Shown here: positions 1 to 64,000 of the stretch, in pieces
Layout of the letters: the number at the start of each line of letters is the position of its first letter
How positions within the stretch are numbered: the stretch's first letter is position 1
Assembly (NCBI GenBank): GCA_020629155.1
Contig: JAHDDW010000007.1
Span: forward strand, 81,525 to 145,524
Source of the DNA: Acidimicrobiales bacterium
Lineage (GTDB): Bacteria; Actinomycetota; Acidimicrobiia; Acidimicrobiales; SZUA-35
Reading direction: 5' to 3'
Length of the DNA stretch: 64,000 nucleotides
Program-made: the position numbers and the translations under genes
The notes under the pieces: model-generated
Seen by the model: the letters and a program-made list of their open reading frames with translations, nothing else
Told to the model about the DNA's origin: nothing
The model's database searches: none

Positions 1-753
1 ACGTCCGCCAAAAAAGCGGCTAGCACAAAAGTAGCAGGAAAACCTGCTGCGAAGAAAGCCGCTAAGGCGAGCTCTTCAAAAGCCAAAAAGCCTGCAGCGC
101 GTAAAAAGCCTGCAACGAAGAAAAAGGTTGCTGCGAAAAAAGTAACTGCTAAGAAAACGACAACCAAGAAAAAAACAGTCGCCAAAAAATCGGCAGCGAA
201 GAAAAAAACAGTCGCCAAAAAAACCGTAGCAAAGAAAAAACCAGCTAAAAAAGCAACCGCTCAAAAAGCTCCAGCAAAGAAAAAAGCTACGGCCAAAAAA
301 ACAGCGGCTAAAAAACCCGCAGCAAAGAAAAAAACAACCGCTAAAAAGGCAACCCCCAAAAAAGTTGCAGCTAAAAAGAAATTAACTGCGAAGAAAACGA
401 CGACAAAAAAGAAAGTCGTCGCAAAGAAGAAAGTCGCTGCTAAGAAAGCTCCAGCTAAGAAAAAAGCTGTAGCCAAAAAAGCAGCAGCGGTGAAGAAAAA
501 AACAGCGGCTAAAAAACCCGCAGCGAAGAAAAAAACAGTCGCCAAAAAAGCTGTGGCAAAAAAACCAGCCGCACGCAAAAAAGCTACCGCTAAGAAAACT
601 ATCTCTAAACGAGCAACTGCGAAAAAGCCAGTAGCTAGAAAAACCATTTCTAAGCGAGACAAAGCTGCGAAACCAGTAGCACGCAAAACTATCTCTGCTA
701 GAAAACCAGCAGCGAAGAAAACAGCTCGCAAAAAAGCTAGCGCGAAACGGTAA
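1..753 (+). CDS. Lys/Ala-rich histone H1-like basic tail (5' end outside window)
   Basis: The frame is open from base 1 to the stop at 751-753, so this is the C-terminal part (about 250 residues) of a longer protein. It is almost entirely Lys, Ala, Thr, Val and Pro in degenerate units such as AAKK, TVAKK and KPAAKK, with no hydrophobic core. Such tails bind DNA or RNA non-specifically and occur on mycobacterial HU (HupB), on actinobacterial topoisomerase I and on H1-like proteins; which one this belongs to cannot be told without the N-terminus. Near-identical DNA repeats run through it (for example a 30-mer at 193-222 recurs at 520-549), which fits growth by unequal recombination. Any ATG inside, such as a GTG at 490, is unlikely to be the true start. 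Confidence 0.8.
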   Translation, partial: TSAKKAASTKVAGKPAAKKAAKASSSKAKKPAARKKPATKKKVAAKKVTAKKTTTKKKTVAKKSAAKKKTVAKKTVAKKKPAKKATAQKAPAKKKATAKKTAAKKPAAKKKTTAKKATPKKVAAKKKLTAKKTTTKKKVVAKKKVAAKKAPAKKKAVAKKAAAVKKKTAAKKPAAKKKTVAKKAVAKKPAARKKATAKKTISKRATAKKPVARKTISKRDKAAKPVARKTISARKPAAKKTARKKASAKR

Positions 754-816
754 GTAAAGGGTTTGTTGAGCAAGTAGCTCAGCAAAAAGCAATAATATAG
801 AGATAGTACGAAACTA

Positions 817-860
817 AAAAGGAACTGGGCCGATAGTCTTTTAAAGATGTCGGCTCAGTT
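817..860 (+). promoter_or_regulatory. Hairpin spanning the ettA translation start
   Basis: Bases 823-834 and 849-860 can pair over 12 positions (10 Watson-Crick, 2 G-U), with a 14-nt loop that contains the first two bases of the ettA ATG at 847. The only good Shine-Dalgarno-like run (AAGGA near 818-822) lies about 25 nt upstream of ATG, and folding would bring it next to the start codon. Pairing is seen; any regulatory effect is inferred. Confidence 0.4.
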
Positions 861-2535
861 TATTTATTCAATGCACAAAGTCGGGCGCTACTATCCGCCT
901 GACCGTCAAGTTCTCGAAAACATTTCCCTGTCGTTCTATCCAGGCGCAAAAATTGGTGTGCTCGGTTCAAATGGTGCAGGTAAATCCTCGTTACTAAAAA
1001 TTATGGCTGGCATCGACGACGGTTACACTGGTGAAGCTCGCCTCACTCCTGGGTTTGCTGTCGGCATGCTTTCTCAAGAGCCGCAGCTTGATGTTGCCAA
1101 AAACGTGCAACAAAACGTTATTGAAGGCGCAGGTGAAACAGCCAGCCTTCTCAGCGACTATGACAAGATCATGGCCAAATGGGCTGACCCTGATGCTGAT
1201 TATGAAAAAGTTGGCGCACAACAAGCAGACATCGAATCAAAGATAGAAGCGGCGAATGCTTGGGATCTACAACGCACTATCGAAATCGCTATGGATGCGT
1301 TACGTCTGCCCCCTAAAGAAAACAGTGTTGAACATCTTTCAGGCGGAGAGAAACGCCGTGTCGCGCTTTGCCGCCTTCTTATTGCCAAACCAGATTTGCT
1401 GCTTTTAGATGAGCCAACAAACCATCTTGACGCCGAATCAGTCGCTTGGTTAGAACGTCACTTGTCTGAGTATCAAGGCACGGTTGTAGCGATCACACAC
1501 GACCGCTATTTTCTAGACAATGTCGCTGGCTGGATTCTTGAACTTGACCGTGGCAGAGGCATGCCTTTTGAAGGTAACTACAGTTCTTGGCTAGAGCAAA
1601 AACAAGAACGCCTTTCACAAGAGAAGAAAGAGCAAGACTCAAAACAGCGAGCATTAGCGCAAGAATTAGAATGGGTTCGCATGTCGCCGAAAGCTCGCCA
1701 GTCAAAAGGTAAAGCTCGACTTAGCGCTTATGAAGACTTACGGGCCGAAGCTGAAGCGTCAAAGCAAGCAGACAACAAACTGCAAATAGCGATCCCCTCT
1801 GGCAAGCGTCTTGGCGATCAAGTTATTGAAGTTAAGAACCTTCGCAAAGCGTTTGACGAAAAACTGCTTATTGATGACCTGTCGTTCTCGTTGCCACCAG
1901 CGGGCATTGTCGGTGTTATTGGTGGTAACGGTGCTGGTAAAACGACGCTGTTTAAAATGCTTGTCGCAGCCGATGCAGGTGACGGCGAGCAACCTGATGC
2001 AGGCGATATTGTTATCGGCTCTACGGTTGATATGGCCTATGTCGATCAGTCACGTGACGTGCTCAATGATGACGCTACGGTCTATGAGGCAATAACCGAT
2101 GGCCATGACACACTTGAGATAGGCGGCAAAGAAGTTAACGGACGAGCCTATGTGGCTTCCTTTAACTTTAAAGGTTCTGACCAGCAGAAGCCTGTCAAAG
2201 TACTTTCTGGTGGGGAACGCAACCGAGTTCACCTTGCGAAAGTTTTGAAGCGAGGCGGCAACGTCTTGCTGCTTGACGAGCCAACAAATGACCTTGACGT
2301 TGACACGTTACGTGCTCTTGAAGGCGGTTTAGAGAAGTTCCCAGGGTGTGCCGTGGTTATCAGCCACGACCGCTGGTTCCTAGACAGAATCGCTACCCAT
2401 ATTCTGGCGTTTGAAGGAAACTCACAGGTTCGCTGGTTTGAAGGCAACTTCAGCCAATACGAAGCATTCATGCAAAAAGAACTAGGCGACAACGCTGGAC
2501 CTAAACGAATCACCTACAAGCCACTAGCTAGATAA
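847..2535 (+). CDS. ettA: Energy-dependent translational throttle protein EttA (ABC-F ATPase)
   Basis: A 562-residue soluble ABC-F protein with two ATPase cassettes and no membrane segments. Cassette 1 has Walker A GSNGAGKSS (about residue 41), signature LSGGEKRR and Walker B DEPTNHLD; cassette 2 has GGNGAGKTT, LSGGERNR and DEPTNDLD. The charged linker between them (about residues 240-310) is the tRNA-contacting P-site motif region of the family. Length and the N-terminal IYSMHKVGRYYPP stretch match EttA, which binds the ribosomal E site and gates the first elongation steps according to ATP/ADP level. It stands alone after the Lys-rich gene. The ATG at 847 fits the family N-terminus. Part of its 3' end is repeated downstream at 2716-2777. 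Confidence 0.95.
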   Translation: MSAQFIYSMHKVGRYYPPDRQVLENISLSFYPGAKIGVLGSNGAGKSSLLKIMAGIDDGYTGEARLTPGFAVGMLSQEPQLDVAKNVQQNVIEGAGETASLLSDYDKIMAKWADPDADYEKVGAQQADIESKIEAANAWDLQRTIEIAMDALRLPPKENSVEHLSGGEKRRVALCRLLIAKPDLLLLDEPTNHLDAESVAWLERHLSEYQGTVVAITHDRYFLDNVAGWILELDRGRGMPFEGNYSSWLEQKQERLSQEKKEQDSKQRALAQELEWVRMSPKARQSKGKARLSAYEDLRAEAEASKQADNKLQIAIPSGKRLGDQVIEVKNLRKAFDEKLLIDDLSFSLPPAGIVGVIGGNGAGKTTLFKMLVAADAGDGEQPDAGDIVIGSTVDMAYVDQSRDVLNDDATVYEAITDGHDTLEIGGKEVNGRAYVASFNFKGSDQQKPVKVLSGGERNRVHLAKVLKRGGNVLLLDEPTNDLDVDTLRALEGGLEKFPGCAVVISHDRWFLDRIATHILAFEGNSQVRWFEGNFSQYEAFMQKELGDNAGPKRITYKPLAR

Positions 2536-2624
2536 ATACTCCCCCAGATTCGGGTATATCTTATTTTTGGCTTTCTGCTGAAAGTCTTGAACAGGAAACA
2601 GCTAAAATACCACACAAGAGTTAT

Positions 2625-2684
2625 TTATGGGCTGGAAAATTTATTTTATACAGCCCATAAGTATGTTTTTGTATGCTTATGGGC
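2625..2684. repeat. Two mutually exclusive hairpins downstream of ettA
   Basis: A perfect 10-bp inverted repeat pairs 2625-2634 with 2651-2660. The right arm can instead pair over 8 bp with 2677-2684, so only one hairpin can form at a time. No clear T-run follows either, so this is not a standard terminator. Confidence 0.45.
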
Positions 2685-2715
2685 CGAAAATATCCAGAAG
2701 CAGGGAACTTCACAG

Positions 2716-2777
2716 CAAAAAGAACTCGGCGACAACGCTGGAACCAAACGAATCACCTACAAGCCTTTAGCTAGATA
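2716..2777 (+). repeat. Duplicated copy of the ettA 3' end
   Basis: This 62-bp stretch matches the last 62 bp of the ettA end (2473-2534) at 57 of 62 positions and keeps the frame, still encoding the EttA C-terminal residues KRITYKPLAR followed by a TAG stop. Between the copies lies about 180 bp unlike ettA. It is a remnant of a duplication or of recombination with a second ettA allele, not a gene of its own. Confidence 0.8.
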
Positions 2778-2892
2778 GCGCAAGCAACTACTAAATTGTA
2801 TTAGATCAGATGTAGTAGATCAGACTTCATCTGGCAGCCGTTTTGATTGGGTTGTCTGTCAGTGTAAGTTAGTTCGATTGAAATTCAGTACT

Positions 2893-2921
2893 TACATTTA
2901 GCGGTTTACATATTGAAGTCG
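2893..2921 (+). repeat. Partial copy E of the dispersed intergenic repeat
   Basis: It contains the TTTAGCGGTTT core followed by TTGAA spacing as in the copy at 62859-62900. It is the shortest and weakest copy. The surrounding 2778-2964 has nested short inverted repeats (tgtaagt/acttaca and tgtcagt/actgaca) but no gene. Confidence 0.35.
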
Positions 2922-2964
2922 CAACTGACATAAGTCCGATTTCTTCCCTGTACCATTCATAGCA

Positions 2965-3624
2965 ATGGGCTGGGTTGCATATTCTTTTATAATGTTCTTT
3001 GGGTCTGTTGCCCTCTACCTTTTTGTGCGCAAAGCAGCCCTTCAAAACATAAGCACATCACTTTCGAACCTTGCAATGTTTGGCGTCCCGCTCTGTTTAT
3101 TCGCAGCCGATGCTACAACAAGCGACGCATCACTTTCTCTGTCGACATGGCAACTGTTTGTTATCTTTATATCCGCAACCGTCTTTGCCTATGGGGGGGC
3201 AATAAAGCATCAATGGGTTACTCTGTCTTTTATCGCATTCTTTGCTTGGGGATTTCTATCATTGTCTGCAAAATATCTTTTCGACAATGCTGTCTCCACA
3301 CAAGCTTTTCTACTTTACCTCTACACTGTCGTCACCTTATGCATTGTTGTGTTCGATAAGATTCGCATAAAAGATTTTTCACAGCTTACAGCAAGCAAAT
3401 GGTTATCGCTTGGCGCAATCGGGATCTTCTCCGCTGTTTTCAACTATGGACATTTTCAAGCAATTCGACTGGCGCCAAATGTTGGCTACATAAACGCTTT
3501 CAATGCTGCTTCTATCGCCTTAGTAACAATAATGGCTGTCATATTTTTTGGTGATGATCTTACCAGTAGAAAAGCCATCGGAGTCGCTGGGATAACGGCA
3601 GGACTTTTATTACTCCTTGTGTAG
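2965..3624 (+). CDS. EamA/DMT-family membrane transporter (short form)
   Basis: This 219-residue, very hydrophobic protein has about seven membrane segments. The C-terminal stretch (FNAASIALVTIMAVIFFGD followed by a final helix) is typical of the last repeat of EamA drug/metabolite transporters. It is shorter than the usual 280-300 residues and 10 helices, so it may be a reduced member. The substrate is unknown. The ATG at 2965 has no convincing ribosome binding site, and no neighbour suggests a pathway. Confidence 0.7.
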   Translation: MGWVAYSFIMFFGSVALYLFVRKAALQNISTSLSNLAMFGVPLCLFAADATTSDASLSLSTWQLFVIFISATVFAYGGAIKHQWVTLSFIAFFAWGFLSLSAKYLFDNAVSTQAFLLYLYTVVTLCIVVFDKIRIKDFSQLTASKWLSLGAIGIFSAVFNYGHFQAIRLAPNVGYINAFNAASIALVTIMAVIFFGDDLTSRKAIGVAGITAGLLLLLV

Positions 3625-3725
3625 GCGCTAGACCAGCATATTGAGTGCAGGAAATACGTTTGGGTTCGCCGCAAGTTAGCAGTCAACGCCGTTTCGCTCT
3701 CGCTAATTATTGGACTAGCAAAAGA

Positions 3726-3807
3726 CTTCGCTCGAAGCGTTAGCACGCAGCTTTTAGCGGTTTATTAGTAAAGCGATTCAGCAGAGAAGCAATAATAGAG
3801 GGTGGCC
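3726..3807 (+). repeat. Dispersed structured intergenic repeat, copy A
   Basis: It lies between the convergent ends of the DMT gene and ribH2. From 5' it has a small hairpin (CTTC/GAAG around GCTC), a second hairpin GCGT-TAGC-ACGC, then TTTTAGCGGTTT, TAAAGCGATT and AATAATAGAG. The reverse complements of 13358-13439 and 38105-38183 share this order of blocks. Confidence 0.7.
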
Positions 3808-3811
3808 TTTA

Positions 3812-4279
3812 TTAGTTTGAAACCTCATCTAAAGTTTTTAGCATGTGAGCTGCAGCGCCAGCGGCTTCACGACCTTTGCCGACAAGGTGGTTCGCAAAAA
3901 ATTCGCGATCTTTTTCGCTAGCCTCGTTGAAACTCTTTGGTGTCAATGCAACAGAAAAGACGGGCTTTAACGTTTCCAAACCAACAGCCATAATGCCATC
4001 GAGCACAGCTTGAGAAACAAACTCGTGACGGTAAATACCACCGTCAACGATCCAACCAAAAACAATGGCAGCGTCAAAGTTATCTGATGCTAAAAGTTTT
4101 TTAGCGAGCAACGGCAGTTCTAAACTCCCAGGGACAACGAAACGCGAAACCTTAGCTTCAATATCAAAACCAAGCACAGCAAGCTGTTGCTCACATGAAT
4201 CAACTGCGATAGAAACAAGGTCGCTATGCCACTGGGCTGCGATCAACGCAACGTTACGTGAGGCCAAATATTCAGACAT
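3812..4279 (-). CDS. 6,7-dimethyl-8-ribityllumazine synthase, type II (RibH2-like)
   Basis: A 155-residue lumazine synthase, which condenses 5-amino-6-ribitylaminouracil with 3,4-dihydroxybutanone phosphate in riboflavin synthesis. Motifs VPGSLELP (about residue 50), VVDGG-like IVDGGIYRHEFV and the following SQAVLDGIM match the decameric type-II enzymes of Brucella and rhizobia rather than the classic icosahedral type. The conserved catalytic His is in the YRHEFV segment. It stands alone, away from ribB and the second ribH at 25 kb. Start is the ATG at 4279, after an AAGGAAA-type site. Confidence 0.85.
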   Translation of the reverse strand: MSEYLASRNVALIAAQWHSDLVSIAVDSCEQQLAVLGFDIEAKVSRFVVPGSLELPLLAKKLLASDNFDAAIVFGWIVDGGIYRHEFVSQAVLDGIMAVGLETLKPVFSVALTPKSFNEASEKDREFFANHLVGKGREAAGAAAHMLKTLDEVSN

Positions 4280-4389
4280 TTTTTCCTTCCAGACTGTAGA
4301 ACGTATACTATCTACAGAGACAAACTAGAAATACAGGAATCTATAGTTTTTTAGAGAATCCTCCGAATCTATCGCATAGAATCAACCAG

Positions 4390-5004
4390 GTGACAGACAA
4401 TAAGAAACAAACCATCGTAGCGCTAGATGCTGAGGGCGTTATTCTTCCTGAGATTTGGATAGCCGTTGCTGAAGCAACAGGGATTGCCGAACTCACCCGC
4501 ACAACCCGTGACGAACCAGACTACGATATTTTGATGAAAAGTCGGCTTGCCATTCTAGACAAGCACGGCATCACAATCGACAAGATACAAGCCGTCATCG
4601 CTGAGCTTACACCACTCGACGGGGCGAAAGCCTTCCTGGACGAGCTGCGCAGTATCACTCAACTTGTCATTCTTTCTGACACGTTCGAACAGTTTGCACA
4701 ACCGTTGGTTAAGCAACTCGATTGGCCTACTATTTTTTGCCACCAACTTCATATTGAAGGCAAGCGAATCGCAGACTACCAGCTACGCATTGCGGACCCT
4801 AAACGCAAAGCAGTTAAAGCCTTTCAATCGCTCAACTATACTGTCATCGCAGCAGGCGACTCATACAATGACACTACGATGCTTGAAGCAGCCGATACAG
4901 GGTTTCTTTTCAGGGCACCAGCCAATGTTCAACAAGAGTTTGAACATCTTCCGCATTATGAAAGCTACAGCGATCTTCTCTCAGCGATCAAAGAAAATAT
5001 TTAG
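4390..5004 (+). CDS. thrH: Phosphoserine phosphatase / homoserine phosphotransferase ThrH
   Basis: A 204-residue HAD-superfamily enzyme very close to Pseudomonas ThrH along its length. The nucleophile motif is DAEGV (D13; ThrH has DLEGV), followed by EIWIAVAE, RDEPDYDILMK, motif II ILSDTFEQF and motif IV AGDSYNDTTML. The family dephosphorylates phosphoserine and can transfer phosphate to homoserine, linking serine and threonine synthesis. It reads from a GTG at 4390 with a TAGAAT hexamer 7 nt upstream, so the mRNA may be leaderless. No serine or threonine genes are adjacent. Confidence 0.92.
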   Translation: MTDNKKQTIVALDAEGVILPEIWIAVAEATGIAELTRTTRDEPDYDILMKSRLAILDKHGITIDKIQAVIAELTPLDGAKAFLDELRSITQLVILSDTFEQFAQPLVKQLDWPTIFCHQLHIEGKRIADYQLRIADPKRKAVKAFQSLNYTVIAAGDSYNDTTMLEAADTGFLFRAPANVQQEFEHLPHYESYSDLLSAIKENI

Positions 5005-5024
5005 CAACAGGCTCTTTCTACTTG

Positions 5025-5315
5025 CTATGGTTTTATGTGAACATCTTTCCAAAAAGCAACACGGTTTTTAACAAGTTTTTTGGCTAACGGCCACGGTCTT
5101 GCATAATAGAAAGCGGCGTCAATAGCGACATTTCCAGCAGCATCGGTAACATCATAATATGACGCCTTCCCTTTCCAGAAACATCGCGTTGAAGTGTTAC
5201 TTGGAGTTAAGGCATCAAGATTAATGTCACCCCTCAAAAAGTAAGTGAACCCCTCAACCGTTTTTGTATCGTCGCTTTCCGCAACGATATGGCCGTTCAA
5301 TACTGCTTTTACCAT
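5025..5315 (-). CDS. DUF427 domain protein
   Basis: A small 96-residue single-domain protein. The conserved signature of the family is visible: AESDDTKTVEG, YFLRGD, TSTRCFWKGKASYYDV and a C-terminal YYARPWPLA with VAFWKDV. The biochemical role of DUF427 is unknown; the domain is common in actinobacteria. It converges with thrH, with only about 20 bp between the stops. Confidence 0.88.
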   Translation of the reverse strand: MVKAVLNGHIVAESDDTKTVEGFTYFLRGDINLDALTPSNTSTRCFWKGKASYYDVTDAAGNVAIDAAFYYARPWPLAKKLVKNRVAFWKDVHIKP

Positions 5316-5390
5316 ATTCTAAGTATGCCACATCTAGGCAAAAAAGCTTCTCATCTTACGATCTGTGACGTTTCAACAACTGTCTTTCGT

Positions 5391-5418
5391 AAAAAAACAA
5401 AACCGCCCGTAGGCGGCG
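5391..5418 (-). terminator. Terminator of the initiator tRNA gene
   Basis: On the minus strand a CCGCC/GGCGG stem with a short loop (plus-strand 5403-5416) is followed by TTTTGTTTTTTT. It lies just downstream of the tRNA 3' end. Confidence 0.85.
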
Positions 5419-5434
5419 TTTGCATTTACTATAG

Positions 5435-5508
<74 letters not shown>

Positions 5509-5584
5509 ATGAAGTTCTTACACTATAGCACAGCCAAACATTGTGTTCCACCCTAAAGCTTGTTTTAATTCAAGAGATATGCTC

Positions 5585-6007
5585 TTACGCGTCACCAGAT
5601 TCAAGGTTCACAGCATAATCTAGCGAATATTTCCCAGGACCTACAAGAATAAGTGAAGTAAGACCTGCAAGGTATGCCATGTCAAGTTCGGCGCTGCCAA
5701 GAATCCCACCGTCTGCTTTGGCATAGAAAATAGCGCCCACAAGAATAAGAGCTAGAACCAACGCCGACACACGAGCCCCTATGCCGATAACCAAAGCAAA
5801 TCCGAGCAATACTTCGAGCACCGCCACAACAGCAGCAGCATTCCCTGCCGCTGGCACTCCCCAAATCTCGAACTGATCTCCGACATTACCGAGACCAGCG
5901 TCAAATTTGTCTAGGCCATGCAAAATGAATAAGGCACCAAGAACAACTCGTGTTATCCCCAGCCCGACAGAAGAGAATTGAGCTAAAGCTTGATTAAGAA
6001 ATTTCAT
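5585..6007 (-). CDS. DoxX family membrane protein
   Basis: A 140-residue protein with four predicted membrane helices and the DoxX pattern: RVVLGALFILHGLDKF in helix 1, EVLLGFALVIGIGARVSAL in the middle and a final helix before LDYAV. DoxX proteins are small quinone-associated or redox-linked membrane proteins with diverse proposed roles. It is a single gene with ATG at 6007 preceded by a GGAGGT-like site. Its upstream region holds two strong inverted repeats. Confidence 0.88.
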   Translation of the reverse strand: MKFLNQALAQFSSVGLGITRVVLGALFILHGLDKFDAGLGNVGDQFEIWGVPAAGNAAAVVAVLEVLLGFALVIGIGARVSALVLALILVGAIFYAKADGGILGSAELDMAYLAGLTSLILVGPGKYSLDYAVNLESGDA

Positions 6008-6106
6008 ATCGTACGTACCTCCAAGTACCTATGCGCTTATTTAAGCGAAATATGAAACCAAGTAACTCTTTCATTCATTCCCAAAGCAAGGAGTTCCTTA
6101 TACGAC

Positions 6107-6180
6107 GATGTGGTTGGCACGGCGCTAGGTAACCATACCAACCACATCAGAGGCGGCTTCCGACCCCTCATTGTCGGAAG
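6107..6180. repeat. Two adjacent perfect inverted repeats upstream of doxX
   Basis: First, 6107-6117 pairs with 6138-6148 (11 bp, 20-nt loop). Second, 6157-6164 pairs with 6173-6180 (8 bp, 8-nt loop). Neither is followed by a T-run on either strand, so they are more likely regulator sites or RNA structure than terminators. Apart from these and the promoter at 6207, I see nothing else in 6008-6317. Confidence 0.55.
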
Positions 6181-6206
6181 AAAACAAGACTTTAATTCTA
6201 TTCGCA

Positions 6207-6235
6207 CTGACATCGCTGGGCGAACATTGTATACT
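6207..6235 (+). promoter_or_regulatory. Sigma70-type promoter before a mini-gene
   Basis: CTGACA at 6207-6212, a 17-bp spacer and TATACT at 6230-6235. It points at the frameshifted small gene beginning at 6318. Confidence 0.5.
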
Positions 6236-6317
6236 CTGCTAAGAGTAGTTACGGCATAAACGTGACGCTCATACCTTTACCTTCCACACCTTGGAGAGAT
6301 TCACAGCTTCCTAACAT

Positions 6318-6471
6318 TTGCACCTTTCAACAGTTACTGCCATTGCCAAGCAGCTACAAGAAAGTATCTCTTTCGACTATCTCCTTGGTATCTTCGGGCG
6401 GGAAACCTTTGAGGACAACCTTTGAGGACATCAACAAGGTACAAATGATGAGCAGGGAATTTAAAGAATGA
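6318..6471 (+). pseudogene. Mini-gene broken by a 13-bp tandem duplication
   Basis: The frame from a TTG at 6318 gives a helical 35-residue peptide ending EDNL at 6425. A 13-bp unit (ACCTTTGAGGACA) is present twice in tandem around 6405-6430. Removing one copy restores a single frame that ends ETFEDINKVQMMSREFKE at the TGA at 6469-6471, giving about 46 residues. No family is recognised. It converges with the SARP gene 9 bp away. A promoter lies at 6207-6235. A programmed or population-variable frameshift is possible instead of decay. Confidence 0.45.
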
Positions 6472-6480
6472 TACCTCTCA

Positions 6481-9400
6481 TTATTTCCTCGTTTTTATAG
6501 TTACATTTTTGTTTTTTAATGCAACAATATCTCGTTTAATTGTTCGCTCGCTAACATCAAGCGCTTTTGCTAGATCTGAAATCCTAGGAGCACCATATTG
6601 TTGGCGCGCTTGTGCACACAGACGTCTAAGGCGATGGCGGCGACGTTCAGAAGCCAACGCAAAAGCAATATCTTCAGGTTCAGATATATGCCATACGATT
6701 GTTTTAAAATCTTCTGGCGAAAGTTTTTTCCCATTTGGAACAAGCACATCTGGCAAAGAGACCTTCACGCTACGCACAAAATATGTTTCATACGACTCTT
6801 GGATCTCTTTATGTGTTTGCACAGCCCACGCTTGAGACATCAACGTTTCATCCTCCAACTCGCTGATACTTGCCTGAAGCCATTCAAAAGCTAGCCGATA
6901 ATTCTCTTTTGCTCTATCGTATTCATCAAACTTTTCCCAAAGCATCCCACAGCGCCAAGCTGTTACCGCTGATGCGTCTTTCGTCGCATTGTTTAAGCCA
7001 CAAGCCTGCACAAGAAGATCTTTTGCTTGAGTTTTTTCTTCCAAAGCGACACACATCTCAGCTTTAGCAGCAAGCACGCTTGGCAAAAGCGGCGAAAACG
7101 ACGCAGATGCAATACATTTCTCAGCCTTTTCGAGAAGACTAAACGCTTTCTTGTAATTTCTTAACGAAGCTTCTAACAAGCTACATAAACGATACACGTA
7201 GGCTTGCACAATCCTATCGCCGCTTGCTTTTGCTTTCCGCACCACCTCATTCAATCGTTTCGAAGCGAATGCTTTACGGCCATGACGCATATCAATGCTG
7301 CACAACGTTGCAAGACAAACACATTCATGAGCTTGATCATTGATACTTCGAAAATAGATAGCCGCCTCAGTAGCTTCACGCTGTGCAAACTGGTCATCGC
7401 CTAGCAGTACATGATGAAGCTCTGCAACATTCGCTTTAACAAAGGCTTCACCACGTTTACTATCCAACGAAAGAAACACCTCTTTCGCATCAGCAAACCT
7501 TCGAAATGCTTTACCTGCCCTGCCATAAAGAAGATACATCGACGCCATATTGACTAATGTTTGCCCCTCGCCGTGGCGATACGCAATTTCTCTGCTTATC
7601 ATTAGCGCTTCGCTAAAAGCGTCCTCAGCACTTTCCACAGTATTTTGCGCAATATGCCCCACTGCAAGGTATCCCAACGCTTCGACTTGCGCCCTCGCAT
7701 TAGAAGTTTCGCGAGCGATTTCTAGTGCCACTTGCAAACACGCTATGCCCTTCTTGGCCTGCTGAGTTTCGATTAGCGACTTACCAAGCGTAATTTTTTC
7801 TGCAACGCCACTTTCAATAATCGCAACAGCCAACGAGCCTTCCAACGCATCTATCGCTCGGGCAGGAGCACCCGCCCACAGATGTATCGAACCAAGCGCA
7901 GACAAAAACTTTGCCTGTATCTCACTAGGATTTTCCTCGGCTAACGCTTTTTCTACAACATCTATAGCTTCACTAAATTTGTCGTTTGCAGCAAGCAACA
8001 ATGCTTGACGCAAATGCAGTTTGGCAAGATCCTGCTGAGAATCAGCAAACACCTCGATCCGAGACAAAACCTTCTGCTGCTCGCAGCGTTCGCCAATAGC
8101 GTCATATGCTTCTTCGACCAGAAAAAGCTCATCGAGACGACCGTCATCGCCAAGTTCTAAATGTTCTGCCGCTTGTTGAGCCAAAGCAAAATGCTCAACC
8201 GCTGTTGGGAAAGCATGCATAGCCAGCGCTGATGTTGCAGCAGACACATGGCTATCGTAAGCCTTAAGCCAACAACCAGCTTTCGCCGCATGATAGGCTG
8301 TAACTTCTTGCGGCTTGCCAAATTCAGAACAAAGCGAAACTAGACGAAAGTGAAGAACCGCTTTTTGTTGCTTCGCAATACGCTGATAGGTTACTTCTGT
8401 TATTTGCTGCGTAGCTAGAGAACAAGCGCCTGAACTTTCTTCTTTCAGCAAGCCGACAGCTAGAGCTTGAGATAATGCGTCAAGCACTAGCCGCTTCTCT
8501 AGAGTGCAGCCCATAGCTAGTTCCGAAGCTGAAAGCGCCATATCAGCAACACTTAGAAAATCTACCACCTGGCGAGTTGTCTTATTTAACGAGCGAAGCT
8601 GGGACGCAATAACGTCTCGATACGGTTCAGAACTTATAGTTGTGGCAAAAAATTCTTCTATAAAGGTAGCCGAGAATCGCTTTTCATGTGTCTGCATCTG
8701 CTCGATAAGGCCCTTAATTGCAGTAGGAGACCCGCTACTTTGTTCGGTCAGATACGCAATATCTTGTTGAGAAAATGGATGCGAAAACCAAAGCGTCTGC
8801 ACATAGGCTGCAACTTCTTTTTCGTTAAACGGTTTAAGCTGACAGTGAGTCGTGGCATCCATCCGTTCACAAGAAGATATAAAGTCAACAAAATCTCTAC
8901 GCTGTTTTGCTACAAGCGGATCATAAGACAAACAAACCACTACATTCTTTTTGTTCACACGGCGAATAAGATGCTCTAAAACCGTCAACGTTTCACTATC
9001 GCACCAATGAGCATCTTCGATGGTTAACAACAAAGGTGTTATATCGCTTAAGGCAAGAATCACCTTAGTAAACGCTTCGGCACGACGCCAAGATTCTTCT
9101 TCTGGTTCCAATCGTATGTAGGTATCAGGTAAGCCATCGCCTGCCACGCCAGGTAGAAACGAAGCTACTTGTTGCAGCCAGATTGGTTCGACTAGCTCTC
9201 GAACGTATTCGCCTTTGAGCCCTGTGACCTGTGACGCTAACATTTTTGCTAACCCTGAGAAAGGAACCAGACGAGACGTTTTCTGATGCTCAACAGTGAG
9301 AGCAGATATTCCGCGCCACTGCGTCGCATCAGCGACCTCACGCAGCAACGCCGTTTTGCCAAGCCCTCGCCTGCCTTCAAGTAAGACAATGCTACCTGCC

Positions 9401-10245
9401 GATTGGAAAGCAGTATCGATAGCGGAAAGCAAAACATTTTTCTCGTCTTGTCGACCTATGAAGCTTTTATGCGCTGCTTTCCTAGGAGTTTCAACAACAT
9501 TTTTTTTGATGTCGTCAATCAGTTCTGTAAAAGTAGCTGAAGGTTTTACCCCTAACTCTTTAAGAAAAATACGTGTACACACGTCATATTGGTGCACTGC
9601 CTCAGGGACACGACCTGCGATAGCATGCAACTTTGCAGCTTCCCTGTACCATGCCTCGTTAAGCCCATCGTCAGCCACTAACTTCGAAACGTACTGAAGC
9701 GCTTGGTCATAGCGGGAAGAAGCTTTGCATTTCTCAACAAGATTTTGCAGTGCTACTAGATAGTCTTCACGAATTCGATGCCGTTCTGCAAGTATCCAAT
9801 CATCGTAATACCCCTCCAGCAGATCACCTGTATAACTCTCTACAAGATTTCTGTTATATTCATCTTGGTCAGCAACGTTATCAAGCTGGCGATTTCGCAA
9901 CGCAGAGATATCACTCGTCACCTTGCAATTTGGAGCGACCTGAATAAGTGCTGTAGTAGTCGCTAACAGTTCATGACCCACAACTTTTTTTGATTCAGAT
10001 TGAATTTTCCAGAGCGTATTACTCAGCCTTTTTCTGGCAACACTATCGCTACAGTCATACCAAAACCTACCGGCAAGAAGATCACGTGTCTGTGGTGTTT
10101 CGCTGAAATAAAGAAGATAACCGAGAAGAGAAGCAGCTTTAGGAGCAAGAATCACTTCACGGCCGTTGAGTTTACAACTCAACCCGCCGAGCATCTTTAC
10201 TTCTACTGCAATGTCCGCCTTTACAGGCTTGGACTCAGCCGCCAT
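6481..10245 (-). CDS. Large SARP-type regulator: OmpR-like wHTH, BTAD, AAA ATPase, TPR and C-terminal HTH
   Basis: A 1254-residue cytosolic regulator. Residues 13-95 form an OmpR-like winged helix; 100-250 is the bacterial transcriptional activation domain (the LEGYYDDWILAERHRIREDYL region). An AAA/STAND NTPase follows, with Walker A GRRGLGKT at 291-298 and Walker B LLLTIEDAHW, then a long TPR-like helical array (about 650-1150). The last 45 residues, from GAPRISDLAKALDVSERTIKR, look like a second, DeoR/HTH_11-type helix-turn-helix, unusual for a SARP. Such proteins activate nearby operons in response to a ligand sensed by the NTPase/TPR part; no target cluster is evident here. The ATG at 10245 is chosen; the gene is monocistronic. 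Confidence 0.88.
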   Translation of the reverse strand: MAAESKPVKADIAVEVKMLGGLSCKLNGREVILAPKAASLLGYLLYFSETPQTRDLLAGRFWYDCSDSVARKRLSNTLWKIQSESKKVVGHELLATTTALIQVAPNCKVTSDISALRNRQLDNVADQDEYNRNLVESYTGDLLEGYYDDWILAERHRIREDYLVALQNLVEKCKASSRYDQALQYVSKLVADDGLNEAWYREAAKLHAIAGRVPEAVHQYDVCTRIFLKELGVKPSATFTELIDDIKKNVVETPRKAAHKSFIGRQDEKNVLLSAIDTAFQSAGSIVLLEGRRGLGKTALLREVADATQWRGISALTVEHQKTSRLVPFSGLAKMLASQVTGLKGEYVRELVEPIWLQQVASFLPGVAGDGLPDTYIRLEPEEESWRRAEAFTKVILALSDITPLLLTIEDAHWCDSETLTVLEHLIRRVNKKNVVVCLSYDPLVAKQRRDFVDFISSCERMDATTHCQLKPFNEKEVAAYVQTLWFSHPFSQQDIAYLTEQSSGSPTAIKGLIEQMQTHEKRFSATFIEEFFATTISSEPYRDVIASQLRSLNKTTRQVVDFLSVADMALSASELAMGCTLEKRLVLDALSQALAVGLLKEESSGACSLATQQITEVTYQRIAKQQKAVLHFRLVSLCSEFGKPQEVTAYHAAKAGCWLKAYDSHVSAATSALAMHAFPTAVEHFALAQQAAEHLELGDDGRLDELFLVEEAYDAIGERCEQQKVLSRIEVFADSQQDLAKLHLRQALLLAANDKFSEAIDVVEKALAEENPSEIQAKFLSALGSIHLWAGAPARAIDALEGSLAVAIIESGVAEKITLGKSLIETQQAKKGIACLQVALEIARETSNARAQVEALGYLAVGHIAQNTVESAEDAFSEALMISREIAYRHGEGQTLVNMASMYLLYGRAGKAFRRFADAKEVFLSLDSKRGEAFVKANVAELHHVLLGDDQFAQREATEAAIYFRSINDQAHECVCLATLCSIDMRHGRKAFASKRLNEVVRKAKASGDRIVQAYVYRLCSLLEASLRNYKKAFSLLEKAEKCIASASFSPLLPSVLAAKAEMCVALEEKTQAKDLLVQACGLNNATKDASAVTAWRCGMLWEKFDEYDRAKENYRLAFEWLQASISELEDETLMSQAWAVQTHKEIQESYETYFVRSVKVSLPDVLVPNGKKLSPEDFKTIVWHISEPEDIAFALASERRRHRLRRLCAQARQQYGAPRISDLAKALDVSERTIKRDIVALKNKNVTIKTRK

Positions 10246-10357
10246 TGAGTCTTGTCCTTACTGTTCGTAGCATTATCCTACTATGTTTTTAGGTCGCTAG
10301 CCAAAGAACATTGCTCTATGGTTTTTCGTCATCTCAGAGGTATCACTCCGTCACTCA

Positions 10358-13303
10358 TCAACCGCCGAGCAGCTCACGCACATTACTGAGCACTTCACTT
10401 GCTTGCTGGCGAAGAGTCGCTGCTTTTTCTCTGTCGCCAGCAGCTTCAGCTGCGTCGGCTTCATCTAACAATGCATTAATCTGGTCAAGCCCATTCGTTA
10501 CAGATGATGGCTTTTCTAACTCGTCCACGCCTTCTGGAAGTTCAATAACAGCAGGTTTTTCTTCGACTGGCGTAGTAGGAGTCCCATCACCTGGCTCGGC
10601 GACTGGCTTCTCTGCTGGTTCAGTACTTTCTGAAGCACTAGACTCACCAAGCAAATTCGTAATGGCTTCATCTATTGTGCGGCCAAATGCTTGACGGTTG
10701 TCACCAGTTACTGCAATCACTCGTTCAAGCTCAGGGATGTTTGAGGTTCCCTTGGTCTCTGAGTAGATCGAACGAATATACACTAAATTATTACCGACAA
10801 ACAGTAAATTCATTTCACCGAAATCTACTTTGTTGTTCAGCTTCTGTTTGTCGAAGTCGGTTAGTGCCTCGTTTTTGCGCATCTCGGTATCAGCAACGCT
10901 TGGCGCCTGAACAGCGCCAGTAAAGTTGATTTGCGTCAACTTGCCGTAGTCTTCGAATGAAGAACTAGCCATCATGGCAGCAGCAAGCGGTTTGTCAGCC
11001 TCTCTCTGAGAAGCAGAATCTTTCTTTGGCACAAAGAACCTTTGCAGCAAGTATTGATCATCGGATTCAGGCAGCTCGCCAGATGCTGGCAATCTGTTAA
11101 ATACATACTGTGCAGCCATCGGAATTGCAGGCTTATTTTCGTCGTCTTCCTCATCACCAAGCGACGTATTGCCTGGCTCGCTTGCAACAGACCAAGAAAT
11201 ATCGTCTTGGATAAATGATTCAGGACTGTCTATCACATACCGAGACCACATTTCGGTCTGGACATTAAACAGATCTTTCGGATATTTAAGATGATCTTGT
11301 AACTGCTCAGGCATTTCCTGTGCATCAGCAAACAAAGCAGGAAATGCTTTACTCCAAGCAGCAGCAATTGGATCATCTTTATCGATGACATACAGCTTGA
11401 TATCACCGTCGTATGCATCAACAACAACTTTGACTGAGTTGCGCGCATAGTTTTTGCCTGCCAAGGCGTTATTTATACGAGAAGGCTCAGAATACGGGTA
11501 GTCGCTAGTTGAGGTATAGGCATCAATCATCCAATAAATACGATCATCGGCTACAACTGGGTAGGGATCGGAGTCATAGGTTAAAAATGGGGCAACATTT
11601 CTAGCACGAACCATAATATCGCGATTAAAAATAACTTTAGACTCACTTGTTACCGAGCTAGAAATAAGTGGGTCGATCTCCTGGAAACGGATAGCAAAAG
11701 CTGCTCTGCGCAGCCGTGACCCCATTGAAACACCGCCAGAACCTTGATAACGAGTAGGGACAGTTTTGTTATCGGTGCCTTGATAATCTATTTCGTCTCT
11801 TGTTGCACCGACAACTGCATATCCACCAAACCCATCGTCATAATAAACCTGCGGGAATTTCAACGTAGGTTGTGCTAACTCATCGTCATAGGCGAGCTGG
11901 TCCCCTAGGCCACTTACTTTGTAGTCCAACGAGTGATCAACATCAGGTTTGCCGTCTTTTGTTACGAATCTGCCCTGATCGTAGGAAGCTGCGATAACTG
12001 CCGCATACCCGTGAGTAAACGCCACATGCTGGTCTTCCCAGCTTTCTCTCGCAGCACCCAACTTGAGGCTACGCACCGAAACAGCAACTGGCCGCTCTTT
12101 ACCACCAAGTTGATAACGATCTACATCTAAGGGAGCAGCGAAGTTATAGAAATCTCTTTTACCTTGGTTATTGTTAAATTCGACTACTGCCCTATCAGGA
12201 TCGACAAGCGGAACATTTTCAATAACACTCTTATATTCATCGACATTGTCCTGCTGTAAACCAGCCTCGACCCCGACACTGCGACGTTCAACACTATCAA
12301 GGTTAAAAGCAGCACGAGTAGCAGCAATATTTTTTTCGACATACGGGGCTTCAGCAGTTGTCGTCACAGGAACAACACGTAAACGCTGGTACAATCCTGT
12401 TGCCACACCCAAGATCACAATATGGCTAAGCGCCCACACACCCAAGGCGACAAGAGCAAGTTCCCAGCCTTTACGCCAAATATTCCAGATCAATAAACCA
12501 GCTGAGAACAAAGCCACCAACATCAACAGCCCTAGCCCTGGCATGCGGATAGTGCTATCGGTAGCCATCACGCCAGACCAGCCACCGCTAGGCGATGTCA
12601 GCATTTCGAACCGATCGAGGTAGTAACCAACCGACTTTGTTAAAGCAAGCAACGCCAACAAAATAGAAAGATGAATCTTTGCTTGCTTCGAGATAAACGA
12701 GCCGCCAGGCGAAGCTTGAATAGATGCATTAAAGTAATGACTGACAAGTGTGACAAGCAACGTCAACAACAAAATTGTGAAGAGACCGTTGGCTAGAAAC
12801 GAATAAAAAGGCAATTTAAAAACATAGAAACTAATATCTTTATTGTGCACAGGATCTGTTGTGCCAAAAGGGACGCTGTTGCGAAACAGCAAATATTTTT
12901 GCCACTGCGGCATCGTATTCAAACCAGCGACTATCCCCATAAAGGCTGCGAAACCAACACGAACCCAAGTGATATAAGGCTTTACATACAACTGGTAGCG
13001 TTCTATAAGATCTGCCTCAGCAACAGTCGGGACGTCATCAGATGCATATTTATGAGTAATAAAAAGGTTAACCCACAACATTACCGCCGTAAACAATCCA
13101 AAAACCGCAACAAGTAAAATCTTTGTCTGCAGCACTGTCGTCCAAACGGAAGCCAAACTGAGACTTTGAAACCACCACCAGTCAGTAAGAAGCTGCGCTA
13201 TACCGCTTGCAAAAACAAAAAGTAGAATAACAAAGGCTGCCGCTATTGCTAAAAGAATTCTACCGTTGACTACCTTGAACTTGTCAAGTAAAGAACGTGC
13301 CAT
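10358..13303 (-). CDS. UPF0182 family membrane protein
   Basis: A 981-residue protein with about seven N-terminal membrane helices (from RILLAIAAAFVILLFVFASGI) and a large extracytoplasmic C-terminal region. The family signatures are present: LLTDWWWFQSLSL near residue 40, QNVDEYKSVIENVPLVD, FNNNQGKRDFYNF and IYWMIDAYT. UPF0182 proteins are nearly universal in actinobacteria and of unknown function. The last about 120 residues are acidic and Pro/Glu-rich, followed by a helical segment. ATG at 13303. Between this gene and the upstream divIVA-like gene lies intergenic repeat copy B. Confidence 0.93.
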   Translation of the reverse strand: MARSLLDKFKVVNGRILLAIAAAFVILLFVFASGIAQLLTDWWWFQSLSLASVWTTVLQTKILLVAVFGLFTAVMLWVNLFITHKYASDDVPTVAEADLIERYQLYVKPYITWVRVGFAAFMGIVAGLNTMPQWQKYLLFRNSVPFGTTDPVHNKDISFYVFKLPFYSFLANGLFTILLLTLLVTLVSHYFNASIQASPGGSFISKQAKIHLSILLALLALTKSVGYYLDRFEMLTSPSGGWSGVMATDSTIRMPGLGLLMLVALFSAGLLIWNIWRKGWELALVALGVWALSHIVILGVATGLYQRLRVVPVTTTAEAPYVEKNIAATRAAFNLDSVERRSVGVEAGLQQDNVDEYKSVIENVPLVDPDRAVVEFNNNQGKRDFYNFAAPLDVDRYQLGGKERPVAVSVRSLKLGAARESWEDQHVAFTHGYAAVIAASYDQGRFVTKDGKPDVDHSLDYKVSGLGDQLAYDDELAQPTLKFPQVYYDDGFGGYAVVGATRDEIDYQGTDNKTVPTRYQGSGGVSMGSRLRRAAFAIRFQEIDPLISSSVTSESKVIFNRDIMVRARNVAPFLTYDSDPYPVVADDRIYWMIDAYTSTSDYPYSEPSRINNALAGKNYARNSVKVVVDAYDGDIKLYVIDKDDPIAAAWSKAFPALFADAQEMPEQLQDHLKYPKDLFNVQTEMWSRYVIDSPESFIQDDISWSVASEPGNTSLGDEEDDENKPAIPMAAQYVFNRLPASGELPESDDQYLLQRFFVPKKDSASQREADKPLAAAMMASSSFEDYGKLTQINFTGAVQAPSVADTEMRKNEALTDFDKQKLNNKVDFGEMNLLFVGNNLVYIRSIYSETKGTSNIPELERVIAVTGDNRQAFGRTIDEAITNLLGESSASESTEPAEKPVAEPGDGTPTTPVEEKPAVIELPEGVDELEKPSSVTNGLDQINALLDEADAAEAAGDREKAATLRQQASEVLSNVRELLGG

Positions 13304-13357
13304 GAAAACAGCTTAACGCCATAAAATTGCAGTCTGACGGGGATGCCTATTTATTAT

Positions 13358-13439
13358 GGCTATCGCTATTTATTCGTTTTGTATCCAATCGCTTTACCAG
13401 GAAACCGCTAGAATCTGCGTGGAAACGCCCCGAGCGGCG
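13358..13439 (-). repeat. Dispersed structured intergenic repeat, copy B
   Basis: Read on the minus strand it carries the same blocks as copies A and C: CGCC/GGCG hairpin with a GCTCG loop, GCGT-TTCC-ACGC hairpin, CTAGCGGTTT, TAAAGCGATT and ACGAATAAATAG, ending in GATAGCC. Similarity to copy C resumes at the far end (shared CATCTACAAT-like tail, to 13464). Next to it, 13466-13501 is a small CTCTTA/TAAGAG hairpin flanked by two AACACAGATG direct repeats. Confidence 0.7.
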
Positions 13440-13504
13440 CTGAAACACCGAGGACATCTACAATAAACACAGATGCTCTTATAAGTAAGAGAACACAGAT
13501 GTTT

Positions 13505-15451
13505 TTATGCAGGAACAACTAAACAGCGACAACCTGAAATTGACAGAGGCCGACAGTGGCCACTAGGAAACTCTTGCCCCCGTGTTAAACCTTTTGTCCG
13601 AGCGTTAATTTCGCTAAGAGGGTCAGGGTCACGCCTCGGATCAAGCATCCAGCGAATCACTTCGCCTTCTTCGATACTGTTGTATAGCCCTATCGCAAAA
13701 ACTTCATGAAGGATATCGTCGATCAGCGACGGCAAACAAGCATTTCTGAAATCTCTATAAATAGAGCGGACAGGGTCCATCACTTCTTCTCTGTCGCTGC
13801 TCGAAAAGTCTTCGAGCAGCGCGACAACAGGTATTCTTGTAGACACAGCCATATGTTTAGCTAGCTGCTGAGTCACATCATCGATTGCTGCCGCGCTGAC
13901 TTTTACTTTTGTCCCACCGCTGCGCATACCTGCTTGCATAACCGAGGCAAGATTTTTGCGTAACGGTGTGAAATAATGCGTAATCTGTTCCTCTAATGAC
14001 GGTAGTTCATCCACGCGAGGAATGCCCTTGCCTGCACGAAGACGATCAAGAACGTCGCTTTGATCATCGTTTAACGCCCTTTTAGCCCGTCGGCGAAACT
14101 CTGGCCCAGAACGACTAATTGCTAAATCTTTATCTTTAAAGACATCAGCTATACGCCCTTCGAACACTTCATCGCTAGGCAAATCACCGCGAGTATCATC
14201 AGGTTCTGTCCCATATGCTCGACAGCTTATAGTCATAAGAAATTCGCTTCGCTCAGGCTCGTCGATAGTTGAAACAACTTCGATAGAAGGCTCGTCTTCA
14301 ACATGATCTTCTTCTACGATTTCATCTACTTGTTGCTCTTCAGCGTATAGATCAAAATCATCATCTTCGTCGAAGTCGTAGATTTCTTTTTTGCGAGATC
14401 GGCTACTTTCGCTGCCTTCGATGTGCGGCGATGTTTTTTGCAAATCAACAACTTCAACTTCTGTCGTGTCAGGGTTAGCACCAGCAGCTGTTTTTCCAGA
14501 AAAAATATCGCTGTAAGAAGACGCAGGCTTAGCGCTAACTACACCAGCATCAATTGCCGCCATTTTTTCAGGCAATTCAGCATCAAGGTCTATTAAGATA
14601 CCTTCGACCTCTTTCTCTTCTGATTGGAATGTGCCGTCTAGCAAAGATGTAAACTCATTTTGTGAATCAAGCTGATTTGTTAACGTTTCCAAACTCGTCT
14701 GTGCTGACTTCACCGAGGCAACCAAAGAAGCACGAGCTTCAAACATTTGGCTAAGATCATCATGCAACGTTCGCCGTTGTTTGACCAGATCAGCAATGAG
14801 CTGCTCACGATAGTGCTTTGCTTCTGAAATAATCAAGGCAGATTCTTTTTGAGCAACACGCTCCTGATCAGAAAAAATTTGTTGCGCTTCAGCGATAATT
14901 TGGGCAGATTCTTTTTCAGAAGATTTCTTCTCCAACAACGCACGCTCTTTAGCCTCCGAAATGATCAGATCAGCTTCGTTTTGTGTCTCTTCCAACAAAC
15001 CATGCACTTCGTTTTTCTTCTGTTTATGGTATTGCTCAGCGTCTCGGCGAACTTCCGCAGCTTCTTTCTCAGCTTCTTCTGCTAAAGCATCAGCTTTTTG
15101 TTCAGCGCTTGCGACGATATCGGCGGCAGCTGTTCGAGCTGAGCTTATAACTTGGGTAGTTTCTCTACCTAGAAGTTCAACCAGCTCATCTTCTGATATC
15201 TCTCCGCTTGAGGCAAAACCTGCACTAGCTTTGCTTGAAAGTTGACTTTTCAGCTCAGCGATTTCTTTCTCTAACGCACGAACACGCCTTGGTTTAGCAG
15301 AACCACCGCTTTGCTCACTTTGCTCCATCGCCTCAGAAACTTGTTCTAAAAACGAATGGACCGCCTCTGGTTTGTAGCCACGTATCGATATAGGAAAATC
15401 TGCTTTCGCTATTTCCTGAGGCGACAAAAACTCATCATTCTCATTAGCCAT
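13505..15451 (-). CDS. DivIVA-domain coiled-coil protein with MuF-like C-terminal tail
   Basis: A 648-residue protein. Residues 10-45 (SPQEIAKADFPISIRGYKPEAVHSFL) resemble the membrane-curvature-binding DivIVA N-terminus. Residues 50-270 are a long Ala/Glu/Lys coiled coil, followed by an acidic linker (300-400) and a globular C-terminal domain. The last 24 residues contain FPSGH and GCRCLVVPA, similar to the end of SPP1 gp7/Mu F minor head proteins. DivIVA proteins organise polar growth or division in actinobacteria; the tail's role is unknown. The gene lies directly downstream of the ylbL-like gene, 26 bp away. ATG at 15451. Confidence 0.8.
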   Translation of the reverse strand: MANENDEFLSPQEIAKADFPISIRGYKPEAVHSFLEQVSEAMEQSEQSGGSAKPRRVRALEKEIAELKSQLSSKASAGFASSGEISEDELVELLGRETTQVISSARTAAADIVASAEQKADALAEEAEKEAAEVRRDAEQYHKQKKNEVHGLLEETQNEADLIISEAKERALLEKKSSEKESAQIIAEAQQIFSDQERVAQKESALIISEAKHYREQLIADLVKQRRTLHDDLSQMFEARASLVASVKSAQTSLETLTNQLDSQNEFTSLLDGTFQSEEKEVEGILIDLDAELPEKMAAIDAGVVSAKPASSYSDIFSGKTAAGANPDTTEVEVVDLQKTSPHIEGSESSRSRKKEIYDFDEDDDFDLYAEEQQVDEIVEEDHVEDEPSIEVVSTIDEPERSEFLMTISCRAYGTEPDDTRGDLPSDEVFEGRIADVFKDKDLAISRSGPEFRRRAKRALNDDQSDVLDRLRAGKGIPRVDELPSLEEQITHYFTPLRKNLASVMQAGMRSGGTKVKVSAAAIDDVTQQLAKHMAVSTRIPVVALLEDFSSSDREEVMDPVRSIYRDFRNACLPSLIDDILHEVFAIGLYNSIEEGEVIRWMLDPRRDPDPLSEINARTKGLTRGQEFPSGHCRPLSISGCRCLVVPA

Positions 15452-15477
15452 AAAAAAATGGTACTCTACTCTTTCAC

Positions 15478-16662
15478 TTATTCGACGATCCCATCGAAGT
15501 TTTTAAGAGTAGCAGTATTGCCACCCAATTGTTCAATAACACCTAAGGCTTCATCTAACGAGGCTACAGGGATCAATTCAAGATCGTCTCCAACAAGTTC
15601 TTTAGCGGCGTCGATATCTTCCTGCGGAGTATTTGCAGGAATAATAAACTCTTCCTGCCCCAGATTTTTCACTGCAACAGCCTTTTGAGGAACACCACCG
15701 ACAGGCCCGATTGTTCCGTCGATCCCTATGACGCCTGTTACGGCAAAAGTTTTACCAGCAAAAAGATCGCCTTCAGTCAAGATGTCGAGAATCGCCAGCG
15801 TGAAAGCAAGTCCACCAGAAGGGCCGCCAATACCATTTGCATCAATGGTTACATCAATAGGAATATCTTCAACAAGATCGTACATATTGACAGGGAAAAC
15901 GCCCAGGATAGCGCGATCTGGGTCTTCAGGATCAGCTTCAAGTGTCGCTTCAACAATTTCGACAAGAGTAGAAAAGTCTGCCTTACTTTCATCCCAACGG
16001 CGAATTTCTAGCATAATCGTGTCGCCAGGGACCTGTTCGCTAAGTATGTCTCGAAGTTGTGCATCACTGTCGATCGCGACTCCGTCGACGCTTTCAACTA
16101 TGTCACGAGAAACAATGCCAGCTTTTGCTGCTGGCGACGGTTGCTGGTTCTCTTCTTCAGGGTTATCGCTAAGAAATAGCTGTACACCTGTCACTTCTAC
16201 AACGTCTACACCAAGTTTTTCTAACGCTACGTAAAGCGCTACGTTTTGAGAACTTTGCATTCGCTGCTGATCACGTTCGACGACTTCCTCCGTCGATTCC
16301 TCAGGCAGTTCCAAAATGATGGCGTCATCTCTAAATCTTTTTGTGTACTGATATTCCCAGAAATTAGGGTTCTGACGAGACGCTACCGTCGTTATCAGCA
16401 CTTGCCCTTCGCTTGGGTACGACTGAGCGCCAGAAACTTGAAGAAACGGTTCGGTATCTTGCGCTGTCCCTGGAAACTCGATAGCGACTGGCTCGGTATG
16501 GACCATTCCAGCGAAAAGACCGAGGCTTACCAGGCCTGCAACCACCCAAAATGCATACACCGCTTTTTTCTTCTTATACCAAGATACCGATTCAGAAACA
16601 AGTAAACTGGAACTAGATGACGAGCTATCCACGGTAGTATCGCTCGACATGTCTTCTGGCAT
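15478..16662 (-). CDS. YlbL-type PDZ-domain Lon-like serine protease
   Basis: A 394-residue membrane-anchored protease. One helix near residues 33-55 anchors it, a PDZ domain covers about 160-235, and a Lon-type S16 domain covers 255-394. The catalytic Ser is in GPSGGLAFTLAIL and the catalytic Lys in GGVPQKAVAVKNLG, so it should be active. Family members act in envelope quality control. It precedes and is probably co-transcribed with the divIVA-like gene. A 59-residue membrane protein is divergently oriented. ATG at 16662 taken; a GTG/ATG a few codons later is possible. Confidence 0.92.
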   Translation of the reverse strand: MPEDMSSDTTVDSSSSSSSLLVSESVSWYKKKKAVYAFWVVAGLVSLGLFAGMVHTEPVAIEFPGTAQDTEPFLQVSGAQSYPSEGQVLITTVASRQNPNFWEYQYTKRFRDDAIILELPEESTEEVVERDQQRMQSSQNVALYVALEKLGVDVVEVTGVQLFLSDNPEEENQQPSPAAKAGIVSRDIVESVDGVAIDSDAQLRDILSEQVPGDTIMLEIRRWDESKADFSTLVEIVEATLEADPEDPDRAILGVFPVNMYDLVEDIPIDVTIDANGIGGPSGGLAFTLAILDILTEGDLFAGKTFAVTGVIGIDGTIGPVGGVPQKAVAVKNLGQEEFIIPANTPQEDIDAAKELVGDDLELIPVASLDEALGVIEQLGGNTATLKNFDGIVE

Positions 16663-16712
16663 AGTTCTCCTATCGGACGAATGCCAAGTCTATCTAGAAA
16701 GAACTTGGAATT

Positions 16713-16892
16713 ATGGACACGCAACAAGATAATAACCCAGACGAGTCGGCCGATATTCCTGGCTGGCGTCGAGTTACTGCACTACTTAGTCTAGGTTCGC
16801 TAACTATTTTGGGTGGCCTAGGGATAGCTAGCCTCTTGGCATTATTCGGCCTTATCACCTGGTATATCTTAGAAAACGCTGTTGCTCAATGA
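16713..16892 (+). CDS. Small membrane protein (59 residues)
   Basis: The frame from ATG 16713 to TGA 16892 encodes 59 residues: an acidic, polar N-terminus (MDTQQDNNPDESADIPGWRR) followed by one long hydrophobic segment (VTALLSLGSLTILGGLGIASLLALFGLITW). The amphipathic GWRR before the helix and the sensible codon pattern argue that it is real. It is divergent from the ylbL-like gene with only 50 bp between starts, so the two probably share a control region. No family is recognised. Confidence 0.65.
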   Translation: MDTQQDNNPDESADIPGWRRVTALLSLGSLTILGGLGIASLLALFGLITWYILENAVAQ

Positions 16893-16921
16893 GCTACCTC
16901 TAGCAAGGCACCCCCACATCA

Positions 16922-17311
16922 CTAACAGCTAGAACAAGATTTCACCAAACAGGACGCTTTGCTATCGTTAGCAGAAAAAGCGGTGATCATTTCTTTGTGC
17001 GATGTGTTAAGCAAAGAGAAGGAAAAGGCCCTTTCCCCCTTGACAAAAACTTTGTTTTTAGAAACCGCAACATCTCTTGTTTTGTAGTAGACCCGTCGAG
17101 TTTTACTCAACTTTCCACTGCGCAATTCAACACGATCATGATAGAGGACAACTGGAATAGCTGTGAGGGCTACTAAACCAAACACAAGCCACAAAAAAGA
17201 TAACAACAAGAAGACTTTAAACGTAGTCTGCACAAAAAAAGAAATAAAAAGGGAAAACTCTGCAATAACAAACAAGGCCACATACGGTGATGTTCTTAGC
17301 TCCATCTCCAC
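16922..17311 (-). CDS. Small membrane protein with PH-like domain
   Basis: A 129-residue protein with two membrane helices (residues about 10-55), then a beta-rich region (YHDRVELRSGKLSKTRRVYYK, VFVKGERAFSF) that resembles a bacterial PH/YdbT-type domain. It ends CLVKSCSSC. The assignment to the PH-like group is a weak judgement by pattern. It converges with the 59-residue gene and has no informative operon partners. Confidence 0.5.
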   Translation of the reverse strand: MEMELRTSPYVALFVIAEFSLFISFFVQTTFKVFLLLSFLWLVFGLVALTAIPVVLYHDRVELRSGKLSKTRRVYYKTRDVAVSKNKVFVKGERAFSFSLLNTSHKEMITAFSANDSKASCLVKSCSSC

Positions 17312-17409
17312 CAGGATAACTATACAAAGAAGAAACCCTATTTAAGATCTAAGCCAAGATGTTTTACAAGAGAAACACCGAGCGACACCCAGAGTTCTCC
17401 CAACATTAC

Positions 17410-17817
17410 TTAACGGCCGAACAACCCTCTTTTGGCTGCCCCAACCTTTTCACCTTCTTTGTCTTCGTCCTCATCTTCAGCCTCTTGAGCTTCAACAACT
17501 TCGCCGCTAGCATCACCAGCTTGCAGGGTTGCTGTTTCGCTATTTTCAAGCGAAGGTTGCGCTAACGAATCTGAAAGCTCAACCCTGTAATAAGGACGAT
17601 ATTCAAAGACAACTTCTTCAAGACGGAAAATACGAGCCTGCTCGACGCCGTCTTCGTTTCTCATTTGCTCTACAAAGCCGACGGCATCATGAATATCATC
17701 CGTTTGGTGATAACCAGGTTTTCCATCCACTCCTCGGTAAATAACCATGTGTGACACGGGATAACTTCTCCTTTTGCTGCCCGAGGGCGAATTAATAGTT
17801 TCTAAAGTTTTTGACAT
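17410..17817 (-). CDS. Conserved hypothetical protein, acidic C-terminus
   Basis: I chose the internal ATG (17817) over that at 17835 because GAGGACGGTGGG lies just before it, giving 135 residues. The first 85 residues form a small domain (SHMVIYRGVDGKPGYHQTDDIHDAVGFVEQMRN, VFEYRPYYRVEL), followed by an acidic linker rich in Glu/Asp and a basic end (KRGLFGR). Not recognised; function unknown. The 160 bp upstream (17836-17997) is AT-rich with no gene. Confidence 0.65.
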   Translation of the reverse strand: MSKTLETINSPSGSKRRSYPVSHMVIYRGVDGKPGYHQTDDIHDAVGFVEQMRNEDGVEQARIFRLEEVVFEYRPYYRVELSDSLAQPSLENSETATLQAGDASGEVVEAQEAEDEDEDKEGEKVGAAKRGLFGR

Positions 17818-17997
17818 CCCACCGTCCTCTAGCATTCCAGATTAGAAAGCTAATTGAAAGCAAATTTGAATTAAATTTACTGAGCCCCTCAGGTAATATC
17901 CATAACCTAGTCGAAAAACTTCTAAAAATAAACTACAACACGAGCTACTTGAACAAGATTGCCCAACATAATATATTTTTTGGGTACTGTCGTTTCG

Positions 17998-18435
17998 CTA
18001 GCATTTTGCAGAAACCCATGCGGAAACTTTTGCACCGACTTCTTTTTTCCAAATCGGCGCCTCTTTTTTTAGCGTATCGATTCCATAGGTTGCGGCCGCA
18101 AAAGCTTCTTTTCGATGCGGCGCTGAAACAGCCACGATCACAGCGGGTTCAGCTACTGACACTTTCCCGACACGATGCAACATAGCAACTTTAAAAACAG
18201 ATCCCCAGGACTGTCTTATCTGATCGGCTATCTTTTGAAAAGACTCCAGACAGAACTCGCCATAGGCTTCATACTCCAAGTAATCGACTCGTTCACCTTC
18301 GCTAGTGGAGTCGCGGGTTGTCCCACTGAAAAGAACAACAGCGCCACATGTTGACGAAGGCATCCACTCATACACCTCACCAACGCTGATAGGCGACGAA
18401 CTAAGTTCAAGCCATAACGTTTCGTTCTTTTCCAT
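17998..18435 (-). CDS. moaE: Molybdopterin synthase large subunit MoaE
   Basis: A 145-residue protein with the MoaE signatures FSGTTRD (about residue 36), LEYEAYGE, HRVGKVSVAEPAVIVAVSAPHR and the catalytic lysine region KKEAPIWKKEV. With MoaD it converts cyclic pyranopterin phosphate to molybdopterin. No moaD or other molybdenum cofactor gene is present in the window, so its partner is elsewhere. ATG at 18435. Confidence 0.93.
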   Translation of the reverse strand: MEKNETLWLELSSSPISVGEVYEWMPSSTCGAVVLFSGTTRDSTSEGERVDYLEYEAYGEFCLESFQKIADQIRQSWGSVFKVAMLHRVGKVSVAEPAVIVAVSAPHRKEAFAAATYGIDTLKKEAPIWKKEVGAKVSAWVSAKC

Positions 18436-18572
18436 ACCACTCTCCTACGTGACGACGATTACAATGGTTTTTCTTGCTGAGTACTGGCATAAGCGTAGAC
18501 CAATCATTTCAAAACACACCACTAGCTCGGGGGTGCCACCACAATGGGCGCCTTTAGCGCTATTCTGGCTTT

Positions 18573-18722
18573 GTGAGCGACAAACCAGCCAAAAAACATA
18601 CGCTACCTTCTAGCAAAAAACGCACCTGGCTTCACCCTTCAGAAAATGTTTCTCACTCAACGCTTGCAAAGGTGATCCCTCTGAGAAGAGCTAGCGTTTC
18701 AGAAACCGACGAAGCAGAATAA
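18573..18722 (+). CDS. Possible 49-residue small protein with TWLHPSE motif
   Basis: The frame from GTG 18573 to TAA 18722 reads MSDKPAKKHTLPSSKKR, then TWLHPSENVSHSTLAKVIPL and an acidic end. The W-HPSE stretch resembles a juxtamembrane motif I recall from actinobacterial membrane proteins, though no membrane helix follows here. TATTCT sits exactly 6 nt before the GTG, as in the leaderless antitoxin genes, but without a -35 box. It overlaps the 3' end of the epimerase gene by 32 bp, so coding is uncertain. The rest of 18436-18690 shows nothing else. Confidence 0.35.
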   Translation: MSDKPAKKHTLPSSKKRTWLHPSENVSHSTLAKVIPLRRASVSETDEAE

Positions 18723-19728
18723 AGCTTCCGCCCAATACACCAGCCAAAACAGCCCCAAGTGCAGCAAGCGAAAGCTCTTGCCTATTTTTGTTTAGCAACG
18801 TACTTGTAAGCGTTGCAGGCTCGCTGGCAACATACGCCTCTTCGTTTGAATACGATGCTGACCAGCCTTCACTTTGCAGCTTGTCGGTTGCCAGCACCCA
18901 CGGCAAACTTACATAGGGTTCAAGCCCTGCAGCGTCTTGCGAACCGCGCCAAACTTTAACCCCCAACATATACCAATCTCGCAAACGCCCAGGCAGACGA
19001 TAGCGAGGTTCAACGTTAAGGTCACGAATAGCATCGGCACCAATCCAACTAGAAGGCGACACGTTGTAGACCGTTTCCAGTTGCCTTGTTGCTACCAAAG
19101 CAAGCGCAGAAGCTAAATCATCTGCATGCAAAAACTGCACTGGAGGGTCAATCTGATCAGGACGCACAGAATTGGCTCGACGAATCTCAGATGATATCCA
19201 ACTCATACTCTTTGGCGCAACGGTTGTTGTAGGACGCAAAATGCACACACTACCACCGTTATCTTGTGCCCAACCAGTCGCCACTTTTTCAAGCGAGGCC
19301 TTGACCTTTGCATGATCGCAACTTGGAATAGGACGAATAGGTTGATGTTCTGTCAGAGGCACCGGGTTATCGCTATGAGCACCATAGACCATAGCCGAAG
19401 AAAGCAATACCAGGTGGCGACACGACGCTTCGTTCATAGAACCAAGCGTGGCTTGCAACGTTTCTTGCGCTATGACCACATCGGCACGCTTGCGGCTATC
19501 TTCCGCCAAATAAATAACAGTGTCACAATTCTCTAAAAAAGACGCAAAAGATTTTTCTAAAACATCAACACGCACAGCCTCAATTTTTGACGAAACAAAC
19601 GACTGAAAACGCTTATCAATTGCAACTATACGACCACAAATAGGGTCATCGTTTAACGCAGCGACTACTCGCTTGCCAATAATTCCTGCTGAACCTACTA
19701 TCGCAATCGCTCTCATTTCATCTAGCAT
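18691..19728 (-). CDS. Membrane-anchored NAD-dependent epimerase/SDR
   Basis: A 345-residue extended-SDR protein. The nucleotide-binding motif is GSAGIIGKRV near residue 11; a YG-type segment (SSAMVYGAHSDN) follows at about 110, although the classical YxxxK is not clear. C-terminal to the SDR fold there is one membrane helix (ALGAVLAGVLGGSFILL) with a basic end, suggesting it sits on the membrane. The substrate is unknown. The start may be 19728 or four codons later (MRAIAIVG). The neighbouring DUF2342 gene starts divergently only 6 bp away. Confidence 0.8.
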   Translation of the reverse strand: MLDEMRAIAIVGSAGIIGKRVVAALNDDPICGRIVAIDKRFQSFVSSKIEAVRVDVLEKSFASFLENCDTVIYLAEDSRKRADVVIAQETLQATLGSMNEASCRHLVLLSSAMVYGAHSDNPVPLTEHQPIRPIPSCDHAKVKASLEKVATGWAQDNGGSVCILRPTTTVAPKSMSWISSEIRRANSVRPDQIDPPVQFLHADDLASALALVATRQLETVYNVSPSSWIGADAIRDLNVEPRYRLPGRLRDWYMLGVKVWRGSQDAAGLEPYVSLPWVLATDKLQSEGWSASYSNEEAYVASEPATLTSTLLNKNRQELSLAALGAVLAGVLGGSFILLRRFLKR

Positions 19729-19734
19729 GCCTTT

Positions 19735-20967
19735 GTGAGCTCAAATTTTCCACCTAATAACGAATTTCCTTTTTTTAACTTCTCGCAGATGTTCGGCGGC
19801 GCATCAAATCAAGACCCTTGGCAGAACGCTGCAAACATGGCGCGGTCGATTGCCGCTGAAGGACAATCTGAACCTAACGTCGACCCGAAAGATCGTAAAG
19901 CGATCGAAGACCTGAGTCGAGTGGCAGAACTACAGGTGAAAGAAGCTATCCATTTTGACCTACCATCGTCAATCAAAATAGACGTTGTCACCAGAGGCGA
20001 CTGGAGCGAGCAAAGCCTCAAACATTACCGTCCTTTGTTTGAACAGTTCGGCAACGCTATGGGCAACATCGAAATGGGAGAGCAAGCGCAAAGCGACCCG
20101 ATGAGCGCGATGCTTAACCAGATGATGCAGGGACTAGGCCCATCGCTGGTTGCGACAAGCGCTGCATCGATGATCGGCCATTTAGGCAGCAAAGCCACAG
20201 GCCAATATGACCTGCCGATCCCCCGACAAACCGACACCATTTTGGTGGTGCCACAAACGCTGAACACGCTAGCCGAGCAATGGTCAGTTCCCGTTGAAGA
20301 GCTCCAGCTATGGATTCTTTTGAAAGAATATTTAACACATGGCGTGCTTTCGATCCCCCATGTGCAGGCACGGCTGGAAAGCCTACTTCTTGATTTTGCG
20401 TCAGCGTTTAAGATGGATACCGAAGTTATCGGCGATCAGTTTGGCTCTATCGGCTCTTTGAGCGATATGCGCGAACTTGAACAGTTGAGCGATCAGTTCT
20501 CCTCACCTGACGCTGTGTTGTCAATGATGCGCACTGGGGCTCATGATCTTTTGATGCCACAGCTCGATGCGCTTGTCGCCATTGTGATTGGCTATGTAAG
20601 CCACACCATGGATACCATCGGCGAGACGCTGCTGCCTAACCACAAAACCATTACAAACAACTTTTACATGCGCTGGATGAGCGATAACCCAGCAGATAGA
20701 TTCATGGAACAACTTCTTGGACTTGAGCTGAACGAAAACACAATCGTTCGAGGCAATAGCTTTATCAAAGGCATAGTTGAACGCGCTGGTCAAGCTGGTA
20801 TCGAAAAACTGTGGGCCGACGAGCTTGACATGCCAACAGCTGCTGAAGTCGATGCGCCAGGGCTGTGGCTTGCACGTGTAAACTTCTCTACTGATCAGAA
20901 CGCAGAAGCTAAACCCGATGCATTTGAAGTACCTGACGATCTTTCAGGCCTCGACGATCTAGAGTAA
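19735..20967 (+). CDS. DUF2342 / zinc-metalloprotease-like protein, degenerate metal site
   Basis: A 410-residue member of the actinobacterial DUF2342 ('coenzyme F420 biosynthesis-associated', zincin-like) family, recognised by QWSVPVEELQLWILLKEYLTHG, IPHVQARLESLL and the C-terminal GLE-LNE helical part. Family members usually carry HExxH where this protein has LKEYLTH, so the first zinc-binding His is missing and the protein is probably not a working protease. Start GTG 19735 has no Shine-Dalgarno. RarD follows 12 bp later and is likely co-transcribed. Confidence 0.8.
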   Translation: MSSNFPPNNEFPFFNFSQMFGGASNQDPWQNAANMARSIAAEGQSEPNVDPKDRKAIEDLSRVAELQVKEAIHFDLPSSIKIDVVTRGDWSEQSLKHYRPLFEQFGNAMGNIEMGEQAQSDPMSAMLNQMMQGLGPSLVATSAASMIGHLGSKATGQYDLPIPRQTDTILVVPQTLNTLAEQWSVPVEELQLWILLKEYLTHGVLSIPHVQARLESLLLDFASAFKMDTEVIGDQFGSIGSLSDMRELEQLSDQFSSPDAVLSMMRTGAHDLLMPQLDALVAIVIGYVSHTMDTIGETLLPNHKTITNNFYMRWMSDNPADRFMEQLLGLELNENTIVRGNSFIKGIVERAGQAGIEKLWADELDMPTAAEVDAPGLWLARVNFSTDQNAEAKPDAFEVPDDLSGLDDLE

Positions 20968-20979
20968 GATCTCGCCTAT

Positions 20980-21888
20980 ATGAGAAATCCAGTTGTCCGA
21001 ATTGTTTCGGCATATATCATTTGGGGAGTATCACCTCTCTTCTGGATTCTTCTTTCACATCTAGAAGCATTAGACCAGCTAGTCTGGAGAGCCATTTTCT
21101 CTTGGCTGATTCTTAGCGCTGCATTGGTCGTATTTGCGTTTCGCAGAAAACGAAATTCTCGGACAAAGCGTGACATTTTTTTCGAAGGCACTATATCTGA
21201 ACATTGGCTAACTTTTTTAGCGGCTTTAACGTTGTTTGCTCACTGGCTTTTCTTCTTGTGGGCTATTGCTACAGAAAGAACACTTCAAAGTTCCTTAGGC
21301 TATTTCGTAAGCCCACTTCTCACCTTTGCCGTTGGTGTTTTGTTTCTCCATGAAGTGGCTACGAAAACACAAAAAGCAGCTATGACTATTGCAGGTTGTG
21401 GCGCTGGTATACTTTGTTTTGATTTATCAACAGCACCGCATATCACGCTAGGAATTGCTGGCACGTTCACACTCTATGGTCTGCTCAAGAAGAAGAGTCG
21501 ACTTCCGACAACGACAGGGTTTGCCATAGAATTATCGATCATCGCACCATTAGCCATTATGGGCGCTGGTATCCGTCAGTTTCAAGGCACAAACATAGAT
21601 TTCACTTTGCGCAATATCGCATTACTGCTGCTCGGCGCCGCACTTTTTACGCTTCTGCCGTTTATGCTTTTCTCATCAGGAGCGCAAGATCTACCTTTAA
21701 CTCTCGCCGGCCTTCTGCTATATATCAACCCAGTACTGCAATTTTTTGTGGGTTGGCTCATCTTAGGCGAAGGTATTGAACTACTTCAGTTTGGTTCGTT
21801 TGTGCTTATCTGGATCGCGATATTACTAATACTGAAAGACCACTTTCTACAACTTTTCAAACCCATTTTCATAAGAAAACTACAATAA
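20980..21888 (+). CDS. rarD: RarD-type EamA transporter
   Basis: A 302-residue, ten-helix DMT transporter. The opening VSAYIIWGVSPLFWILLSHL, RAIFSWLIL, and ATERTLQSSLGYFVSPLL match RarD ('chloramphenicol-sensitive protein'), as does the final LLLYINPVLQFFVGWLILGE. The physiological substrate is not known. ATG at 20980, directly after the DUF2342 gene. Confidence 0.9.
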   Translation: MRNPVVRIVSAYIIWGVSPLFWILLSHLEALDQLVWRAIFSWLILSAALVVFAFRRKRNSRTKRDIFFEGTISEHWLTFLAALTLFAHWLFFLWAIATERTLQSSLGYFVSPLLTFAVGVLFLHEVATKTQKAAMTIAGCGAGILCFDLSTAPHITLGIAGTFTLYGLLKKKSRLPTTTGFAIELSIIAPLAIMGAGIRQFQGTNIDFTLRNIALLLLGAALFTLLPFMLFSSGAQDLPLTLAGLLLYINPVLQFFVGWLILGEGIELLQFGSFVLIWIAILLILKDHFLQLFKPIFIRKLQ

Positions 21889-21891
21889 CTC

Positions 21892-22194
21892 TCACTTCGG
21901 GCCAAGTGGAACGGTCTCTAAACCTTCGATATGAGAAAAATCTTTATCTAACGTCAGCAGTGGCAATGCTTTGTCTAAACAAATCGCTGCGATCCAAATA
22001 TCATTTGTCCCAATAGGCCTGCCATTTTTACGAAGGGCTGCGAAGATCTGAGCGAATCTTTGCGTCGTTGATTAATCCACGGTAGATCCTCGACGTTAGG
22101 GCTTTCTAGAAAACTTTTAAGAAGTCGTTCGTTTCAAACGTTTTTTGCCTCCATTAAATTCAGAATACGCACTTCTGTCATGAACCAGTTTCAT
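21892..22194 (-). pseudogene. Decayed VapC-type PIN toxin
   Basis: The C-terminal part reads AALRKNGRPIGTNDIWIAA and LPLLTLDKDFSHIEGL, the acidic-site region of a PIN ribonuclease, close to the intact VapC at 45993. Upstream, an in-frame TAA (in the TVD*STTQRFAQIF stretch) and at least one frameshift interrupt it, and the N-terminal Asp-containing part is deleted. It begins with an ATGA overlap with the antitoxin remnant, the usual vapBC arrangement. Confidence 0.8.
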
Positions 22195-22334
22195 GACCAT
22201 AGTTTTTCATCAACTTGCGAAAGCTCAACCATAGCTTCATCAAAGTTTGAGTCAAGGGTACCCGCTCCGAAAAGCCAATCAAATCGTTCCTCAAAAACTC
22301 GAATGTTTCTGATTGTGCATTGGACAACTGACAT
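22191..22334 (-). pseudogene. Remnant of a VapB/FitA-like antitoxin
   Basis: From ATG 22334 the frame encodes 47 residues: MSVVQCTIRNI, like a ribbon-helix-helix start, joined to a C-terminal tail (DWLFGAGTL, NFDEAMVELSQVDEKLWS). The tail resembles that of the intact antitoxin at 45733 (SFDEEV, IDESMWQS). The helix-helix part is missing, so DNA binding is probably lost. Confidence 0.65.
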
Positions 22335-22359
22335 GCCTACAGTGTATACACTGTAGGCA
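22334..22359. promoter_or_regulatory. Perfect 26-bp palindrome, operator of the decayed vapBC
   Basis: TGCCTACAGTGTA joins directly to its reverse complement. Its last base is the A of the antitoxin ATG. On the minus strand it contains TACACT ending 6 nt before ATG. It was probably the autoregulatory site. Confidence 0.7.
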
Positions 22360-22441
22360 CAGAAGCTAAAGTAGCGAAAATGTGCACCAAGTCCTGTTTC
22401 TACCAAGCCGTTTACAGCAATGCTGGTGTTAAGATCACTAA

Positions 22442-24328
22442 TTAAATTGCTCTAGGCAATCCCAAGGTATGCCTGTTACCAGTCATCATGTGATTTGGGG
22501 CTACGCTGAAGGATTGCACGGCCCTATTGTCTTGATGAACTCTTCTCATCAATGGGGCTGCTTCTATCCATCTATCCCATCTTCCTTCGATAGGAGTGAA
22601 TGCAATTCTTTGCATAGGATCACCCAATACAAAAGCTCCTACAAAAGAGCTTCCATCTGACGGGAATAAATCAGAAGCATCAGAACCAAGACTTGAGCCT
22701 ATATCTGGAAGCATCACGCCCGTAGGCGCTTCTATTGGTAACGCCATTTCACGAGCGAGGTCGACGAACCAAAATTTCTTCCTTCCATCTTTTCCTCTTT
22801 CAACCACTAACAATTCGGGGTCAACGGATTGCTTTCTTCTATCAGCAAGAGCCTTACTCATATAGCGATCTGCTTCCCCGCTGCTAACCTTTCTTTGTTG
22901 TGGGGCCATTTCAAGAGCCATCGCAATCTGTCCTTGACTACACTGGGAAGCTATGTGCTTAATATCTTGCACCATCTTTACAATATCTCGCGAAAGTAAA
23001 GGGTCGCTACCAGACTGAACAAGCAACTCTCCTAATCTGTCTGTGCTACTTTCCAGACTATTCGTTCCATGAAATACCCTGGACAAACGACCGAAAATCC
23101 CTCCAAGTTCGTTAAGTTGACTCTGAAGATTGTCATCATCTACTTTCCTTAACTCTCGGAATATTTTTGACACAGAAATAGATCGCTCAAACTGTGTAGC
23201 TTTCCACGTAGAACCAAAACCATTAGGAGGGCAAAGTCTTTGATTCAGGTCTTGAAAATATTGCGATGCAAACGCATCCATCGCTGGACCAACAACGTTG
23301 CCTTTGGGCTGTCTAATAGAAATTTGATACTCTAAAGCAATATTCTGCAAAAGAATTTCTACAATATTTCTCAGTGCATAACTAGCGCTTAGTGGCAAAA
23401 ATTTTTCATCAATTGGCAAACTTTTCGCTTGAAAGGCTATATGACCGATATTTCGAGGTCCACCTTGCGAATCTGCGGAATCGTTATCAACATGAACTAT
23501 CATCTTGAATGTCTTTGAAGCAAAGTTACCAGCATGAAGGTCTGAGACCAAGAATGGAGTGTAACGATCTATTTCGTCCAATCCCAGCCGAAAGGACTCT
23601 CTCCATGTATCACTTAAACTGGAGATATGGCCTAGTTCGTCTATTTTATTCTCAGTCAGGTGTTTTCCCACGTGCCATCGTGTGGACTCAATAAATATGT
23701 CACTTAGACGAACGAAGTATGAGTAAGCCAAGGCGATAGGGTCAGGGCCAGACATTACCACCACATCTTGTTCTACTCCATCAACAAGATATGAGGTATG
23801 AACTATATCAGATAGAACATCGAAAATGTCATAGATTTCCTGAGCTTGCTCATCGTCGTATGCATCACGAAGTTTTTTCATGCGATCCAAAGTCGCTTGC
23901 AGTCTTTTAGCTTCTAAGTCGGCTCCAATTTCTGCATCTGCTTCTAGGATACTTCGATCTAATCCCGACCCTATATAGTCTTCTCCGTATTCCGCCACTT
24001 GGGAATCTCGATGCTCTTCAAGTGAACGCAAGATGCGACCACGGAAATCATCATCTACTAACGCTAAGCGATATGAAAGAGTAATCTCCGATAGATTTCT
24101 TACCAGAAGAGGCAAGGCAGCAACATCTTCAGACCTCATCATTTCCACAAACTCACGAGCCAAAGCAATATAGTGCATGCGCAATATCATGGCTTCTTTA
24201 GATTGAGGCAGATCAAAAAAGAAATAGGAAAGCAAAAGACCTTCGAAACGAGTTAACGTTGCATCTAAATTTGGTTTTTTTAGCCTTTTCTTACCCACCA
24301 AAATCAGTCTAGCAACAACCAGCCACAA
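22442..24328 (-). CDS. Uncharacterised 628-residue protein
   Basis: No family recognised with confidence. The protein is soluble and mostly helical. Residues 30-110 (ILRMHYIALAREFVEMMRSE, LPLLVRNLSEITLSYRLAL) have a helical Arg-Asn-Glu pattern faintly like DUF5677. The middle part contains YALRNIVEILLQNIALEYQ, and the C-terminal third is less regular with Gly/Pro loops. The start is uncertain: TTG 24328 has no ribosome site, and the ATG of MILRMHY about 45 codons in is an alternative. It lies next to a decayed vapBC pair, consistent with an accessory insertion. Confidence 0.55.
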   Translation of the reverse strand: MWLVVARLILVGKKRLKKPNLDATLTRFEGLLLSYFFFDLPQSKEAMILRMHYIALAREFVEMMRSEDVAALPLLVRNLSEITLSYRLALVDDDFRGRILRSLEEHRDSQVAEYGEDYIGSGLDRSILEADAEIGADLEAKRLQATLDRMKKLRDAYDDEQAQEIYDIFDVLSDIVHTSYLVDGVEQDVVVMSGPDPIALAYSYFVRLSDIFIESTRWHVGKHLTENKIDELGHISSLSDTWRESFRLGLDEIDRYTPFLVSDLHAGNFASKTFKMIVHVDNDSADSQGGPRNIGHIAFQAKSLPIDEKFLPLSASYALRNIVEILLQNIALEYQISIRQPKGNVVGPAMDAFASQYFQDLNQRLCPPNGFGSTWKATQFERSISVSKIFRELRKVDDDNLQSQLNELGGIFGRLSRVFHGTNSLESSTDRLGELLVQSGSDPLLSRDIVKMVQDIKHIASQCSQGQIAMALEMAPQQRKVSSGEADRYMSKALADRRKQSVDPELLVVERGKDGRKKFWFVDLAREMALPIEAPTGVMLPDIGSSLGSDASDLFPSDGSSFVGAFVLGDPMQRIAFTPIEGRWDRWIEAAPLMRRVHQDNRAVQSFSVAPNHMMTGNRHTLGLPRAI

Positions 24329-24349
24329 ATCTAAAAACTTTTTACATGT

Positions 24350-24796
24350 TCAACGCAGACCTGGAGGAACAAGGCACTGTCCACCGACTTCAATAACAGG
24401 GTGTTCGTATGGGTGCAGTTCACACAGTTCACCAAGAAATTTGTGGAGCTTTTCTTCTGACACAATTTCTTTATCAACGTACGTCAGAAAAGTTATCGTC
24501 TTGACAATTTCACTTTCGCCAATAACGCCTACACCAGGATCTGAACCCTCGCCAGGGGTGTATCCTTCAACTGCTAAGCCAAGCTGATACACCGCTGTAT
24601 ATTTGCCGACTCTTCCTACTGGGTCGCTTGTTTGAAGAAGAGTATACGCCTTTTCCAGCCATGGGCTTAGAACAAACAATTCTTTCGCTTCTAGCATGCG
24701 AACATCCTGCGCAGTGATCCCACCGTTCACAAAACATGCTGCATCTTGTACTATCGGAAAGGTTGTAAATATTTTCGTATAACGTATAAATTCCAT
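24350..24796 (-). CDS. Stand-alone NIF3/YqfO insert-like (CutA-fold) domain protein
   Basis: I chose the ATG at 24796 (AAGAGAACAGT before it), giving 148 residues. The last 100 residues follow the pattern of the YqfO/NIF3 insert domain: LFVLSPWLEKAYTLLQ, then GRVGKYTAVYQ, a Gly-rich loop, GVIGESEIVKT and the hallmark ELHPYEHPVIEV. This domain has a PII/CutA-like fold and here lacks the surrounding NIF3 hydrolase halves. It lies 68 bp downstream of ribB, so it may share the riboflavin transcript. Function unknown. Confidence 0.7.
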   Translation of the reverse strand: MEFIRYTKIFTTFPIVQDAACFVNGGITAQDVRMLEAKELFVLSPWLEKAYTLLQTSDPVGRVGKYTAVYQLGLAVEGYTPGEGSDPGVGVIGESEIVKTITFLTYVDKEIVSEEKLHKFLGELCELHPYEHPVIEVGGQCLVPPGLR

Positions 24797-24864
24797 ACTG
24801 TTCTCTTTTGATCCCGTCATAGCTCGCACATCAAGCCAATACTACCCTACGCACTCCGTTACTT

Positions 24865-25503
24865 CTAAGAGCGCTGATAGTCTGCAAGATCGGCGATCGA
24901 AACAAGCAGCAGGTCGTGTGTCTCACAGAATAGTTCAATGTCTGCAAGTCTTGCCATTGTGCCATCATCGTTCACGATCTCGCAGAGAGCGCCGACTTCG
25001 GCTAAGCCAGCAAGCCTAGCCAGATCAACCGCTGCTTCAGTGTGACCTGGACGTTCAAGCACCCCACCTTTACGTGCTCGCAGCGGAAAAACATGGCCAG
25101 GTTTATTGTAGTCTGAGGCCATGGCCGATTCTGCCGCAAGTGAAGCTATTGTCTTCGCACGATCTGAAGCGGAAATACCTGTTGTGGTGCCCTCTCTCAA
25201 ATCTATGGTAACCGTGAATGCTGTCTGAAGCAGCTCAGTGTTCTGTTCAACCATCAAAGGAAGCTCTAATGCGTCAGCCTTTTCTTCAGTTAAAGCGACA
25301 CAGACCACGCCTGAGGTATAGCGGACAAAAAAGGCCATAGCTTCTTCTGTCATATGTTCTGCGGCCATAATCAAATCGCCCTCATTCTCGCGATTTTCGT
25401 CGTCTACAACAACAACAATTTTTCCTTCACCTATAGCATGGATCGCCTCTTCAACAGACGCAAAAATTTCACGCTTCGCAACTTTTTTGGTGAGCACAGA
25501 CAT
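24865..25503 (-). CDS. ribB: 3,4-dihydroxy-2-butanone 4-phosphate synthase
   Basis: A 212-residue RibB that turns ribulose 5-phosphate into the four-carbon unit of riboflavin. Motifs DDENRENEGDLIMAAEH (Mg/substrate-binding acidic loop), YTSGVVCVAL, GTTTGISASDRAKTI, PGHVFPLRARKGGVLERPGHTEAAVDLARLAG and CEIVNDDGTMAR are all intact. The GTP cyclohydrolase II (RibA) domain with which it is often fused is absent. It directly follows ribH (19 bp) and precedes the NIF3-insert-like gene. No FMN riboswitch was seen upstream of the pair. Confidence 0.96.
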   Translation of the reverse strand: MSVLTKKVAKREIFASVEEAIHAIGEGKIVVVVDDENRENEGDLIMAAEHMTEEAMAFFVRYTSGVVCVALTEEKADALELPLMVEQNTELLQTAFTVTIDLREGTTTGISASDRAKTIASLAAESAMASDYNKPGHVFPLRARKGGVLERPGHTEAAVDLARLAGLAEVGALCEIVNDDGTMARLADIELFCETHDLLLVSIADLADYQRS

Positions 25504-25522
25504 AGTTTACGACTCCTTGGCC

Positions 25523-25924
25523 TTATACCAGCATAGTTGCCAATGCTTCAACTGCTGCTTTCGCATATGGCCTAACACGAGACGGTATCTGCTCTGGAGT
25601 AATTCCCGGGCCGAGAATGCCTACCCCAATTGGCTTCATCAAATCCATCTGCAATTGCAGTATCGCCGACGTCACCGACGCCCCCATAACAAGACCATGT
25701 TGGGTTTCACCTTTTTCGATTATTCCTAACGCAAGCGCTCCATCGACCTCATCGCGTTCGAGCACTCGTTTCAGGGCGAGAGGTTTCTCCATCGCTCCAG
25801 GGACCCAAATGACTTCCGCAATCGACAAAGATCTACTCTTTGCCGCTTCATAGGCTTCTTCAAGCATTTCTTCTGCTTCTTGCTTATGGAAACTCCCCAA
25901 CACAACAGCTATTTTCTTTGTCAT
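25523..25924 (-). CDS. ribH: 6,7-dimethyl-8-ribityllumazine synthase (second, divergent copy)
   Basis: A 133-residue lumazine synthase: AVVLGSFHKQEAEEML at the N-terminus, VPGAMEKPLALKRVL, then GIIEKGETQHGLVMGASVTSAILQLQ, with the catalytic His in TQHGLV, and PIGVGILGPG. The EKGETQHG form resembles archaeal-type enzymes and differs clearly from the type-II copy at 3812. Located in an operon with ribB, it is the more likely biosynthetic enzyme. ATG at 25924. Confidence 0.88.
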   Translation of the reverse strand: MTKKIAVVLGSFHKQEAEEMLEEAYEAAKSRSLSIAEVIWVPGAMEKPLALKRVLERDEVDGALALGIIEKGETQHGLVMGASVTSAILQLQMDLMKPIGVGILGPGITPEQIPSRVRPYAKAAVEALATMLV

Positions 25925-26033
25925 TGCCTAATCTTTCTTTCTTCGTAAGCCCCTAGGGGATATCCTTCTATTGTAGGCACTTCCGCTATGCCTGACGTGT
26001 GGGCAATTAGTTCAATAAAGTAGAAAGAAGACG

Positions 26034-27536
26034 TTAGGGAATCTCGGGCAGTTCTTGCGTGATTATTTTTTCATCCCTGCCTGTTACTGACGGCATTTCA
26101 GATGTTTTGATCTGCCTGATAGCAGGTTCGGTTATCTCTTTCGCTGACGCAACTTTCTGTGTTTCTTCTGTCACACGTTTTGTCAGCTCTTTCGCAGCAG
26201 ATTTTTCTTTGCGAGTTTCTCTGGGTTCAACATCACGTTGTATCAAGTCAAGGTTTGGGGTGCGACCTAGCCAATACATACTAGCAATCAGTGCCGCCCC
26301 ACCTAGAATCATAAAATAACCAACCCGTGCTGGCAGCTTCAACACCACAGGCAACAACGCCCCGAGTACCCAAACAAGCTGGAAACGACTCTCGAACTTG
26401 CTGAATGTTCGACCCAAGTTGGCTTGCGGAGCATCACGCTGGATGAGCGCATCAAATGCTTGTTTGCCGAACTGGGCAACCAGTGAAATGGCGAAACCGA
26501 TAACACATGCGGCGATCAGCTCGTTTGTGACAAGCCCAGCCAACGCAGCCAAACCAGCCAAGACAACAAGCGCCAATGCAAGGATTTTTTCTTCTTTCAA
26601 AAACGACCGCAGCATAGGAGAAAAAACTGACCCCAACAAGCCGCCAACGCCGACAGCGGCGATAGCAACACCGAAATGCCACGGCGGATTGCCGCCAGTA
26701 GCAAGAACCAAGCGATCTTCACCAAGCAGCTCTCTGGTAGCGTGACCGAAATCAACGAGAGAGCCTTGCGGGCCAGGGTCGACACCACCTCGAAGCGAAA
26801 ACGCTAGCAGCATTGTCACGAACCCAACGCAGCCACGCAAAAACCCCATAGCAGCCGCACCAAGTCGAATACTTGAACTTTTTAGCTCAGCTTTCTCGGC
26901 TGAATCAGCTGGACGGTCGGCCACTCGAACAGCTGGGATTCGCAGCGCCGCCGCTGTGGCCGCCACATGCACAACCGCTCCAAAGCCAAGCACCCAAGGC
27001 GTACCAGCAAAATCTAGATTGAGCAAAATAACGCCAGGAACACCAGCGGCAGCACCAGCGACAGCCGAAACGATAGAAAGGCGCGAATTATATTTGACCA
27101 GTTGCGTCTCATCGGACGCGGTTGTCGGCACCACGGCAGATTTGGCAACTGAATAGGTTTTACCCATCACCAACATGGTGAATGCCAATGGGAAGAGCAC
27201 AGGCGTTTTGAAGTAAAACACTAACGCAGCCAGACAAATAGCACGGGCCAGTGTTGACCCGACGATCATCCAACGATGCCCACCTTTGAGACGATCCATC
27301 GCGGGGCCAAGTAGCGGTGCAACAAAGGTGAACGGCGCAAGTGTTAGCAGGAGATAAAGGCCAACTTTCCAACGTGCGTCGTTAGGGTCGACATCAAAGA
27401 AAAGCGAGTCAGCCAACGCAATAGTAAGCAGCGCATCACCAGCGACAGATAAGCCATGAGCTCTAGCTAAACGTTTAAAAGGCGACACTTCAAAGGCTTC
27501 AGCGCCGACTTCAGATTTTTCAGAAAAATTACTCAC
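26034..27536 (-). CDS. MFS transporter with charged cytosolic tail
   Basis: A 500-residue major facilitator protein with about twelve helices over residues 35-400. The MFS motif region GPAMDRLKGGHRWMIVG follows helix 2. The N-terminal SPFKRLARAHGLSVAGDALLTIALADSLF resembles MFS_3-type exporters. The last 90 residues are hydrophilic and Lys/Glu-rich (ETRKEKSAAKELTKRV). Substrate unknown. ATG at 27536. Confidence 0.85.
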   Translation of the reverse strand: MSNFSEKSEVGAEAFEVSPFKRLARAHGLSVAGDALLTIALADSLFFDVDPNDARWKVGLYLLLTLAPFTFVAPLLGPAMDRLKGGHRWMIVGSTLARAICLAALVFYFKTPVLFPLAFTMLVMGKTYSVAKSAVVPTTASDETQLVKYNSRLSIVSAVAGAAAGVPGVILLNLDFAGTPWVLGFGAVVHVAATAAALRIPAVRVADRPADSAEKAELKSSSIRLGAAAMGFLRGCVGFVTMLLAFSLRGGVDPGPQGSLVDFGHATRELLGEDRLVLATGGNPPWHFGVAIAAVGVGGLLGSVFSPMLRSFLKEEKILALALVVLAGLAALAGLVTNELIAACVIGFAISLVAQFGKQAFDALIQRDAPQANLGRTFSKFESRFQLVWVLGALLPVVLKLPARVGYFMILGGAALIASMYWLGRTPNLDLIQRDVEPRETRKEKSAAKELTKRVTEETQKVASAKEITEPAIRQIKTSEMPSVTGRDEKIITQELPEIP

Positions 27537-27582
27537 TCTAGTACGATAGCTTACCTGATGTTATGAACCAGCTGCCGTCATC

Positions 27583-27684
27583 TATATTTCGCATTACTCA
27601 CCTGAGGTCGAGGACCAGAACCTAATTAAATAATGTGACAGTCGACCTGTGAATTGACCTTACATTTCTCATTACTCAGCTGAG
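27583..27684. repeat. 24-bp imperfect direct repeats
   Basis: 27583-27606 and 27661-27684 match at 21 of 24 positions (core ATTACTCA.CTGAG). Between them is 54 bp with a small ACAGTCGACCTGT near-palindrome. They sit between the MFS start and the 3' end of vapC; no transposase is nearby. Confidence 0.4.
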
Positions 27685-27694
27685 TATTTTGCGT

Positions 27695-28078
27695 TTACAT
27701 CCTTGCATTAATCGCTTTGCCAAACAGGCCAAAAAGAACTTTGTCAGCAGTAAGCAAACCGAGACCTTCCGCCTCTGCTTGGGCACAAAGCAAGAGGTCA
27801 AATGGATCACTATGGCCTTTTAACGGCCCATAGCTCAGCAGGTGTTCGCAGGAAAGTTCAAGAGAAGACGCCCCAATCTCATCAGCAGCAGCCTTCATTG
27901 TTTTGAACGGATAGCCAAATTTACCTTTTAGATACTTCAGATGAAGCTCCCAAAAACTCACAACAGAAATGCACACCATCGTGTCTGAAGAGACAAGTAG
28001 AGCTCGTGCTTTAGGACCCAAACGATCTGGGTCTTCCAGAACCCAGACAAGTATATGCGAGTCAATCAAAATATTCAT
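27695..28078 (-). CDS. VapC-type PIN-domain ribonuclease toxin
   Basis: A 127-residue PIN toxin: MNILIDSHILVWVLED carries the first catalytic Asp (D6), VSFWELHLK the conserved Glu, and HSDPFDLLLCAQA the further acidic residues. PIN toxins of TA systems cleave RNA when freed from their antitoxin. It overlaps the upstream phd-type antitoxin by 4 bp, so the two are translationally coupled. Confidence 0.93.
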   Translation of the reverse strand: MNILIDSHILVWVLEDPDRLGPKARALLVSSDTMVCISVVSFWELHLKYLKGKFGYPFKTMKAAADEIGASSLELSCEHLLSYGPLKGHSDPFDLLLCAQAEAEGLGLLTADKVLFGLFGKAINARM

Positions 28079-28326
28079 AACACATCGTTAAGCGCATCAT
28101 CGAAGAGCTGGTTCACTTCAGGGTCTGAGGATACCAATGCCTCACTGTCATGTTTCTTCGGTTTGTCTGACCACAATCCAAGTTTAATGCCTTGCTTAGC
28201 TTTATATGGCACAAGCATAACTTCAGGCTTTCCGAAACCGCCTATTACAACTTCTTCACCAGCTTTAACCTGCTTCACAAGCTTAGATAAGTGAGTTTTT
28301 GCTTCGTAAATCGTGAGCACTACCAT
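28075..28326 (-). CDS. Phd/YefM-type antitoxin
   Basis: I chose ATG 28326 (83 residues) because a promoter -10 box ends 6 nt before it; a GTG two codons upstream is the alternative. The N-terminal VVLTIYEAKTHLSKLVKQVKAGEEVVI is the DNA-binding dimer domain; the C-terminal part (SDPEVNQLFDDALNDVL) should cover the toxin. It represses its own promoter through the inverted repeat at 28333-28372 (inferred from position). Confidence 0.92.
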   Translation of the reverse strand: MVVLTIYEAKTHLSKLVKQVKAGEEVVIGGFGKPEVMLVPYKAKQGIKLGLWSDKPKKHDSEALVSSDPEVNQLFDDALNDVL

Positions 28327-28332
28327 AGACAC

Positions 28333-28372
28333 AGAGTACCATCTTGACTTGACCTAGTCAAGATGGTACTCT
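28333..28372 (-). promoter_or_regulatory. Promoter/operator of the phd-vapC operon
   Basis: A perfect 17-bp inverted repeat (28333-28349 with 28356-28372, 6-bp spacer) contains on the minus strand TTGACT (28361-28356), a 17-bp spacer and TACTCT (28338-28333). The ATG begins 6 nt later, so the mRNA should be leaderless and bound antitoxin should block both promoter boxes. Confidence 0.8.
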
Positions 28373-28440
28373 AAATCCAAAATTTCAATTAGGAAGCTGA
28401 GGCATAGACCTGTCCGAGCAGATAGCAATCAAACTAACCT

Positions 28441-29154
28441 CTACAATTCGCATTTGTAGCCGAGGCCTCGGATAGTTACTATCATTTCGGGTTTAGATGG
28501 TTCGCGTTCTATTTTTGATCGCAAGCGTTTAATGTGCACATCCAACGTTTTTGTGTCACCATAATAATTTAGGCCCCAAATTTCATCTATAAGCGTCGAA
28601 CGAGTCAGCACACGGCCAGCATTGCGCATCAATAACTCAAGCAATTCAAACTCTTTGAGCGGCAGTTTCACTTCGACTCCCCTGACAACAACTTTGTGAC
28701 GTTCGACATCTATAGATACATCACCAAGCTCAAGCACAGCAGCCTCGCTTGCATTAACGGTTGCAGCCAATGCGTTGTTTGCTTTGACTTCGCTGCGACG
28801 CATCACTGCACGCATACGAGCTACCAACTCACGTAACCTATACGGCTTTGCCACATAGTCATCAGCACCTAACTCCAGGCCAAGCACGGCATCAAGCTCA
28901 GCAGTTCGAGCAGACACCATAATGATCGGCACCTGTGATGTGCGGCGGATCTCTCGACACACATCGATGCCAGAAAGCTTCGGCAACATCACATCAAGCA
29001 AAACAATATCTGGTGTATGTTCTTTGAAGCGATCCAACGCTACTACCCCGTCACGAGCTACATCGACTGCGAACCCTTCTTTAGAAAGACCTATAGTTAA
29101 CGCGTCGACAAAAGCGCCTTCATCTTCTACCAACAAGACATTTGTTCTCATCAC
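28441..29154 (-). CDS. regX3: Response regulator RegX3 (OmpR/PhoB family)
   Basis: A 237-residue regulator: receiver domain with acidic pocket EDE (10-12), phospho-acceptor D54 in IVLLDVMLPKLSG and the conserved Lys in DDYVAKPYRLREL, then a C-terminal winged helix (PLKEFELLELLMRNAGRVLTR, DVHIKRLRSKIE, VTIRGLGYK). Position next to the Pst genes and SenX3-like kinase identifies it as the phosphate-starvation regulator. The start overlaps the kinase stop by 4 bp. Confidence 0.92.
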   Translation of the reverse strand: MMRTNVLLVEDEGAFVDALTIGLSKEGFAVDVARDGVVALDRFKEHTPDIVLLDVMLPKLSGIDVCREIRRTSQVPIIMVSARTAELDAVLGLELGADDYVAKPYRLRELVARMRAVMRRSEVKANNALAATVNASEAAVLELGDVSIDVERHKVVVRGVEVKLPLKEFELLELLMRNAGRVLTRSTLIDEIWGLNYYGDTKTLDVHIKRLRSKIEREPSKPEMIVTIRGLGYKCEL

Positions 29155-30116
29155 ACCGTCCTTGGAAGAACAATTTTAAAGGTCGTCTCAACTCCTGGCT
29201 CAGACGTTACAGAAATCATACCTTTATGATTAGACACGACATGGCGGACGATAGAAAGCCCTAGTCCAGTGCCGCCTGTCTTACGACTTCGAGCAGCATC
29301 CACACGATAGAACCGCTCAAACACTCGATCAATATCTTCTTCAGGGATACCCACACCAGTATCTGACACCGTCATTTCGACAAGGTCGGCAGCCAGCTCG
29401 CTAGCTTTTACTGCCACTTGTGAACCCGGATCGGAATATTTAACAGCGTTATCAATCAAGTTGATCAAAGCAGAAACAAGCTGTTTTTCATCGCCTTCTA
29501 TTTTTATCCCTGCTGGACAAGCAATAGCAATCTGCACCCTATGTTTCTTTGCTATCTCAACAGTGCTATCAACAGCAAGAGAAAAAAGTTTATGAACATC
29601 CACATCTGCGAAACGCTGCGCTTGCCCAGATTCAAGCCAAGAAAGATGCAAAAGGCCTTCGATGCTGTCGCCCAGACGAAGCGCCTCTTTTAATATTCGA
29701 CGCCCTAAACGCGTATGCGATTCGCTGTCATTTGTTTCATTAATTGCCTCAGCCAAAATTGTGATCGCCCCAACAGGGGTACGCAATTCATGACTTAAAT
29801 TTGCGATAAAATCGCTGCGGACTCTATCAAGCCGACGGGCTTCGGAGACATCTTCGAACAAGAACAGCGCATTGCAATCGCCGAGAGAATAGAGCCGAAT
29901 AGCTATTGTTCGCTCGGGAGGTCCCGGCAAAACCAGCTCACTCTCGGGATAGGAAACACTCGCTAATCGTCGCATCTCGTCAGTTACTAAAGAAACGTCG
30001 ATATGACTGAACAGGTCTGCAGCGAACTGATTGCGATAGTTCTCTTCACCCTGTCTGGTAGTAATAACAACACCATACGGTAAAACGTCTAGAACACTGA
30101 ACAGTTCAGAAGTCAC
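29151..30116 (-). CDS. senX3: Sensor histidine kinase SenX3-like, no membrane segment
   Basis: A 321-residue kinase: a PAS-like N-terminal domain (LPYGVVITTRQG), HisKA with the phospho-acceptor His in FIANLSHELRTPVGAI, N box LINLIDNAVKYSD, and G boxes DTGVGIPEEDIDRVFERFYR and GGTGLGLSIV. Mycobacterial SenX3 has membrane helices before the PAS domain; none is seen here, so sensing would go through cytosolic contacts, possibly with Pst. GTG start at 30116, 26 bp after pstB. Confidence 0.9.
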   Translation of the reverse strand: MTSELFSVLDVLPYGVVITTRQGEENYRNQFAADLFSHIDVSLVTDEMRRLASVSYPESELVLPGPPERTIAIRLYSLGDCNALFLFEDVSEARRLDRVRSDFIANLSHELRTPVGAITILAEAINETNDSESHTRLGRRILKEALRLGDSIEGLLHLSWLESGQAQRFADVDVHKLFSLAVDSTVEIAKKHRVQIAIACPAGIKIEGDEKQLVSALINLIDNAVKYSDPGSQVAVKASELAADLVEMTVSDTGVGIPEEDIDRVFERFYRVDAARSRKTGGTGLGLSIVRHVVSNHKGMISVTSEPGVETTFKIVLPRTV

Positions 30117-30142
30117 AGTGCATAGCTCCGTTAAGGCGATAT

Positions 30143-31021
30143 TTAGCCAAACTTACCTTCAACATAATCGGCTGTTCGTTGATCCTTCGGCGTTGTGAAA
30201 AGAAAGTCAGTTTCATCATATTCGACAAGTAAACCTGTTCGCGTGTCGTCAGCGTTTTGTTCGGCAGTGAAGAACGCGCAGTAATCGCTGACCCTCCGAG
30301 CCTGTTGCATATTGTGTGTCACTATAACGATCGAATAGTCTTTTTTAAGCTCAGCAATCAACTCTTCAATATGGGCTGTCGCGATAGGGTCAAGCGCAGA
30401 ACATGGCTCGTCCATCAATAAAACATCGGGGTTTGTAGCTATTGACCGAGCGATACACAACCGTTGCTGTTGCCCTCCTGAAAGACTGAGGGCCGAGTCA
30501 TTAAGGCGATCTTTCACTTCGTCCCATAGCGCCGCAGAACGCAGAGAACGCTCGACAATTTCTGGGAACTCTTTTTTAGGTGTCCCGATTACTTTAAGGC
30601 CATAGGACACATTATCGGCAATTGATTTTGGGAACGGGTTTGCTTTCTGAAACACCATGCCGATGCGGCGTCTTACCTCAACAGCATCGACTTTCGGTCC
30701 ATAAATATCGGCGCCACGATAAAGCACTTTGCCAGAAATCTGCGCCCCTGCGATTAGATCATTCATACGGTTGATCGTCCGCAGTACAGAAGATTTACCG
30801 CAGCCAGAAGGCCCGATAATACCAGTCACTTTATGGCTACGGATAGGCATTGAAACGCCATGGACAGCGCGCACTTTGCCGTATCGAATCTCTAAATCAT
30901 GTATTTGAATGACAGGGTCTTGTTCGATACGAACGTTGTCGTCGCTCGCCGCTGCGCTCTTTAACGATTCTTCTGTTTCTGACTCTTCGATAGCGGCAAT
31001 TTTTTGTGTTTTAACTTCCAC
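30143..31021 (-). CDS. pstB: Phosphate ABC transporter ATPase PstB
   Basis: A 292-residue ATPase from GTG 31021, which overlaps the pstA stop; a farther upstream start would overlap pstA by more than 100 bp and encode pstA shadow sequence. An acidic N-terminal extension of about 30 residues precedes the usual PstB fold. Walker [11 protein letters not shown]-loop [13 protein letters not shown], signature LSGGQQQR and Walker [13 protein letters not shown] are intact. It powers high-affinity phosphate import with PstA and PstC. Confidence 0.95.
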
Positions 31022-31976
31022 GTTTTTTCTCGAATCTGTTCCGAAGAACAATAGCAACAATAGTAAAACTGAGGACAATACCAAGCAACACCACAATAGC
31101 TGCTGCGCTAAAAGGATGCCACACGTCAAGGCGCGTCGCTGTATCCATCACAAGAACAGGCATAGCCGTGAACTTCTCGCCAACCTGGCTGACATCAAAA
31201 AACCCCGTCCGAGACGAAAACCTTCCTGCCTGAGCGCCCACAACAATAAGCGGTGCGGTTTCACCCAAGGCACGAGCTAACGAAAGAAGCGTGCCAGTGA
31301 AAATACCAGGCGCTGCATAAGGTAAAACATGCGAACGGATCACCTGTGGTTGGCTTGCGCCGACGCCATAGGCCGCCTCACGGATGCTGCTCGGCACAGC
31401 CCGTATCGCTTCAGACGCAGTGATAATAACCACCGGAAGCGACAAAACTGCCAACGTCAAACCGCCAGCAATCATTGTTTGACTTTGGCTAGAGGCGACA
31501 TCGCCGTAAACCCCTTTGAGAAGACCTACAAAAACAGCGAGGCCGAGGATTCCATAGACCACAGAAGGCACCCCCGCTAAGTTGCGGATCACTAAACGAA
31601 TGAAACGAGTTAGCTTCGTATCAGAAGCATATTCTTCCAAATACACCGCAGAGGCAATACCCAAAGGAAACGAGAACCCGACGACAAAAAGACCGATCCA
31701 AAATGTGCCGCGCAAAGCATTAAAAAACCCTGAGAACTCTGGCGCGTCTTGCACCATAGGAAAAGAGAAAAGCTCAGCCAAACGATCAGTTAGAAGAGGG
31801 CGAGCTAACAAAAAAGTGTCGCCCAACAAAACAACAAGCAACAAAACAGGCAGCATACTGCAACCCCATACCACCATAGGGAAAACCTTCGACGGCCAAT
31901 GCAAACCTTTAGACTCAAGACGGTTCGCCACTGATTCATGCGCTTGAGAACCAACAAGAGGGTCGAGAAAAACCAT
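31011..31976 (-). CDS. pstA: Phosphate ABC transporter permease PstA
   Basis: A 321-residue permease with six helices. The ABC permease loop [31 protein letters not shown] and the family stretch [16 protein letters not shown] are clear, as are [13 protein letters not shown] and the [12 protein letters not shown]-terminal region typical of PstA. It lies in the pst operon between pstC and pstB. Confidence 0.95.
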
Positions 31977-32027
31977 TTAGAACACCTGCCTATCTATGAC
32001 TTTTTTTAACATAGGACTCGACATTGG

Positions 32028-33029
32028 CTACAACGCCTGCCTAACTTTTCTCACGAACCTACTAGCAAACATGTTCAGCACTAAGGTGACAATAAACAAT
32101 AACAGACCAACAAAGAAGAGCGATTCGAAAGGAAGGTCAGCTTTCGCATTGTCTGTATGCAGCTGACTTGCGATCGCAGCTGTCATCGTCGACCCGCTAC
32201 TGAGCGGATCAGTCGTAAATTCTGCTTGATTACCTGACGCTCCAGCGGCTAGAAAAACAACCATCGTCTCGCCAATAGCACGAGAAATGCCAATGACTAA
32301 CGCCGCGACAATACCTGAAACAGCTGCTGGAACGATAACCGTAATCGTTGTTGTTATTTTTCTTGCGCCTAACCCAGCAGAGGCTTGCCGCAACGAATCT
32401 GGCACCGCCGAAAGAGCATCTTCAGTCACCGAGGCGATAAGGGGCACAACCAGCAAACCCACGCCGATGCCAGCGGCGAGAAGATTCTGCAGTTCTGCTT
32501 CAGGGAAAATATTTGAAATCACATTCGGGGCTAACCAAGTGAGCGCAAAAAAACCAACAACAACTGACGGCAACCCTGCAAACATTTCCAAAACTGGTTT
32601 AACATATTTACGCACAGAAACGCTGGCATACTCCGACAAATAAATCGCTGCACCAATGCCAATAGGGCCGGCAACCAACGCTGCCACCGCTGTGACAATA
32701 AACGAACCGACCAAAATGGTTTTAAGATCAAACTCTAGCCTTATAGGTGCCCAAGCATCGCCCCACAACCTGCCTAAACCAATCTCCGAGGCAACAACGC
32801 CATTTTGATCATCAGCGTAAGCAATATCAGACTCCGACGGCCAGGCAAGACCGTGAAGAAAATTAAAAGCATTACCTAGCAACGAGGCAACAATAGCAAC
32901 GCTGATGACAACGGCCAGCATAGCAGCAACGAACAAACCATATTTAAGGGCTCGTTCACGCCACAGCCGAGCAGGTGGAGCCGCCAGAAAGTGAGCGTCA
33001 GCTGATTGTATAGGTATATAGCTTCTCAA
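32028..33029 (-). CDS. pstC: Phosphate ABC transporter permease PstC
   Basis: A 333-residue, six-helix permease. GPIGIGAAIYLSEYASVSVRKYVKPVLEM, LAGLPSVVVGFFAL and the EAA loop EDALSAVPDSLRQASAGLGARKITTTITVIVP match PstC; AIGETMVVFLAAG follows. The N-terminal about 25 residues are cytosolic. It lies 27 bp after pstS and about 50 bp before pstA. Confidence 0.95.
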   Translation of the reverse strand: MRSYIPIQSADAHFLAAPPARLWRERALKYGLFVAAMLAVVISVAIVASLLGNAFNFLHGLAWPSESDIAYADDQNGVVASEIGLGRLWGDAWAPIRLEFDLKTILVGSFIVTAVAALVAGPIGIGAAIYLSEYASVSVRKYVKPVLEMFAGLPSVVVGFFALTWLAPNVISNIFPEAELQNLLAAGIGVGLLVVPLIASVTEDALSAVPDSLRQASAGLGARKITTTITVIVPAAVSGIVAALVIGISRAIGETMVVFLAAGASGNQAEFTTDPLSSGSTMTAAIASQLHTDNAKADLPFESLFFVGLLLFIVTLVLNMFASRFVRKVRQAL

Positions 33030-33056
33030 CTGACGCTCCTCTTTTCTTTCAGCACC

Positions 33057-34100
33057 TTACGCTTTTGCATCGCCCCATGCTTTGAGGGTCTCGTCTAGTT
33101 GAGGCTGAGGCAAAGCGATATAGCCAGACTCGCCGAACGCTTTCGTGACAGACTCTTTGTACGCATCGCTGAGATAATAGTCAACGAATGGTACAACCGC
33201 AGGGTTAGATACCATCTTGTCTGTATTTACATAGATGAAAAGTTCACGATTTACAGGGTAGCTTTTATCAGCAATTGTCTCTGAGCTAGGGGCAACACAG
33301 GTGCCACCTGGTTCTTTTGACACTTCAAGGATTTTTACTTTATCTTTGTTTTGGTCGGCGAACGCAAAGCCTACCCACCCCAATGATGAAGGCGAGCCAT
33401 TTATGATTTGGATTATATTGTTGTCATCAGATTGTCCTGGGTAGTCGGTTCGCACAAAGGTTCCATCTTCTCCTTCTTCTTCCTCGCCAATACCTTCGAG
33501 CACGATTTCGACGAAGCTATCGTAGGTTCCAGATTCAGTTCCTGGAGCACCAATGTCGAGGTCTGCATCAGGGTAGGTTAATGCAGAACCTAACTCTTTA
33601 GCCAAGTCGTTAGCATCACTCCATTTGTCGAAGCCTTTACTTTTGCCGCCGAGCAACGCATAGAGGTCTACGAAGCTGAGACAGGAAATAGCTTCGTTCT
33701 CTTGACTTGTCATAACAGTAATGCCATCAAAAGCTACTTTTAACTCGACGTACGGTATGTTTTTCTTTTCACATAGATCGATTTCAGATTGCTTAATTTG
33801 GCGAGACGCATCGGAAATATCGGTTTTTCCTTCGCAAAACTCTTCGAACCCTGTTCCAGTTCCATCGCCTTTGACGTTGATGGCTGTTTTGTCACAGACA
33901 CCTTCATAGAGGCGAGCAGCTTTTGTTGTCACAGGTTCAACAGTTGATGACCCGTTGACGGTAATTGTGCCTTCGACACATCCTTCGGCTGACTCTCCTT
34001 GAATCGCAGAACCACTTTCTGTACTGGAATCGGTCGTACATGCTGCGGCTAGAAATAACGGCACCAGCAGTAACGCAAACAATTTACCCTTTACTGACAT
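33057..34100 (-). CDS. pstS: Phosphate-binding lipoprotein PstS
   Basis: I chose ATG 34100 because AAGGAGAGAA lies directly before it; this gives 347 residues with a lipoprotein signal (LLLVPLFLAAACTT, lipidated Cys in LAAAC). The binding domain shows GSSTVEPVT, GDGTGTGFEEFCEGKTDISDASRQIK and GAPGTESGTYDSFVE, which line the phosphate site in PstS. It is the first gene of the pst operon. I saw no convincing PHO box (11-bp direct repeats) in the short upstream region. Confidence 0.95.
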   Translation of the reverse strand: MSVKGKLFALLLVPLFLAAACTTDSSTESGSAIQGESAEGCVEGTITVNGSSTVEPVTTKAARLYEGVCDKTAINVKGDGTGTGFEEFCEGKTDISDASRQIKQSEIDLCEKKNIPYVELKVAFDGITVMTSQENEAISCLSFVDLYALLGGKSKGFDKWSDANDLAKELGSALTYPDADLDIGAPGTESGTYDSFVEIVLEGIGEEEEGEDGTFVRTDYPGQSDDNNIIQIINGSPSSLGWVGFAFADQNKDKVKILEVSKEPGGTCVAPSSETIADKSYPVNRELFIYVNTDKMVSNPAVVPFVDYYLSDAYKESVTKAFGESGYIALPQPQLDETLKAWGDAKA

Positions 34101-34226
34101 TTCTCTCCTTGAACAGTACAAGCACACCAGGCGTGCACTCATTATTGAGAGAACCCTAGAAGAGCCGACTAAATCGGAAACATCAAAAAAGTAAACACAA
34201 GCTTAATTTTTAGAAAACTCTGATAT

Positions 34227-35441
34227 CTATGGATGCAGATTCTTGTGTTGGCTTTTTCTTGTGTTGATGAATGCTTGCAATAAAACACTGGCAAGTATCG
34301 CTGCACTAATACAGAAACTCAGCTGTAAAACCCATGTATTATCTGCCGCTGCTCCCGATGCGTAGACAACTGGAGCGATAATCGCCCAACGCAAGAGCGA
34401 AACAACTGATAACGCTGACGCTCTAACCTTCGTATCAACCCTTTTCTGCACATAGGAAAGCATAAACAAATGCAAATACTGTTGCGCTGGCCGCACCAGC
34501 AAAACACCAGCAATGAACGCAACCATCGTGCCGAACCCCATAACCAGGTACGCCATACCGCTGATTACCGCAGCGATAAAGAAACCATGCACAGGAGCGA
34601 TCCGTGTTGAAACTTGGCTGAAAAACCCGACAGTGATAGTTTCATAGATAAAAGCTGGAACTAAGAATAAATATAGTGTCGCCGGTGTGAACCCGCTAAC
34701 TTCAGCGATTGACAATTCAAACGGACCCCAGCCCAGATTCGCGGCGAGACCTGACGCTGCGACCGCTAAAACAATAATCGGCCACCAAACAGGGTTACGT
34801 ATAGTCTCAACTAATGTGTGCATCCAGCTTGTCTTTACTGCTTCGCCGTCTGGCTCTATTTGTTTCGCTGGCAGTTCAGGTTCATGAGCAAAAAGAAGCA
34901 AGCAGACAACAGTCAATGCGTGAAACACAGCGATCGCTATGTTCGGTGCGTTACGCTGCCAAAGAAAAAGCAGCGAACCAAGCAACGTAGCGATCGCTTT
35001 CACCGCGACGGTAAGACTTGCCTGAGAGCCTGCAACACGCTCATAAAGATTTTCTTTGCCAACTTCCCTTAGGCTTTCATAGGTGAAAGCATCAAGCGCG
35101 CCCGAATAAAAAGCCATACCAATAAACTGCATAACAATACCGCAAAGCAGAGAATAAAACCCCGTGTTAAACGCGATAACTATATTGCCTGCACCGAACA
35201 AAAAACCAGCAACAATAAGAACCTTACGATGACCGACACGATCAGATAGAACACCAGAAGGCACTTCAAAACCTATCATAACCGCCACACTCACAACAAA
35301 AATAGTGCCGACCTCCGTATTCGTTACCGTGTCTCGATAGAAGAACAACCAAGTAGCAGCAGTAAACCAACACTTCGTCGCACCGAAGGCAACGTATGCA
35401 ACCGCAATATTTCTACTGTCCACTCCTGGGAAAAACCGCAT
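34227..35441 (-). CDS. MFS transporter
   Basis: A 404-residue, twelve-helix carrier with the MFS loop GVLSDRVGHRKVLIVAG after helix 2. It begins only 16 bp after the stop of a second MFS gene of similar size, so the two are co-transcribed; they may be ancient duplicates (same length, same loop pattern PTGALADRLGAKKV versus PSGVLSDRVGHRKV). The substrate is unknown. ATG at 35441. Confidence 0.85.
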   Translation of the reverse strand: MRFFPGVDSRNIAVAYVAFGATKCWFTAATWLFFYRDTVTNTEVGTIFVVSVAVMIGFEVPSGVLSDRVGHRKVLIVAGFLFGAGNIVIAFNTGFYSLLCGIVMQFIGMAFYSGALDAFTYESLREVGKENLYERVAGSQASLTVAVKAIATLLGSLLFLWQRNAPNIAIAVFHALTVVCLLLFAHEPELPAKQIEPDGEAVKTSWMHTLVETIRNPVWWPIIVLAVAASGLAANLGWGPFELSIAEVSGFTPATLYLFLVPAFIYETITVGFFSQVSTRIAPVHGFFIAAVISGMAYLVMGFGTMVAFIAGVLLVRPAQQYLHLFMLSYVQKRVDTKVRASALSVVSLLRWAIIAPVVYASGAAADNTWVLQLSFCISAAILASVLLQAFINTRKSQHKNLHP

Positions 35442-35456
35442 ACCATCAAACTCAAT

Positions 35457-36644
35457 CTATTTGGAGAGTATGAGGTCGTGAGGTTTCTGTTTTTGGTAAA
35501 GCATAAGTAGTGCTGCGATCATGAAAGTTGACTCGATAAACAGAATCCATCTTGTAGTTGCAACACTAGTGAAGTCGACAAGTAGTCCTAAATGTATTGA
35601 GGCCGCTGCATACGTTACCATAGTTAGTAAGCTTGTGATAGAAATAGCTGTCGTGTGATACTTTGAGGGGACTAAATATTGCACAGCGGCATCAAGCGGT
35701 GTTGAAGAAATCCCGAAAGCAAGCGCCGCAGGAACAATAGCCACGATACGCAGCCATAGAATAGGTTGCAACAACAAAAACGTTGTTGCTGCTATTAGAA
35801 GTGATCGATGAGTCATTATTTTAAGTACACCGTATCGGTCCATTAGTTTACTACTGGCACGAGCTGATAGGGCAGAGCAAACAGCGATAACAGAAAATAT
35901 TGCTCCTATCATTGTGGGTGAAAGACCGTCTGATTCATAGAACGGTTGATACGCAGTCCAAATTGATTCTGCTACTAGTTGAAACCCGATAAATGAGATC
36001 ATTACGTATTGGAGCAGGTTTTTAGAAACGATACGTTTCCATGTTATAACTATATGTTTTGTCTGTGAAAGTCGAGATCGTTGCGTTTGTTCTTCTTGTA
36101 TAAAAAGGAAAAGAGCCATACCTAAAAAGTTGCTCGCGAAAGCTCCTATATAGGGGCCAGGCTCCCATAGAGAGTAAATAAAACCTGCGCTGATTCCTCC
36201 GATCACGCGGGCAGAAAAAGCAACAACTCGATCGTTGGCTAGATAACGATTGTAAGCCTGTTGTGGAAGGTCTTCTTTTCTAAAGCTTGCGTGAACTAAC
36301 GTGGCGAGAGTTCCAGAGATAAGTGAAAACCCGAAACCGCTTATTATTGTGCACACTGCGATTAGTAAAGGGTATGAGGGGAATAGAAGATAGGACAGAG
36401 GGAAAAACCCCGCGACTGAATACCCGAGAATAGATACTTTTTTAGCGCCTAAGCGATCTGCTAGCGCGCCTGTAGGAACCTCAAAGAAAGCGATACTAAT
36501 TGGGAACAACATAAATAATGCGACCGTCAAGCTGCTCGACATATCTAAGATATCAGTCCCGTAGAGAAACCATATAGGCACAAGAAAATGAAAATTTGTT
36601 GCGAACCTTATGGCAAGGGCCAATTGCGTCGTTTTTTTGAACAC
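35457..36644 (-). CDS. MFS transporter
   Basis: A 395-residue major facilitator protein with about twelve helices and the loop FEVPTGALADRLGAKKVSILG after helix 2. It is the upstream member of a tandem pair. The first helix region (AIRFATNFHFLVPIWFLYG) is typical of multidrug-like carriers, but no substrate can be assigned. Codon use and base composition are more AT-rich than in neighbouring genes, which might reflect transfer. Confidence 0.85.
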   Translation of the reverse strand: MFKKTTQLALAIRFATNFHFLVPIWFLYGTDILDMSSSLTVALFMLFPISIAFFEVPTGALADRLGAKKVSILGYSVAGFFPLSYLLFPSYPLLIAVCTIISGFGFSLISGTLATLVHASFRKEDLPQQAYNRYLANDRVVAFSARVIGGISAGFIYSLWEPGPYIGAFASNFLGMALFLFIQEEQTQRSRLSQTKHIVITWKRIVSKNLLQYVMISFIGFQLVAESIWTAYQPFYESDGLSPTMIGAIFSVIAVCSALSARASSKLMDRYGVLKIMTHRSLLIAATTFLLLQPILWLRIVAIVPAALAFGISSTPLDAAVQYLVPSKYHTTAISITSLLTMVTYAAASIHLGLLVDFTSVATTRWILFIESTFMIAALLMLYQKQKPHDLILSK

Positions 36645-36733
36645 CAGTTTTATTGTAACACCATAAAAATTTTTACGATAAACACAAGATTTTCAATACT
36701 TTCAAAGCACAATCGTACACCTCTGTGCAAAAT

Positions 36734-37144
36734 TCAGCAAAGCTTTTTTGCTGCTTGCACGACCTCAACGTCATGGCGGTAGCTGAGTTTTTTGCGAGCT
36801 TTTTTGAAACTGCACCACATGATAGAATCAACTTCATCATTTTTGATAAAGGTCCCTGTCTCATATCGCATCAGCCAATAGCGCACAACTTTCTGTTTTC
36901 CTTTTGGTGTGACATACGAGACTTTTTTAATCTTTGCTTCTATAGTCCCTGAGAAACCTGTTTCTTCGAACGTTTCACGAATCGCGCACTCACGATTCGA
37001 TTCATCTTTTTCTTTTTTCCCTTTCGGCAAAGACCAATCATCATATCGATTACGATGAATCAAACAGATTTCAAGCGAATCGCCAGCACCTTTATAAACG
37101 ACGCACCCTGCGGCTTCGATATACTTTGATTCATCTTTGCCCAT
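36734..37144 (-). CDS. Nudix hydrolase, MutT-like
   Basis: A 136-residue Nudix protein with a complete box: G-x5-E-x7-RE-x2-EE-x-G in GKKEKDESNRECAIRETFEE followed by TGF. Opening AAGCVVYKG and DWSLPKGK resemble the N-terminal domain of mycobacterial MutT1, without the phosphatase half. Possible substrates are oxidised or dinucleoside polyphosphate nucleotides. ATG at 37144; the following gene starts nearby on the same strand. Confidence 0.9.
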   Translation of the reverse strand: MGKDESKYIEAAGCVVYKGAGDSLEICLIHRNRYDDWSLPKGKKEKDESNRECAIRETFEETGFSGTIEAKIKKVSYVTPKGKQKVVRYWLMRYETGTFIKNDEVDSIMWCSFKKARKKLSYRHDVEVVQAAKKLC

Positions 37145-37165
37145 AAGGCTTCACCTTACAAAGAA

Positions 37166-37594
37166 CTATTGTGTAGGCTCTTGCGATTCAGCAGCCTCGT
37201 CTGTAGTAGAATCTTCGACCTGCGATGCCTCTTCCTGAACCTCAGCTTCATCACTTGTTTCTTCTGGCGACGAAACTTCTTCTTGTGGCTGTGTTTCTGT
37301 TTCTGGACGCGTCTCAGGAGTATAGGTTGATTCAGCATCTTCTTCGCCTAGGTCCCAGTCACACACGATACATTCACGTTCGGCATCACGATTGACACGT
37401 TCACGGTTTCTTCTGAACTGGGGATCATGTTTAGGAAGCAGCATAAGCCGAGCTGTTACCCTTGTCCAAAAAGCAGCTAACATTTTTTCGTCGCCATAAC
37501 GAACCTTCATCTCCCAGTGAGGAGCGACAGGACCATTATAAGTAATGATGACGTGAGCAACAGGGGCTTGGTCAGTTATTTCAGCTTCATACAT
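37166..37594 (-). CDS. Conserved actinobacterial hypothetical protein
   Basis: A 142-residue protein. The first 90 residues form a small domain (VAHVIITYNGPVAPHWEMKVRYGD, RLMLLPKHDPQFRRNRERVNRDAERECIVCDWDLG) with an ECIVCD pair of cysteines. The remaining 50 residues are a Glu/Thr/Pro-rich acidic tail. Not recognised as a named family. It is immediately upstream of the Nudix gene on the same strand and divergent from a whiB gene. Confidence 0.6.
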   Translation of the reverse strand: MYEAEITDQAPVAHVIITYNGPVAPHWEMKVRYGDEKMLAAFWTRVTARLMLLPKHDPQFRRNRERVNRDAERECIVCDWDLGEEDAESTYTPETRPETETQPQEEVSSPEETSDEAEVQEEASQVEDSTTDEAAESQEPTQ

Positions 37595-37787
37595 AGAACT
37601 TAGGATAGGCGTAAATCAGTGAATCGCATAGGGTGGCGTCTTTTTATTCTAGATAACCTCTGCATTTTCGCTCCAGCACGGCAGCAGCACCACGTTTTTA
37701 GCGAATTTCTGCGCATAAATCTACCCTCACAGAAAATTCTTGCATTGTTGGGAACCCTTTTGGCATCTCGCACGTCTTTATAAGCAT

Positions 37788-38039
37788 ATGAAGCACAATA
37801 GTTGGATGGCACAAGGTATATGTAGCGAGATGGACCCTACGTTCTTCTTCCCTAGCGATGGGGTCGGGGTTGAACGGGCAAAAAAGATCTGCGCAGAATG
37901 TTCACAAAGAAACGTCTGCCTAGAATACGCCCTCAGCAACCGCGTCGACCACGGCGTTTGGGGAGGCACCTCAGAACGACAGCGTAGACGAATCCTGAAA
38001 GCACGCAAAGCAGGCATTCCCGTACAAATCGCTGCCTAA
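37788..38039 (+). CDS. WhiB-family iron-sulfur regulator
   Basis: An 83-residue WhiB-like protein from ATG 37788 (WMAQG is conserved upstream of the first Cys; a start at 37806 is possible). Four cysteines for a [4Fe-4S] cluster: GICSEMDP, then KKICAECSQRNVC. The G-V-W-G-G turn and the basic end SERQRRRILKARK, which contacts DNA or sigma factor, are present. Its mRNA ends in the strong hairpin at 38063-38102. Confidence 0.93.
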   Translation: MKHNSWMAQGICSEMDPTFFFPSDGVGVERAKKICAECSQRNVCLEYALSNRVDHGVWGGTSERQRRRILKARKAGIPVQIAA

Positions 38040-38062
38040 TACTTACAGCCACAAAAGAAAAC

Positions 38063-38102
38063 AAGGCTGGCAAGAAACTTCAACTATGTTCTTGCCAGCC
38101 TT
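38063..38102 (+). terminator. Terminator after whiB
   Basis: A perfect 14-bp stem (38063-38076 with 38089-38102) and 12-nt loop lie 24 bp after the whiB stop. The following T-run is short (TTTA), so it may act from both sides between the convergent genes. Confidence 0.75.
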
Positions 38103-38104
38103 TA

Positions 38105-38183
38105 GGCTATCTCTATTCGTTTTGATCGAATCGTTTTACGAGAGAGCCGTAAATGCTGCGTGCTAACGCCTCCGAGCGAGGCG
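38105..38183 (-). repeat. Dispersed structured intergenic repeat, copy C
   Basis: On the minus strand: perfect CGCCTC/GAGGCG hairpin with GCTCG loop (38167-38183), GCGT-TAGC-ACGC hairpin, TTTACG/CGTAAA, ACGATT and GAATAGAGATAGCC. Beyond it (38184-38225) a GATACCT/AGGTATC stem extends the element and ends in the same CTACAAT tail as copy B. Confidence 0.7.
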
Positions 38184-38258
38184 GATACCTGCCACTGCGG
38201 CTCGAAGCGGCGAGGTATCTACAATTTTCAGAGATACCCTTTATTACTTCCTTACCCT

Positions 38259-39674
38259 CTAGCGTAAAAATTTCTCAAAGTTTATTAGGGATGAAAAAAC
38301 ACCAGAATCTTGCACAGCATCTGGAAGTTCCCCAAAGTAGATTAGAACAGAACGCACACTCGTCCGTTTTGGCAACGTAATTTTTTCTTGTTGATCCCGT
38401 GCTTGTTCTATTACCCCTTCCGAAATACGGTTCGAAGAATACTTGATCTCACACAGATACACATTACTTGCTTCCGTTTCAATAAGGTAATCTATTTGAC
38501 AGCTGGCTTGCCGCTTATTTCGGAGCTGGAAATATGGCCCATCGTCAACCACATGTTGGGGAAGTATCCCTAGCGCCTCTCGAACAAGATGTGCGTTTTC
38601 CAAAACAAGATTTTCAAAACCATGACCTAAGGAGCTATGCCAGCCAGGCAGCTGATGCAGTTGAACATCGCGTTGCAGGCCTCGAACAATTTGTTTGCGT
38701 CTCTTATGAACATGACGAAGATAGAAACGAACGTAATTATCAGAAACTCGGTAATTGCTAAGACGCGATGTCCCAGACTTACCAATATTCCATGTGAAAT
38801 CTCTTTTAACAAAACCTGCCAGAACTAGTTCTTTGAGAAGCTTCCCGACTTCTGCAGCCGATAGTTCTAACTCTTGAACAAGCTGAGATTGAGTTCTTCT
38901 TCCTAACCGTAGCAAGTTGACCACCTGGCGATAACGCACAGCTCTCTCAGAAAAAAGATCGGAAAATATTCGTTCAAACTCATTAAATAGCAAACCATCA
39001 GCCCTAAAAAAAAGCCTACGCAAATTAGCCTCAGCAGTTAAATGTGGCTGTATCTCTTCGAGATATCGAGGGATTCCACCGACGGCGGAAAGAAACTCTA
39101 ATTTCTCTGTTTCGCTGACTCCTTTGGGCCAGAATTTCAAACAATCGGCAAGCGGTAAAGGAGCTATCTGTTTCTCAAGCGTTACTCGACCAACAAACCC
39201 TGTATTACTCAAAAGGTTCGTGTCAACCCACGAAGAAATTGAGCTACAAACAATTAAAACAAGCTTCGGGTTCCTCTTAAAAATCACATCCCATGCAGTT
39301 TTTAACTTTGGCAAGAACGTTGCGTCACCTTTGGCCATCCAAGAAATTTCATCCAAGAAAAGAAGCGCTTCCCCCTGAGATACAAGATGACCCATATTAT
39401 CAAATAGCAGGGACCAGTCAGAAGATTGAAGGCCTGAGACATTCAGATGCTTCTCCAGCTTAAGAGCAACTTCTTTCTTCTGATCTTGCTGAGATATTCC
39501 TTCACCTGGAGGCAAACCAGAAAAATGATAAAAGTTTTCAAATGTTTTACCATATTCAAAAACTAACGTACTTTTCCCAACTCGACGCCGCCCTTTCAGC
39601 ACAACAAAACTTGCAACCCGTGACGACTTCAACTCTTGAAGATCTTGCAACTCTTGAGCACGTCCAAAAAACAC
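38259..39674 (-). CDS. AAA ATPase with DUF234 nuclease-like C-terminus
   Basis: A 471-residue protein of the archaeal-type ATPase/DUF234 group. The N-terminal FFGRAQELQDLQEL precedes Walker A KGRRRVGKSTL; Walker B is ALLFLDEISWM and sensor 1 LVLIVCSSISSW. A winged-helix region (about 270-320) follows, then a C-terminal domain with a PD-(D/E)XK-like core: QIDYLIETEASNVYLCEIKY. These ATPases are often mobile or selfish and of unknown role. A 58-bp perfect palindrome lies about 50 bp upstream of its ATG. Confidence 0.88.
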   Translation of the reverse strand: MFFGRAQELQDLQELKSSRVASFVVLKGRRRVGKSTLVFEYGKTFENFYHFSGLPPGEGISQQDQKKEVALKLEKHLNVSGLQSSDWSLLFDNMGHLVSQGEALLFLDEISWMAKGDATFLPKLKTAWDVIFKRNPKLVLIVCSSISSWVDTNLLSNTGFVGRVTLEKQIAPLPLADCLKFWPKGVSETEKLEFLSAVGGIPRYLEEIQPHLTAEANLRRLFFRADGLLFNEFERIFSDLFSERAVRYRQVVNLLRLGRRTQSQLVQELELSAAEVGKLLKELVLAGFVKRDFTWNIGKSGTSRLSNYRVSDNYVRFYLRHVHKRRKQIVRGLQRDVQLHQLPGWHSSLGHGFENLVLENAHLVREALGILPQHVVDDGPYFQLRNKRQASCQIDYLIETEASNVYLCEIKYSSNRISEGVIEQARDQQEKITLPKRTSVRSVLIYFGELPDAVQDSGVFSSLINFEKFLR

Positions 39675-39726
39675 ATCAACCCCAACTTTAACAAACAGGC
39701 ATTTGTCAGTTTACTACACCAAATAA

Positions 39727-39784
39727 ACATCTTCAATAAAATAATTAACCGACATATGTCGGTTAATTATTTTATTGAAGATGT
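39727..39784. repeat. Perfect 58-bp palindrome upstream of the DUF234 ATPase
   Basis: Two 29-bp arms meet without spacer at GACATATGTC; outward the arms read ttaaccgacat and aataaaataatt. As RNA it would form a very long hairpin; as DNA it is a large symmetrical site. Its position between the ATPase start and the tatA terminator suggests an operator or a mobile-element end. Confidence 0.9.
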
Positions 39785-39796
39785 AAGAAAGCTGAC

Positions 39797-39839
39797 AAAA
39801 ACCAAAATCTCGAAACAACTATAAGTCGTTTCGAGATTT
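39797..39839 (-). terminator. Terminator of the tatA operon
   Basis: A 12-bp stem (39805-39816 with 39828-39839) followed on the minus strand by TTTTGGTTTTT, 23 bp after the tatA stop. Confidence 0.8.
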
Positions 39840-39861
39840 CTGCTACATTTACGAATGAGAT

Positions 39862-40083
39862 CTATGCTTCTTCTGCTTCTTCTGCAGATTTTACGCTTTT
39901 CTTCTTAGAAGGTTTTTCTTCGTCCTCGTCATCATCGCTATCTGCGTTTTCAAAGTTTTTCTTAAATTCCTTTTGCGCCAAACCTAAGTTTCTAGCTATT
40001 TTCGGCAGCTGCGAACCACCAAAAAGAAGCACAATAAGTAATATGATGACAATAAGTTCAGGGCCTTGAGTAAATCTTGACAT
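39862..40083 (-). CDS. tatA: Sec-independent translocase TatA/TatE
   Basis: A 73-residue TatA: short N-terminus, one membrane helix (LIVIILLIVLLFGGSQLP), the hinge FGGSQLPKIARNLG and amphipathic helix, then an acidic/basic tail. It forms the variable pore of the twin-arginine export system; tatB and tatC are not in the window. It directly follows the whiB gene at 40391 (17 bp) and is likely on its transcript. Confidence 0.94.
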   Translation of the reverse strand: MSRFTQGPELIVIILLIVLLFGGSQLPKIARNLGLAQKEFKKNFENADSDDDEDEEKPSKKKSVKSAEEAEEA

Positions 40084-40100
40084 AGCTAGATGATAGCAGA

Positions 40101-40391
40101 CTAAGCTGATTCCACGGCAGCAATGGCCGTTCTTTCTCGCTCCAGCGCACGTTGACGGCGAATGCGACGACGTTCGCGTTCACTCATCCCACCCCAGATA
40201 CCAAACTTCTCGCTATTTTGAAGAGCGAATTCAAGACAATCTTCACGAACAACACAACCGCGACATACTTCTTTCGCTTCACGAGTGGACGCTCCCCTTT
40301 CAGGGAAAAACAGATCGGGGTCAACCCCCAAACAGTTTGAAGACTCCCTCCAGCTTGTATCGAGCATCAGATTTTTCCGCCCTTGGCGCAT
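40101..40391 (-). CDS. WhiB-family iron-sulfur regulator
   Basis: A 96-residue WhiB protein with four cluster cysteines (SNCLGVDPDLFFP; EVCRGCVVREDC), GIWGGMSERERRRIRR and a basic tail. ATG 40391 is supported by GGAGGAAG directly before it. A CCGCC-TTTT-GGCGG hairpin (40407-40420) sits just upstream of that ribosome site. Closest in layout to WhiB1/WhiB2-type proteins; exact subgroup undetermined. The gap to 40685 holds no gene. Confidence 0.94.
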   Translation of the reverse strand: MRQGRKNLMLDTSWRESSNCLGVDPDLFFPERGASTREAKEVCRGCVVREDCLEFALQNSEKFGIWGGMSERERRRIRRQRALERERTAIAAVESA

Positions 40392-40685
40392 ATTTCTTCC
40401 TCCTGACCGCCTTTTGGCGGAGAATAGATCACTAACTATTACGTGACGGCGTAGTACTTCAGTGTCCCTCTCATAAGAACTTCAATACCGTTGTGCTAGT
40501 AATTACAAACGTGTTATAGGAGGATTCACAACCCACACCAGCAAGGCAAAATTCCACTAATATAGCACCTAAATCCATGTTGAACCATGGTTGAAATTCA
40601 AGAAGAATCAACCACAAAAGAGCTAAACCCAATAAAGGCAAGCCTGAAGAACACTCAACCCACAATCAACAACAAATCACAATAA

Positions 40686-41267
40686 TCAAAGACTAACTTC
40701 GACACACGTCCAAGCACCTAAGAAAATTTTTGCGCCACTAGGAACTTCCACCTCTTTAAAGGGAGTTACTTTTTCTGACATAGCATCACCAATATAGGTT
40801 CCGTTTGTCGAAGACAAATCAATAAGCGTGACCAAACCATTTGCAGAAACCTTCAACATCGCATGCCTAGAAGAAACAGCAAAATCTTTTGTCAACATCG
40901 CTATGTCTATATCAGGTTTGATAGCACGTTTCTCGTCTTTTCTCCCGATGTGAAGCTCATCTGAAACGAACTCTAAAGAAAACGGCCGCAGATCGCCGCT
41001 AGGAAAATCAACTTCGTGCTCGGAAACGACACGGGTGAAAAACTCTTTAGAATACGTTACCTCTACACGTATCGGTGACGTACTCGGCGGCATATATTCA
41101 GAACTAGGCTTAACAACCACAGGCTCGCTTTTCACCTGAGCCGTAGCTTTAGGCGGGCGAACCGAGCCAGTTATAATATCAAAACCACATGCAGAACAAA
41201 AGAAAACGCTCGACTCATGGATGTGGCCACATTTTGCACATTCCACGGTCATAGCAACCTCATTCAC
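40686..41267 (-). CDS. FHA-domain protein with N-terminal zinc ribbon
   Basis: A 193-residue protein. Residues 9-31 form a zinc ribbon (CAKCGHIHES and FFCSACG). The C-terminal FHA domain shows LHIGRKDEKRAI, DFAVSSRHAMLKV and DLSSTNGTYIGD, the Arg/Ser/Asn residues that bind phosphothreonine. Such proteins are usually substrates or partners of Ser/Thr kinases; no kinase gene is nearby. ATG at 41267. Confidence 0.9.
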   Translation of the reverse strand: MNEVAMTVECAKCGHIHESSVFFCSACGFDIITGSVRPPKATAQVKSEPVVVKPSSEYMPPSTSPIRVEVTYSKEFFTRVVSEHEVDFPSGDLRPFSLEFVSDELHIGRKDEKRAIKPDIDIAMLTKDFAVSSRHAMLKVSANGLVTLIDLSSTNGTYIGDAMSEKVTPFKEVEVPSGAKIFLGAWTCVEVSL

Positions 41268-41461
41268 TTCTACCTAGGCTTCGAGGCACAGTTGTTGAAA
41301 CAACAAGAAACGCATGCCTCACTGTCAGAATACATTGACTAGCAACATTCAAGAAGCAGGAACAACTAAATAATGAAAATCGACCACTAAATAACAACAA
41401 AACTTAACTAAAAATACCTATTTCTCATAACATCTAGGCCATATGGACCGATCAAGTAGCT

Positions 41462-43933
41462 ATGGAAATGCATCTTGAGAAACTACCCCTGCCCGCCGCC
41501 ACTTCGCTCACAAATCTCACGATGTATAAACAGGTTGATTTTTTTGACGAAGCAGTCGCACAAAATGGCGAAATTAGAGCTTCTTATAAACAAATTCTCT
41601 CAGAATTACAGTCGGTTGACGCCTCAACAATCGCTAACCTTCAAAAGCTGAAAGATAGCTTATTTCGCACTCGCGATGTTACCTTCACCGTGTACGGAGA
41701 CGAAGCTGGCACCGACCGAACATTTCCGATCGACCTTGTCCCTCGAATCATTGAACAAGCAGAGTGGGAAACGGTCGAACTTGGTTTAGGGCAACGGCTT
41801 AAAGCGCTAAACCTCTTTTTAGCTGACATCTACGAAAACGACGCCCAAATCGCTAAAGATGGCATCATCCCCCTTGAATTTATTACTTCATGCAAAGGGT
41901 ATAACCCTAAAGCTGTCGGCCTTCCGCAGCCTAAAAATGCTCGTGCGCTTGTCGCTGGCATCGACCTTGTACGAGACGGCAAAGGCAACTATCTTGTCCT
42001 CGAAGACAACCTGCGTGTTCCCTCTGGTGTGTCGTATGTGTTAGAGAACCGCTCCGCGATGGCTAACTTGATGCCCAACCTCATTCAATCTGCTTGCATC
42101 CGACCTGTCGAACAATACCCTACGCTGCTCCTTAGAGCGCTGCAATCGTTAGCGAACCATAAAGCAGCAGCTCCTACCGTTGTGCTTCTCACCCCTGGCG
42201 TCTATAACTCGGCCTATTTCGAGCATGCGTTTCTCGCTCAGAACATGGGCATCGAACTTGTCGAAGGACGAGACCTGTTCGTCGACGACGCCACGGTCTG
42301 GATGCGCACAACCCGAGGCAAAAAGAAAGTAGATGTGGTCTATAGCCGCATCGACGATGATTTTCTTGACCCACTTGAATTTCGTGAAGATTCGATGCTT
42401 GGCGTACCAGGCATAATCGAAGCTATACGGCAAGGAAACGTCTCTATCGCAAACGCAATCGGCAACGGTGTGGCTGACAATAAAGCAATGTACACCTTTG
42501 TGCCGCAAATGATCTCGTACTATTTAGGCCAAAAACCGATACTCGACAACGTCGAAACGTACCTGCTTGACGACGAAGAAAAACGCCAACATATTTTAGC
42601 TGATCCTTCTAACTATGTCATCAAAACAGTCGATGGTTCAGGAGGCTATGACATCTTTATCGGCCCGAGGGCTTCGCAAGAAGAAGTGACCGAAATATGT
42701 CAGGCCGTCAGAAATAAACCAGCCAACTATATAGCGCAAGAAGTAGTCAAACTCAGCACGCACCCAACAATTGTTGACGGACGTGTTGAACCACGGCATA
42801 TCGATCTCAGGCCATTTGTGGTCGGCGGAGAATTTATAGATGTGCTACCAGGTGGGCTGACTAGAGTGGCCCTTACAAAAGGGTCACTCATAGTCAATTC
42901 CTCACAAGGCGGCGGTTCGAAAGACACCTGGGTGCTGCAAGACCCAGCAAATAAATATTTAGACTGCGCACGGCCGTTTAATTACAAAGCAGTTGCTCGC
43001 GAGCCAACAATTTTAGCCCGAGCAGCAGAACCGCTTTTCTGGGCTGGACGTTATATCGAACGAATTGACGCAACCGCAAGGCTGCTTGCAAGCTGCGATC
43101 AAGGCGCCCTATCAGGTCTACCCAACGAGGCAGGCTTGCGTTGGGAAGAACTTTTAGAAGTGCTTTCTCTGACAGAAGAATACAAGCAAACAGGCAAAGA
43201 CGTAACTGGCTACAACGTCACCCGTTTCCTTGTCGATGACACAGACAATCGAGGATCTATTCTTTCATCGCTAAGTTCAGCAAGAGATAACTTGCGTAGC
43301 GTCCGAGAAAAAATTCCAACCGAATTGCGTGGCATCGTCAACGACGCTTGGGCAGAGTTTGCCATAGCAGACGTACCAACGATTCTTGCTGAACACCCGC
43401 AACAACTTTTCACAAAACTTATGCGATCGTGTCAAACGTTTTTAGGCATAACCGAATCGACTATGGCCAGAAACGACACGTGGCGTTTCCTCACCTTAGG
43501 ACGCTGCATAGAACGAGCGCTGCTCACAACACGCCTCGTCGAAGTCCACTTTGTACGTCAAATAGACGCGAAAGATTCACTCAACATTTCACACTGGGCA
43601 ACCCTACTCGGAGCCGCAGGCGCGCTGCAAGAATACCGCGTACTTTTCCAAACATCGGTCGACCCGTTAAACGCAATCGACTTTTTGCTGCGCAACAACG
43701 AGTTTGCTCGAAGCGCTAACTGGTGTGTCAAACAGATCGGGGCGCAACTAGCCGACATGACAGACGGAGTCGAAGCGAATGAGTCATCGCTGATTTGCGC
43801 ACGTGTTTCATCAACATTAGACGCTCCTCTCGTTGACCTGCTCGGCGATCAACCAGCAAAAACGCTACGACTTCTTTCTGAAGAAGTCGAACATCTCAGT
43901 GACGCTATCCACCAAAACTACTTCCTGCGTTAG
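41462..43933 (+). CDS. Circularly permuted ATP-grasp (DUF404/407) fused to alpha-E (DUF403)
   Basis: An 823-residue fusion. Residues about 20-500 are the circularly permuted ATP-grasp ligase (VAGIDLVRDGKGNYLVLEDNL, FVPQMISYYLG, VIKTVDGSGGYDIFIGP, RHIDLRPFVVGGEF). From ILARAAEPLFWAGRYIERIDATARLL (about 510) to the end is the helical alpha-E domain. These domains, often separate genes, are predicted amide-bond-forming enzymes for an unknown peptide or tag. The amidotransferase-like/transglutaminase gene follows after 9 bp. ATG 41462; a nearby in-frame ATG is also possible. Confidence 0.92.
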   Translation: MEMHLEKLPLPAATSLTNLTMYKQVDFFDEAVAQNGEIRASYKQILSELQSVDASTIANLQKLKDSLFRTRDVTFTVYGDEAGTDRTFPIDLVPRIIEQAEWETVELGLGQRLKALNLFLADIYENDAQIAKDGIIPLEFITSCKGYNPKAVGLPQPKNARALVAGIDLVRDGKGNYLVLEDNLRVPSGVSYVLENRSAMANLMPNLIQSACIRPVEQYPTLLLRALQSLANHKAAAPTVVLLTPGVYNSAYFEHAFLAQNMGIELVEGRDLFVDDATVWMRTTRGKKKVDVVYSRIDDDFLDPLEFREDSMLGVPGIIEAIRQGNVSIANAIGNGVADNKAMYTFVPQMISYYLGQKPILDNVETYLLDDEEKRQHILADPSNYVIKTVDGSGGYDIFIGPRASQEEVTEICQAVRNKPANYIAQEVVKLSTHPTIVDGRVEPRHIDLRPFVVGGEFIDVLPGGLTRVALTKGSLIVNSSQGGGSKDTWVLQDPANKYLDCARPFNYKAVAREPTILARAAEPLFWAGRYIERIDATARLLASCDQGALSGLPNEAGLRWEELLEVLSLTEEYKQTGKDVTGYNVTRFLVDDTDNRGSILSSLSSARDNLRSVREKIPTELRGIVNDAWAEFAIADVPTILAEHPQQLFTKLMRSCQTFLGITESTMARNDTWRFLTLGRCIERALLTTRLVEVHFVRQIDAKDSLNISHWATLLGAAGALQEYRVLFQTSVDPLNAIDFLLRNNEFARSANWCVKQIGAQLADMTDGVEANESSLICARVSSTLDAPLVDLLGDQPAKTLRLLSEEVEHLSDAIHQNYFLR

Positions 43934-43942
43934 TTCTTATCC

Positions 43943-45670
43943 ATGAGTAAACTTCTCGCCATATCAACTGACATACCTATCACCCCCGTTGTCTCATTCG
44001 GCCAAAACACCGCCGAAGAACATAACGGTTGGGGTATCGTTTGGTATCCAGAAGAAGAATTTGGTGCCGCTGCCATGCGCGACCCACACAGCGGCAAATC
44101 GTCTGGTTTAACAGAAGTGCTCGCAGACTGGGACATAATAAACACGCAACTTCTTCTTGCACATCTACGCAACGAAGCGTCACGGGTTTCTTATACCGAT
44201 ACACACCCATTTGTTAGAAATTTCGCAGGCAGCTCTTGGAGCCTGGCCCATCACGGTGAGCTTATAGGCGATTTACAACAGAAATTGCCGATCGATTCTC
44301 GCTTCCCTATCAGACCGATGAGCGAAAGTGACTCTGACCATCTTTTTTGTTGGCTCCTAAGCGAAATTAATCGTTCTGGTGCTAGCACTATCGAAGAATA
44401 TGGGTTTCGTAAACTCGGCAAGCTTTTAGAGAGCGCTAACAAACACGGCACACTAAATATTTTGTTAAGTGACGCACGCTCGTTGTTCACATACCGCTGC
44501 AAATCAGGCGAACAAAACATTTTTTGGGCACGCTACCCTGCACGGTCAAACCAACATATTGAAATTGCTGGCGAAGGTGTCTCTGTCCACATCAATGAGT
44601 CTGAGCTAAGTGACAGTTCCTGTCTCATAACCTCTAGCATCGCATTCGACAATAACTTTACGCTGCTCGAACCAGGCGGGTTCATCGTGGCGCAGCGTAG
44701 CCAAATTGTTGCGACGTATCCAACAAAAACAGCTGGGGCGCTACCCAGAATCGATGTACCAGCACCTATTTCACTAGAGCCACGTTCATATAACCGCTGC
44801 TTACAAGTAACACATATAACAAACTATCGTTATGAAACGCCAGTAGAAAAAAGCCGTCACCGCTATCGTCTACACCCTATTGAAGACCGTTTTCAAACTG
44901 TTTCTAACTATATGCTTGAACTGAGCGTCAATGGGTTGCGTTATAGCCTTGAAGATGTTTTTGGCAATACTGTTGTTGGGCTCGACATAGACTCACCGTA
45001 TCTAGAGCTTACGACCACGATGAGCGCAACGGTCTCAATTAACACACCAGTTGACAAACCTGATTTGTTGCCTCATAAACAAACCTTGCCAATTATTTGG
45101 ATGCCATGGCAAGCAAAAATGATGCAATCATACATGCTGCCATCGGAGCTGCCTGAAAGTCAGCTAAATGAGCTGACCGATTATGCGAGAAGTTTCTCAG
45201 CTCGCAACAAAGGCGAACTGCTCGCCACGTTAGACGACATTACCTGGACGATCTATTCTGACTATGTGTATAAGCAAGGGTCAACCGATTTACAGACGAC
45301 CCCGTATGAAGTTTTCCGCAGCCGCAAAGGAGTCTGCCAAGATTTCGCGAATCTCATGATTTGTTTAGCGAGAATGTTGAACATTCCTGCGCGTTACCGA
45401 GTGGGCTATATCTATACTGGCGCTGACTATAATAACGACCTTCAATCAGAGGCTTCACACGCCTGGGTCGAAGCATACCTGCCGCTGCTTGGCTGGCGAG
45501 GCTATGACCCCACAAACGGGGTACGCGTCGGCGCTGACCATGTCAGAGTGGCCGCTGGCCGCAACTATCGAGACGCTACGCCAACTTCTGGAGTTATCTA
45601 CCGAGGCGGCAAAAAAGAAACCCTTACAACCAAAGTAGAAGTAGTCGAGCTAGAAAGCGGCGCTTGCTAA
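43943..45670 (+). CDS. Class II amidotransferase-like domain fused to transglutaminase
   Basis: A 575-residue fusion. Residues 1-260 follow the class II (Ntn) glutamine amidotransferase pattern: HNGWGIVWY, LLAHLRNEAS, THPFVRN, SDSDHLF. However, the nucleophile Cys2 is Ser (MSKLLAIS) and the oxyanion Asn of HNG is His (AHHGEL), so glutaminase activity is doubtful. Residues 285-575 are a transglutaminase with Cys in KGVCQDFANLM, His in SHAWVEAYLP and Asp in YDPTNG, all intact. Coupled to the ATP-grasp gene. Confidence 0.9.
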   Translation: MSKLLAISTDIPITPVVSFGQNTAEEHNGWGIVWYPEEEFGAAAMRDPHSGKSSGLTEVLADWDIINTQLLLAHLRNEASRVSYTDTHPFVRNFAGSSWSLAHHGELIGDLQQKLPIDSRFPIRPMSESDSDHLFCWLLSEINRSGASTIEEYGFRKLGKLLESANKHGTLNILLSDARSLFTYRCKSGEQNIFWARYPARSNQHIEIAGEGVSVHINESELSDSSCLITSSIAFDNNFTLLEPGGFIVAQRSQIVATYPTKTAGALPRIDVPAPISLEPRSYNRCLQVTHITNYRYETPVEKSRHRYRLHPIEDRFQTVSNYMLELSVNGLRYSLEDVFGNTVVGLDIDSPYLELTTTMSATVSINTPVDKPDLLPHKQTLPIIWMPWQAKMMQSYMLPSELPESQLNELTDYARSFSARNKGELLATLDDITWTIYSDYVYKQGSTDLQTTPYEVFRSRKGVCQDFANLMICLARMLNIPARYRVGYIYTGADYNNDLQSEASHAWVEAYLPLLGWRGYDPTNGVRVGADHVRVAAGRNYRDATPTSGVIYRGGKKETLTTKVEVVELESGAC

Positions 45671-45697
45671 ACTAGCCGTTACGTCTCAATGATGTCA

Positions 45698-45726
45698 TTG
45701 ACATTACTTTGAATCGTCTATATTCT
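45698..45726 (+). promoter_or_regulatory. Leaderless promoter of vapBC
   Basis: TTGACA (45698-45703), 17-bp spacer, TATTCT (45721-45726), then 6 nt to ATG 45733. Confidence 0.75.
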
Positions 45727-45732
45727 AAAGGT

Positions 45733-45993
45733 ATGAAAGATCATCAAATCACTATACGGAAAGTGGATTCACTTCTTCATCAACGAATCACAAGAAATGC
45801 TAAGTTGCAATCACAAAGCATAAACGATTGGGTGCTTGATGCTATACGAACAAAAGCTGGCATAAGCTCGAATAAAGACACTCAGCCCACAGCTTCATGG
45901 GCTTCACATATCGGAAAATTCAACGATGACAGTTTCGATGAAGAGGTACTAGAAGACTTCGAAAAAATTGACGAATCGATGTGGCAAAGTTAA
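45733..45993 (+). CDS. VapB-type antitoxin
   Basis: An 86-residue protein from ATG 45733. The N-terminal half (HQITIRKVDSLLHQRITRNAKLQSQSINDWVLDAI) is a ribbon-helix-helix-like DNA-binding domain; the C-terminal tail (SFDEEVLEDFEKIDESMWQS) should block the toxin. The tail resembles that of the decayed antitoxin at 22191. Its stop overlaps the vapC start (TAATG). Confidence 0.85.
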   Translation: MKDHQITIRKVDSLLHQRITRNAKLQSQSINDWVLDAIRTKAGISSNKDTQPTASWASHIGKFNDDSFDEEVLEDFEKIDESMWQS

Positions 45994-46382
45994 TGATCGC
46001 AGTTGACACCAACATCATTTCGCTCTTGCTACGAGGAAGCTATACTTCACTCCCCTCACAACAAATTTTTATTCCCTATGTCGTTTCTGCTGAATTGTAT
46101 GCTGGTGTCGCCTCTGGAGGGAATCCTAAGAAATACAAAACGATCTTAGATTCTTTTTTTGAAGGACAAGATGTGACTAACAGTCCAGGCATCAGTACGG
46201 AAGTACGAAACATTTATGTCGATATTTACACATATCTAAGAAAAAATGGCACACCTGTTTCTCCCAACGATCTTTGGATCGCCGCTGAATGTGATTTTCT
46301 TTCCTTGCCTTTACTAACGAAAGATAAAGACTTTGACCACATACCACACGTTCAAAAAGTTGCCTGGCCCGATGAAACATAG
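45993..46382 (+). CDS. VapC-type PIN-domain ribonuclease toxin
   Basis: A 129-residue PIN toxin. AVDTNIISLLLRG holds the first catalytic Asp, VVSAELYAGV the Glu, and NDLWIAAECDFLSLPLLTKDKDFDHI the remaining acidic residues. ATG 45993 is preferred to a GTG four codons upstream because it overlaps the vapB stop. It is of the same subfamily as the VapC remnant at 21892. Confidence 0.92.
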   Translation: MIAVDTNIISLLLRGSYTSLPSQQIFIPYVVSAELYAGVASGGNPKKYKTILDSFFEGQDVTNSPGISTEVRNIYVDIYTYLRKNGTPVSPNDLWIAAECDFLSLPLLTKDKDFDHIPHVQKVAWPDET

Positions 46383-47319
46383 CGAGCATGTTAACCAAAG
46401 TGGACACCTTGATGTGGGTAATGGGCACTGTCTTTATTGGGAAGATTGGGGCAACCCTTCTGCGATAACTTTTTTCAGCTTTCATGGCGGCCCAGGAGAA
46501 TACTTTAATGACTCGCATAAAGCACTTTTTGATCCCCAAAAACATCGAGTTATTTTTCATGACCAACGAGGCTGTGGTCGCAGTACCCCATTTGCGTCCA
46601 CTGAGAATAACACGACGCAACATTTACTCACAGATATAGAAAAACTTCGTGAGCATCTTGCTATCGAATCAGCTCATGTCGTTGGCGGCTCTTGGGGATC
46701 AGCATTAGCGCTACTCTATGCTATTGCTTATCCGCAGCGGGTTCGCAGCCTTATTATCCGAGGCGTCTACCTTCTACGCGATTTTGAAGACAACTGGGTT
46801 AACGAGGGGTATCCTCGCTATCAATTTCCGCAAGAATGGGAACGTTTCATTTCGCTCGTTCCAGAAGAGTCACGCACTAGTGGTGTCGACATTATGCAGT
46901 ACTATGCCAACCAGATGCGATCTGACGATCCAGAAATAGCCCACAAACATGCAGTTGAATGGACGACATGGGAATACTGCCTGTGTTCTCTTGAGTACGA
47001 CCCAGCAGCTAACAGAAAAGAAATCACACAAGACCCAAATACCCTTGCCGTTAGCCTTCTCGAAACACACTATTTCCTAAACAAATGTTTTGTTGAACCC
47101 AACCCAGTACTCAGCAATATTGACCGAATCAAGCACATTCCATGCCAGATCGTTCAAGGGCGATTTGACATGTGCACGCCAGCAGTATCTGCTTGGGATC
47201 TACATAATGCATATGGTGACAATAGTACGCTTACTTGGGTTAACACTGGCCATATAGGATCAGAACCTGCCATGCTTGCCGCCCTACAAAAAGCGGTATT
47301 GACCGTGGGCAACTCTTGA
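46372..47319 (+). CDS. pip: Prolyl iminopeptidase-like alpha/beta hydrolase
   Basis: A 315-residue S33-family peptidase that removes N-terminal proline from peptides. HGGPG oxyanion motif (about residue 37), HDQRGCGRSTP, the nucleophile elbow GGSWGS, YFLNKCF, and the late Asp/His (GRFDMCTPA, NTGHIGSEP). ATG 46372 lies 11 bp inside the vapC end, so translation is coupled to the toxin gene; later starts in the first 10 codons are possible. Confidence 0.9.
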   Translation: MKHSEHVNQSGHLDVGNGHCLYWEDWGNPSAITFFSFHGGPGEYFNDSHKALFDPQKHRVIFHDQRGCGRSTPFASTENNTTQHLLTDIEKLREHLAIESAHVVGGSWGSALALLYAIAYPQRVRSLIIRGVYLLRDFEDNWVNEGYPRYQFPQEWERFISLVPEESRTSGVDIMQYYANQMRSDDPEIAHKHAVEWTTWEYCLCSLEYDPAANRKEITQDPNTLAVSLLETHYFLNKCFVEPNPVLSNIDRIKHIPCQIVQGRFDMCTPAVSAWDLHNAYGDNSTLTWVNTGHIGSEPAMLAALQKAVLTVGNS

Positions 47320-47472
47320 CTACACAAATATTTCTTGCAAGGAAGTCCAACCAACGCATGGCCATTTACAATCAAAGCCTGCCCTACTAGCAGCGCTAAA
47401 ACAAAAACAAGCAACTACTACATTATGGAGTTCTTCTTGAATAGATTTACCATGGTGTGCAACAAGGCATGG

Positions 47473-47501
47473 TTGACACAAAGACTAGAGGTACGTACAA
47501 T
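47473..47501 (+). promoter_or_regulatory. Leaderless promoter of mazEF
   Basis: TTGACA (47473-47478), 17-bp spacer, TACAAT (47496-47501), 6 nt to ATG 47508. A TACGTA-N5-TACGTA repeat overlaps the -10 box and is the likely operator. Confidence 0.75.
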
Positions 47502-47507
47502 ATACGT

Positions 47508-47777
47508 ATGTCTTTTATTGAAACCTCATTAACAACTTCAGGCAACAGTACCGCCGTCAGGCTTCCTAAAGAACTTTTGCGAATGAGTGGTTTGGGAAAA
47601 AAAGTAAGACTCGAAGCCAAAGAAGGTCAAATTATCATTACACGATCAGATAATCCTCGCAAAGACTGGGGAGAAACTATTAAAAAATTAACCGCAGAAC
47701 ACGGAGACCCTGCAAGAGAATTTTCTAACGAAGTCTCCCCAAACGAAGGCCTTATCAACGCTCCATGGGAACGTTGA
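47508..47777 (+). CDS. MazE-like (AbrB-fold) antitoxin
   Basis: An 89-residue protein from ATG 47508. SLTTSGNSTAVRLPKELLRMSGLGKKVRLEAKEGQIII is the swapped-hairpin AbrB fold of MazE/VapB antitoxins; the C-terminal 40 residues are flexible and acidic and should occupy the toxin groove. The toxin gene follows 4 bp later. Confidence 0.9.
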   Translation: MSFIETSLTTSGNSTAVRLPKELLRMSGLGKKVRLEAKEGQIIITRSDNPRKDWGETIKKLTAEHGDPAREFSNEVSPNEGLINAPWER

Positions 47778-47781
47778 ATCG

Positions 47782-48108
47782 ATGAATGATATACAACAAT
47801 TTTCAGTCTACTGGTTTGATCTAAACCCAAGCCAAGGATCAGAATTCAACAAAACCAGACCATGTATCGTTGTTTCTCCGAACGAAATGAATATGCATCT
47901 CAACACTGTCATCGTTATTCCTCTCACCTCAACCATTTTGCCATGGCCTTTTAGAACAACTATCAAAATTAGAAAACAAGAATCCAGCGCAGCATGCGAC
48001 CAAATCCGAACAGTCGACAAGAGAAGATGCCGAGAACATATGAGCGATCTCAAACCCAGCGAAAAATCTGCGCTCGTTGATCTACTGAGAACTATGTTTC
48101 TTGCGTAA
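47782..48108 (+). CDS. MazF/PemK-type mRNA interferase toxin
   Basis: A 108-residue MazF: FSVYWFDLNPSQGSEFNKTRPCIVVSPNEMN at the N-terminus (the conserved GSE-x2-KTRP-x-VV loop), TVIVIPLTST in the core and the catalytic region ACDQIRTVDKRRC. MazF toxins cut mRNA at short sites. It ends 7 bp from the convergent transglutaminase/DUF2126 gene. Confidence 0.93.
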   Translation: MNDIQQFSVYWFDLNPSQGSEFNKTRPCIVVSPNEMNMHLNTVIVIPLTSTILPWPFRTTIKIRKQESSAACDQIRTVDKRRCREHMSDLKPSEKSALVDLLRTMFLA

Positions 48109-48114
48109 TAATAA

Positions 48115-51100
48115 TCAGCTGCTACGCAAGTCTAAGGTCGTGGGAAAATCTTTGCCGACTTTGTGCTGTGGCACCGCTATTGCCTCATCGCTCAACAGCA
48201 CTGGTTCGACGCTCCCCTGTTGATCAGAAACAGCCCTTTGCGTCGCAGTAAAAGCATGGCGTTTTTCAAGCTGCTGCGTTTGAGACAACGCACCTTGTTG
48301 CACCAGCGTTGAATCTTCGAAACGATTTTGCCGTCTTGACTCAGCTTCTAACGAGTTGACAGGAATCTTGTCATAAGAACGCCCTCCAGGGTGAGCCACA
48401 TGATACTTCGCAGCGCCAATAGCTTTACTCGTCACCTTATCAACCACTTGAAAAAGCAGCGGACTATGCACACCTATCGTTGGATGTAATGCCGAGCTAG
48501 GTTGCCATGCACGATATTTCACGCCAGCGACATGCTCGCCGCTTCGACTCGTTGCACGCAGCGGCAAGGGCTGCCCGTTCACCAAAACCGCGTAACGGTC
48601 GCTTTGCAAACCAGTTGCCTTGACCTGCAAACGCTCCATCGACGAATCAACATAACGAGCAGTTGCCGACGCATTCGACTCTTCTCCAAGGACAAGCCAC
48701 GGTTCAATAGCGGCACGCAGTTCTAATGCAACAGGTCCAGCGACAATCGTGCCATAGCGAGGGAAACGGAAATTAAAGAACGGCTCAAACCATGAAAGAT
48801 CAAACCGCAGATCATGGTGCGCTAAATCTTTGACGATATCTGCCATGTCTTGCGCAAGGTAATGCGGCAACAAAAATCTGTCATGCAAGTCGCTACCCCA
48901 GCGAATCAGCGAATGCTGGTAAGGGTCTCGACTGAGACGGTCAACAAGCGCTTGCACCAAAAGATAGGTAACCATTGCCATCTGTTTATGCGGCGGCATT
49001 TCAAAAGCACGCAGCTCTAACAACCCAAGACGACCACGGCTATGATCGGGAGAATATAACTTGTCGATGCACAGCTCTGCGCGGTGCGTGTTGCCTGTTA
49101 AATCAGTCAGCAAGTGACGCAACGCTCTATCGGCTAGCCATGGGGTTGCATGTTCTGCGTCGTTTATCTCGCCTAACGCTATTTCGAGTTCGTGAAGATT
49201 CTCTAGCCGTGCTTCATCGACGCGAGGGGCTTGGCTTGTCGGGCCAACAAATAGACCAGAGAAAAGATATGACAACGCAGGGTGATGCTGCCAATAGGTG
49301 ACAATGCTGGTCAGCAACTGCGGATCAGCCAGCAGCGGGCTTTCTTTCGGCGTCGGACCGCCTAACGTTATGTGATTACCACCGCCTGTGCCGCTATGGC
49401 GACCATCGAGATGAAACTTTTCTGTCGCTAAACCAGTTTGCCTGGCAGCTTCATAGACTGTCGATGTTATAGCATTGAGCTCGCTAAACGAACTAGCAGG
49501 ATGAATGTTTACTTCGATCACTCCAGGGTCTGGCGTGACACTCAGGCTTTGCAAACGGCTGTCATGTGGCAATGGGTAGCCCTCGATCACAACAGGTGTC
49601 TTTGTTGCCGTTGCTGCCTTCTCGATTGCTGCGATAAGGTCAACGCTGTGCTCGGCCTCGTCGAATGGCGGCAAGAAAACATAGAGCAAACCTTCACGGA
49701 CTTCGACCGCTAAGGCTTTACGAACTACAACATCGTCACAGATTTGCGCCTGCTTCATCGCTGTCTCGATAAAAGGATCCACAGGAGCCGCTGGGTCACG
49801 CTCATGAGTCGGTTCAGGTTTTTCTTCTTTGCTCTCAGGCAACGAATCTAACGGCAAACGCATCCCCAAAGGCGACGAACCAGGGATAAGAAAAACATGT
49901 GACCGTTGCAAAGGCCAAGGCGATGTTGACCAGAACTGGTCATCACCAAAGCGGTCAAGCGGCACCACATAGCCAACCGGCTCCGAGCTTTTTTTGGCAT
50001 CGAAAGAAGCGACAACTTTTTGTCTCTGCTCTTTGGTAGACATATCGCCAGGGTCAATGTCATAGTCTTTTGGCAAAGAGGCTTCTCGCCACAAGCCATA
50101 GAGCGGATCTTCATAGGCAGGAAAGAAAGCATCAGGTTTCATCTGTAGCTGTTTGCTAAGTTCATCAGCAAATTTCTTGGCTGTCTCGACTGTGGAGGTT
50201 TTTTTATTTTCGTTAAGCAGCGCAGGGTCTGACCATAGCTTTTTGCCGTCTTTGCGCCAGATCAGATTGTATTGCCAACGCGGCAGCTCTTCGCCTGGAT
50301 ACCATTTGCCTTGCGTTTTCTGCAGCAACGTACCATGGCCAAATTCTTTTGCTAACCGTCGTGCAAGCTCGTCGGCTTTTTGGCGTTTGTCTTTGCCATC
50401 AGCTGCAGTGTTCCACTGATCAGATTCACTATCGGTTGCAGACACAAACGTTGGCTCACCGCCGATCGTCAAGCGAACGTTACGTTCAGCTAGTCGACTA
50501 TCAACCGTTTCGCCTAAAGCAAGGATTTCTGACCACTGCTTATCGCTATATGGTTTTGTTGATCGGGGGTCGTCTTGCACTCTTGTCACATTATTTTCAT
50601 AACGAAAATCAATGGCTGTCTCGCTTGACGTTCCGGTGATCGGCGCAGCGCCTTGCGGCATCGGCGTTGCAACAAGCGGAATATGGCCTTCACCAGCGGC
50701 CAAGCCAGACGTCGGGTCTAGCCCTACCCAACCAGCGCCAGGCAGATACACCTCAGCCCAGGCGTGAAGATCGGTAAAGTCTTTCTCAGGTCCAGCTGGA
50801 CCGCTTAACGGTTTGCTATCAGGCACGAGCTGTACAAGATAACCCGATACAAACCGTGCGGCATAACCTAAGTGACGCAATGTTTCGACGAGCAGCCACG
50901 CTGAATCTCGACATGACCCAGCTTTGCGCTCCATCGTCTTTGCACACGACTGCACGCCAGGTTCATAGCGAATTTCATAGCTAACTAGCTTGGCGAGCGC
51001 GGCGGTTATTGTCAACAGATATGGCACTGTTAGCTCGCCGTTAGGAGCGCAACCATCAAGCCAACTGCTGAGTTCACCAGTGAACTTTTCGGTCGGTTTG

Positions 51101-51453
51101 AGATATGGCAACAGATCAAGCGATAACTCTTTGCCATAGGCAAACGGAACTTCTTCAGCTTGTTCTTCAAGAAAAAAGTCGAACGGGTTGATCGCTACTA
51201 AATCGACAGCCAAGTCTACTTCTACCGAAAAATTATCGACAGGTTCAGGAAAAACAACACGAGCTACGTGATTACCAAAAGGATCTTGTTGCCAGTTAAT
51301 AAAATGCTTCTCTGGCGTGACTTTCATGTTGTAGGACAACACCGTGGTGCGAGTATGCGGCGCTGGACGCAACCTAATCAGTTGCGGAGAAAGCTGGCTA
51401 CCTTTCGGATAGCGATAAAAAGTATTGTGCGATAAAGAAACCGTGACGCTCAT
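48115..51453 (-). CDS. Transglutaminase fused to DUF2126
   Basis: A 1112-residue protein. Residues 1-290 are a transglutaminase: an N-terminal strand-rich domain (HNTFYRYPKGSQLSPQLIRL), catalytic Cys in KAGSCRDSAWLLVETL, His in DLHAWAEVYLPGAGW and Asp in LDPTSG. The rest is DUF2126 (VRLTIGGEPTFVSATD; GGGNHITLGGPTP; FRFPRYGTIV), found almost only with alpha-E/ATP-grasp genes. It belongs to the same system as the genes at 41-45 kb but is on the opposite strand. ATG at 51453. Confidence 0.94.
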   Translation of the reverse strand: MSVTVSLSHNTFYRYPKGSQLSPQLIRLRPAPHTRTTVLSYNMKVTPEKHFINWQQDPFGNHVARVVFPEPVDNFSVEVDLAVDLVAINPFDFFLEEQAEEVPFAYGKELSLDLLPYLKPTEKFTGELSSWLDGCAPNGELTVPYLLTITAALAKLVSYEIRYEPGVQSCAKTMERKAGSCRDSAWLLVETLRHLGYAARFVSGYLVQLVPDSKPLSGPAGPEKDFTDLHAWAEVYLPGAGWVGLDPTSGLAAGEGHIPLVATPMPQGAAPITGTSSETAIDFRYENNVTRVQDDPRSTKPYSDKQWSEILALGETVDSRLAERNVRLTIGGEPTFVSATDSESDQWNTAADGKDKRQKADELARRLAKEFGHGTLLQKTQGKWYPGEELPRWQYNLIWRKDGKKLWSDPALLNENKKTSTVETAKKFADELSKQLQMKPDAFFPAYEDPLYGLWREASLPKDYDIDPGDMSTKEQRQKVVASFDAKKSSEPVGYVVPLDRFGDDQFWSTSPWPLQRSHVFLIPGSSPLGMRLPLDSLPESKEEKPEPTHERDPAAPVDPFIETAMKQAQICDDVVVRKALAVEVREGLLYVFLPPFDEAEHSVDLIAAIEKAATATKTPVVIEGYPLPHDSRLQSLSVTPDPGVIEVNIHPASSFSELNAITSTVYEAARQTGLATEKFHLDGRHSGTGGGNHITLGGPTPKESPLLADPQLLTSIVTYWQHHPALSYLFSGLFVGPTSQAPRVDEARLENLHELEIALGEINDAEHATPWLADRALRHLLTDLTGNTHRAELCIDKLYSPDHSRGRLGLLELRAFEMPPHKQMAMVTYLLVQALVDRLSRDPYQHSLIRWGSDLHDRFLLPHYLAQDMADIVKDLAHHDLRFDLSWFEPFFNFRFPRYGTIVAGPVALELRAAIEPWLVLGEESNASATARYVDSSMERLQVKATGLQSDRYAVLVNGQPLPLRATSRSGEHVAGVKYRAWQPSSALHPTIGVHSPLLFQVVDKVTSKAIGAAKYHVAHPGGRSYDKIPVNSLEAESRRQNRFEDSTLVQQGALSQTQQLEKRHAFTATQRAVSDQQGSVEPVLLSDEAIAVPQHKVGKDFPTTLDLRSS

Positions 51454-51606
51454 AGAAACAGACTCTAGTCAACGCAGCTCATGCTTTCATTGATGGTTAC
51501 AATAGCTCATTACGTTCTAGCTGCTAGAGTGCCTAGAGACATAAACGGGCCTTGTATATAGCTGATACCCACTTACAAAAGACAAGCTACTAACTTTCGA
51601 AACATA

Positions 51607-51635
51607 TAGACATGTAATGCATTGTGCAGTACACT
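51607..51635 (+). promoter_or_regulatory. Promoter of tacAT
   Basis: TAGACA (51607-51612), 17-bp spacer, TACACT (51630-51635); a GAGG site precedes ATG 51655, so this mRNA has a leader, unlike the other TA units. Confidence 0.55.
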
Positions 51636-51654
51636 TAGAACAGAGGTGTTTGAG

Positions 51655-51933
51655 ATGAACAAAACAGCAGTGCTACAAGCAAGAATTGCGCCAGAAAAGA
51701 AATCCACAATAGAGCAAGCAGCTAAAATTCTTGGTTTATCTGTGAGTGATCTACTCGTTGGCAGCGCATACGAGAAAGCTACTGCCGTCATTAAGGACTA
51801 CCAAATGCTTGAGCTTTCAAGGACATCTAGTATCTATTTCGCCGAAGCCATTGACAGTCACCAAGAATCAGGTGAGTCATTCAAAAAAGGTGCGGCGAAA
51901 TATGTTAATGCGATGATGCCTTCAAATGAATAA
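51655..51933 (+). CDS. TacA-type DUF1778 antitoxin
   Basis: A 92-residue antitoxin. LQARIAPEKKSTIEQAAKILGLSVSDLLVGSAYEKA is the DUF1778 ribbon-helix-helix domain; the tail should bind the acetyltransferase. ATG 51655 is chosen over upstream starts by its GAGG site and the family N-terminus. It overlaps the toxin start by 8 bp. Confidence 0.9.
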   Translation: MNKTAVLQARIAPEKKSTIEQAAKILGLSVSDLLVGSAYEKATAVIKDYQMLELSRTSSIYFAEAIDSHQESGESFKKGAAKYVNAMMPSNE

Positions 51934-52480
51934 TCAAGCAAAGTACACATTCTCTTTGCTTAACAAAAGCATTCACGATAGAGAAAAATTCGACTGTGGA
52001 ATAGATAAAATAAACAGCTACCTAAAAAGAGTCGCCAACCAAGACGCAAAACTTTTTTTGGGCAGACCCCACGTCTTAACAGATGAAGACAACAAATCTG
52101 AAATTATAGGTTTCTACACGCTCTCTAACTATTCGATCTTTGTTACTGATCTACCAGAAAGCTATCGCAAGAGACTTCCGGACCATCGGCCAATTGGCGC
52201 TACCCTCCTCGGCATGATGGGAGTGGATTGCAAATACCAAGGCCAAGGGATCGGAGAACTTGTTTTCTTCGATGCTCTCTACCGTTCATTGAAAATAAGC
52301 CGGACTGGTCAAGCCTCATACGCCGTTGTTATCGATGCCATAAATGATTCTGCGAAAGAGTTCTACAAGAAGTACGACGCCCAAGAGTTTCCAGACCATC
52401 CAATGAAACTATTTATCCCTATGAAAAAGATAGAACGGACCTTTGATATAGTTTCTAAAAATAGAAACTATCAAAGTTAA
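51926..52480 (+). CDS. TacT-type GNAT toxin
   Basis: A 184-residue GNAT acetyltransferase. KFDCGIDKINSYLKRVA at the start, GFYTLSNYSIF, and the acetyl-CoA loop MMGVDCKYQGQGIGELVF, then YAVVIDAINDSAKEFYKKY with the likely active Tyr. Such toxins acetylate aminoacyl-tRNA and stop translation. The last codons also form the terminator hairpin at 52441-52488. Confidence 0.93.
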   Translation: MNNQAKYTFSLLNKSIHDREKFDCGIDKINSYLKRVANQDAKLFLGRPHVLTDEDNKSEIIGFYTLSNYSIFVTDLPESYRKRLPDHRPIGATLLGMMGVDCKYQGQGIGELVFFDALYRSLKISRTGQASYAVVIDAINDSAKEFYKKYDAQEFPDHPMKLFIPMKKIERTFDIVSKNRNYQS

Positions 52481-52488
52481 CTCTTTTT
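52441..52488 (+). terminator. Terminator overlapping the tacT end
   Basis: Stem of 8 plus 6 bp with a 2-nt bulge (52441-52456 with 52463-52476), then CTCTTTTT. It lies inside the tacT coding end. Confidence 0.6.
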
Positions 52489-52529
52489 AGACGAAAATCA
52501 ATGTACCTATAAGCGACAGCCGCCTTCTC

Positions 52530-52979
52530 ATGCGATACAGAAATCGTGACACTCAGAACGGACTAGTCAAACGAGCAAACAGCGATATCATTAAAGTTTT
52601 TATAAAGTTTTTGCATGATCTCTGTACATCTTTCCAGGCATTTCAGAACGTGAATATGAGGGCTCAAGCACAGCTTTTCACTTTTGAGACAACTAGCTCT
52701 GAGAACCACATACATACTAGAAATATTTGCATGAAAGAATCAGCTGAATCGTCAGAAGATCCAGCCTGCGGAACTGGAACAGCAGCCATAATGGCATATC
52801 TAATGAAGAACTACCCTGGCTATTCTGGCAACCCAGCTACGTTACATGCAGAACAAGGAGAAATCGTACAAAAGCCTAGCTTAATAACCTGCCATGGGAC
52901 AACTAATGATGCGGGCGAGATGCATATACAAATAAGCGGCGGAGCAACCTTAATGCAAGAAGGACGATTCTACCTCTAG
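52530..52979 (+). pseudogene. C-terminal fragment of a PhzF-family isomerase
   Basis: The frame encodes 149 residues that match the C-terminal half of PhzF-like proteins: AQLFTFETTSSENHIHTRN, the signature EDPACGTGTAAIMAYLMKN, then EQGEIVQKPSLI and ISGGATLMQEGRFYL. PhzF enzymes need an N-terminal half with the catalytic Glu, which is absent; upstream sequence goes straight into the tacAT unit. It is probably a remnant truncated when tacAT arrived. Confidence 0.75.
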
Positions 52980-53054
52980 TGGGAATGACGACCTGAATAG
53001 GCTAGGAATAAACCATCTAGTTTGGACGTAAAAAACGAGGTAGTAATCACGTAA

Positions 53055-53975
53055 CTAAAAGACGCTCATACCTGAATGAGCGACAAAAGACGAAAGTGCT
53101 GCACGCCCTGCTAGCGAGTTACCTGTACCATCAAGCCCTGGCGACCAAACACACACAGTCGCCACATCTGGCACAACGCCGAGGATCGCACCGCCAACAC
53201 CTGATTTACAAGGTATCCCTATTTCAAAAGCAAACATGCCAGCCGCATCATAGGTGCCCGCCATCAACATCAAAGCATTGATACGACGAGCGTCTTCAGC
53301 CGTGACAACAGATTTTTTACTAATTTGATCGACACCATCAAATGCCAGAAACTTAGCTGCCTTGGCAAGCTGCTCAACCGTCATTTTGATAGCACATTGT
53401 CTGAAATAAACATCTAACACTTTTTCGACGTCATTTTCTAGATTGCCATAGCTTTTTATCAAATGAGCAAGCGCCCTGTTCTTGTCCCCAGTAGCCTGTT
53501 CACTGGCAGCAACCTCAGCATCAACCTCAATTTTATCACCCGTAAGAAGAGAGAAAAGATGCAAAATATTGTCGATAGGATCACGCCAAGCCGAACACAA
53601 AATATCGGCGACAACAAGCGCCCCAGCGTTAATAAACGGGTTGCGAGGAATACCCTTTTCTCGCTCTAACAAAATGATCGAACTAAACGGATGCCCCGAT
53701 GGCTCACGCCCAACTCGACGCCACAGCTCAGCACCTGATTTCTGTTGCAACGCAAGCGCTAACGTAAAGACCTTGGAAACAGACTGAATCGTGAACGAAT
53801 CTGCAACGTCACCTGAAGATACAACCGCATCTTTCGTCGCTGTCGATATTGCAAGTTTGTTCGCAGGCACCCTAGAAAGCGCTGGAATATAACTAGCTAC
53901 AGTCCCCTTTGAGACATACGGCTTTGCATCATTAAGAACAGCATCAAGGAGCGGTTTTTGTATAGCAGTGGTCAT
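53055..53975 (-). CDS. glsA: Glutaminase
   Basis: A 306-residue beta-lactamase-fold glutaminase that hydrolyses glutamine to glutamate and ammonia. The active Ser and Lys are in FTIQSVSKVFTLAL (SxxK); GREPSGHPFSSI, NPFINAGALVV, and the C-terminal KSGVGGAILGVVPD are intact. ATG 53975 fits the family length (the longer frame up to 54071 encodes an unlikely extension); no clear ribosome site. Confidence 0.95.
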   Translation of the reverse strand: MTTAIQKPLLDAVLNDAKPYVSKGTVASYIPALSRVPANKLAISTATKDAVVSSGDVADSFTIQSVSKVFTLALALQQKSGAELWRRVGREPSGHPFSSIILLEREKGIPRNPFINAGALVVADILCSAWRDPIDNILHLFSLLTGDKIEVDAEVAASEQATGDKNRALAHLIKSYGNLENDVEKVLDVYFRQCAIKMTVEQLAKAAKFLAFDGVDQISKKSVVTAEDARRINALMLMAGTYDAAGMFAFEIGIPCKSGVGGAILGVVPDVATVCVWSPGLDGTGNSLAGRAALSSFVAHSGMSVF

Positions 53976-54214
53976 ATAATCTACTATATCGACTATAGCT
54001 AGATCAACGTGAGCTGTCTTTCGCCGCAAACCAACATTCGACAAGGCCTTAAGAACCGCCAGGAGAGCCATTGGCTAGAAATAACTTAACGGATTTACCT
54101 TTGCTCATATTTCCCACATAGATTTCTGCTTATAGATGTAACACCCAGGTATTCCATGGATCTAAATTTGGTTAACCCACAAGAGCATCATAGCTTTACG
54201 TTAGGATCAGTTAC

Positions 54215-56332
54215 GTGGATCTATCTGGCATGTGGAAAGCAGCAACCGTTGATTCTGAGCTGAATCGTCTCGGAACAGCAAAAGAAACTGACGATTCTTC
54301 TTGGCATACGCTCCCCGTCCCAGGCCATTGGAGCCAAGACCCAAACTTTCGCGAAAGCAACGGACCTGTTCTTTATAGAAAAACATTTAACTATGAAACA
54401 AACAACAAGGCTCAAGATCGCACATGGCTGACTTTAGAAGGCATGCTAAGCCAAGCAGAGATATGGCTAAATGATCACTATCTAGGCAGCTCGTCCACCT
54501 ATTTCGCTTCCACCCATTTTGATGTGACCAACTACATCACAGCCGAAAATAATGTGCTTGCTATCGAGATTTCATGCCCACAAGAAAAAACAGGGCAACG
54601 AGCAAAACGTTCCATCACAGGGTCATTGCAAACAGGGTTACTTGCGCCTCCAACATTACCTGGAGGAATCTGGAAAAACGTCAGGCTACAGACAACAGGC
54701 CCCTCAGCTATTAAACATGGCCGGGTTTTATGCACAAAAGCAAACGAGAACAAAGGAGAACTCGCCCTCCGTCTTGTTTTAGACGCACAGCAAGCATCTG
54801 AAAACGAAGTCATAACAAAAGTATACGCAGCAGACAACAGCCTGGTTGCAGAAAAAACAGCAATACACATGCTAGCTTCTGGCGAAAACCGATTCGACTG
54901 GCAACTCGACATAGAACAACCAAAGCTATGGTGGCCTGCTGCGTTAGGTTCACAGCCGCTTTATCGTGTCGAAGTCACCGTCGTTGACACAGCTTCAACA
55001 GCGGTGAGTGACCAAAAAACGTGGCGGATAGGGTTTCGTGAAATAACAAATAACAAATTTCTTTGGACCATCAACGGCGAGCGACTATTTGTTAAAGGAA
55101 TCGCATCTGGCCCTAAACAATATTTAGCTGACGTTGACGAAGGCGAGTACATCAACGATATTAAAACCGTCAAAGATAGCGGCCTCGATATGCTACGCAT
55201 CTATGGCCACATAAGTGACAAAGCCACCTATGATGCTGCAGATGAGATGGGTGTCTTGCTCTGGCAAGACCTTCCCTTTGTCGGTGGGTACGCAACAGGC
55301 GTGCGTTCCAAGGCGAAAGAAGCGACCCGTCTCGCTGTCGACTTTCTTGGCAACCACCCAAGCGTCGCACTTTGGTGTTGCAGCAACTTACCTAACGACG
55401 AAGCTAGTATCGGCTCTACGACGTCATCGCAAACCCCACGCAAACGCCTTGTAACCTCTGGACGACATTTCCTGCCGACGTGGAACAAATCGGTCCTTAG
55501 CTCCACTATCAAACGTGAAATTTCTAACGCAGATAGCTCACGACCTATCGTGCATTACTCAGGCAGCATGCCTAGCCCTTTCGCAACCGAACGCTCTGAT
55601 GCGCACCTTTGGCTGGGGTGGCGCAGCGGCAACGCAAAAGCGCTGGACAGAAAAGCGAAACAGTGGCCTCGCCTTGTTGAGTTTCCTGGAGGTATAGGCT
55701 CTCAGTCTGTACAAATAGCCGATTGGGGCCGATCAGAGCCAAGCTGGGTACGCGCCGACCTTGACGCGTTTGCAACCTACGTTCCTCGATCCGCCTACCC
55801 TGATGGGGTCTCGTGGGCGCACGCTACTCGCAACTATCAAGCTGAACTGTTGAAATCACAGATCGAAACCCTACGCCGTCTCAAATACAGCCCGACCGGG
55901 GGCTTCTGCGTGTTTGCTTTAAACGACAGCGAACCGCAAGGAGGGTACGGCATCTTCGACACAGAAGGAAACGCTAAACCTGGTTATGATGCCCTCGTCG
56001 ATGCATGTCGACCTGTCATCGTGGTTGCGACAACCCCGCCGCAGACAACCTATGAAGGCCAGAAAATTGCGCTCGACATACATGCTGTGAACGACCAGCG
56101 AACCCCCGTTGGGCAAGCGCAAGTACAAGCACAAGTCAGTGGAGCAGGCTGGCTTCATCGCCAAGTCTGGCAAGGCAGCATTGGTGCTGACACCTGCGAC
56201 AAGATAGGCACCCTAGCCTTTAGCGTTCCTGCCATTATCGGCACGTTAACTATCGATGTAGAGCTCGTCTCAGACGAACTCGCTATAACAAACCGTTATC
56301 ACTGTGTTGTCATTCCAGCTGCTGAGAGCTGA
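54215..56332 (+). CDS. Glycoside hydrolase family 2 protein, altered acid/base site
   Basis: A 705-residue GH2 protein. A jelly-roll sugar-binding domain (WHTLPVPGHWSQD, YRKTFNYE, LEGMLSQAEIWLNDHYLG), an Ig-like domain, and a TIM barrel (RLFVKGIASGPKQYL, HPSVALWCCSNLPNDE) ending in a nucleophile-like LVEFPGG. In working beta-mannosidase/galactosidases the barrel has NE where this has N-L (CSNLPND), so the general acid/base seems lost. GTG start at 54215. Two small C-terminal beta domains follow. Confidence 0.85.
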   Translation: MDLSGMWKAATVDSELNRLGTAKETDDSSWHTLPVPGHWSQDPNFRESNGPVLYRKTFNYETNNKAQDRTWLTLEGMLSQAEIWLNDHYLGSSSTYFASTHFDVTNYITAENNVLAIEISCPQEKTGQRAKRSITGSLQTGLLAPPTLPGGIWKNVRLQTTGPSAIKHGRVLCTKANENKGELALRLVLDAQQASENEVITKVYAADNSLVAEKTAIHMLASGENRFDWQLDIEQPKLWWPAALGSQPLYRVEVTVVDTASTAVSDQKTWRIGFREITNNKFLWTINGERLFVKGIASGPKQYLADVDEGEYINDIKTVKDSGLDMLRIYGHISDKATYDAADEMGVLLWQDLPFVGGYATGVRSKAKEATRLAVDFLGNHPSVALWCCSNLPNDEASIGSTTSSQTPRKRLVTSGRHFLPTWNKSVLSSTIKREISNADSSRPIVHYSGSMPSPFATERSDAHLWLGWRSGNAKALDRKAKQWPRLVEFPGGIGSQSVQIADWGRSEPSWVRADLDAFATYVPRSAYPDGVSWAHATRNYQAELLKSQIETLRRLKYSPTGGFCVFALNDSEPQGGYGIFDTEGNAKPGYDALVDACRPVIVVATTPPQTTYEGQKIALDIHAVNDQRTPVGQAQVQAQVSGAGWLHRQVWQGSIGADTCDKIGTLAFSVPAIIGTLTIDVELVSDELAITNRYHCVVIPAAES

Positions 56333-57841
56333 TCAGGTTGCAGAACGTGCGTGTGACAGGCTGCGAGACTCACTACGTTCGATAGCTATTTTTTTGATAG
56401 CCCGTCTGCTTAGCAGCACAATAGCCAACCCGCACAAGATAGCTTGACTCAACGAATATTCGAAGAAGAAAAGACTTGGTATAGCAAAAACAGCAAAAAA
56501 TAGGAAGCGTGTTAGATGAAGCGGATCCTCCGCAAATTTACCAGATTTAGACCAACGATACGGCACATACGGAACCCACCTGTAAACAATCTGCGCAACC
56601 AAAAGGATAGCACCCACTGTGCTGACTGAAGTAACAACAAGATAACCAAGATACTTTCCGATTTGCAGGAATAAATGAGGAATAACTCGATGCACTTTAG
56701 GGAGTCTGTTGAACAAGGCGAACACGAGGCGAATCTCGACAAGAACTGCCATCCACCCGAAGCAGACCCAAGCAGAAGAGGCTATCGACTGGCCACTTCC
56801 GAGGGCAACAAACGGCGAACCAACAACGGTAATGGCAAAAGCCCAAACCCATGGAGCGTACTTCGGCACAGTGCCACGAACTTCTGCGAAGTTTTTTGGC
56901 AACACAGGGTCGACTTCTCGAACTGAGCCGACCATATCATTTTCGTAATAGCCAGTTTCATAGGTGATCCAAAGCGCCAGCGAAAGCAATGCGATACCAA
57001 CAGCATGCAGTGGGAAGAACCAGGCCGTTGAGCTTAACGCTAACACTGCGATATACAGGTCATCTTTAACCCAGCCAGCTTGCACAAACCCTTTAAATGG
57101 GGTTTTAGTTAGCTGCACATAGCGAAGAGGAACGTAGGCGTTTTCGTGAGGTTCTATCCAATAGGCACCTTCCCATTCAGTCAGAACTGGCGTTTGGCAA
57201 GCGACGAACAAGTCTCGATCGTGCATCGAATCGCTAACCACTATCGAGTCTTCGACAGTAGACAACTTCGTGCTGCGTTCAACATGTTCTGTCTTTGAAA
57301 ACTGCCGCAAACCTTTCCATCGAAATGCTTTACAAGCGATTGTCAAAACCTGCTTTTCGCCCGCAAGATGCAAAGCGTTGACCACAGGGTTGACGATAAT
57401 ATCAAAACCTCGGGTGATAACGACAACAGGTCCTTTATGATTTTGAGCAGCCGAGACTAGAGACCCGTTAGCATTTTCTTCAGCCCAGGACGCAGCGATA
57501 GCTCGCCACCGCAGATACGACCACGGCATCAAAAGCAACAATACTAGAACTCTAATCCAGTCACGATTTTCTTGACGACCAGAAAGCAACCGCCATGGAG
57601 CAACCTTGTCGGTTACTGCCAGTAGAGCTTTTGCATAGCTAGAAGGACGCACAGAATCAAGAAAAGCCTCTGTTGTCGAACCTAACACAAGCGTCAAATC
57701 TAGTTCGAGCAGCAAGGGTTGCTGTGGTGAATCTTCAATAATTTGAATGGCCTCAGATGGGCTGTGCATAAATGAGACAGACTCTATTTTTTCTCCAGCA
57801 GGCTTTGCGCTACTGGTCATTTCATTCTTCATTGAAGCCAT
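56333..57841 (-). CDS. HAD-like domain fused to a polytopic membrane domain
   Basis: I chose ATG 57841 (GGAAGAGGGGG before it), giving 502 residues. Residues about 20-240 are HAD-like: the motif I position reads LELDLTL instead of DxDxT, motif II VVVITRGFD, and motif IV SIVVSDSMHDRDLF. The C-terminal half has about eight helices with YENDMVGSVREVDP, reminiscent of the acidic NDxxD site of UbiA prenyltransferases. This layout resembles the HAD-UbiA proteins of decaprenyl-phosphoribose synthesis, but the match is weak and function is open. Confidence 0.65.
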   Translation of the reverse strand: MASMKNEMTSSAKPAGEKIESVSFMHSPSEAIQIIEDSPQQPLLLELDLTLVLGSTTEAFLDSVRPSSYAKALLAVTDKVAPWRLLSGRQENRDWIRVLVLLLLMPWSYLRWRAIAASWAEENANGSLVSAAQNHKGPVVVITRGFDIIVNPVVNALHLAGEKQVLTIACKAFRWKGLRQFSKTEHVERSTKLSTVEDSIVVSDSMHDRDLFVACQTPVLTEWEGAYWIEPHENAYVPLRYVQLTKTPFKGFVQAGWVKDDLYIAVLALSSTAWFFPLHAVGIALLSLALWITYETGYYENDMVGSVREVDPVLPKNFAEVRGTVPKYAPWVWAFAITVVGSPFVALGSGQSIASSAWVCFGWMAVLVEIRLVFALFNRLPKVHRVIPHLFLQIGKYLGYLVVTSVSTVGAILLVAQIVYRWVPYVPYRWSKSGKFAEDPLHLTRFLFFAVFAIPSLFFFEYSLSQAILCGLAIVLLSRRAIKKIAIERSESRSLSHARSAT

Positions 57842-58046
57842 CCCCCTCTTCCTTTGCAAGCGCCGTACTACGCAATTGCTGCTACCTCCAGATCTTAGTA
57901 CTGTCACTGCATAGATCTTAGGATAGCCGCTCAAGTGCAGCCAGGTAGCGACTATGGCCGCTTTAGGTGGCTTTGCTCTGAACATGGGGCATCTGCAAAC
58001 AGATTACGTTTGCGCTACCTGCCAGACACAGGATAGGACAACAACG

Positions 58047-59321
58047 TTACTCGCCTGCTTCAGCTTCTGCATCGCTAGAATCTTCACCTGCGACAACCGC
58101 TTGATCGACCGCAACGTCACGCACACCTTCATCGACTGGCTCGGGAGCAACTGCGTCAACAGGGGCTACTTCGACACCGACGATATCGTCAGTTTCTGAG
58201 CATTTTAGAATTTTAACGCAAAGAGATCGGACGTCAGGGGCTTGGCCTACTGCGCCAGCATCAATGCCATAAGGGCTATAGGCTGTGCTTGCCATACCCA
58301 GAACTTTACCTTCGCCGTTTACCAATGGCCCACCTCGGAAAAGCGTGCCTACAAGTGACGTGTGTTGCAGACCTAGCGGCGAGTTATCAACCATAACGCC
58401 AGGCGAAGCCGTCGCTCCTTGTCCTCCAACACCGCTCATAGCAAACACGCGAGAGCCAACAGCTTCGACTTGTGCCACGTTTGTCGCCAACTCAAGTGTG
58501 GGGATTGTTTTATCAACCGCAAGTAATGCCAAATCTCGCTCGCTATCCCATGCCCAAAGCTGCGCCGAAATTCGTTCATTGTTTTTAACTAACTCGATCG
58601 CAGGTGCAGGTTCAGTTGTAGCTGCATCAATTAAAGAATAACTTGTTACAAGTGCGGTGCCGCCGTTGTGACCGATGACGGCATAGGCGGAACCTGTAAC
58701 AAGACGACCATCGCTGTCACGACTTTCTAGAAGCCAAACAGATTCGCCAATAGTTTGTGGTAATCGCACAACGCCATCAGCATCGGCGGCATAGGCTTCG
58801 AGCGGCGCCAGCTCTTGACGGATTTCTGTAATAGAACCCGAGCGCATCTCATCTAGCGCTCCAGCAGCATCATTGAACTGCTGATCAAACCCATCGACGA
58901 AACGAGACACCGCTTGTTCGTTATCAGCAAGACGATTGTCGTAATAGGCATAGAAAGCCGCGCCACTAAAGGCAATCCCCACGCTAAAGGCAAGTAGCAT
59001 GACCGCCAACCCGACGACGCTGCGAGGCAAAATGCGGTAACGCAGTTTCTCTTGATGTGGTGCCACAGGCACAAACCCACGACGTGCCCAATCTTTTGAA
59101 CGCATCGCTTTTTCTGATGCGTTCGCTGTTTTAATAAACGGCGCGACAGAACTTGAAGAAAGCTTTCGCATACCTGCTTTGAAACCAGACGCAGTATCAG
59201 CTTGCGTTTCGACAACCAGACCGTCTTTTTTAGAAACGGCATAGGTTGCTCTGCTGACTTCCTCCGAAGAACGCTTCTTTTTTGATCTATTTCTTTTAGG
59301 TTTTTTAATTGCTGTTTTCAT
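58047..59321 (-). CDS. Membrane-anchored trypsin-like pseudoprotease
   Basis: A 424-residue protein from ATG 59321. A very basic cytosolic N-terminus (KKPKRNRSKKKRS), one helix (VVGLAVMLLAFSVGIAFSGAAFY), a coiled linker and a trypsin-fold domain (GSAYAVIGHNGG, DLALLAVDK, PGVMVDNSPLGLQH, GPLVNGEGKVLGMAS). The catalytic Ser (GxSGGP) is replaced (LFRGGPL) and the His position reads TSYSLID, so it should be inactive and act as a binding or regulatory subunit. It starts 1 nt after the PBP stop, i.e. is coupled to peptidoglycan synthesis. Confidence 0.82.
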   Translation of the reverse strand: MKTAIKKPKRNRSKKKRSSEEVSRATYAVSKKDGLVVETQADTASGFKAGMRKLSSSSVAPFIKTANASEKAMRSKDWARRGFVPVAPHQEKLRYRILPRSVVGLAVMLLAFSVGIAFSGAAFYAYYDNRLADNEQAVSRFVDGFDQQFNDAAGALDEMRSGSITEIRQELAPLEAYAADADGVVRLPQTIGESVWLLESRDSDGRLVTGSAYAVIGHNGGTALVTSYSLIDAATTEPAPAIELVKNNERISAQLWAWDSERDLALLAVDKTIPTLELATNVAQVEAVGSRVFAMSGVGGQGATASPGVMVDNSPLGLQHTSLVGTLFRGGPLVNGEGKVLGMASTAYSPYGIDAGAVGQAPDVRSLCVKILKCSETDDIVGVEVAPVDAVAPEPVDEGVRDVAVDQAVVAGEDSSDAEAEAGE

Positions 59322-59322
59322 T

Positions 59323-61578
59323 TTACTCACCCTTTGTATTCGTTTTTGTTGAAGAAACTTTCTTTGCAGTTGTTGTTGTTTTCTTCGTTGTTGACGGTTT
59401 AGTTGTTGCAGATTCATCTGCGCTTGCATCTACCGAAGTTGGAGCGACAGTCACAGGTGCCGCTGTTGTAGGAACTTGAGGTTTAGGCACTGAAGGTGCT
59501 TCGAAAAGATTTTCTTCGCAACTGCGACTACCACATGCTGGTTGCAGAACATTTGGGCTTTGTTTTACGCCTGCGACAGTAAACTCTCGCTTCTTTGCGC
59601 TTTTGGTTACGATCTCAGCTGCATTGTCGGCTAAAGGAACAATCTCACCAGGTTCTGGAAACTCTTCCACATCGACGCCTTCATGTGCATCGCTCATAAA
59701 GTCACGCCACGCTATAGCAGGATGAGAACCACCAGTCACAGAACCAACGCCATTGACACCTTTGAGCGGTTTCAGACCATCGGCATGACCCATCCAGACA
59801 GCGGTTGAAAGCTGCGGGGTATAACCAACAAACCAAGCAGCGCTGTAGGATTGCGCTGTCCCTGTTTTGCCTGCGACTGGTCGACCAATTTGCGCTCGCG
59901 CGCCTGTGCCACCTTCGACCACAGCTGTTAGAACATCAGTCACATTATTTGCAACGATTGGTTCTAAAACTTTTTCGCCTGCACGAAGGCGATTATCAAT
60001 CAACACGTTGCCATCGGCGTCGGTTACTTTGATAATCCCTGTTGGAGCAAGGCGTTGCCCCTCATTCGCAAACGTACCATACACCGAAGCCATTTCAAGC
60101 GGCGACGTTTCAGCAGCACCAAGTGAAAGGCTCACACCATAATTTACTTCAGGGTCAAGTCGACTAATACCAAGTTTACGGCCAAGCGTTACTGTATCTG
60201 AAATAGTCACGTCGCTTACCAGTTGTGCGTACACCGTATTGACAGAAGCTGCTGTTGCGGCGCGTAACGTCATATCACCGTAGCCAGAATGGGCATAGTT
60301 AGAGATATAGCAGTTGTCGCCTGTGCAACCCGGCGCTGCCCAACGAGCAGGTGCAGGATAGAGTGTGTCTGGGTTCATGCCCATCGAAAACGCTGCAGCT
60401 AACACAATAGGTTTGAACGAAGAGCCTGGCTGAAACCCTGTCGAACCGCCAGTAGCAAGGTTAAGTTGACTATGTGAATAGTCGCGACCGCCGACCATTG
60501 CTTTCACAAAACCTGTTTCAGGTTCAACTGAGACAAGCGACATTTCGACTGGATAATCAGTGTTTTCCAACCTGGCTGCAACAGCTGTCTCGGCTGAGGT
60601 TTGCAACGTTGTATCCAACGTTGTTTCGATGGTTAGACCGCCTCTATAGACAAGGTCATCGCCAAGTTCTTCCAACAAAACCGATTCGATCCAGTCAACA
60701 AAAAATGGTGACTGCGACGAGCCTTTCGCTTTACGCTCAACGATGATGGTCGCTTCTGGCGACGCGGTTCCGTCAGCGAGATACCAAAGTTCTTTAGCTA
60801 AAAATTTCTGGCGTTGCGCTTCAGTTAGATAGCCTTGATCGCTCATAGCCTCAATGACAAGACGCCGACGCGCTTCTGACGCTTCAAGGTTTTTTGTTGG
60901 ATCCAAACTTGTTGGGGCTTTCACAAGCCCTGCAAGAACCGCAGCTTCTGAAGCATCTAATTCGCTGACAGACTTGCCGAAATAAATTTCAGCCGCAGCG
61001 CCTATACCATAGGCACCCGACCCATAATACGACGTTGTCAGATAACCAAAAAGAATTTCTTCTTTAGATAGTTGTTTCTCTAATTCGACAGCAAGTAACG
61101 CTTCTTCAACTTTGCGCTCCAGCGTCCTTTCATCAGAAAGGTATGCGTTTTTGATGTATTGCTGGGTTATTGTCGAACCACCTTGGGCTACGCCACCAGC
61201 TTCAAGGTTTGCTCTTGCTGCTCTGCCGATGCCTTCAAGGTCAACACCGTTGTGTTCCCAAAACCTTCTATCTTCAATTGCTATAAAAGCGTTTTTTACT
61301 ATGTCTGGGATATCTTCTGGCGCTATTTCAAGACTCTGATCGAACCCTCTAAACACACCAATCTCTTGGCCTTCACTGTCAAAAACAGTAGACGGCAATG
61401 CTCGTATCTGCGGCTTTTTCTCTGGCAAATCGCCCACTGGCAACGGCGCTTCAAGTAACGTGCCGACAGCAACAGCAGCAGTAACTGGGGGCGCCACAAG
61501 CACCACAATAACAAGCGCTAACAAAAACTTTGCGAACGTTTTGAATGAGCGAGTTATCTGATCTTCAACGTTACGCAT
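59323..61578 (-). CDS. Class A penicillin-binding protein (transglycosylase/transpeptidase)
   Basis: A 751-residue bifunctional PBP that polymerises and cross-links peptidoglycan. After one anchor helix (LLALVIVVLVAPPVTAAVAVG) the GT51 domain shows EDRRFWEHNGVD and GGSTITQQYIKN; the transpeptidase has SxxK in PGSSFKPI, SxN in ASVNTVYA and KTG in AGKTGTAQ. The extracellular C-terminus is Thr/Ser/Lys-rich. ATG 61578 overlaps the previous gene's stop by 8 bp. Part of an envelope operon with its two neighbours. Confidence 0.95.
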   Translation of the reverse strand: MRNVEDQITRSFKTFAKFLLALVIVVLVAPPVTAAVAVGTLLEAPLPVGDLPEKKPQIRALPSTVFDSEGQEIGVFRGFDQSLEIAPEDIPDIVKNAFIAIEDRRFWEHNGVDLEGIGRAARANLEAGGVAQGGSTITQQYIKNAYLSDERTLERKVEEALLAVELEKQLSKEEILFGYLTTSYYGSGAYGIGAAAEIYFGKSVSELDASEAAVLAGLVKAPTSLDPTKNLEASEARRRLVIEAMSDQGYLTEAQRQKFLAKELWYLADGTASPEATIIVERKAKGSSQSPFFVDWIESVLLEELGDDLVYRGGLTIETTLDTTLQTSAETAVAARLENTDYPVEMSLVSVEPETGFVKAMVGGRDYSHSQLNLATGGSTGFQPGSSFKPIVLAAAFSMGMNPDTLYPAPARWAAPGCTGDNCYISNYAHSGYGDMTLRAATAASVNTVYAQLVSDVTISDTVTLGRKLGISRLDPEVNYGVSLSLGAAETSPLEMASVYGTFANEGQRLAPTGIIKVTDADGNVLIDNRLRAGEKVLEPIVANNVTDVLTAVVEGGTGARAQIGRPVAGKTGTAQSYSAAWFVGYTPQLSTAVWMGHADGLKPLKGVNGVGSVTGGSHPAIAWRDFMSDAHEGVDVEEFPEPGEIVPLADNAAEIVTKSAKKREFTVAGVKQSPNVLQPACGSRSCEENLFEAPSVPKPQVPTTAAPVTVAPTSVDASADESATTKPSTTKKTTTTAKKVSSTKTNTKGE

Positions 61579-62749
61579 CAGCGCTACCTTTGTTAGTTTT
61601 TGTCGTTTGAGCTTTTGTTGTTTTAGATTCGGTTGTCTGCGATTGCGAGCTTGTTGTTTTTTTAGCGGTGCTTGCGCTTGTCGCACTGGACTCATCTGTG
61701 CTTGCAGTCTCGCCAGTTTCTGGCACGGGTTTAGGTTCAGGCGGTGGAGGAACCGCGATGCATGCAGGCAAGTTCACACGTTTTTTAATTTCGCCAGAAG
61801 AAACGACAGCAGTGGGCTGACCAGTGCCGTTACATTTCACGCCATAGTAGGCAACACCACCAGCATCTGTGCGTTTTGCTGTTCGACTATCAAGCGACAC
61901 TAACGACGAGGCCGACATAGTAACCGATGCACCGCTAACAGGTTGGGTGACGATAACACCTTCAGCGTCAACGACTCGTTGGACAAGATGCACAGCGACG
62001 GTGCCTGACAAGCCTCTATAAATTGGTCCTGCGTCGAGCAGTTCAAGCTGCGGCTGCGGATCAACTTTTTGCAGTTCAAAATCTAACGTATGCGCAAACC
62101 CTACATCTTCTCTTCTGATTTCGCCTGAGGCTTGCTTTTCTAGAAGCGTTTGTGCTTCTTCATCATTGCGGCTTTGCTCTGGAATGAAAATAACTGAAGG
62201 TTCTAGCGTCGCTAGCTCGTTGGGTACCCAAGCACGAACTCTGTAACGTCCACCGAGCAAGTCGTTTGCTTTCCAATAACCGTCTGCGTTAGTGACAACT
62301 TCTAGCGTGCCGCTACCTTCGGAGGTGTGCCGTTCTAGTTGCACACGAGCACCAGCTATTGGTTGACCCTCTTCTACTGTTTCTTCGATAGAGAAAGCGT
62401 TTTCGTCTCTTGGGTTAGATGCAACCTTTTTTTGTGTTGTCTTCGGACCAATAACATGACCTTCAAGTTTTGAGGTTCCACCACTAACAGCTATTTGCGT
62501 ATCGTTTGTCTTCTCTTCGTCAACGTAGGCTAAAGCAACAGGCAACCGTCTTGTATCAGGCGCTTTGGTAATGCCAAACGGCGATGGCTCTATAGAAGAA
62601 AGCTCAAAGTCTAAATCAACACCAGAAAGTCGCAGCTGGACAGGTTCACGCTCTACGGTGTACGCCGACACTATGAAATATGCTGACCAGCAACATGCAG
62701 CTGCCACAACTAAGGTACATGCGGTGAGAAGTAGCTTGCGGTGTTTCAT
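61571..62749 (-). CDS. Membrane-anchored Ig-like/carboxypeptidase-regulatory-like protein
   Basis: A 392-residue extracytoplasmic protein from ATG 62749. One N-terminal signal-anchor (LLLTACTLVVAAACCWSAYFIVSAY), then at least two beta-sandwich domains: ETVEEGQPIAGARVQLERH with GYWKANDLLGGRYRVRAWVP (carboxypeptidase regulatory-like), and SGASVTMSASSLVSLDSR with RTDAGGVAYY. A Pro-rich linker and long Thr/Ser/Lys tail end the protein. First gene of the PBP operon; probably binds or scaffolds wall synthesis (inferred from context). Confidence 0.75.
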   Translation of the reverse strand: MKHRKLLLTACTLVVAAACCWSAYFIVSAYTVEREPVQLRLSGVDLDFELSSIEPSPFGITKAPDTRRLPVALAYVDEEKTNDTQIAVSGGTSKLEGHVIGPKTTQKKVASNPRDENAFSIEETVEEGQPIAGARVQLERHTSEGSGTLEVVTNADGYWKANDLLGGRYRVRAWVPNELATLEPSVIFIPEQSRNDEEAQTLLEKQASGEIRREDVGFAHTLDFELQKVDPQPQLELLDAGPIYRGLSGTVAVHLVQRVVDAEGVIVTQPVSGASVTMSASSLVSLDSRTAKRTDAGGVAYYGVKCNGTGQPTAVVSSGEIKKRVNLPACIAVPPPPEPKPVPETGETASTDESSATSASTAKKTTSSQSQTTESKTTKAQTTKTNKGSADA

Positions 62750-62768
62750 ATGAAGCTGTTCGGACAAA

Positions 62769-62802
62769 AAGCAAAATAACTGAGCCTTTTGGCCCAGTTA
62801 TT
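62769..62802 (-). terminator. Terminator after the ferredoxin gene
   Basis: A 12-bp stem with one A-C mismatch (62775-62786 with 62791-62802, TTTT loop) is followed on the minus strand by TTTTGCTTTTTG. Confidence 0.7.
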
Positions 62803-62858
62803 TAAATAAAGAAGTCTCTACTCTTAAGCAGTAACGCAACTTTTTCGCTACGATACAC

Positions 62859-62900
62859 GCTTTAACACGCGGATTTTAGCGGTTTTACGTTGAAAATAGA
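62859..62900 (+). repeat. Dispersed intergenic repeat, copy D (partial)
   Basis: It shares ACACGCGG, the identical 12-mer TTTTAGCGGTTT and TTGAAAATAG spacing with copies A and E, but lacks the GCTCG hairpin. It lies between the ferredoxin stop and the terminator. Confidence 0.5.
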
Positions 62901-62954
62901 TACTTCTAAAAACTTTAGGAAAATATTTGGAAATAGTCCAAAAAGACTATGCCG

Positions 62955-63224
62955 CTATTCTTCAACATCTAGGAAAATGCATTCGCCAGGGCACTCTTCA
63001 GCTGATTCAATCACGCTTTCCAAATCGCCTTCTTTGACACGAGCCATACCTTCAGCTCCAGCAGGGTTAGCGTTGCCATCAAATAGCTTTTCGGTACCAA
63101 AATTTTCAGCGGATTCTTTCACATAATAAAGGCCATCGTCCATACCGAAAAAAACATCTGGTGCGATTTCAGCACAAAGTCCATCACCTGTACAAAGGTC
63201 TTGATCTATCCACACTTTGACCAT
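62955..63224 (-). CDS. Ferredoxin, small actinobacterial [Fe-S] type
   Basis: An 89-residue electron carrier with cysteines CTGDGLC (near residue 11) and CPGEC (near residue 78), giving C-x5-C ... C-x3-C, as in P450-type ferredoxins carrying a [3Fe-4S] or similar cluster. An insert of about 20 residues (NANPAGAEGMARVKEGDLE) separates the halves. ATG at 63224. No partner reductase or P450 is adjacent. Confidence 0.9.
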   Translation of the reverse strand: MVKVWIDQDLCTGDGLCAEIAPDVFFGMDDGLYYVKESAENFGTEKLFDGNANPAGAEGMARVKEGDLESVIESAEECPGECIFLDVEE

Positions 63225-63341
63225 GGGGTTACTCCTCTACTACAGTCGCTCGACTTCAAGAAACTGTCTTCTGTAACTTTATCGTCTTTGCTACAAATAA
63301 AGTTTACGGTAATGTTTTTTTGCTTCCTCAAATACATACCG

Positions 63342-64000
63342 CTAACTGCTTTGGGCACGCAACTCCTCAGATCGTTGTGTTGCAGCCGTAACACAAGACG
63401 AAACGATCGCAGCAAAATCTTTCTCCATCAATGAAGCAAGACCAGCAGCGGTAGTGCCATTGGGCGTTGTCACCGCTGCTCGCAACTTTTGCGCATCCTT
63501 GCCAGATTCGGCTAACAGCGCAGCCGCACCGACCACTGTTTGATAACTTAACTGTTTCGCTATATCTGGCGGCAACCCTTGCGCTTGACCTGCGGCAACC
63601 AACGCTTCGACGAAATAAAAAACATAGGCAGGACCCGAGCCTGACAGACCTGTAACAGCATCGAGAGCAGCTTCTTCGACTTGTACTACCTCGCCAACTG
63701 AGGCAAGGATTGATTCACCCCACGCAAGGTCGTCATCGCTTGCGCTAGCCCCCTTGCATAGAGCCGAAATGCCAGCGCCAACAAGAGCTGGCGTGTTCGG
63801 CATCGCACGAACAACAGCCACATCAGATCCAATGGCCGCTTGTATCTGCTGAGTAGAAATGCCAGCGGCGATAGACAAAACACGAGGAACTTCCATCGAA
63901 CTGCATACGTCTGTGATCAGATGAGGCTTCACAGCAAGAACAGCTTCAGTCTTAGCTAGAGGTGCAGAAACAATCAAACTCTGTGGAAACAGCTGACGCA
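63342..64000 (-). CDS. proC: Pyrroline-5-carboxylate reductase, C-terminal part
   Basis: The frame stays open through the end of the window, so the N-terminal NADPH-binding part lies outside. LAVKPHLI (end of the Rossmann part), RAMPNTPALVGAGISAL, DAVTGLSGSGPAYVFYFVEAL and the C-terminal VTTPNGTTAAGLASL dimerisation/substrate region identify ProC, the last step of proline synthesis. Any start codon seen inside the window is internal. Confidence 0.95.
   Translation of the reverse strand, partial: RQLFPQSLIVSAPLAKTEAVLAVKPHLITDVCSSMEVPRVLSIAAGISTQQIQAAIGSDVAVVRAMPNTPALVGAGISALCKGASASDDDLAWGESILASVGEVVQVEEAALDAVTGLSGSGPAYVFYFVEALVAAGQAQGLPPDIAKQLSYQTVVGAAALLAESGKDAQKLRAAVTTPNGTTAAGLASLMEKDFAAIVSSCVTAATQRSEELRAQSS

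Follow-up and report, generated by a model that had tools for sequence, protein, structure and literature searches.

The ATPase_2 proteins of the PDC-S27/DUF234 family are carried in PADLOC as a candidate defence gene, an assignment that is a prediction, and PDC candidates in general are mostly unvalidated (PMC12988326). Of the predicted defence systems that consist of one gene, PDC-S27 and PDC-S01 belong to the most frequent. Control of defence-linked genes through inverted repeats in the promoter is described for the autoregulating AbiEi antitoxin (PMC7319586) and for the WYL/BrxR defence regulators (PMC9122601). The archaeal ATPases SSO1545 and PABY2304 have an ATPase plus winged-helix fold. 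Orc1/Cdc6 initiators bind inverted origin repeats.

We analysed a 64,000-nucleotide stretch of an Acidimicrobiales genome (the window), in which a PDC-S27 gene lies beside a long palindrome. This palindrome is probably the main unit of a gene-specific, helically phased operator array through which the ATPase would repress itself, and which travels with the gene as one mobile cassette. The array, its spacing, its position relative to predicted promoters, its specificity to the gene and its co-transfer are all read from the sequence. The features of the locus are collected in Table 1.

Table 1. Features at the ATPase locus, in window coordinates.
Feature	Position	Strand	Basis
Proposed operator unit 1 (58-bp perfect palindrome, core CCGACATATGTCGG)	39727..39784, centre 39755.5	-	arm search, chance estimate
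Proposed operator unit 2, degenerate (AAACTGACAAATGCCTGTTT, gene strand)	39693..39712, centre 39702.5	-	7/10 pairs
Promoter candidate TTGTCA-18-TAAAAT, -10 within the palindrome	39769..39798	-	consensus match only (expectation from shuffles, 0.5)
Alternative promoter candidate TTGAAG-17-TAAACT, between units 1 and 2	39708..39736	-	consensus match only
ATPase-nuclease gene, 471 aa, start GTG, PDC-S27 (DUF234-type)	38259..39674	-	profiles and predicted structure
tatA terminator hairpin, separate from the operator	39804..39840	-	ordinary hairpin with T-run
tatA, left flank of the insertion	39862..40083	-	profile match, gene order in relatives
whiB, right flank of the insertion	37740..38039	+	profile match; directly after tatA in relatives

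The arms of the palindrome (39727-39755 and 39756-39784, 29 nt each) are 100% complementary with a spacer of 0 nt, and the centre is GACATATGTC. The arm search thereby returned exactly the 58-bp palindrome named in an earlier reading of the sequence alone (the sequence-only reading). It is the longest inverted repeat of the window, and 2e-13 such palindromes are expected in 64 kb from base composition. The argument that a perfect palindrome of this length is unstable and normally lost was overstated, since bacteria tolerate perfect palindromes well below ~150 bp. The distance to the gene, formerly put at about 50 bp, is 52 bp, but the start codon is the GTG at 39674 and not the ATG assumed, which lies out of frame at 39676. 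The palindrome was rejected as an intrinsic terminator, since 4 of 20 pairs are GC, the tail is GATGTTTATT, and tatA has a terminator of its own; a loose terminator scan does list it as terminator-like. It was likewise rejected as a REP/BIME repeat: such repeats have many copies, whereas the palindrome occurs once in the genome, at its own locus, even with up to 3 mismatches allowed. Rfam gave no match at the site. The centre of unit 2 lies exactly 53.0 bp from that of unit 1 and is the third-best palindromic centre within a 300-bp stretch. The window gene therefore fits the spacing rule of the family, which was found independently in the homologs, as described later.

The window protein matches Pfam ATPase_2 and belongs to PDC-S27, judging from its match to the PADLOC profile PDLC04984 (E 1.9e-70, residues 2-418). 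The DUF234 label given earlier applies in part: the window protein falls below the Pfam DUF234 model at E 0.001, while its paralogs L010 and L020 reach it. In the AlphaFold2 model (mean pLDDT 94.8), residues 1-321 resemble the archaeal ATPases PABY2304 (2qen; Z 21.3, rmsd 2.9, 297 aligned) and SSO1545 (2fna; Z 20.2, 294 residues), followed by NB-ARC cores of plant NLRs (Z 15-17); Orc1/Cdc6 proteins on origin DNA (2qby, 2v1u) are also among the matches. STAND NTPases are marked by an hhGRExE start, Walker A, an hhhhDE Walker B and a GxP motif. The corresponding segments of the window protein are FFGRAQEL, GRRRVGKS, LLFLDE and GGIP, and the predicted model has the NB-ARC-like fold and winged helix of this class. 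Among 94 sequences, R5, G28-K34, D108, E109 and P202 are invariant or nearly so, with the Walker residues K34, D108 and E109 kept in 93 or 94 homologs. The C-terminal 142 residues, modelled alone (pLDDT 90.8), match PD-(D/E)XK nucleases (2vld, Z 9.7; EndoMS, Z 9.6; AF1548, Z 9.3; McrC, Z 8.5), and the D...ExK residues are kept as D395 (94/94), E409 (93/94) and K411 (93/94). The structure prediction thus bears out the PD-(D/E)XK-like domain proposed before. Judging from these fold matches and conserved residues, the window protein is a winged-helix ATPase of the STAND type that also carries a nuclease predicted to be active.

Homologs were collected from viral contigs and from genome contigs of Chlamydiae, Legionellales, Rickettsiales and others, covering several phyla; the genome contigs were searched with a profile from a closer alignment than that of all 13 paralogs. 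No relative turned up when viral sequences were searched with a DUF4143 protein. In the region from -150 to +10 at 107 loci, the best inverted repeat has a median score of 11, against 6.95 in dinucleotide shuffles, with p<=0.01 at 60 loci. A score of at least 10 is reached by 72% of the 107 homologs and by 7% of 222 control upstreams at the same loci (Mann-Whitney p 1.6e-34, which is not a tally of independent events, as the loci share ancestry). Downstream of the homologs, the fraction is 15%. The palindromes that the sequence-only reading expected upstream of close homologues are thus present at most homologs. Among more distant homologs of the same order, 8 of 24 have a strong inverted repeat. 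A core, CGACAAATGTCG, recurs in many homologs and resembles CCGACATATGTCGG of the window, while the outer arms vary. Long inverted repeats likewise precede a HicA toxin gene (L084:6375-6755) and an AbiEi antitoxin gene (L107:1162-1974), both located near homologs.

The window genome itself contains 13 full-length paralogs and one C-terminal remnant, and no full-length copy occurs in any of 36 genomes from the same family. With identities of 17-53%, the paralogs form the better sample; the lowest attainable p is reached by 9 of the 13. The upstream region of each has an inverted repeat of its own, differing in sequence and often built of alternating half-sites. Four TGCCAATA-like half-sites in alternating orientations precede L010, four ATCCATAA-like ones precede L018, and three each precede L011 and L007. 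The remnant (L019:1417-1770 on contig C15, 117 aa) lies directly upstream of a DUF4143 gene with a 38-bp palindrome in front.

The spacing of the units should be noted. Repeated units have a period of 53-57 bp (mode 54). A period of 52-57 bp is found in 46 of 106 homologs and in none of 196 controls, with up to about four units per array (L097, L107, L119, L143 and L149). Relative to the best centre, the palindromic score averaged over loci has maxima at +-27 bp and again at -54 bp, so that the half-sites alternate evenly. This lattice of 27 and 54 bp corresponds to about 2.5 and 5 helical turns, which by the geometry of DNA is a placement of the units on the same face.

The sites are private to each gene. 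A site is common to 1 of 80 same-genome pairs, and the proteins of that pair are 90% identical. On the other hand, nine pairs from different phyla have at least 17 of 18 bases in common, a level never reached in 300 shuffled pairs (at most 16). Site likeness grows with protein identity. In the genome of L115, three copies of the site occur at exact 54-bp steps at its own locus only. In that of L113, all three copies lie around the ATPase gene, one of them downstream by ~480 bp; this palindrome (L113:4899-4941), before dnaB, may be what is left of a further copy of the gene or an operator that was captured. Since the site is tied to the gene rather than to the host, the protein likely recognises its own site. 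The sequence-only reading had proposed that the protein recognises or resolves the palindrome; the recognition part is likely, as the site tracks the gene, while the promoter position favours an operator over a resolution site. No support was found for a resolution or origin-like role. A comparison of site likeness with alignment columns gave a diffuse, phylogenetic signal only and did not locate specificity residues.

The position of the units relative to promoters and transcription start sites (TSSs), both predicted, bears on the rival explanations. In 80% of the units the centre is upstream of the TSS. The segment from -35 to the TSS is overlapped by 70% of the units, as expected of an operator, and 4% would be wholly transcribed. 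Since the units overlap the promoter and mostly are not transcribed whole, they point to a DNA site and not an RNA hairpin. TATAAT-like boxes show no clear phasing with the unit centres. A role at the RNA level, with 5' leader hairpins acting as an attenuator or a terminator/antiterminator, could draw on the folding of the palindrome as RNA and on the terminator-like match scored there. However, it is quite improbable given this position; up to four units at a fixed 54-bp spacing suit binding to one face of DNA, and the window palindrome has no T-run comparable to that of the separate tatA terminator. We infer the binding of the ATPase to its own site, which gives some room to a host regulator as the bound protein. 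With such a regulator, a single site would be expected in each host, yet the sites differ among same-genome paralogs, match across phyla and travel with the gene, so that this explanation has just as slim a chance. Chance, a REP-like repeat family or an assembly artefact might be suspected in a draft assembly of 59 contigs, but is hardly credible in view of the expected number and single genomic copy given above, the second unit at the family spacing, and the same design in many independent assemblies.

A competing view takes the array for a mobile-element end (transposon or homing type) that the ATPase-nuclease would bind in order to move its own gene, with repression being secondary. It draws on the borders. 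In relatives, tatA and whiB are adjacent, and the ATPase is between them in 0 of 11; in a genome of the same genus (G001), the two genes are convergent and nearly touch. The empty site sought in related genomes is thus found. Between homologs of at least 80% DNA identity in different contexts, homology starts a median of 1.5 bp from the array's outer edge and runs to the stop codon, with a median offset of 0 bp and 64% of cases no more than 10 bp away; 13 of 20 pairs at least 85% identical have no detectable flank homology. The element of L123 and L139 (97.5% identical) stops just short of the stop codon, and each flank provides a different one; between L092 and L095 the stop codons are unlike at their final base, which comes from the flank. 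Because homology is limited by the outer palindrome and the stop codon, the moving unit is the array plus the coding sequence, and unit 1 is likely also the 5' border in the window, by analogy with homologous borders at other loci. With flanks unshared, the earlier proposal of palindrome and ATPase as a self-contained unit holds. The pairing of an ATPase with PD-(D/E)XK also recalls TnsC and TnsA, if only by analogy. Nevertheless, the mobile-end view seems unlikely: no matching palindrome occurs 3' of the gene, no transposase or integrase is present within the unit (gene list of the window, profiles), and no target duplication was seen, the nearest relative being too diverged to judge. With neither a transposase nor a matching 3' palindrome, the unit was rejected as an insertion sequence or transposon, in which inverted repeats would stand at either end. 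Moreover, the sites lie over the promoter, and a selected sequence of operator plus gene would end at the same borders if host recombination supplied the flanks. A somewhat bolder and less probable idea is a new kind of minimal mobile gene, in which the phased array would serve as operator and as working end at once. If true, one STAND ATPase-nuclease would recognise its private array, be silenced by it and use it to copy or move itself between genomes; the segment transferred would be exactly the array and the gene as far as its stop codon, and neither a transposase nor terminal inverted repeats would be needed.

An interspersed ~130-bp intergenic repeat, AGGCTATCTCT...CCGAGCGGAGCGGA...GGGCATCTATAATAAATAGAGATGCCC, ending in a stem-loop, is also observed in the window (38104-38250, beside the ATPase gene, and ~3728-3779). 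It has 22 matches in the genome at ~75-87% identity and no Rfam match, and may represent a MITE or else a small RNA present in repeated copies. As a candidate element end it was rejected; it looks independent, and none of the matches that were placed lies next to another ATPase copy.

Returning to the self-repressing operator array, we infer its binding partner, repression, trigger and defence role as follows, the last of these being a database prediction. The ATPase would bind its private array as a phased multimer, perhaps through the winged helix as in Orc1/Cdc6; the fold matches to these DNA-binding relatives are counted in favour of self-binding. In STAND proteins, though, this domain often has a structural role and does not bind DNA. 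The bound ATPase would repress its own promoter and keep the STAND-gated nuclease low. An event such as phage infection would alter the ATP or oligomeric state of the ATPase, and the altered state would release the promoter and arm the nuclease. A private operator may further let a dozen paralogs coexist without cross-regulation or cross-talk, and let each gene work in a new host. If so, each gene across phyla comes with a defined DNA ligand, with which binding, repression, inducer and nuclease release are testable together. The array further offers a rule by which true start sites and element borders can be found, and shows operator plus coding sequence to be the unit of gene transfer.

In the open literature, which the search covered, no description of such arrays was found, and an earlier one is possible. 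The AAA_14-DUF4143 ATPases (PDC-S01), of which the window genome has ~20, also have private inverted or direct repeats upstream, in 7 of 17 tested. For instance, private palindromes or 31-33-bp direct repeats precede L175, L177, L181, L189 and L191 in the window genome. However, their ATPase and nuclease belong to other families than those of PDC-S27, and the layout with 31-33-bp direct repeats differs. SSO1545 and PABY2304 have the ATPase and winged-helix fold in common with the window protein, which adds a PD-(D/E)XK domain outside the matched range of residues 1-321. Orc1/Cdc6 initiators likewise have AAA+ and winged-helix domains in common with it, but they load helicases, whereas the window family has its sites at its own promoter and a nuclease attached. 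AbiEi and WYL/BrxR are a dedicated antitoxin and dedicated regulators, while here a single polypeptide is proposed to be sensor, repressor and nuclease. The PDC-S27/DUF234 ATPases have the same domain layout and a similarly patchy spread (PMC12988326); the reports searched describe the protein only and mention no operator array, whereas the window gene carries a proposed one.
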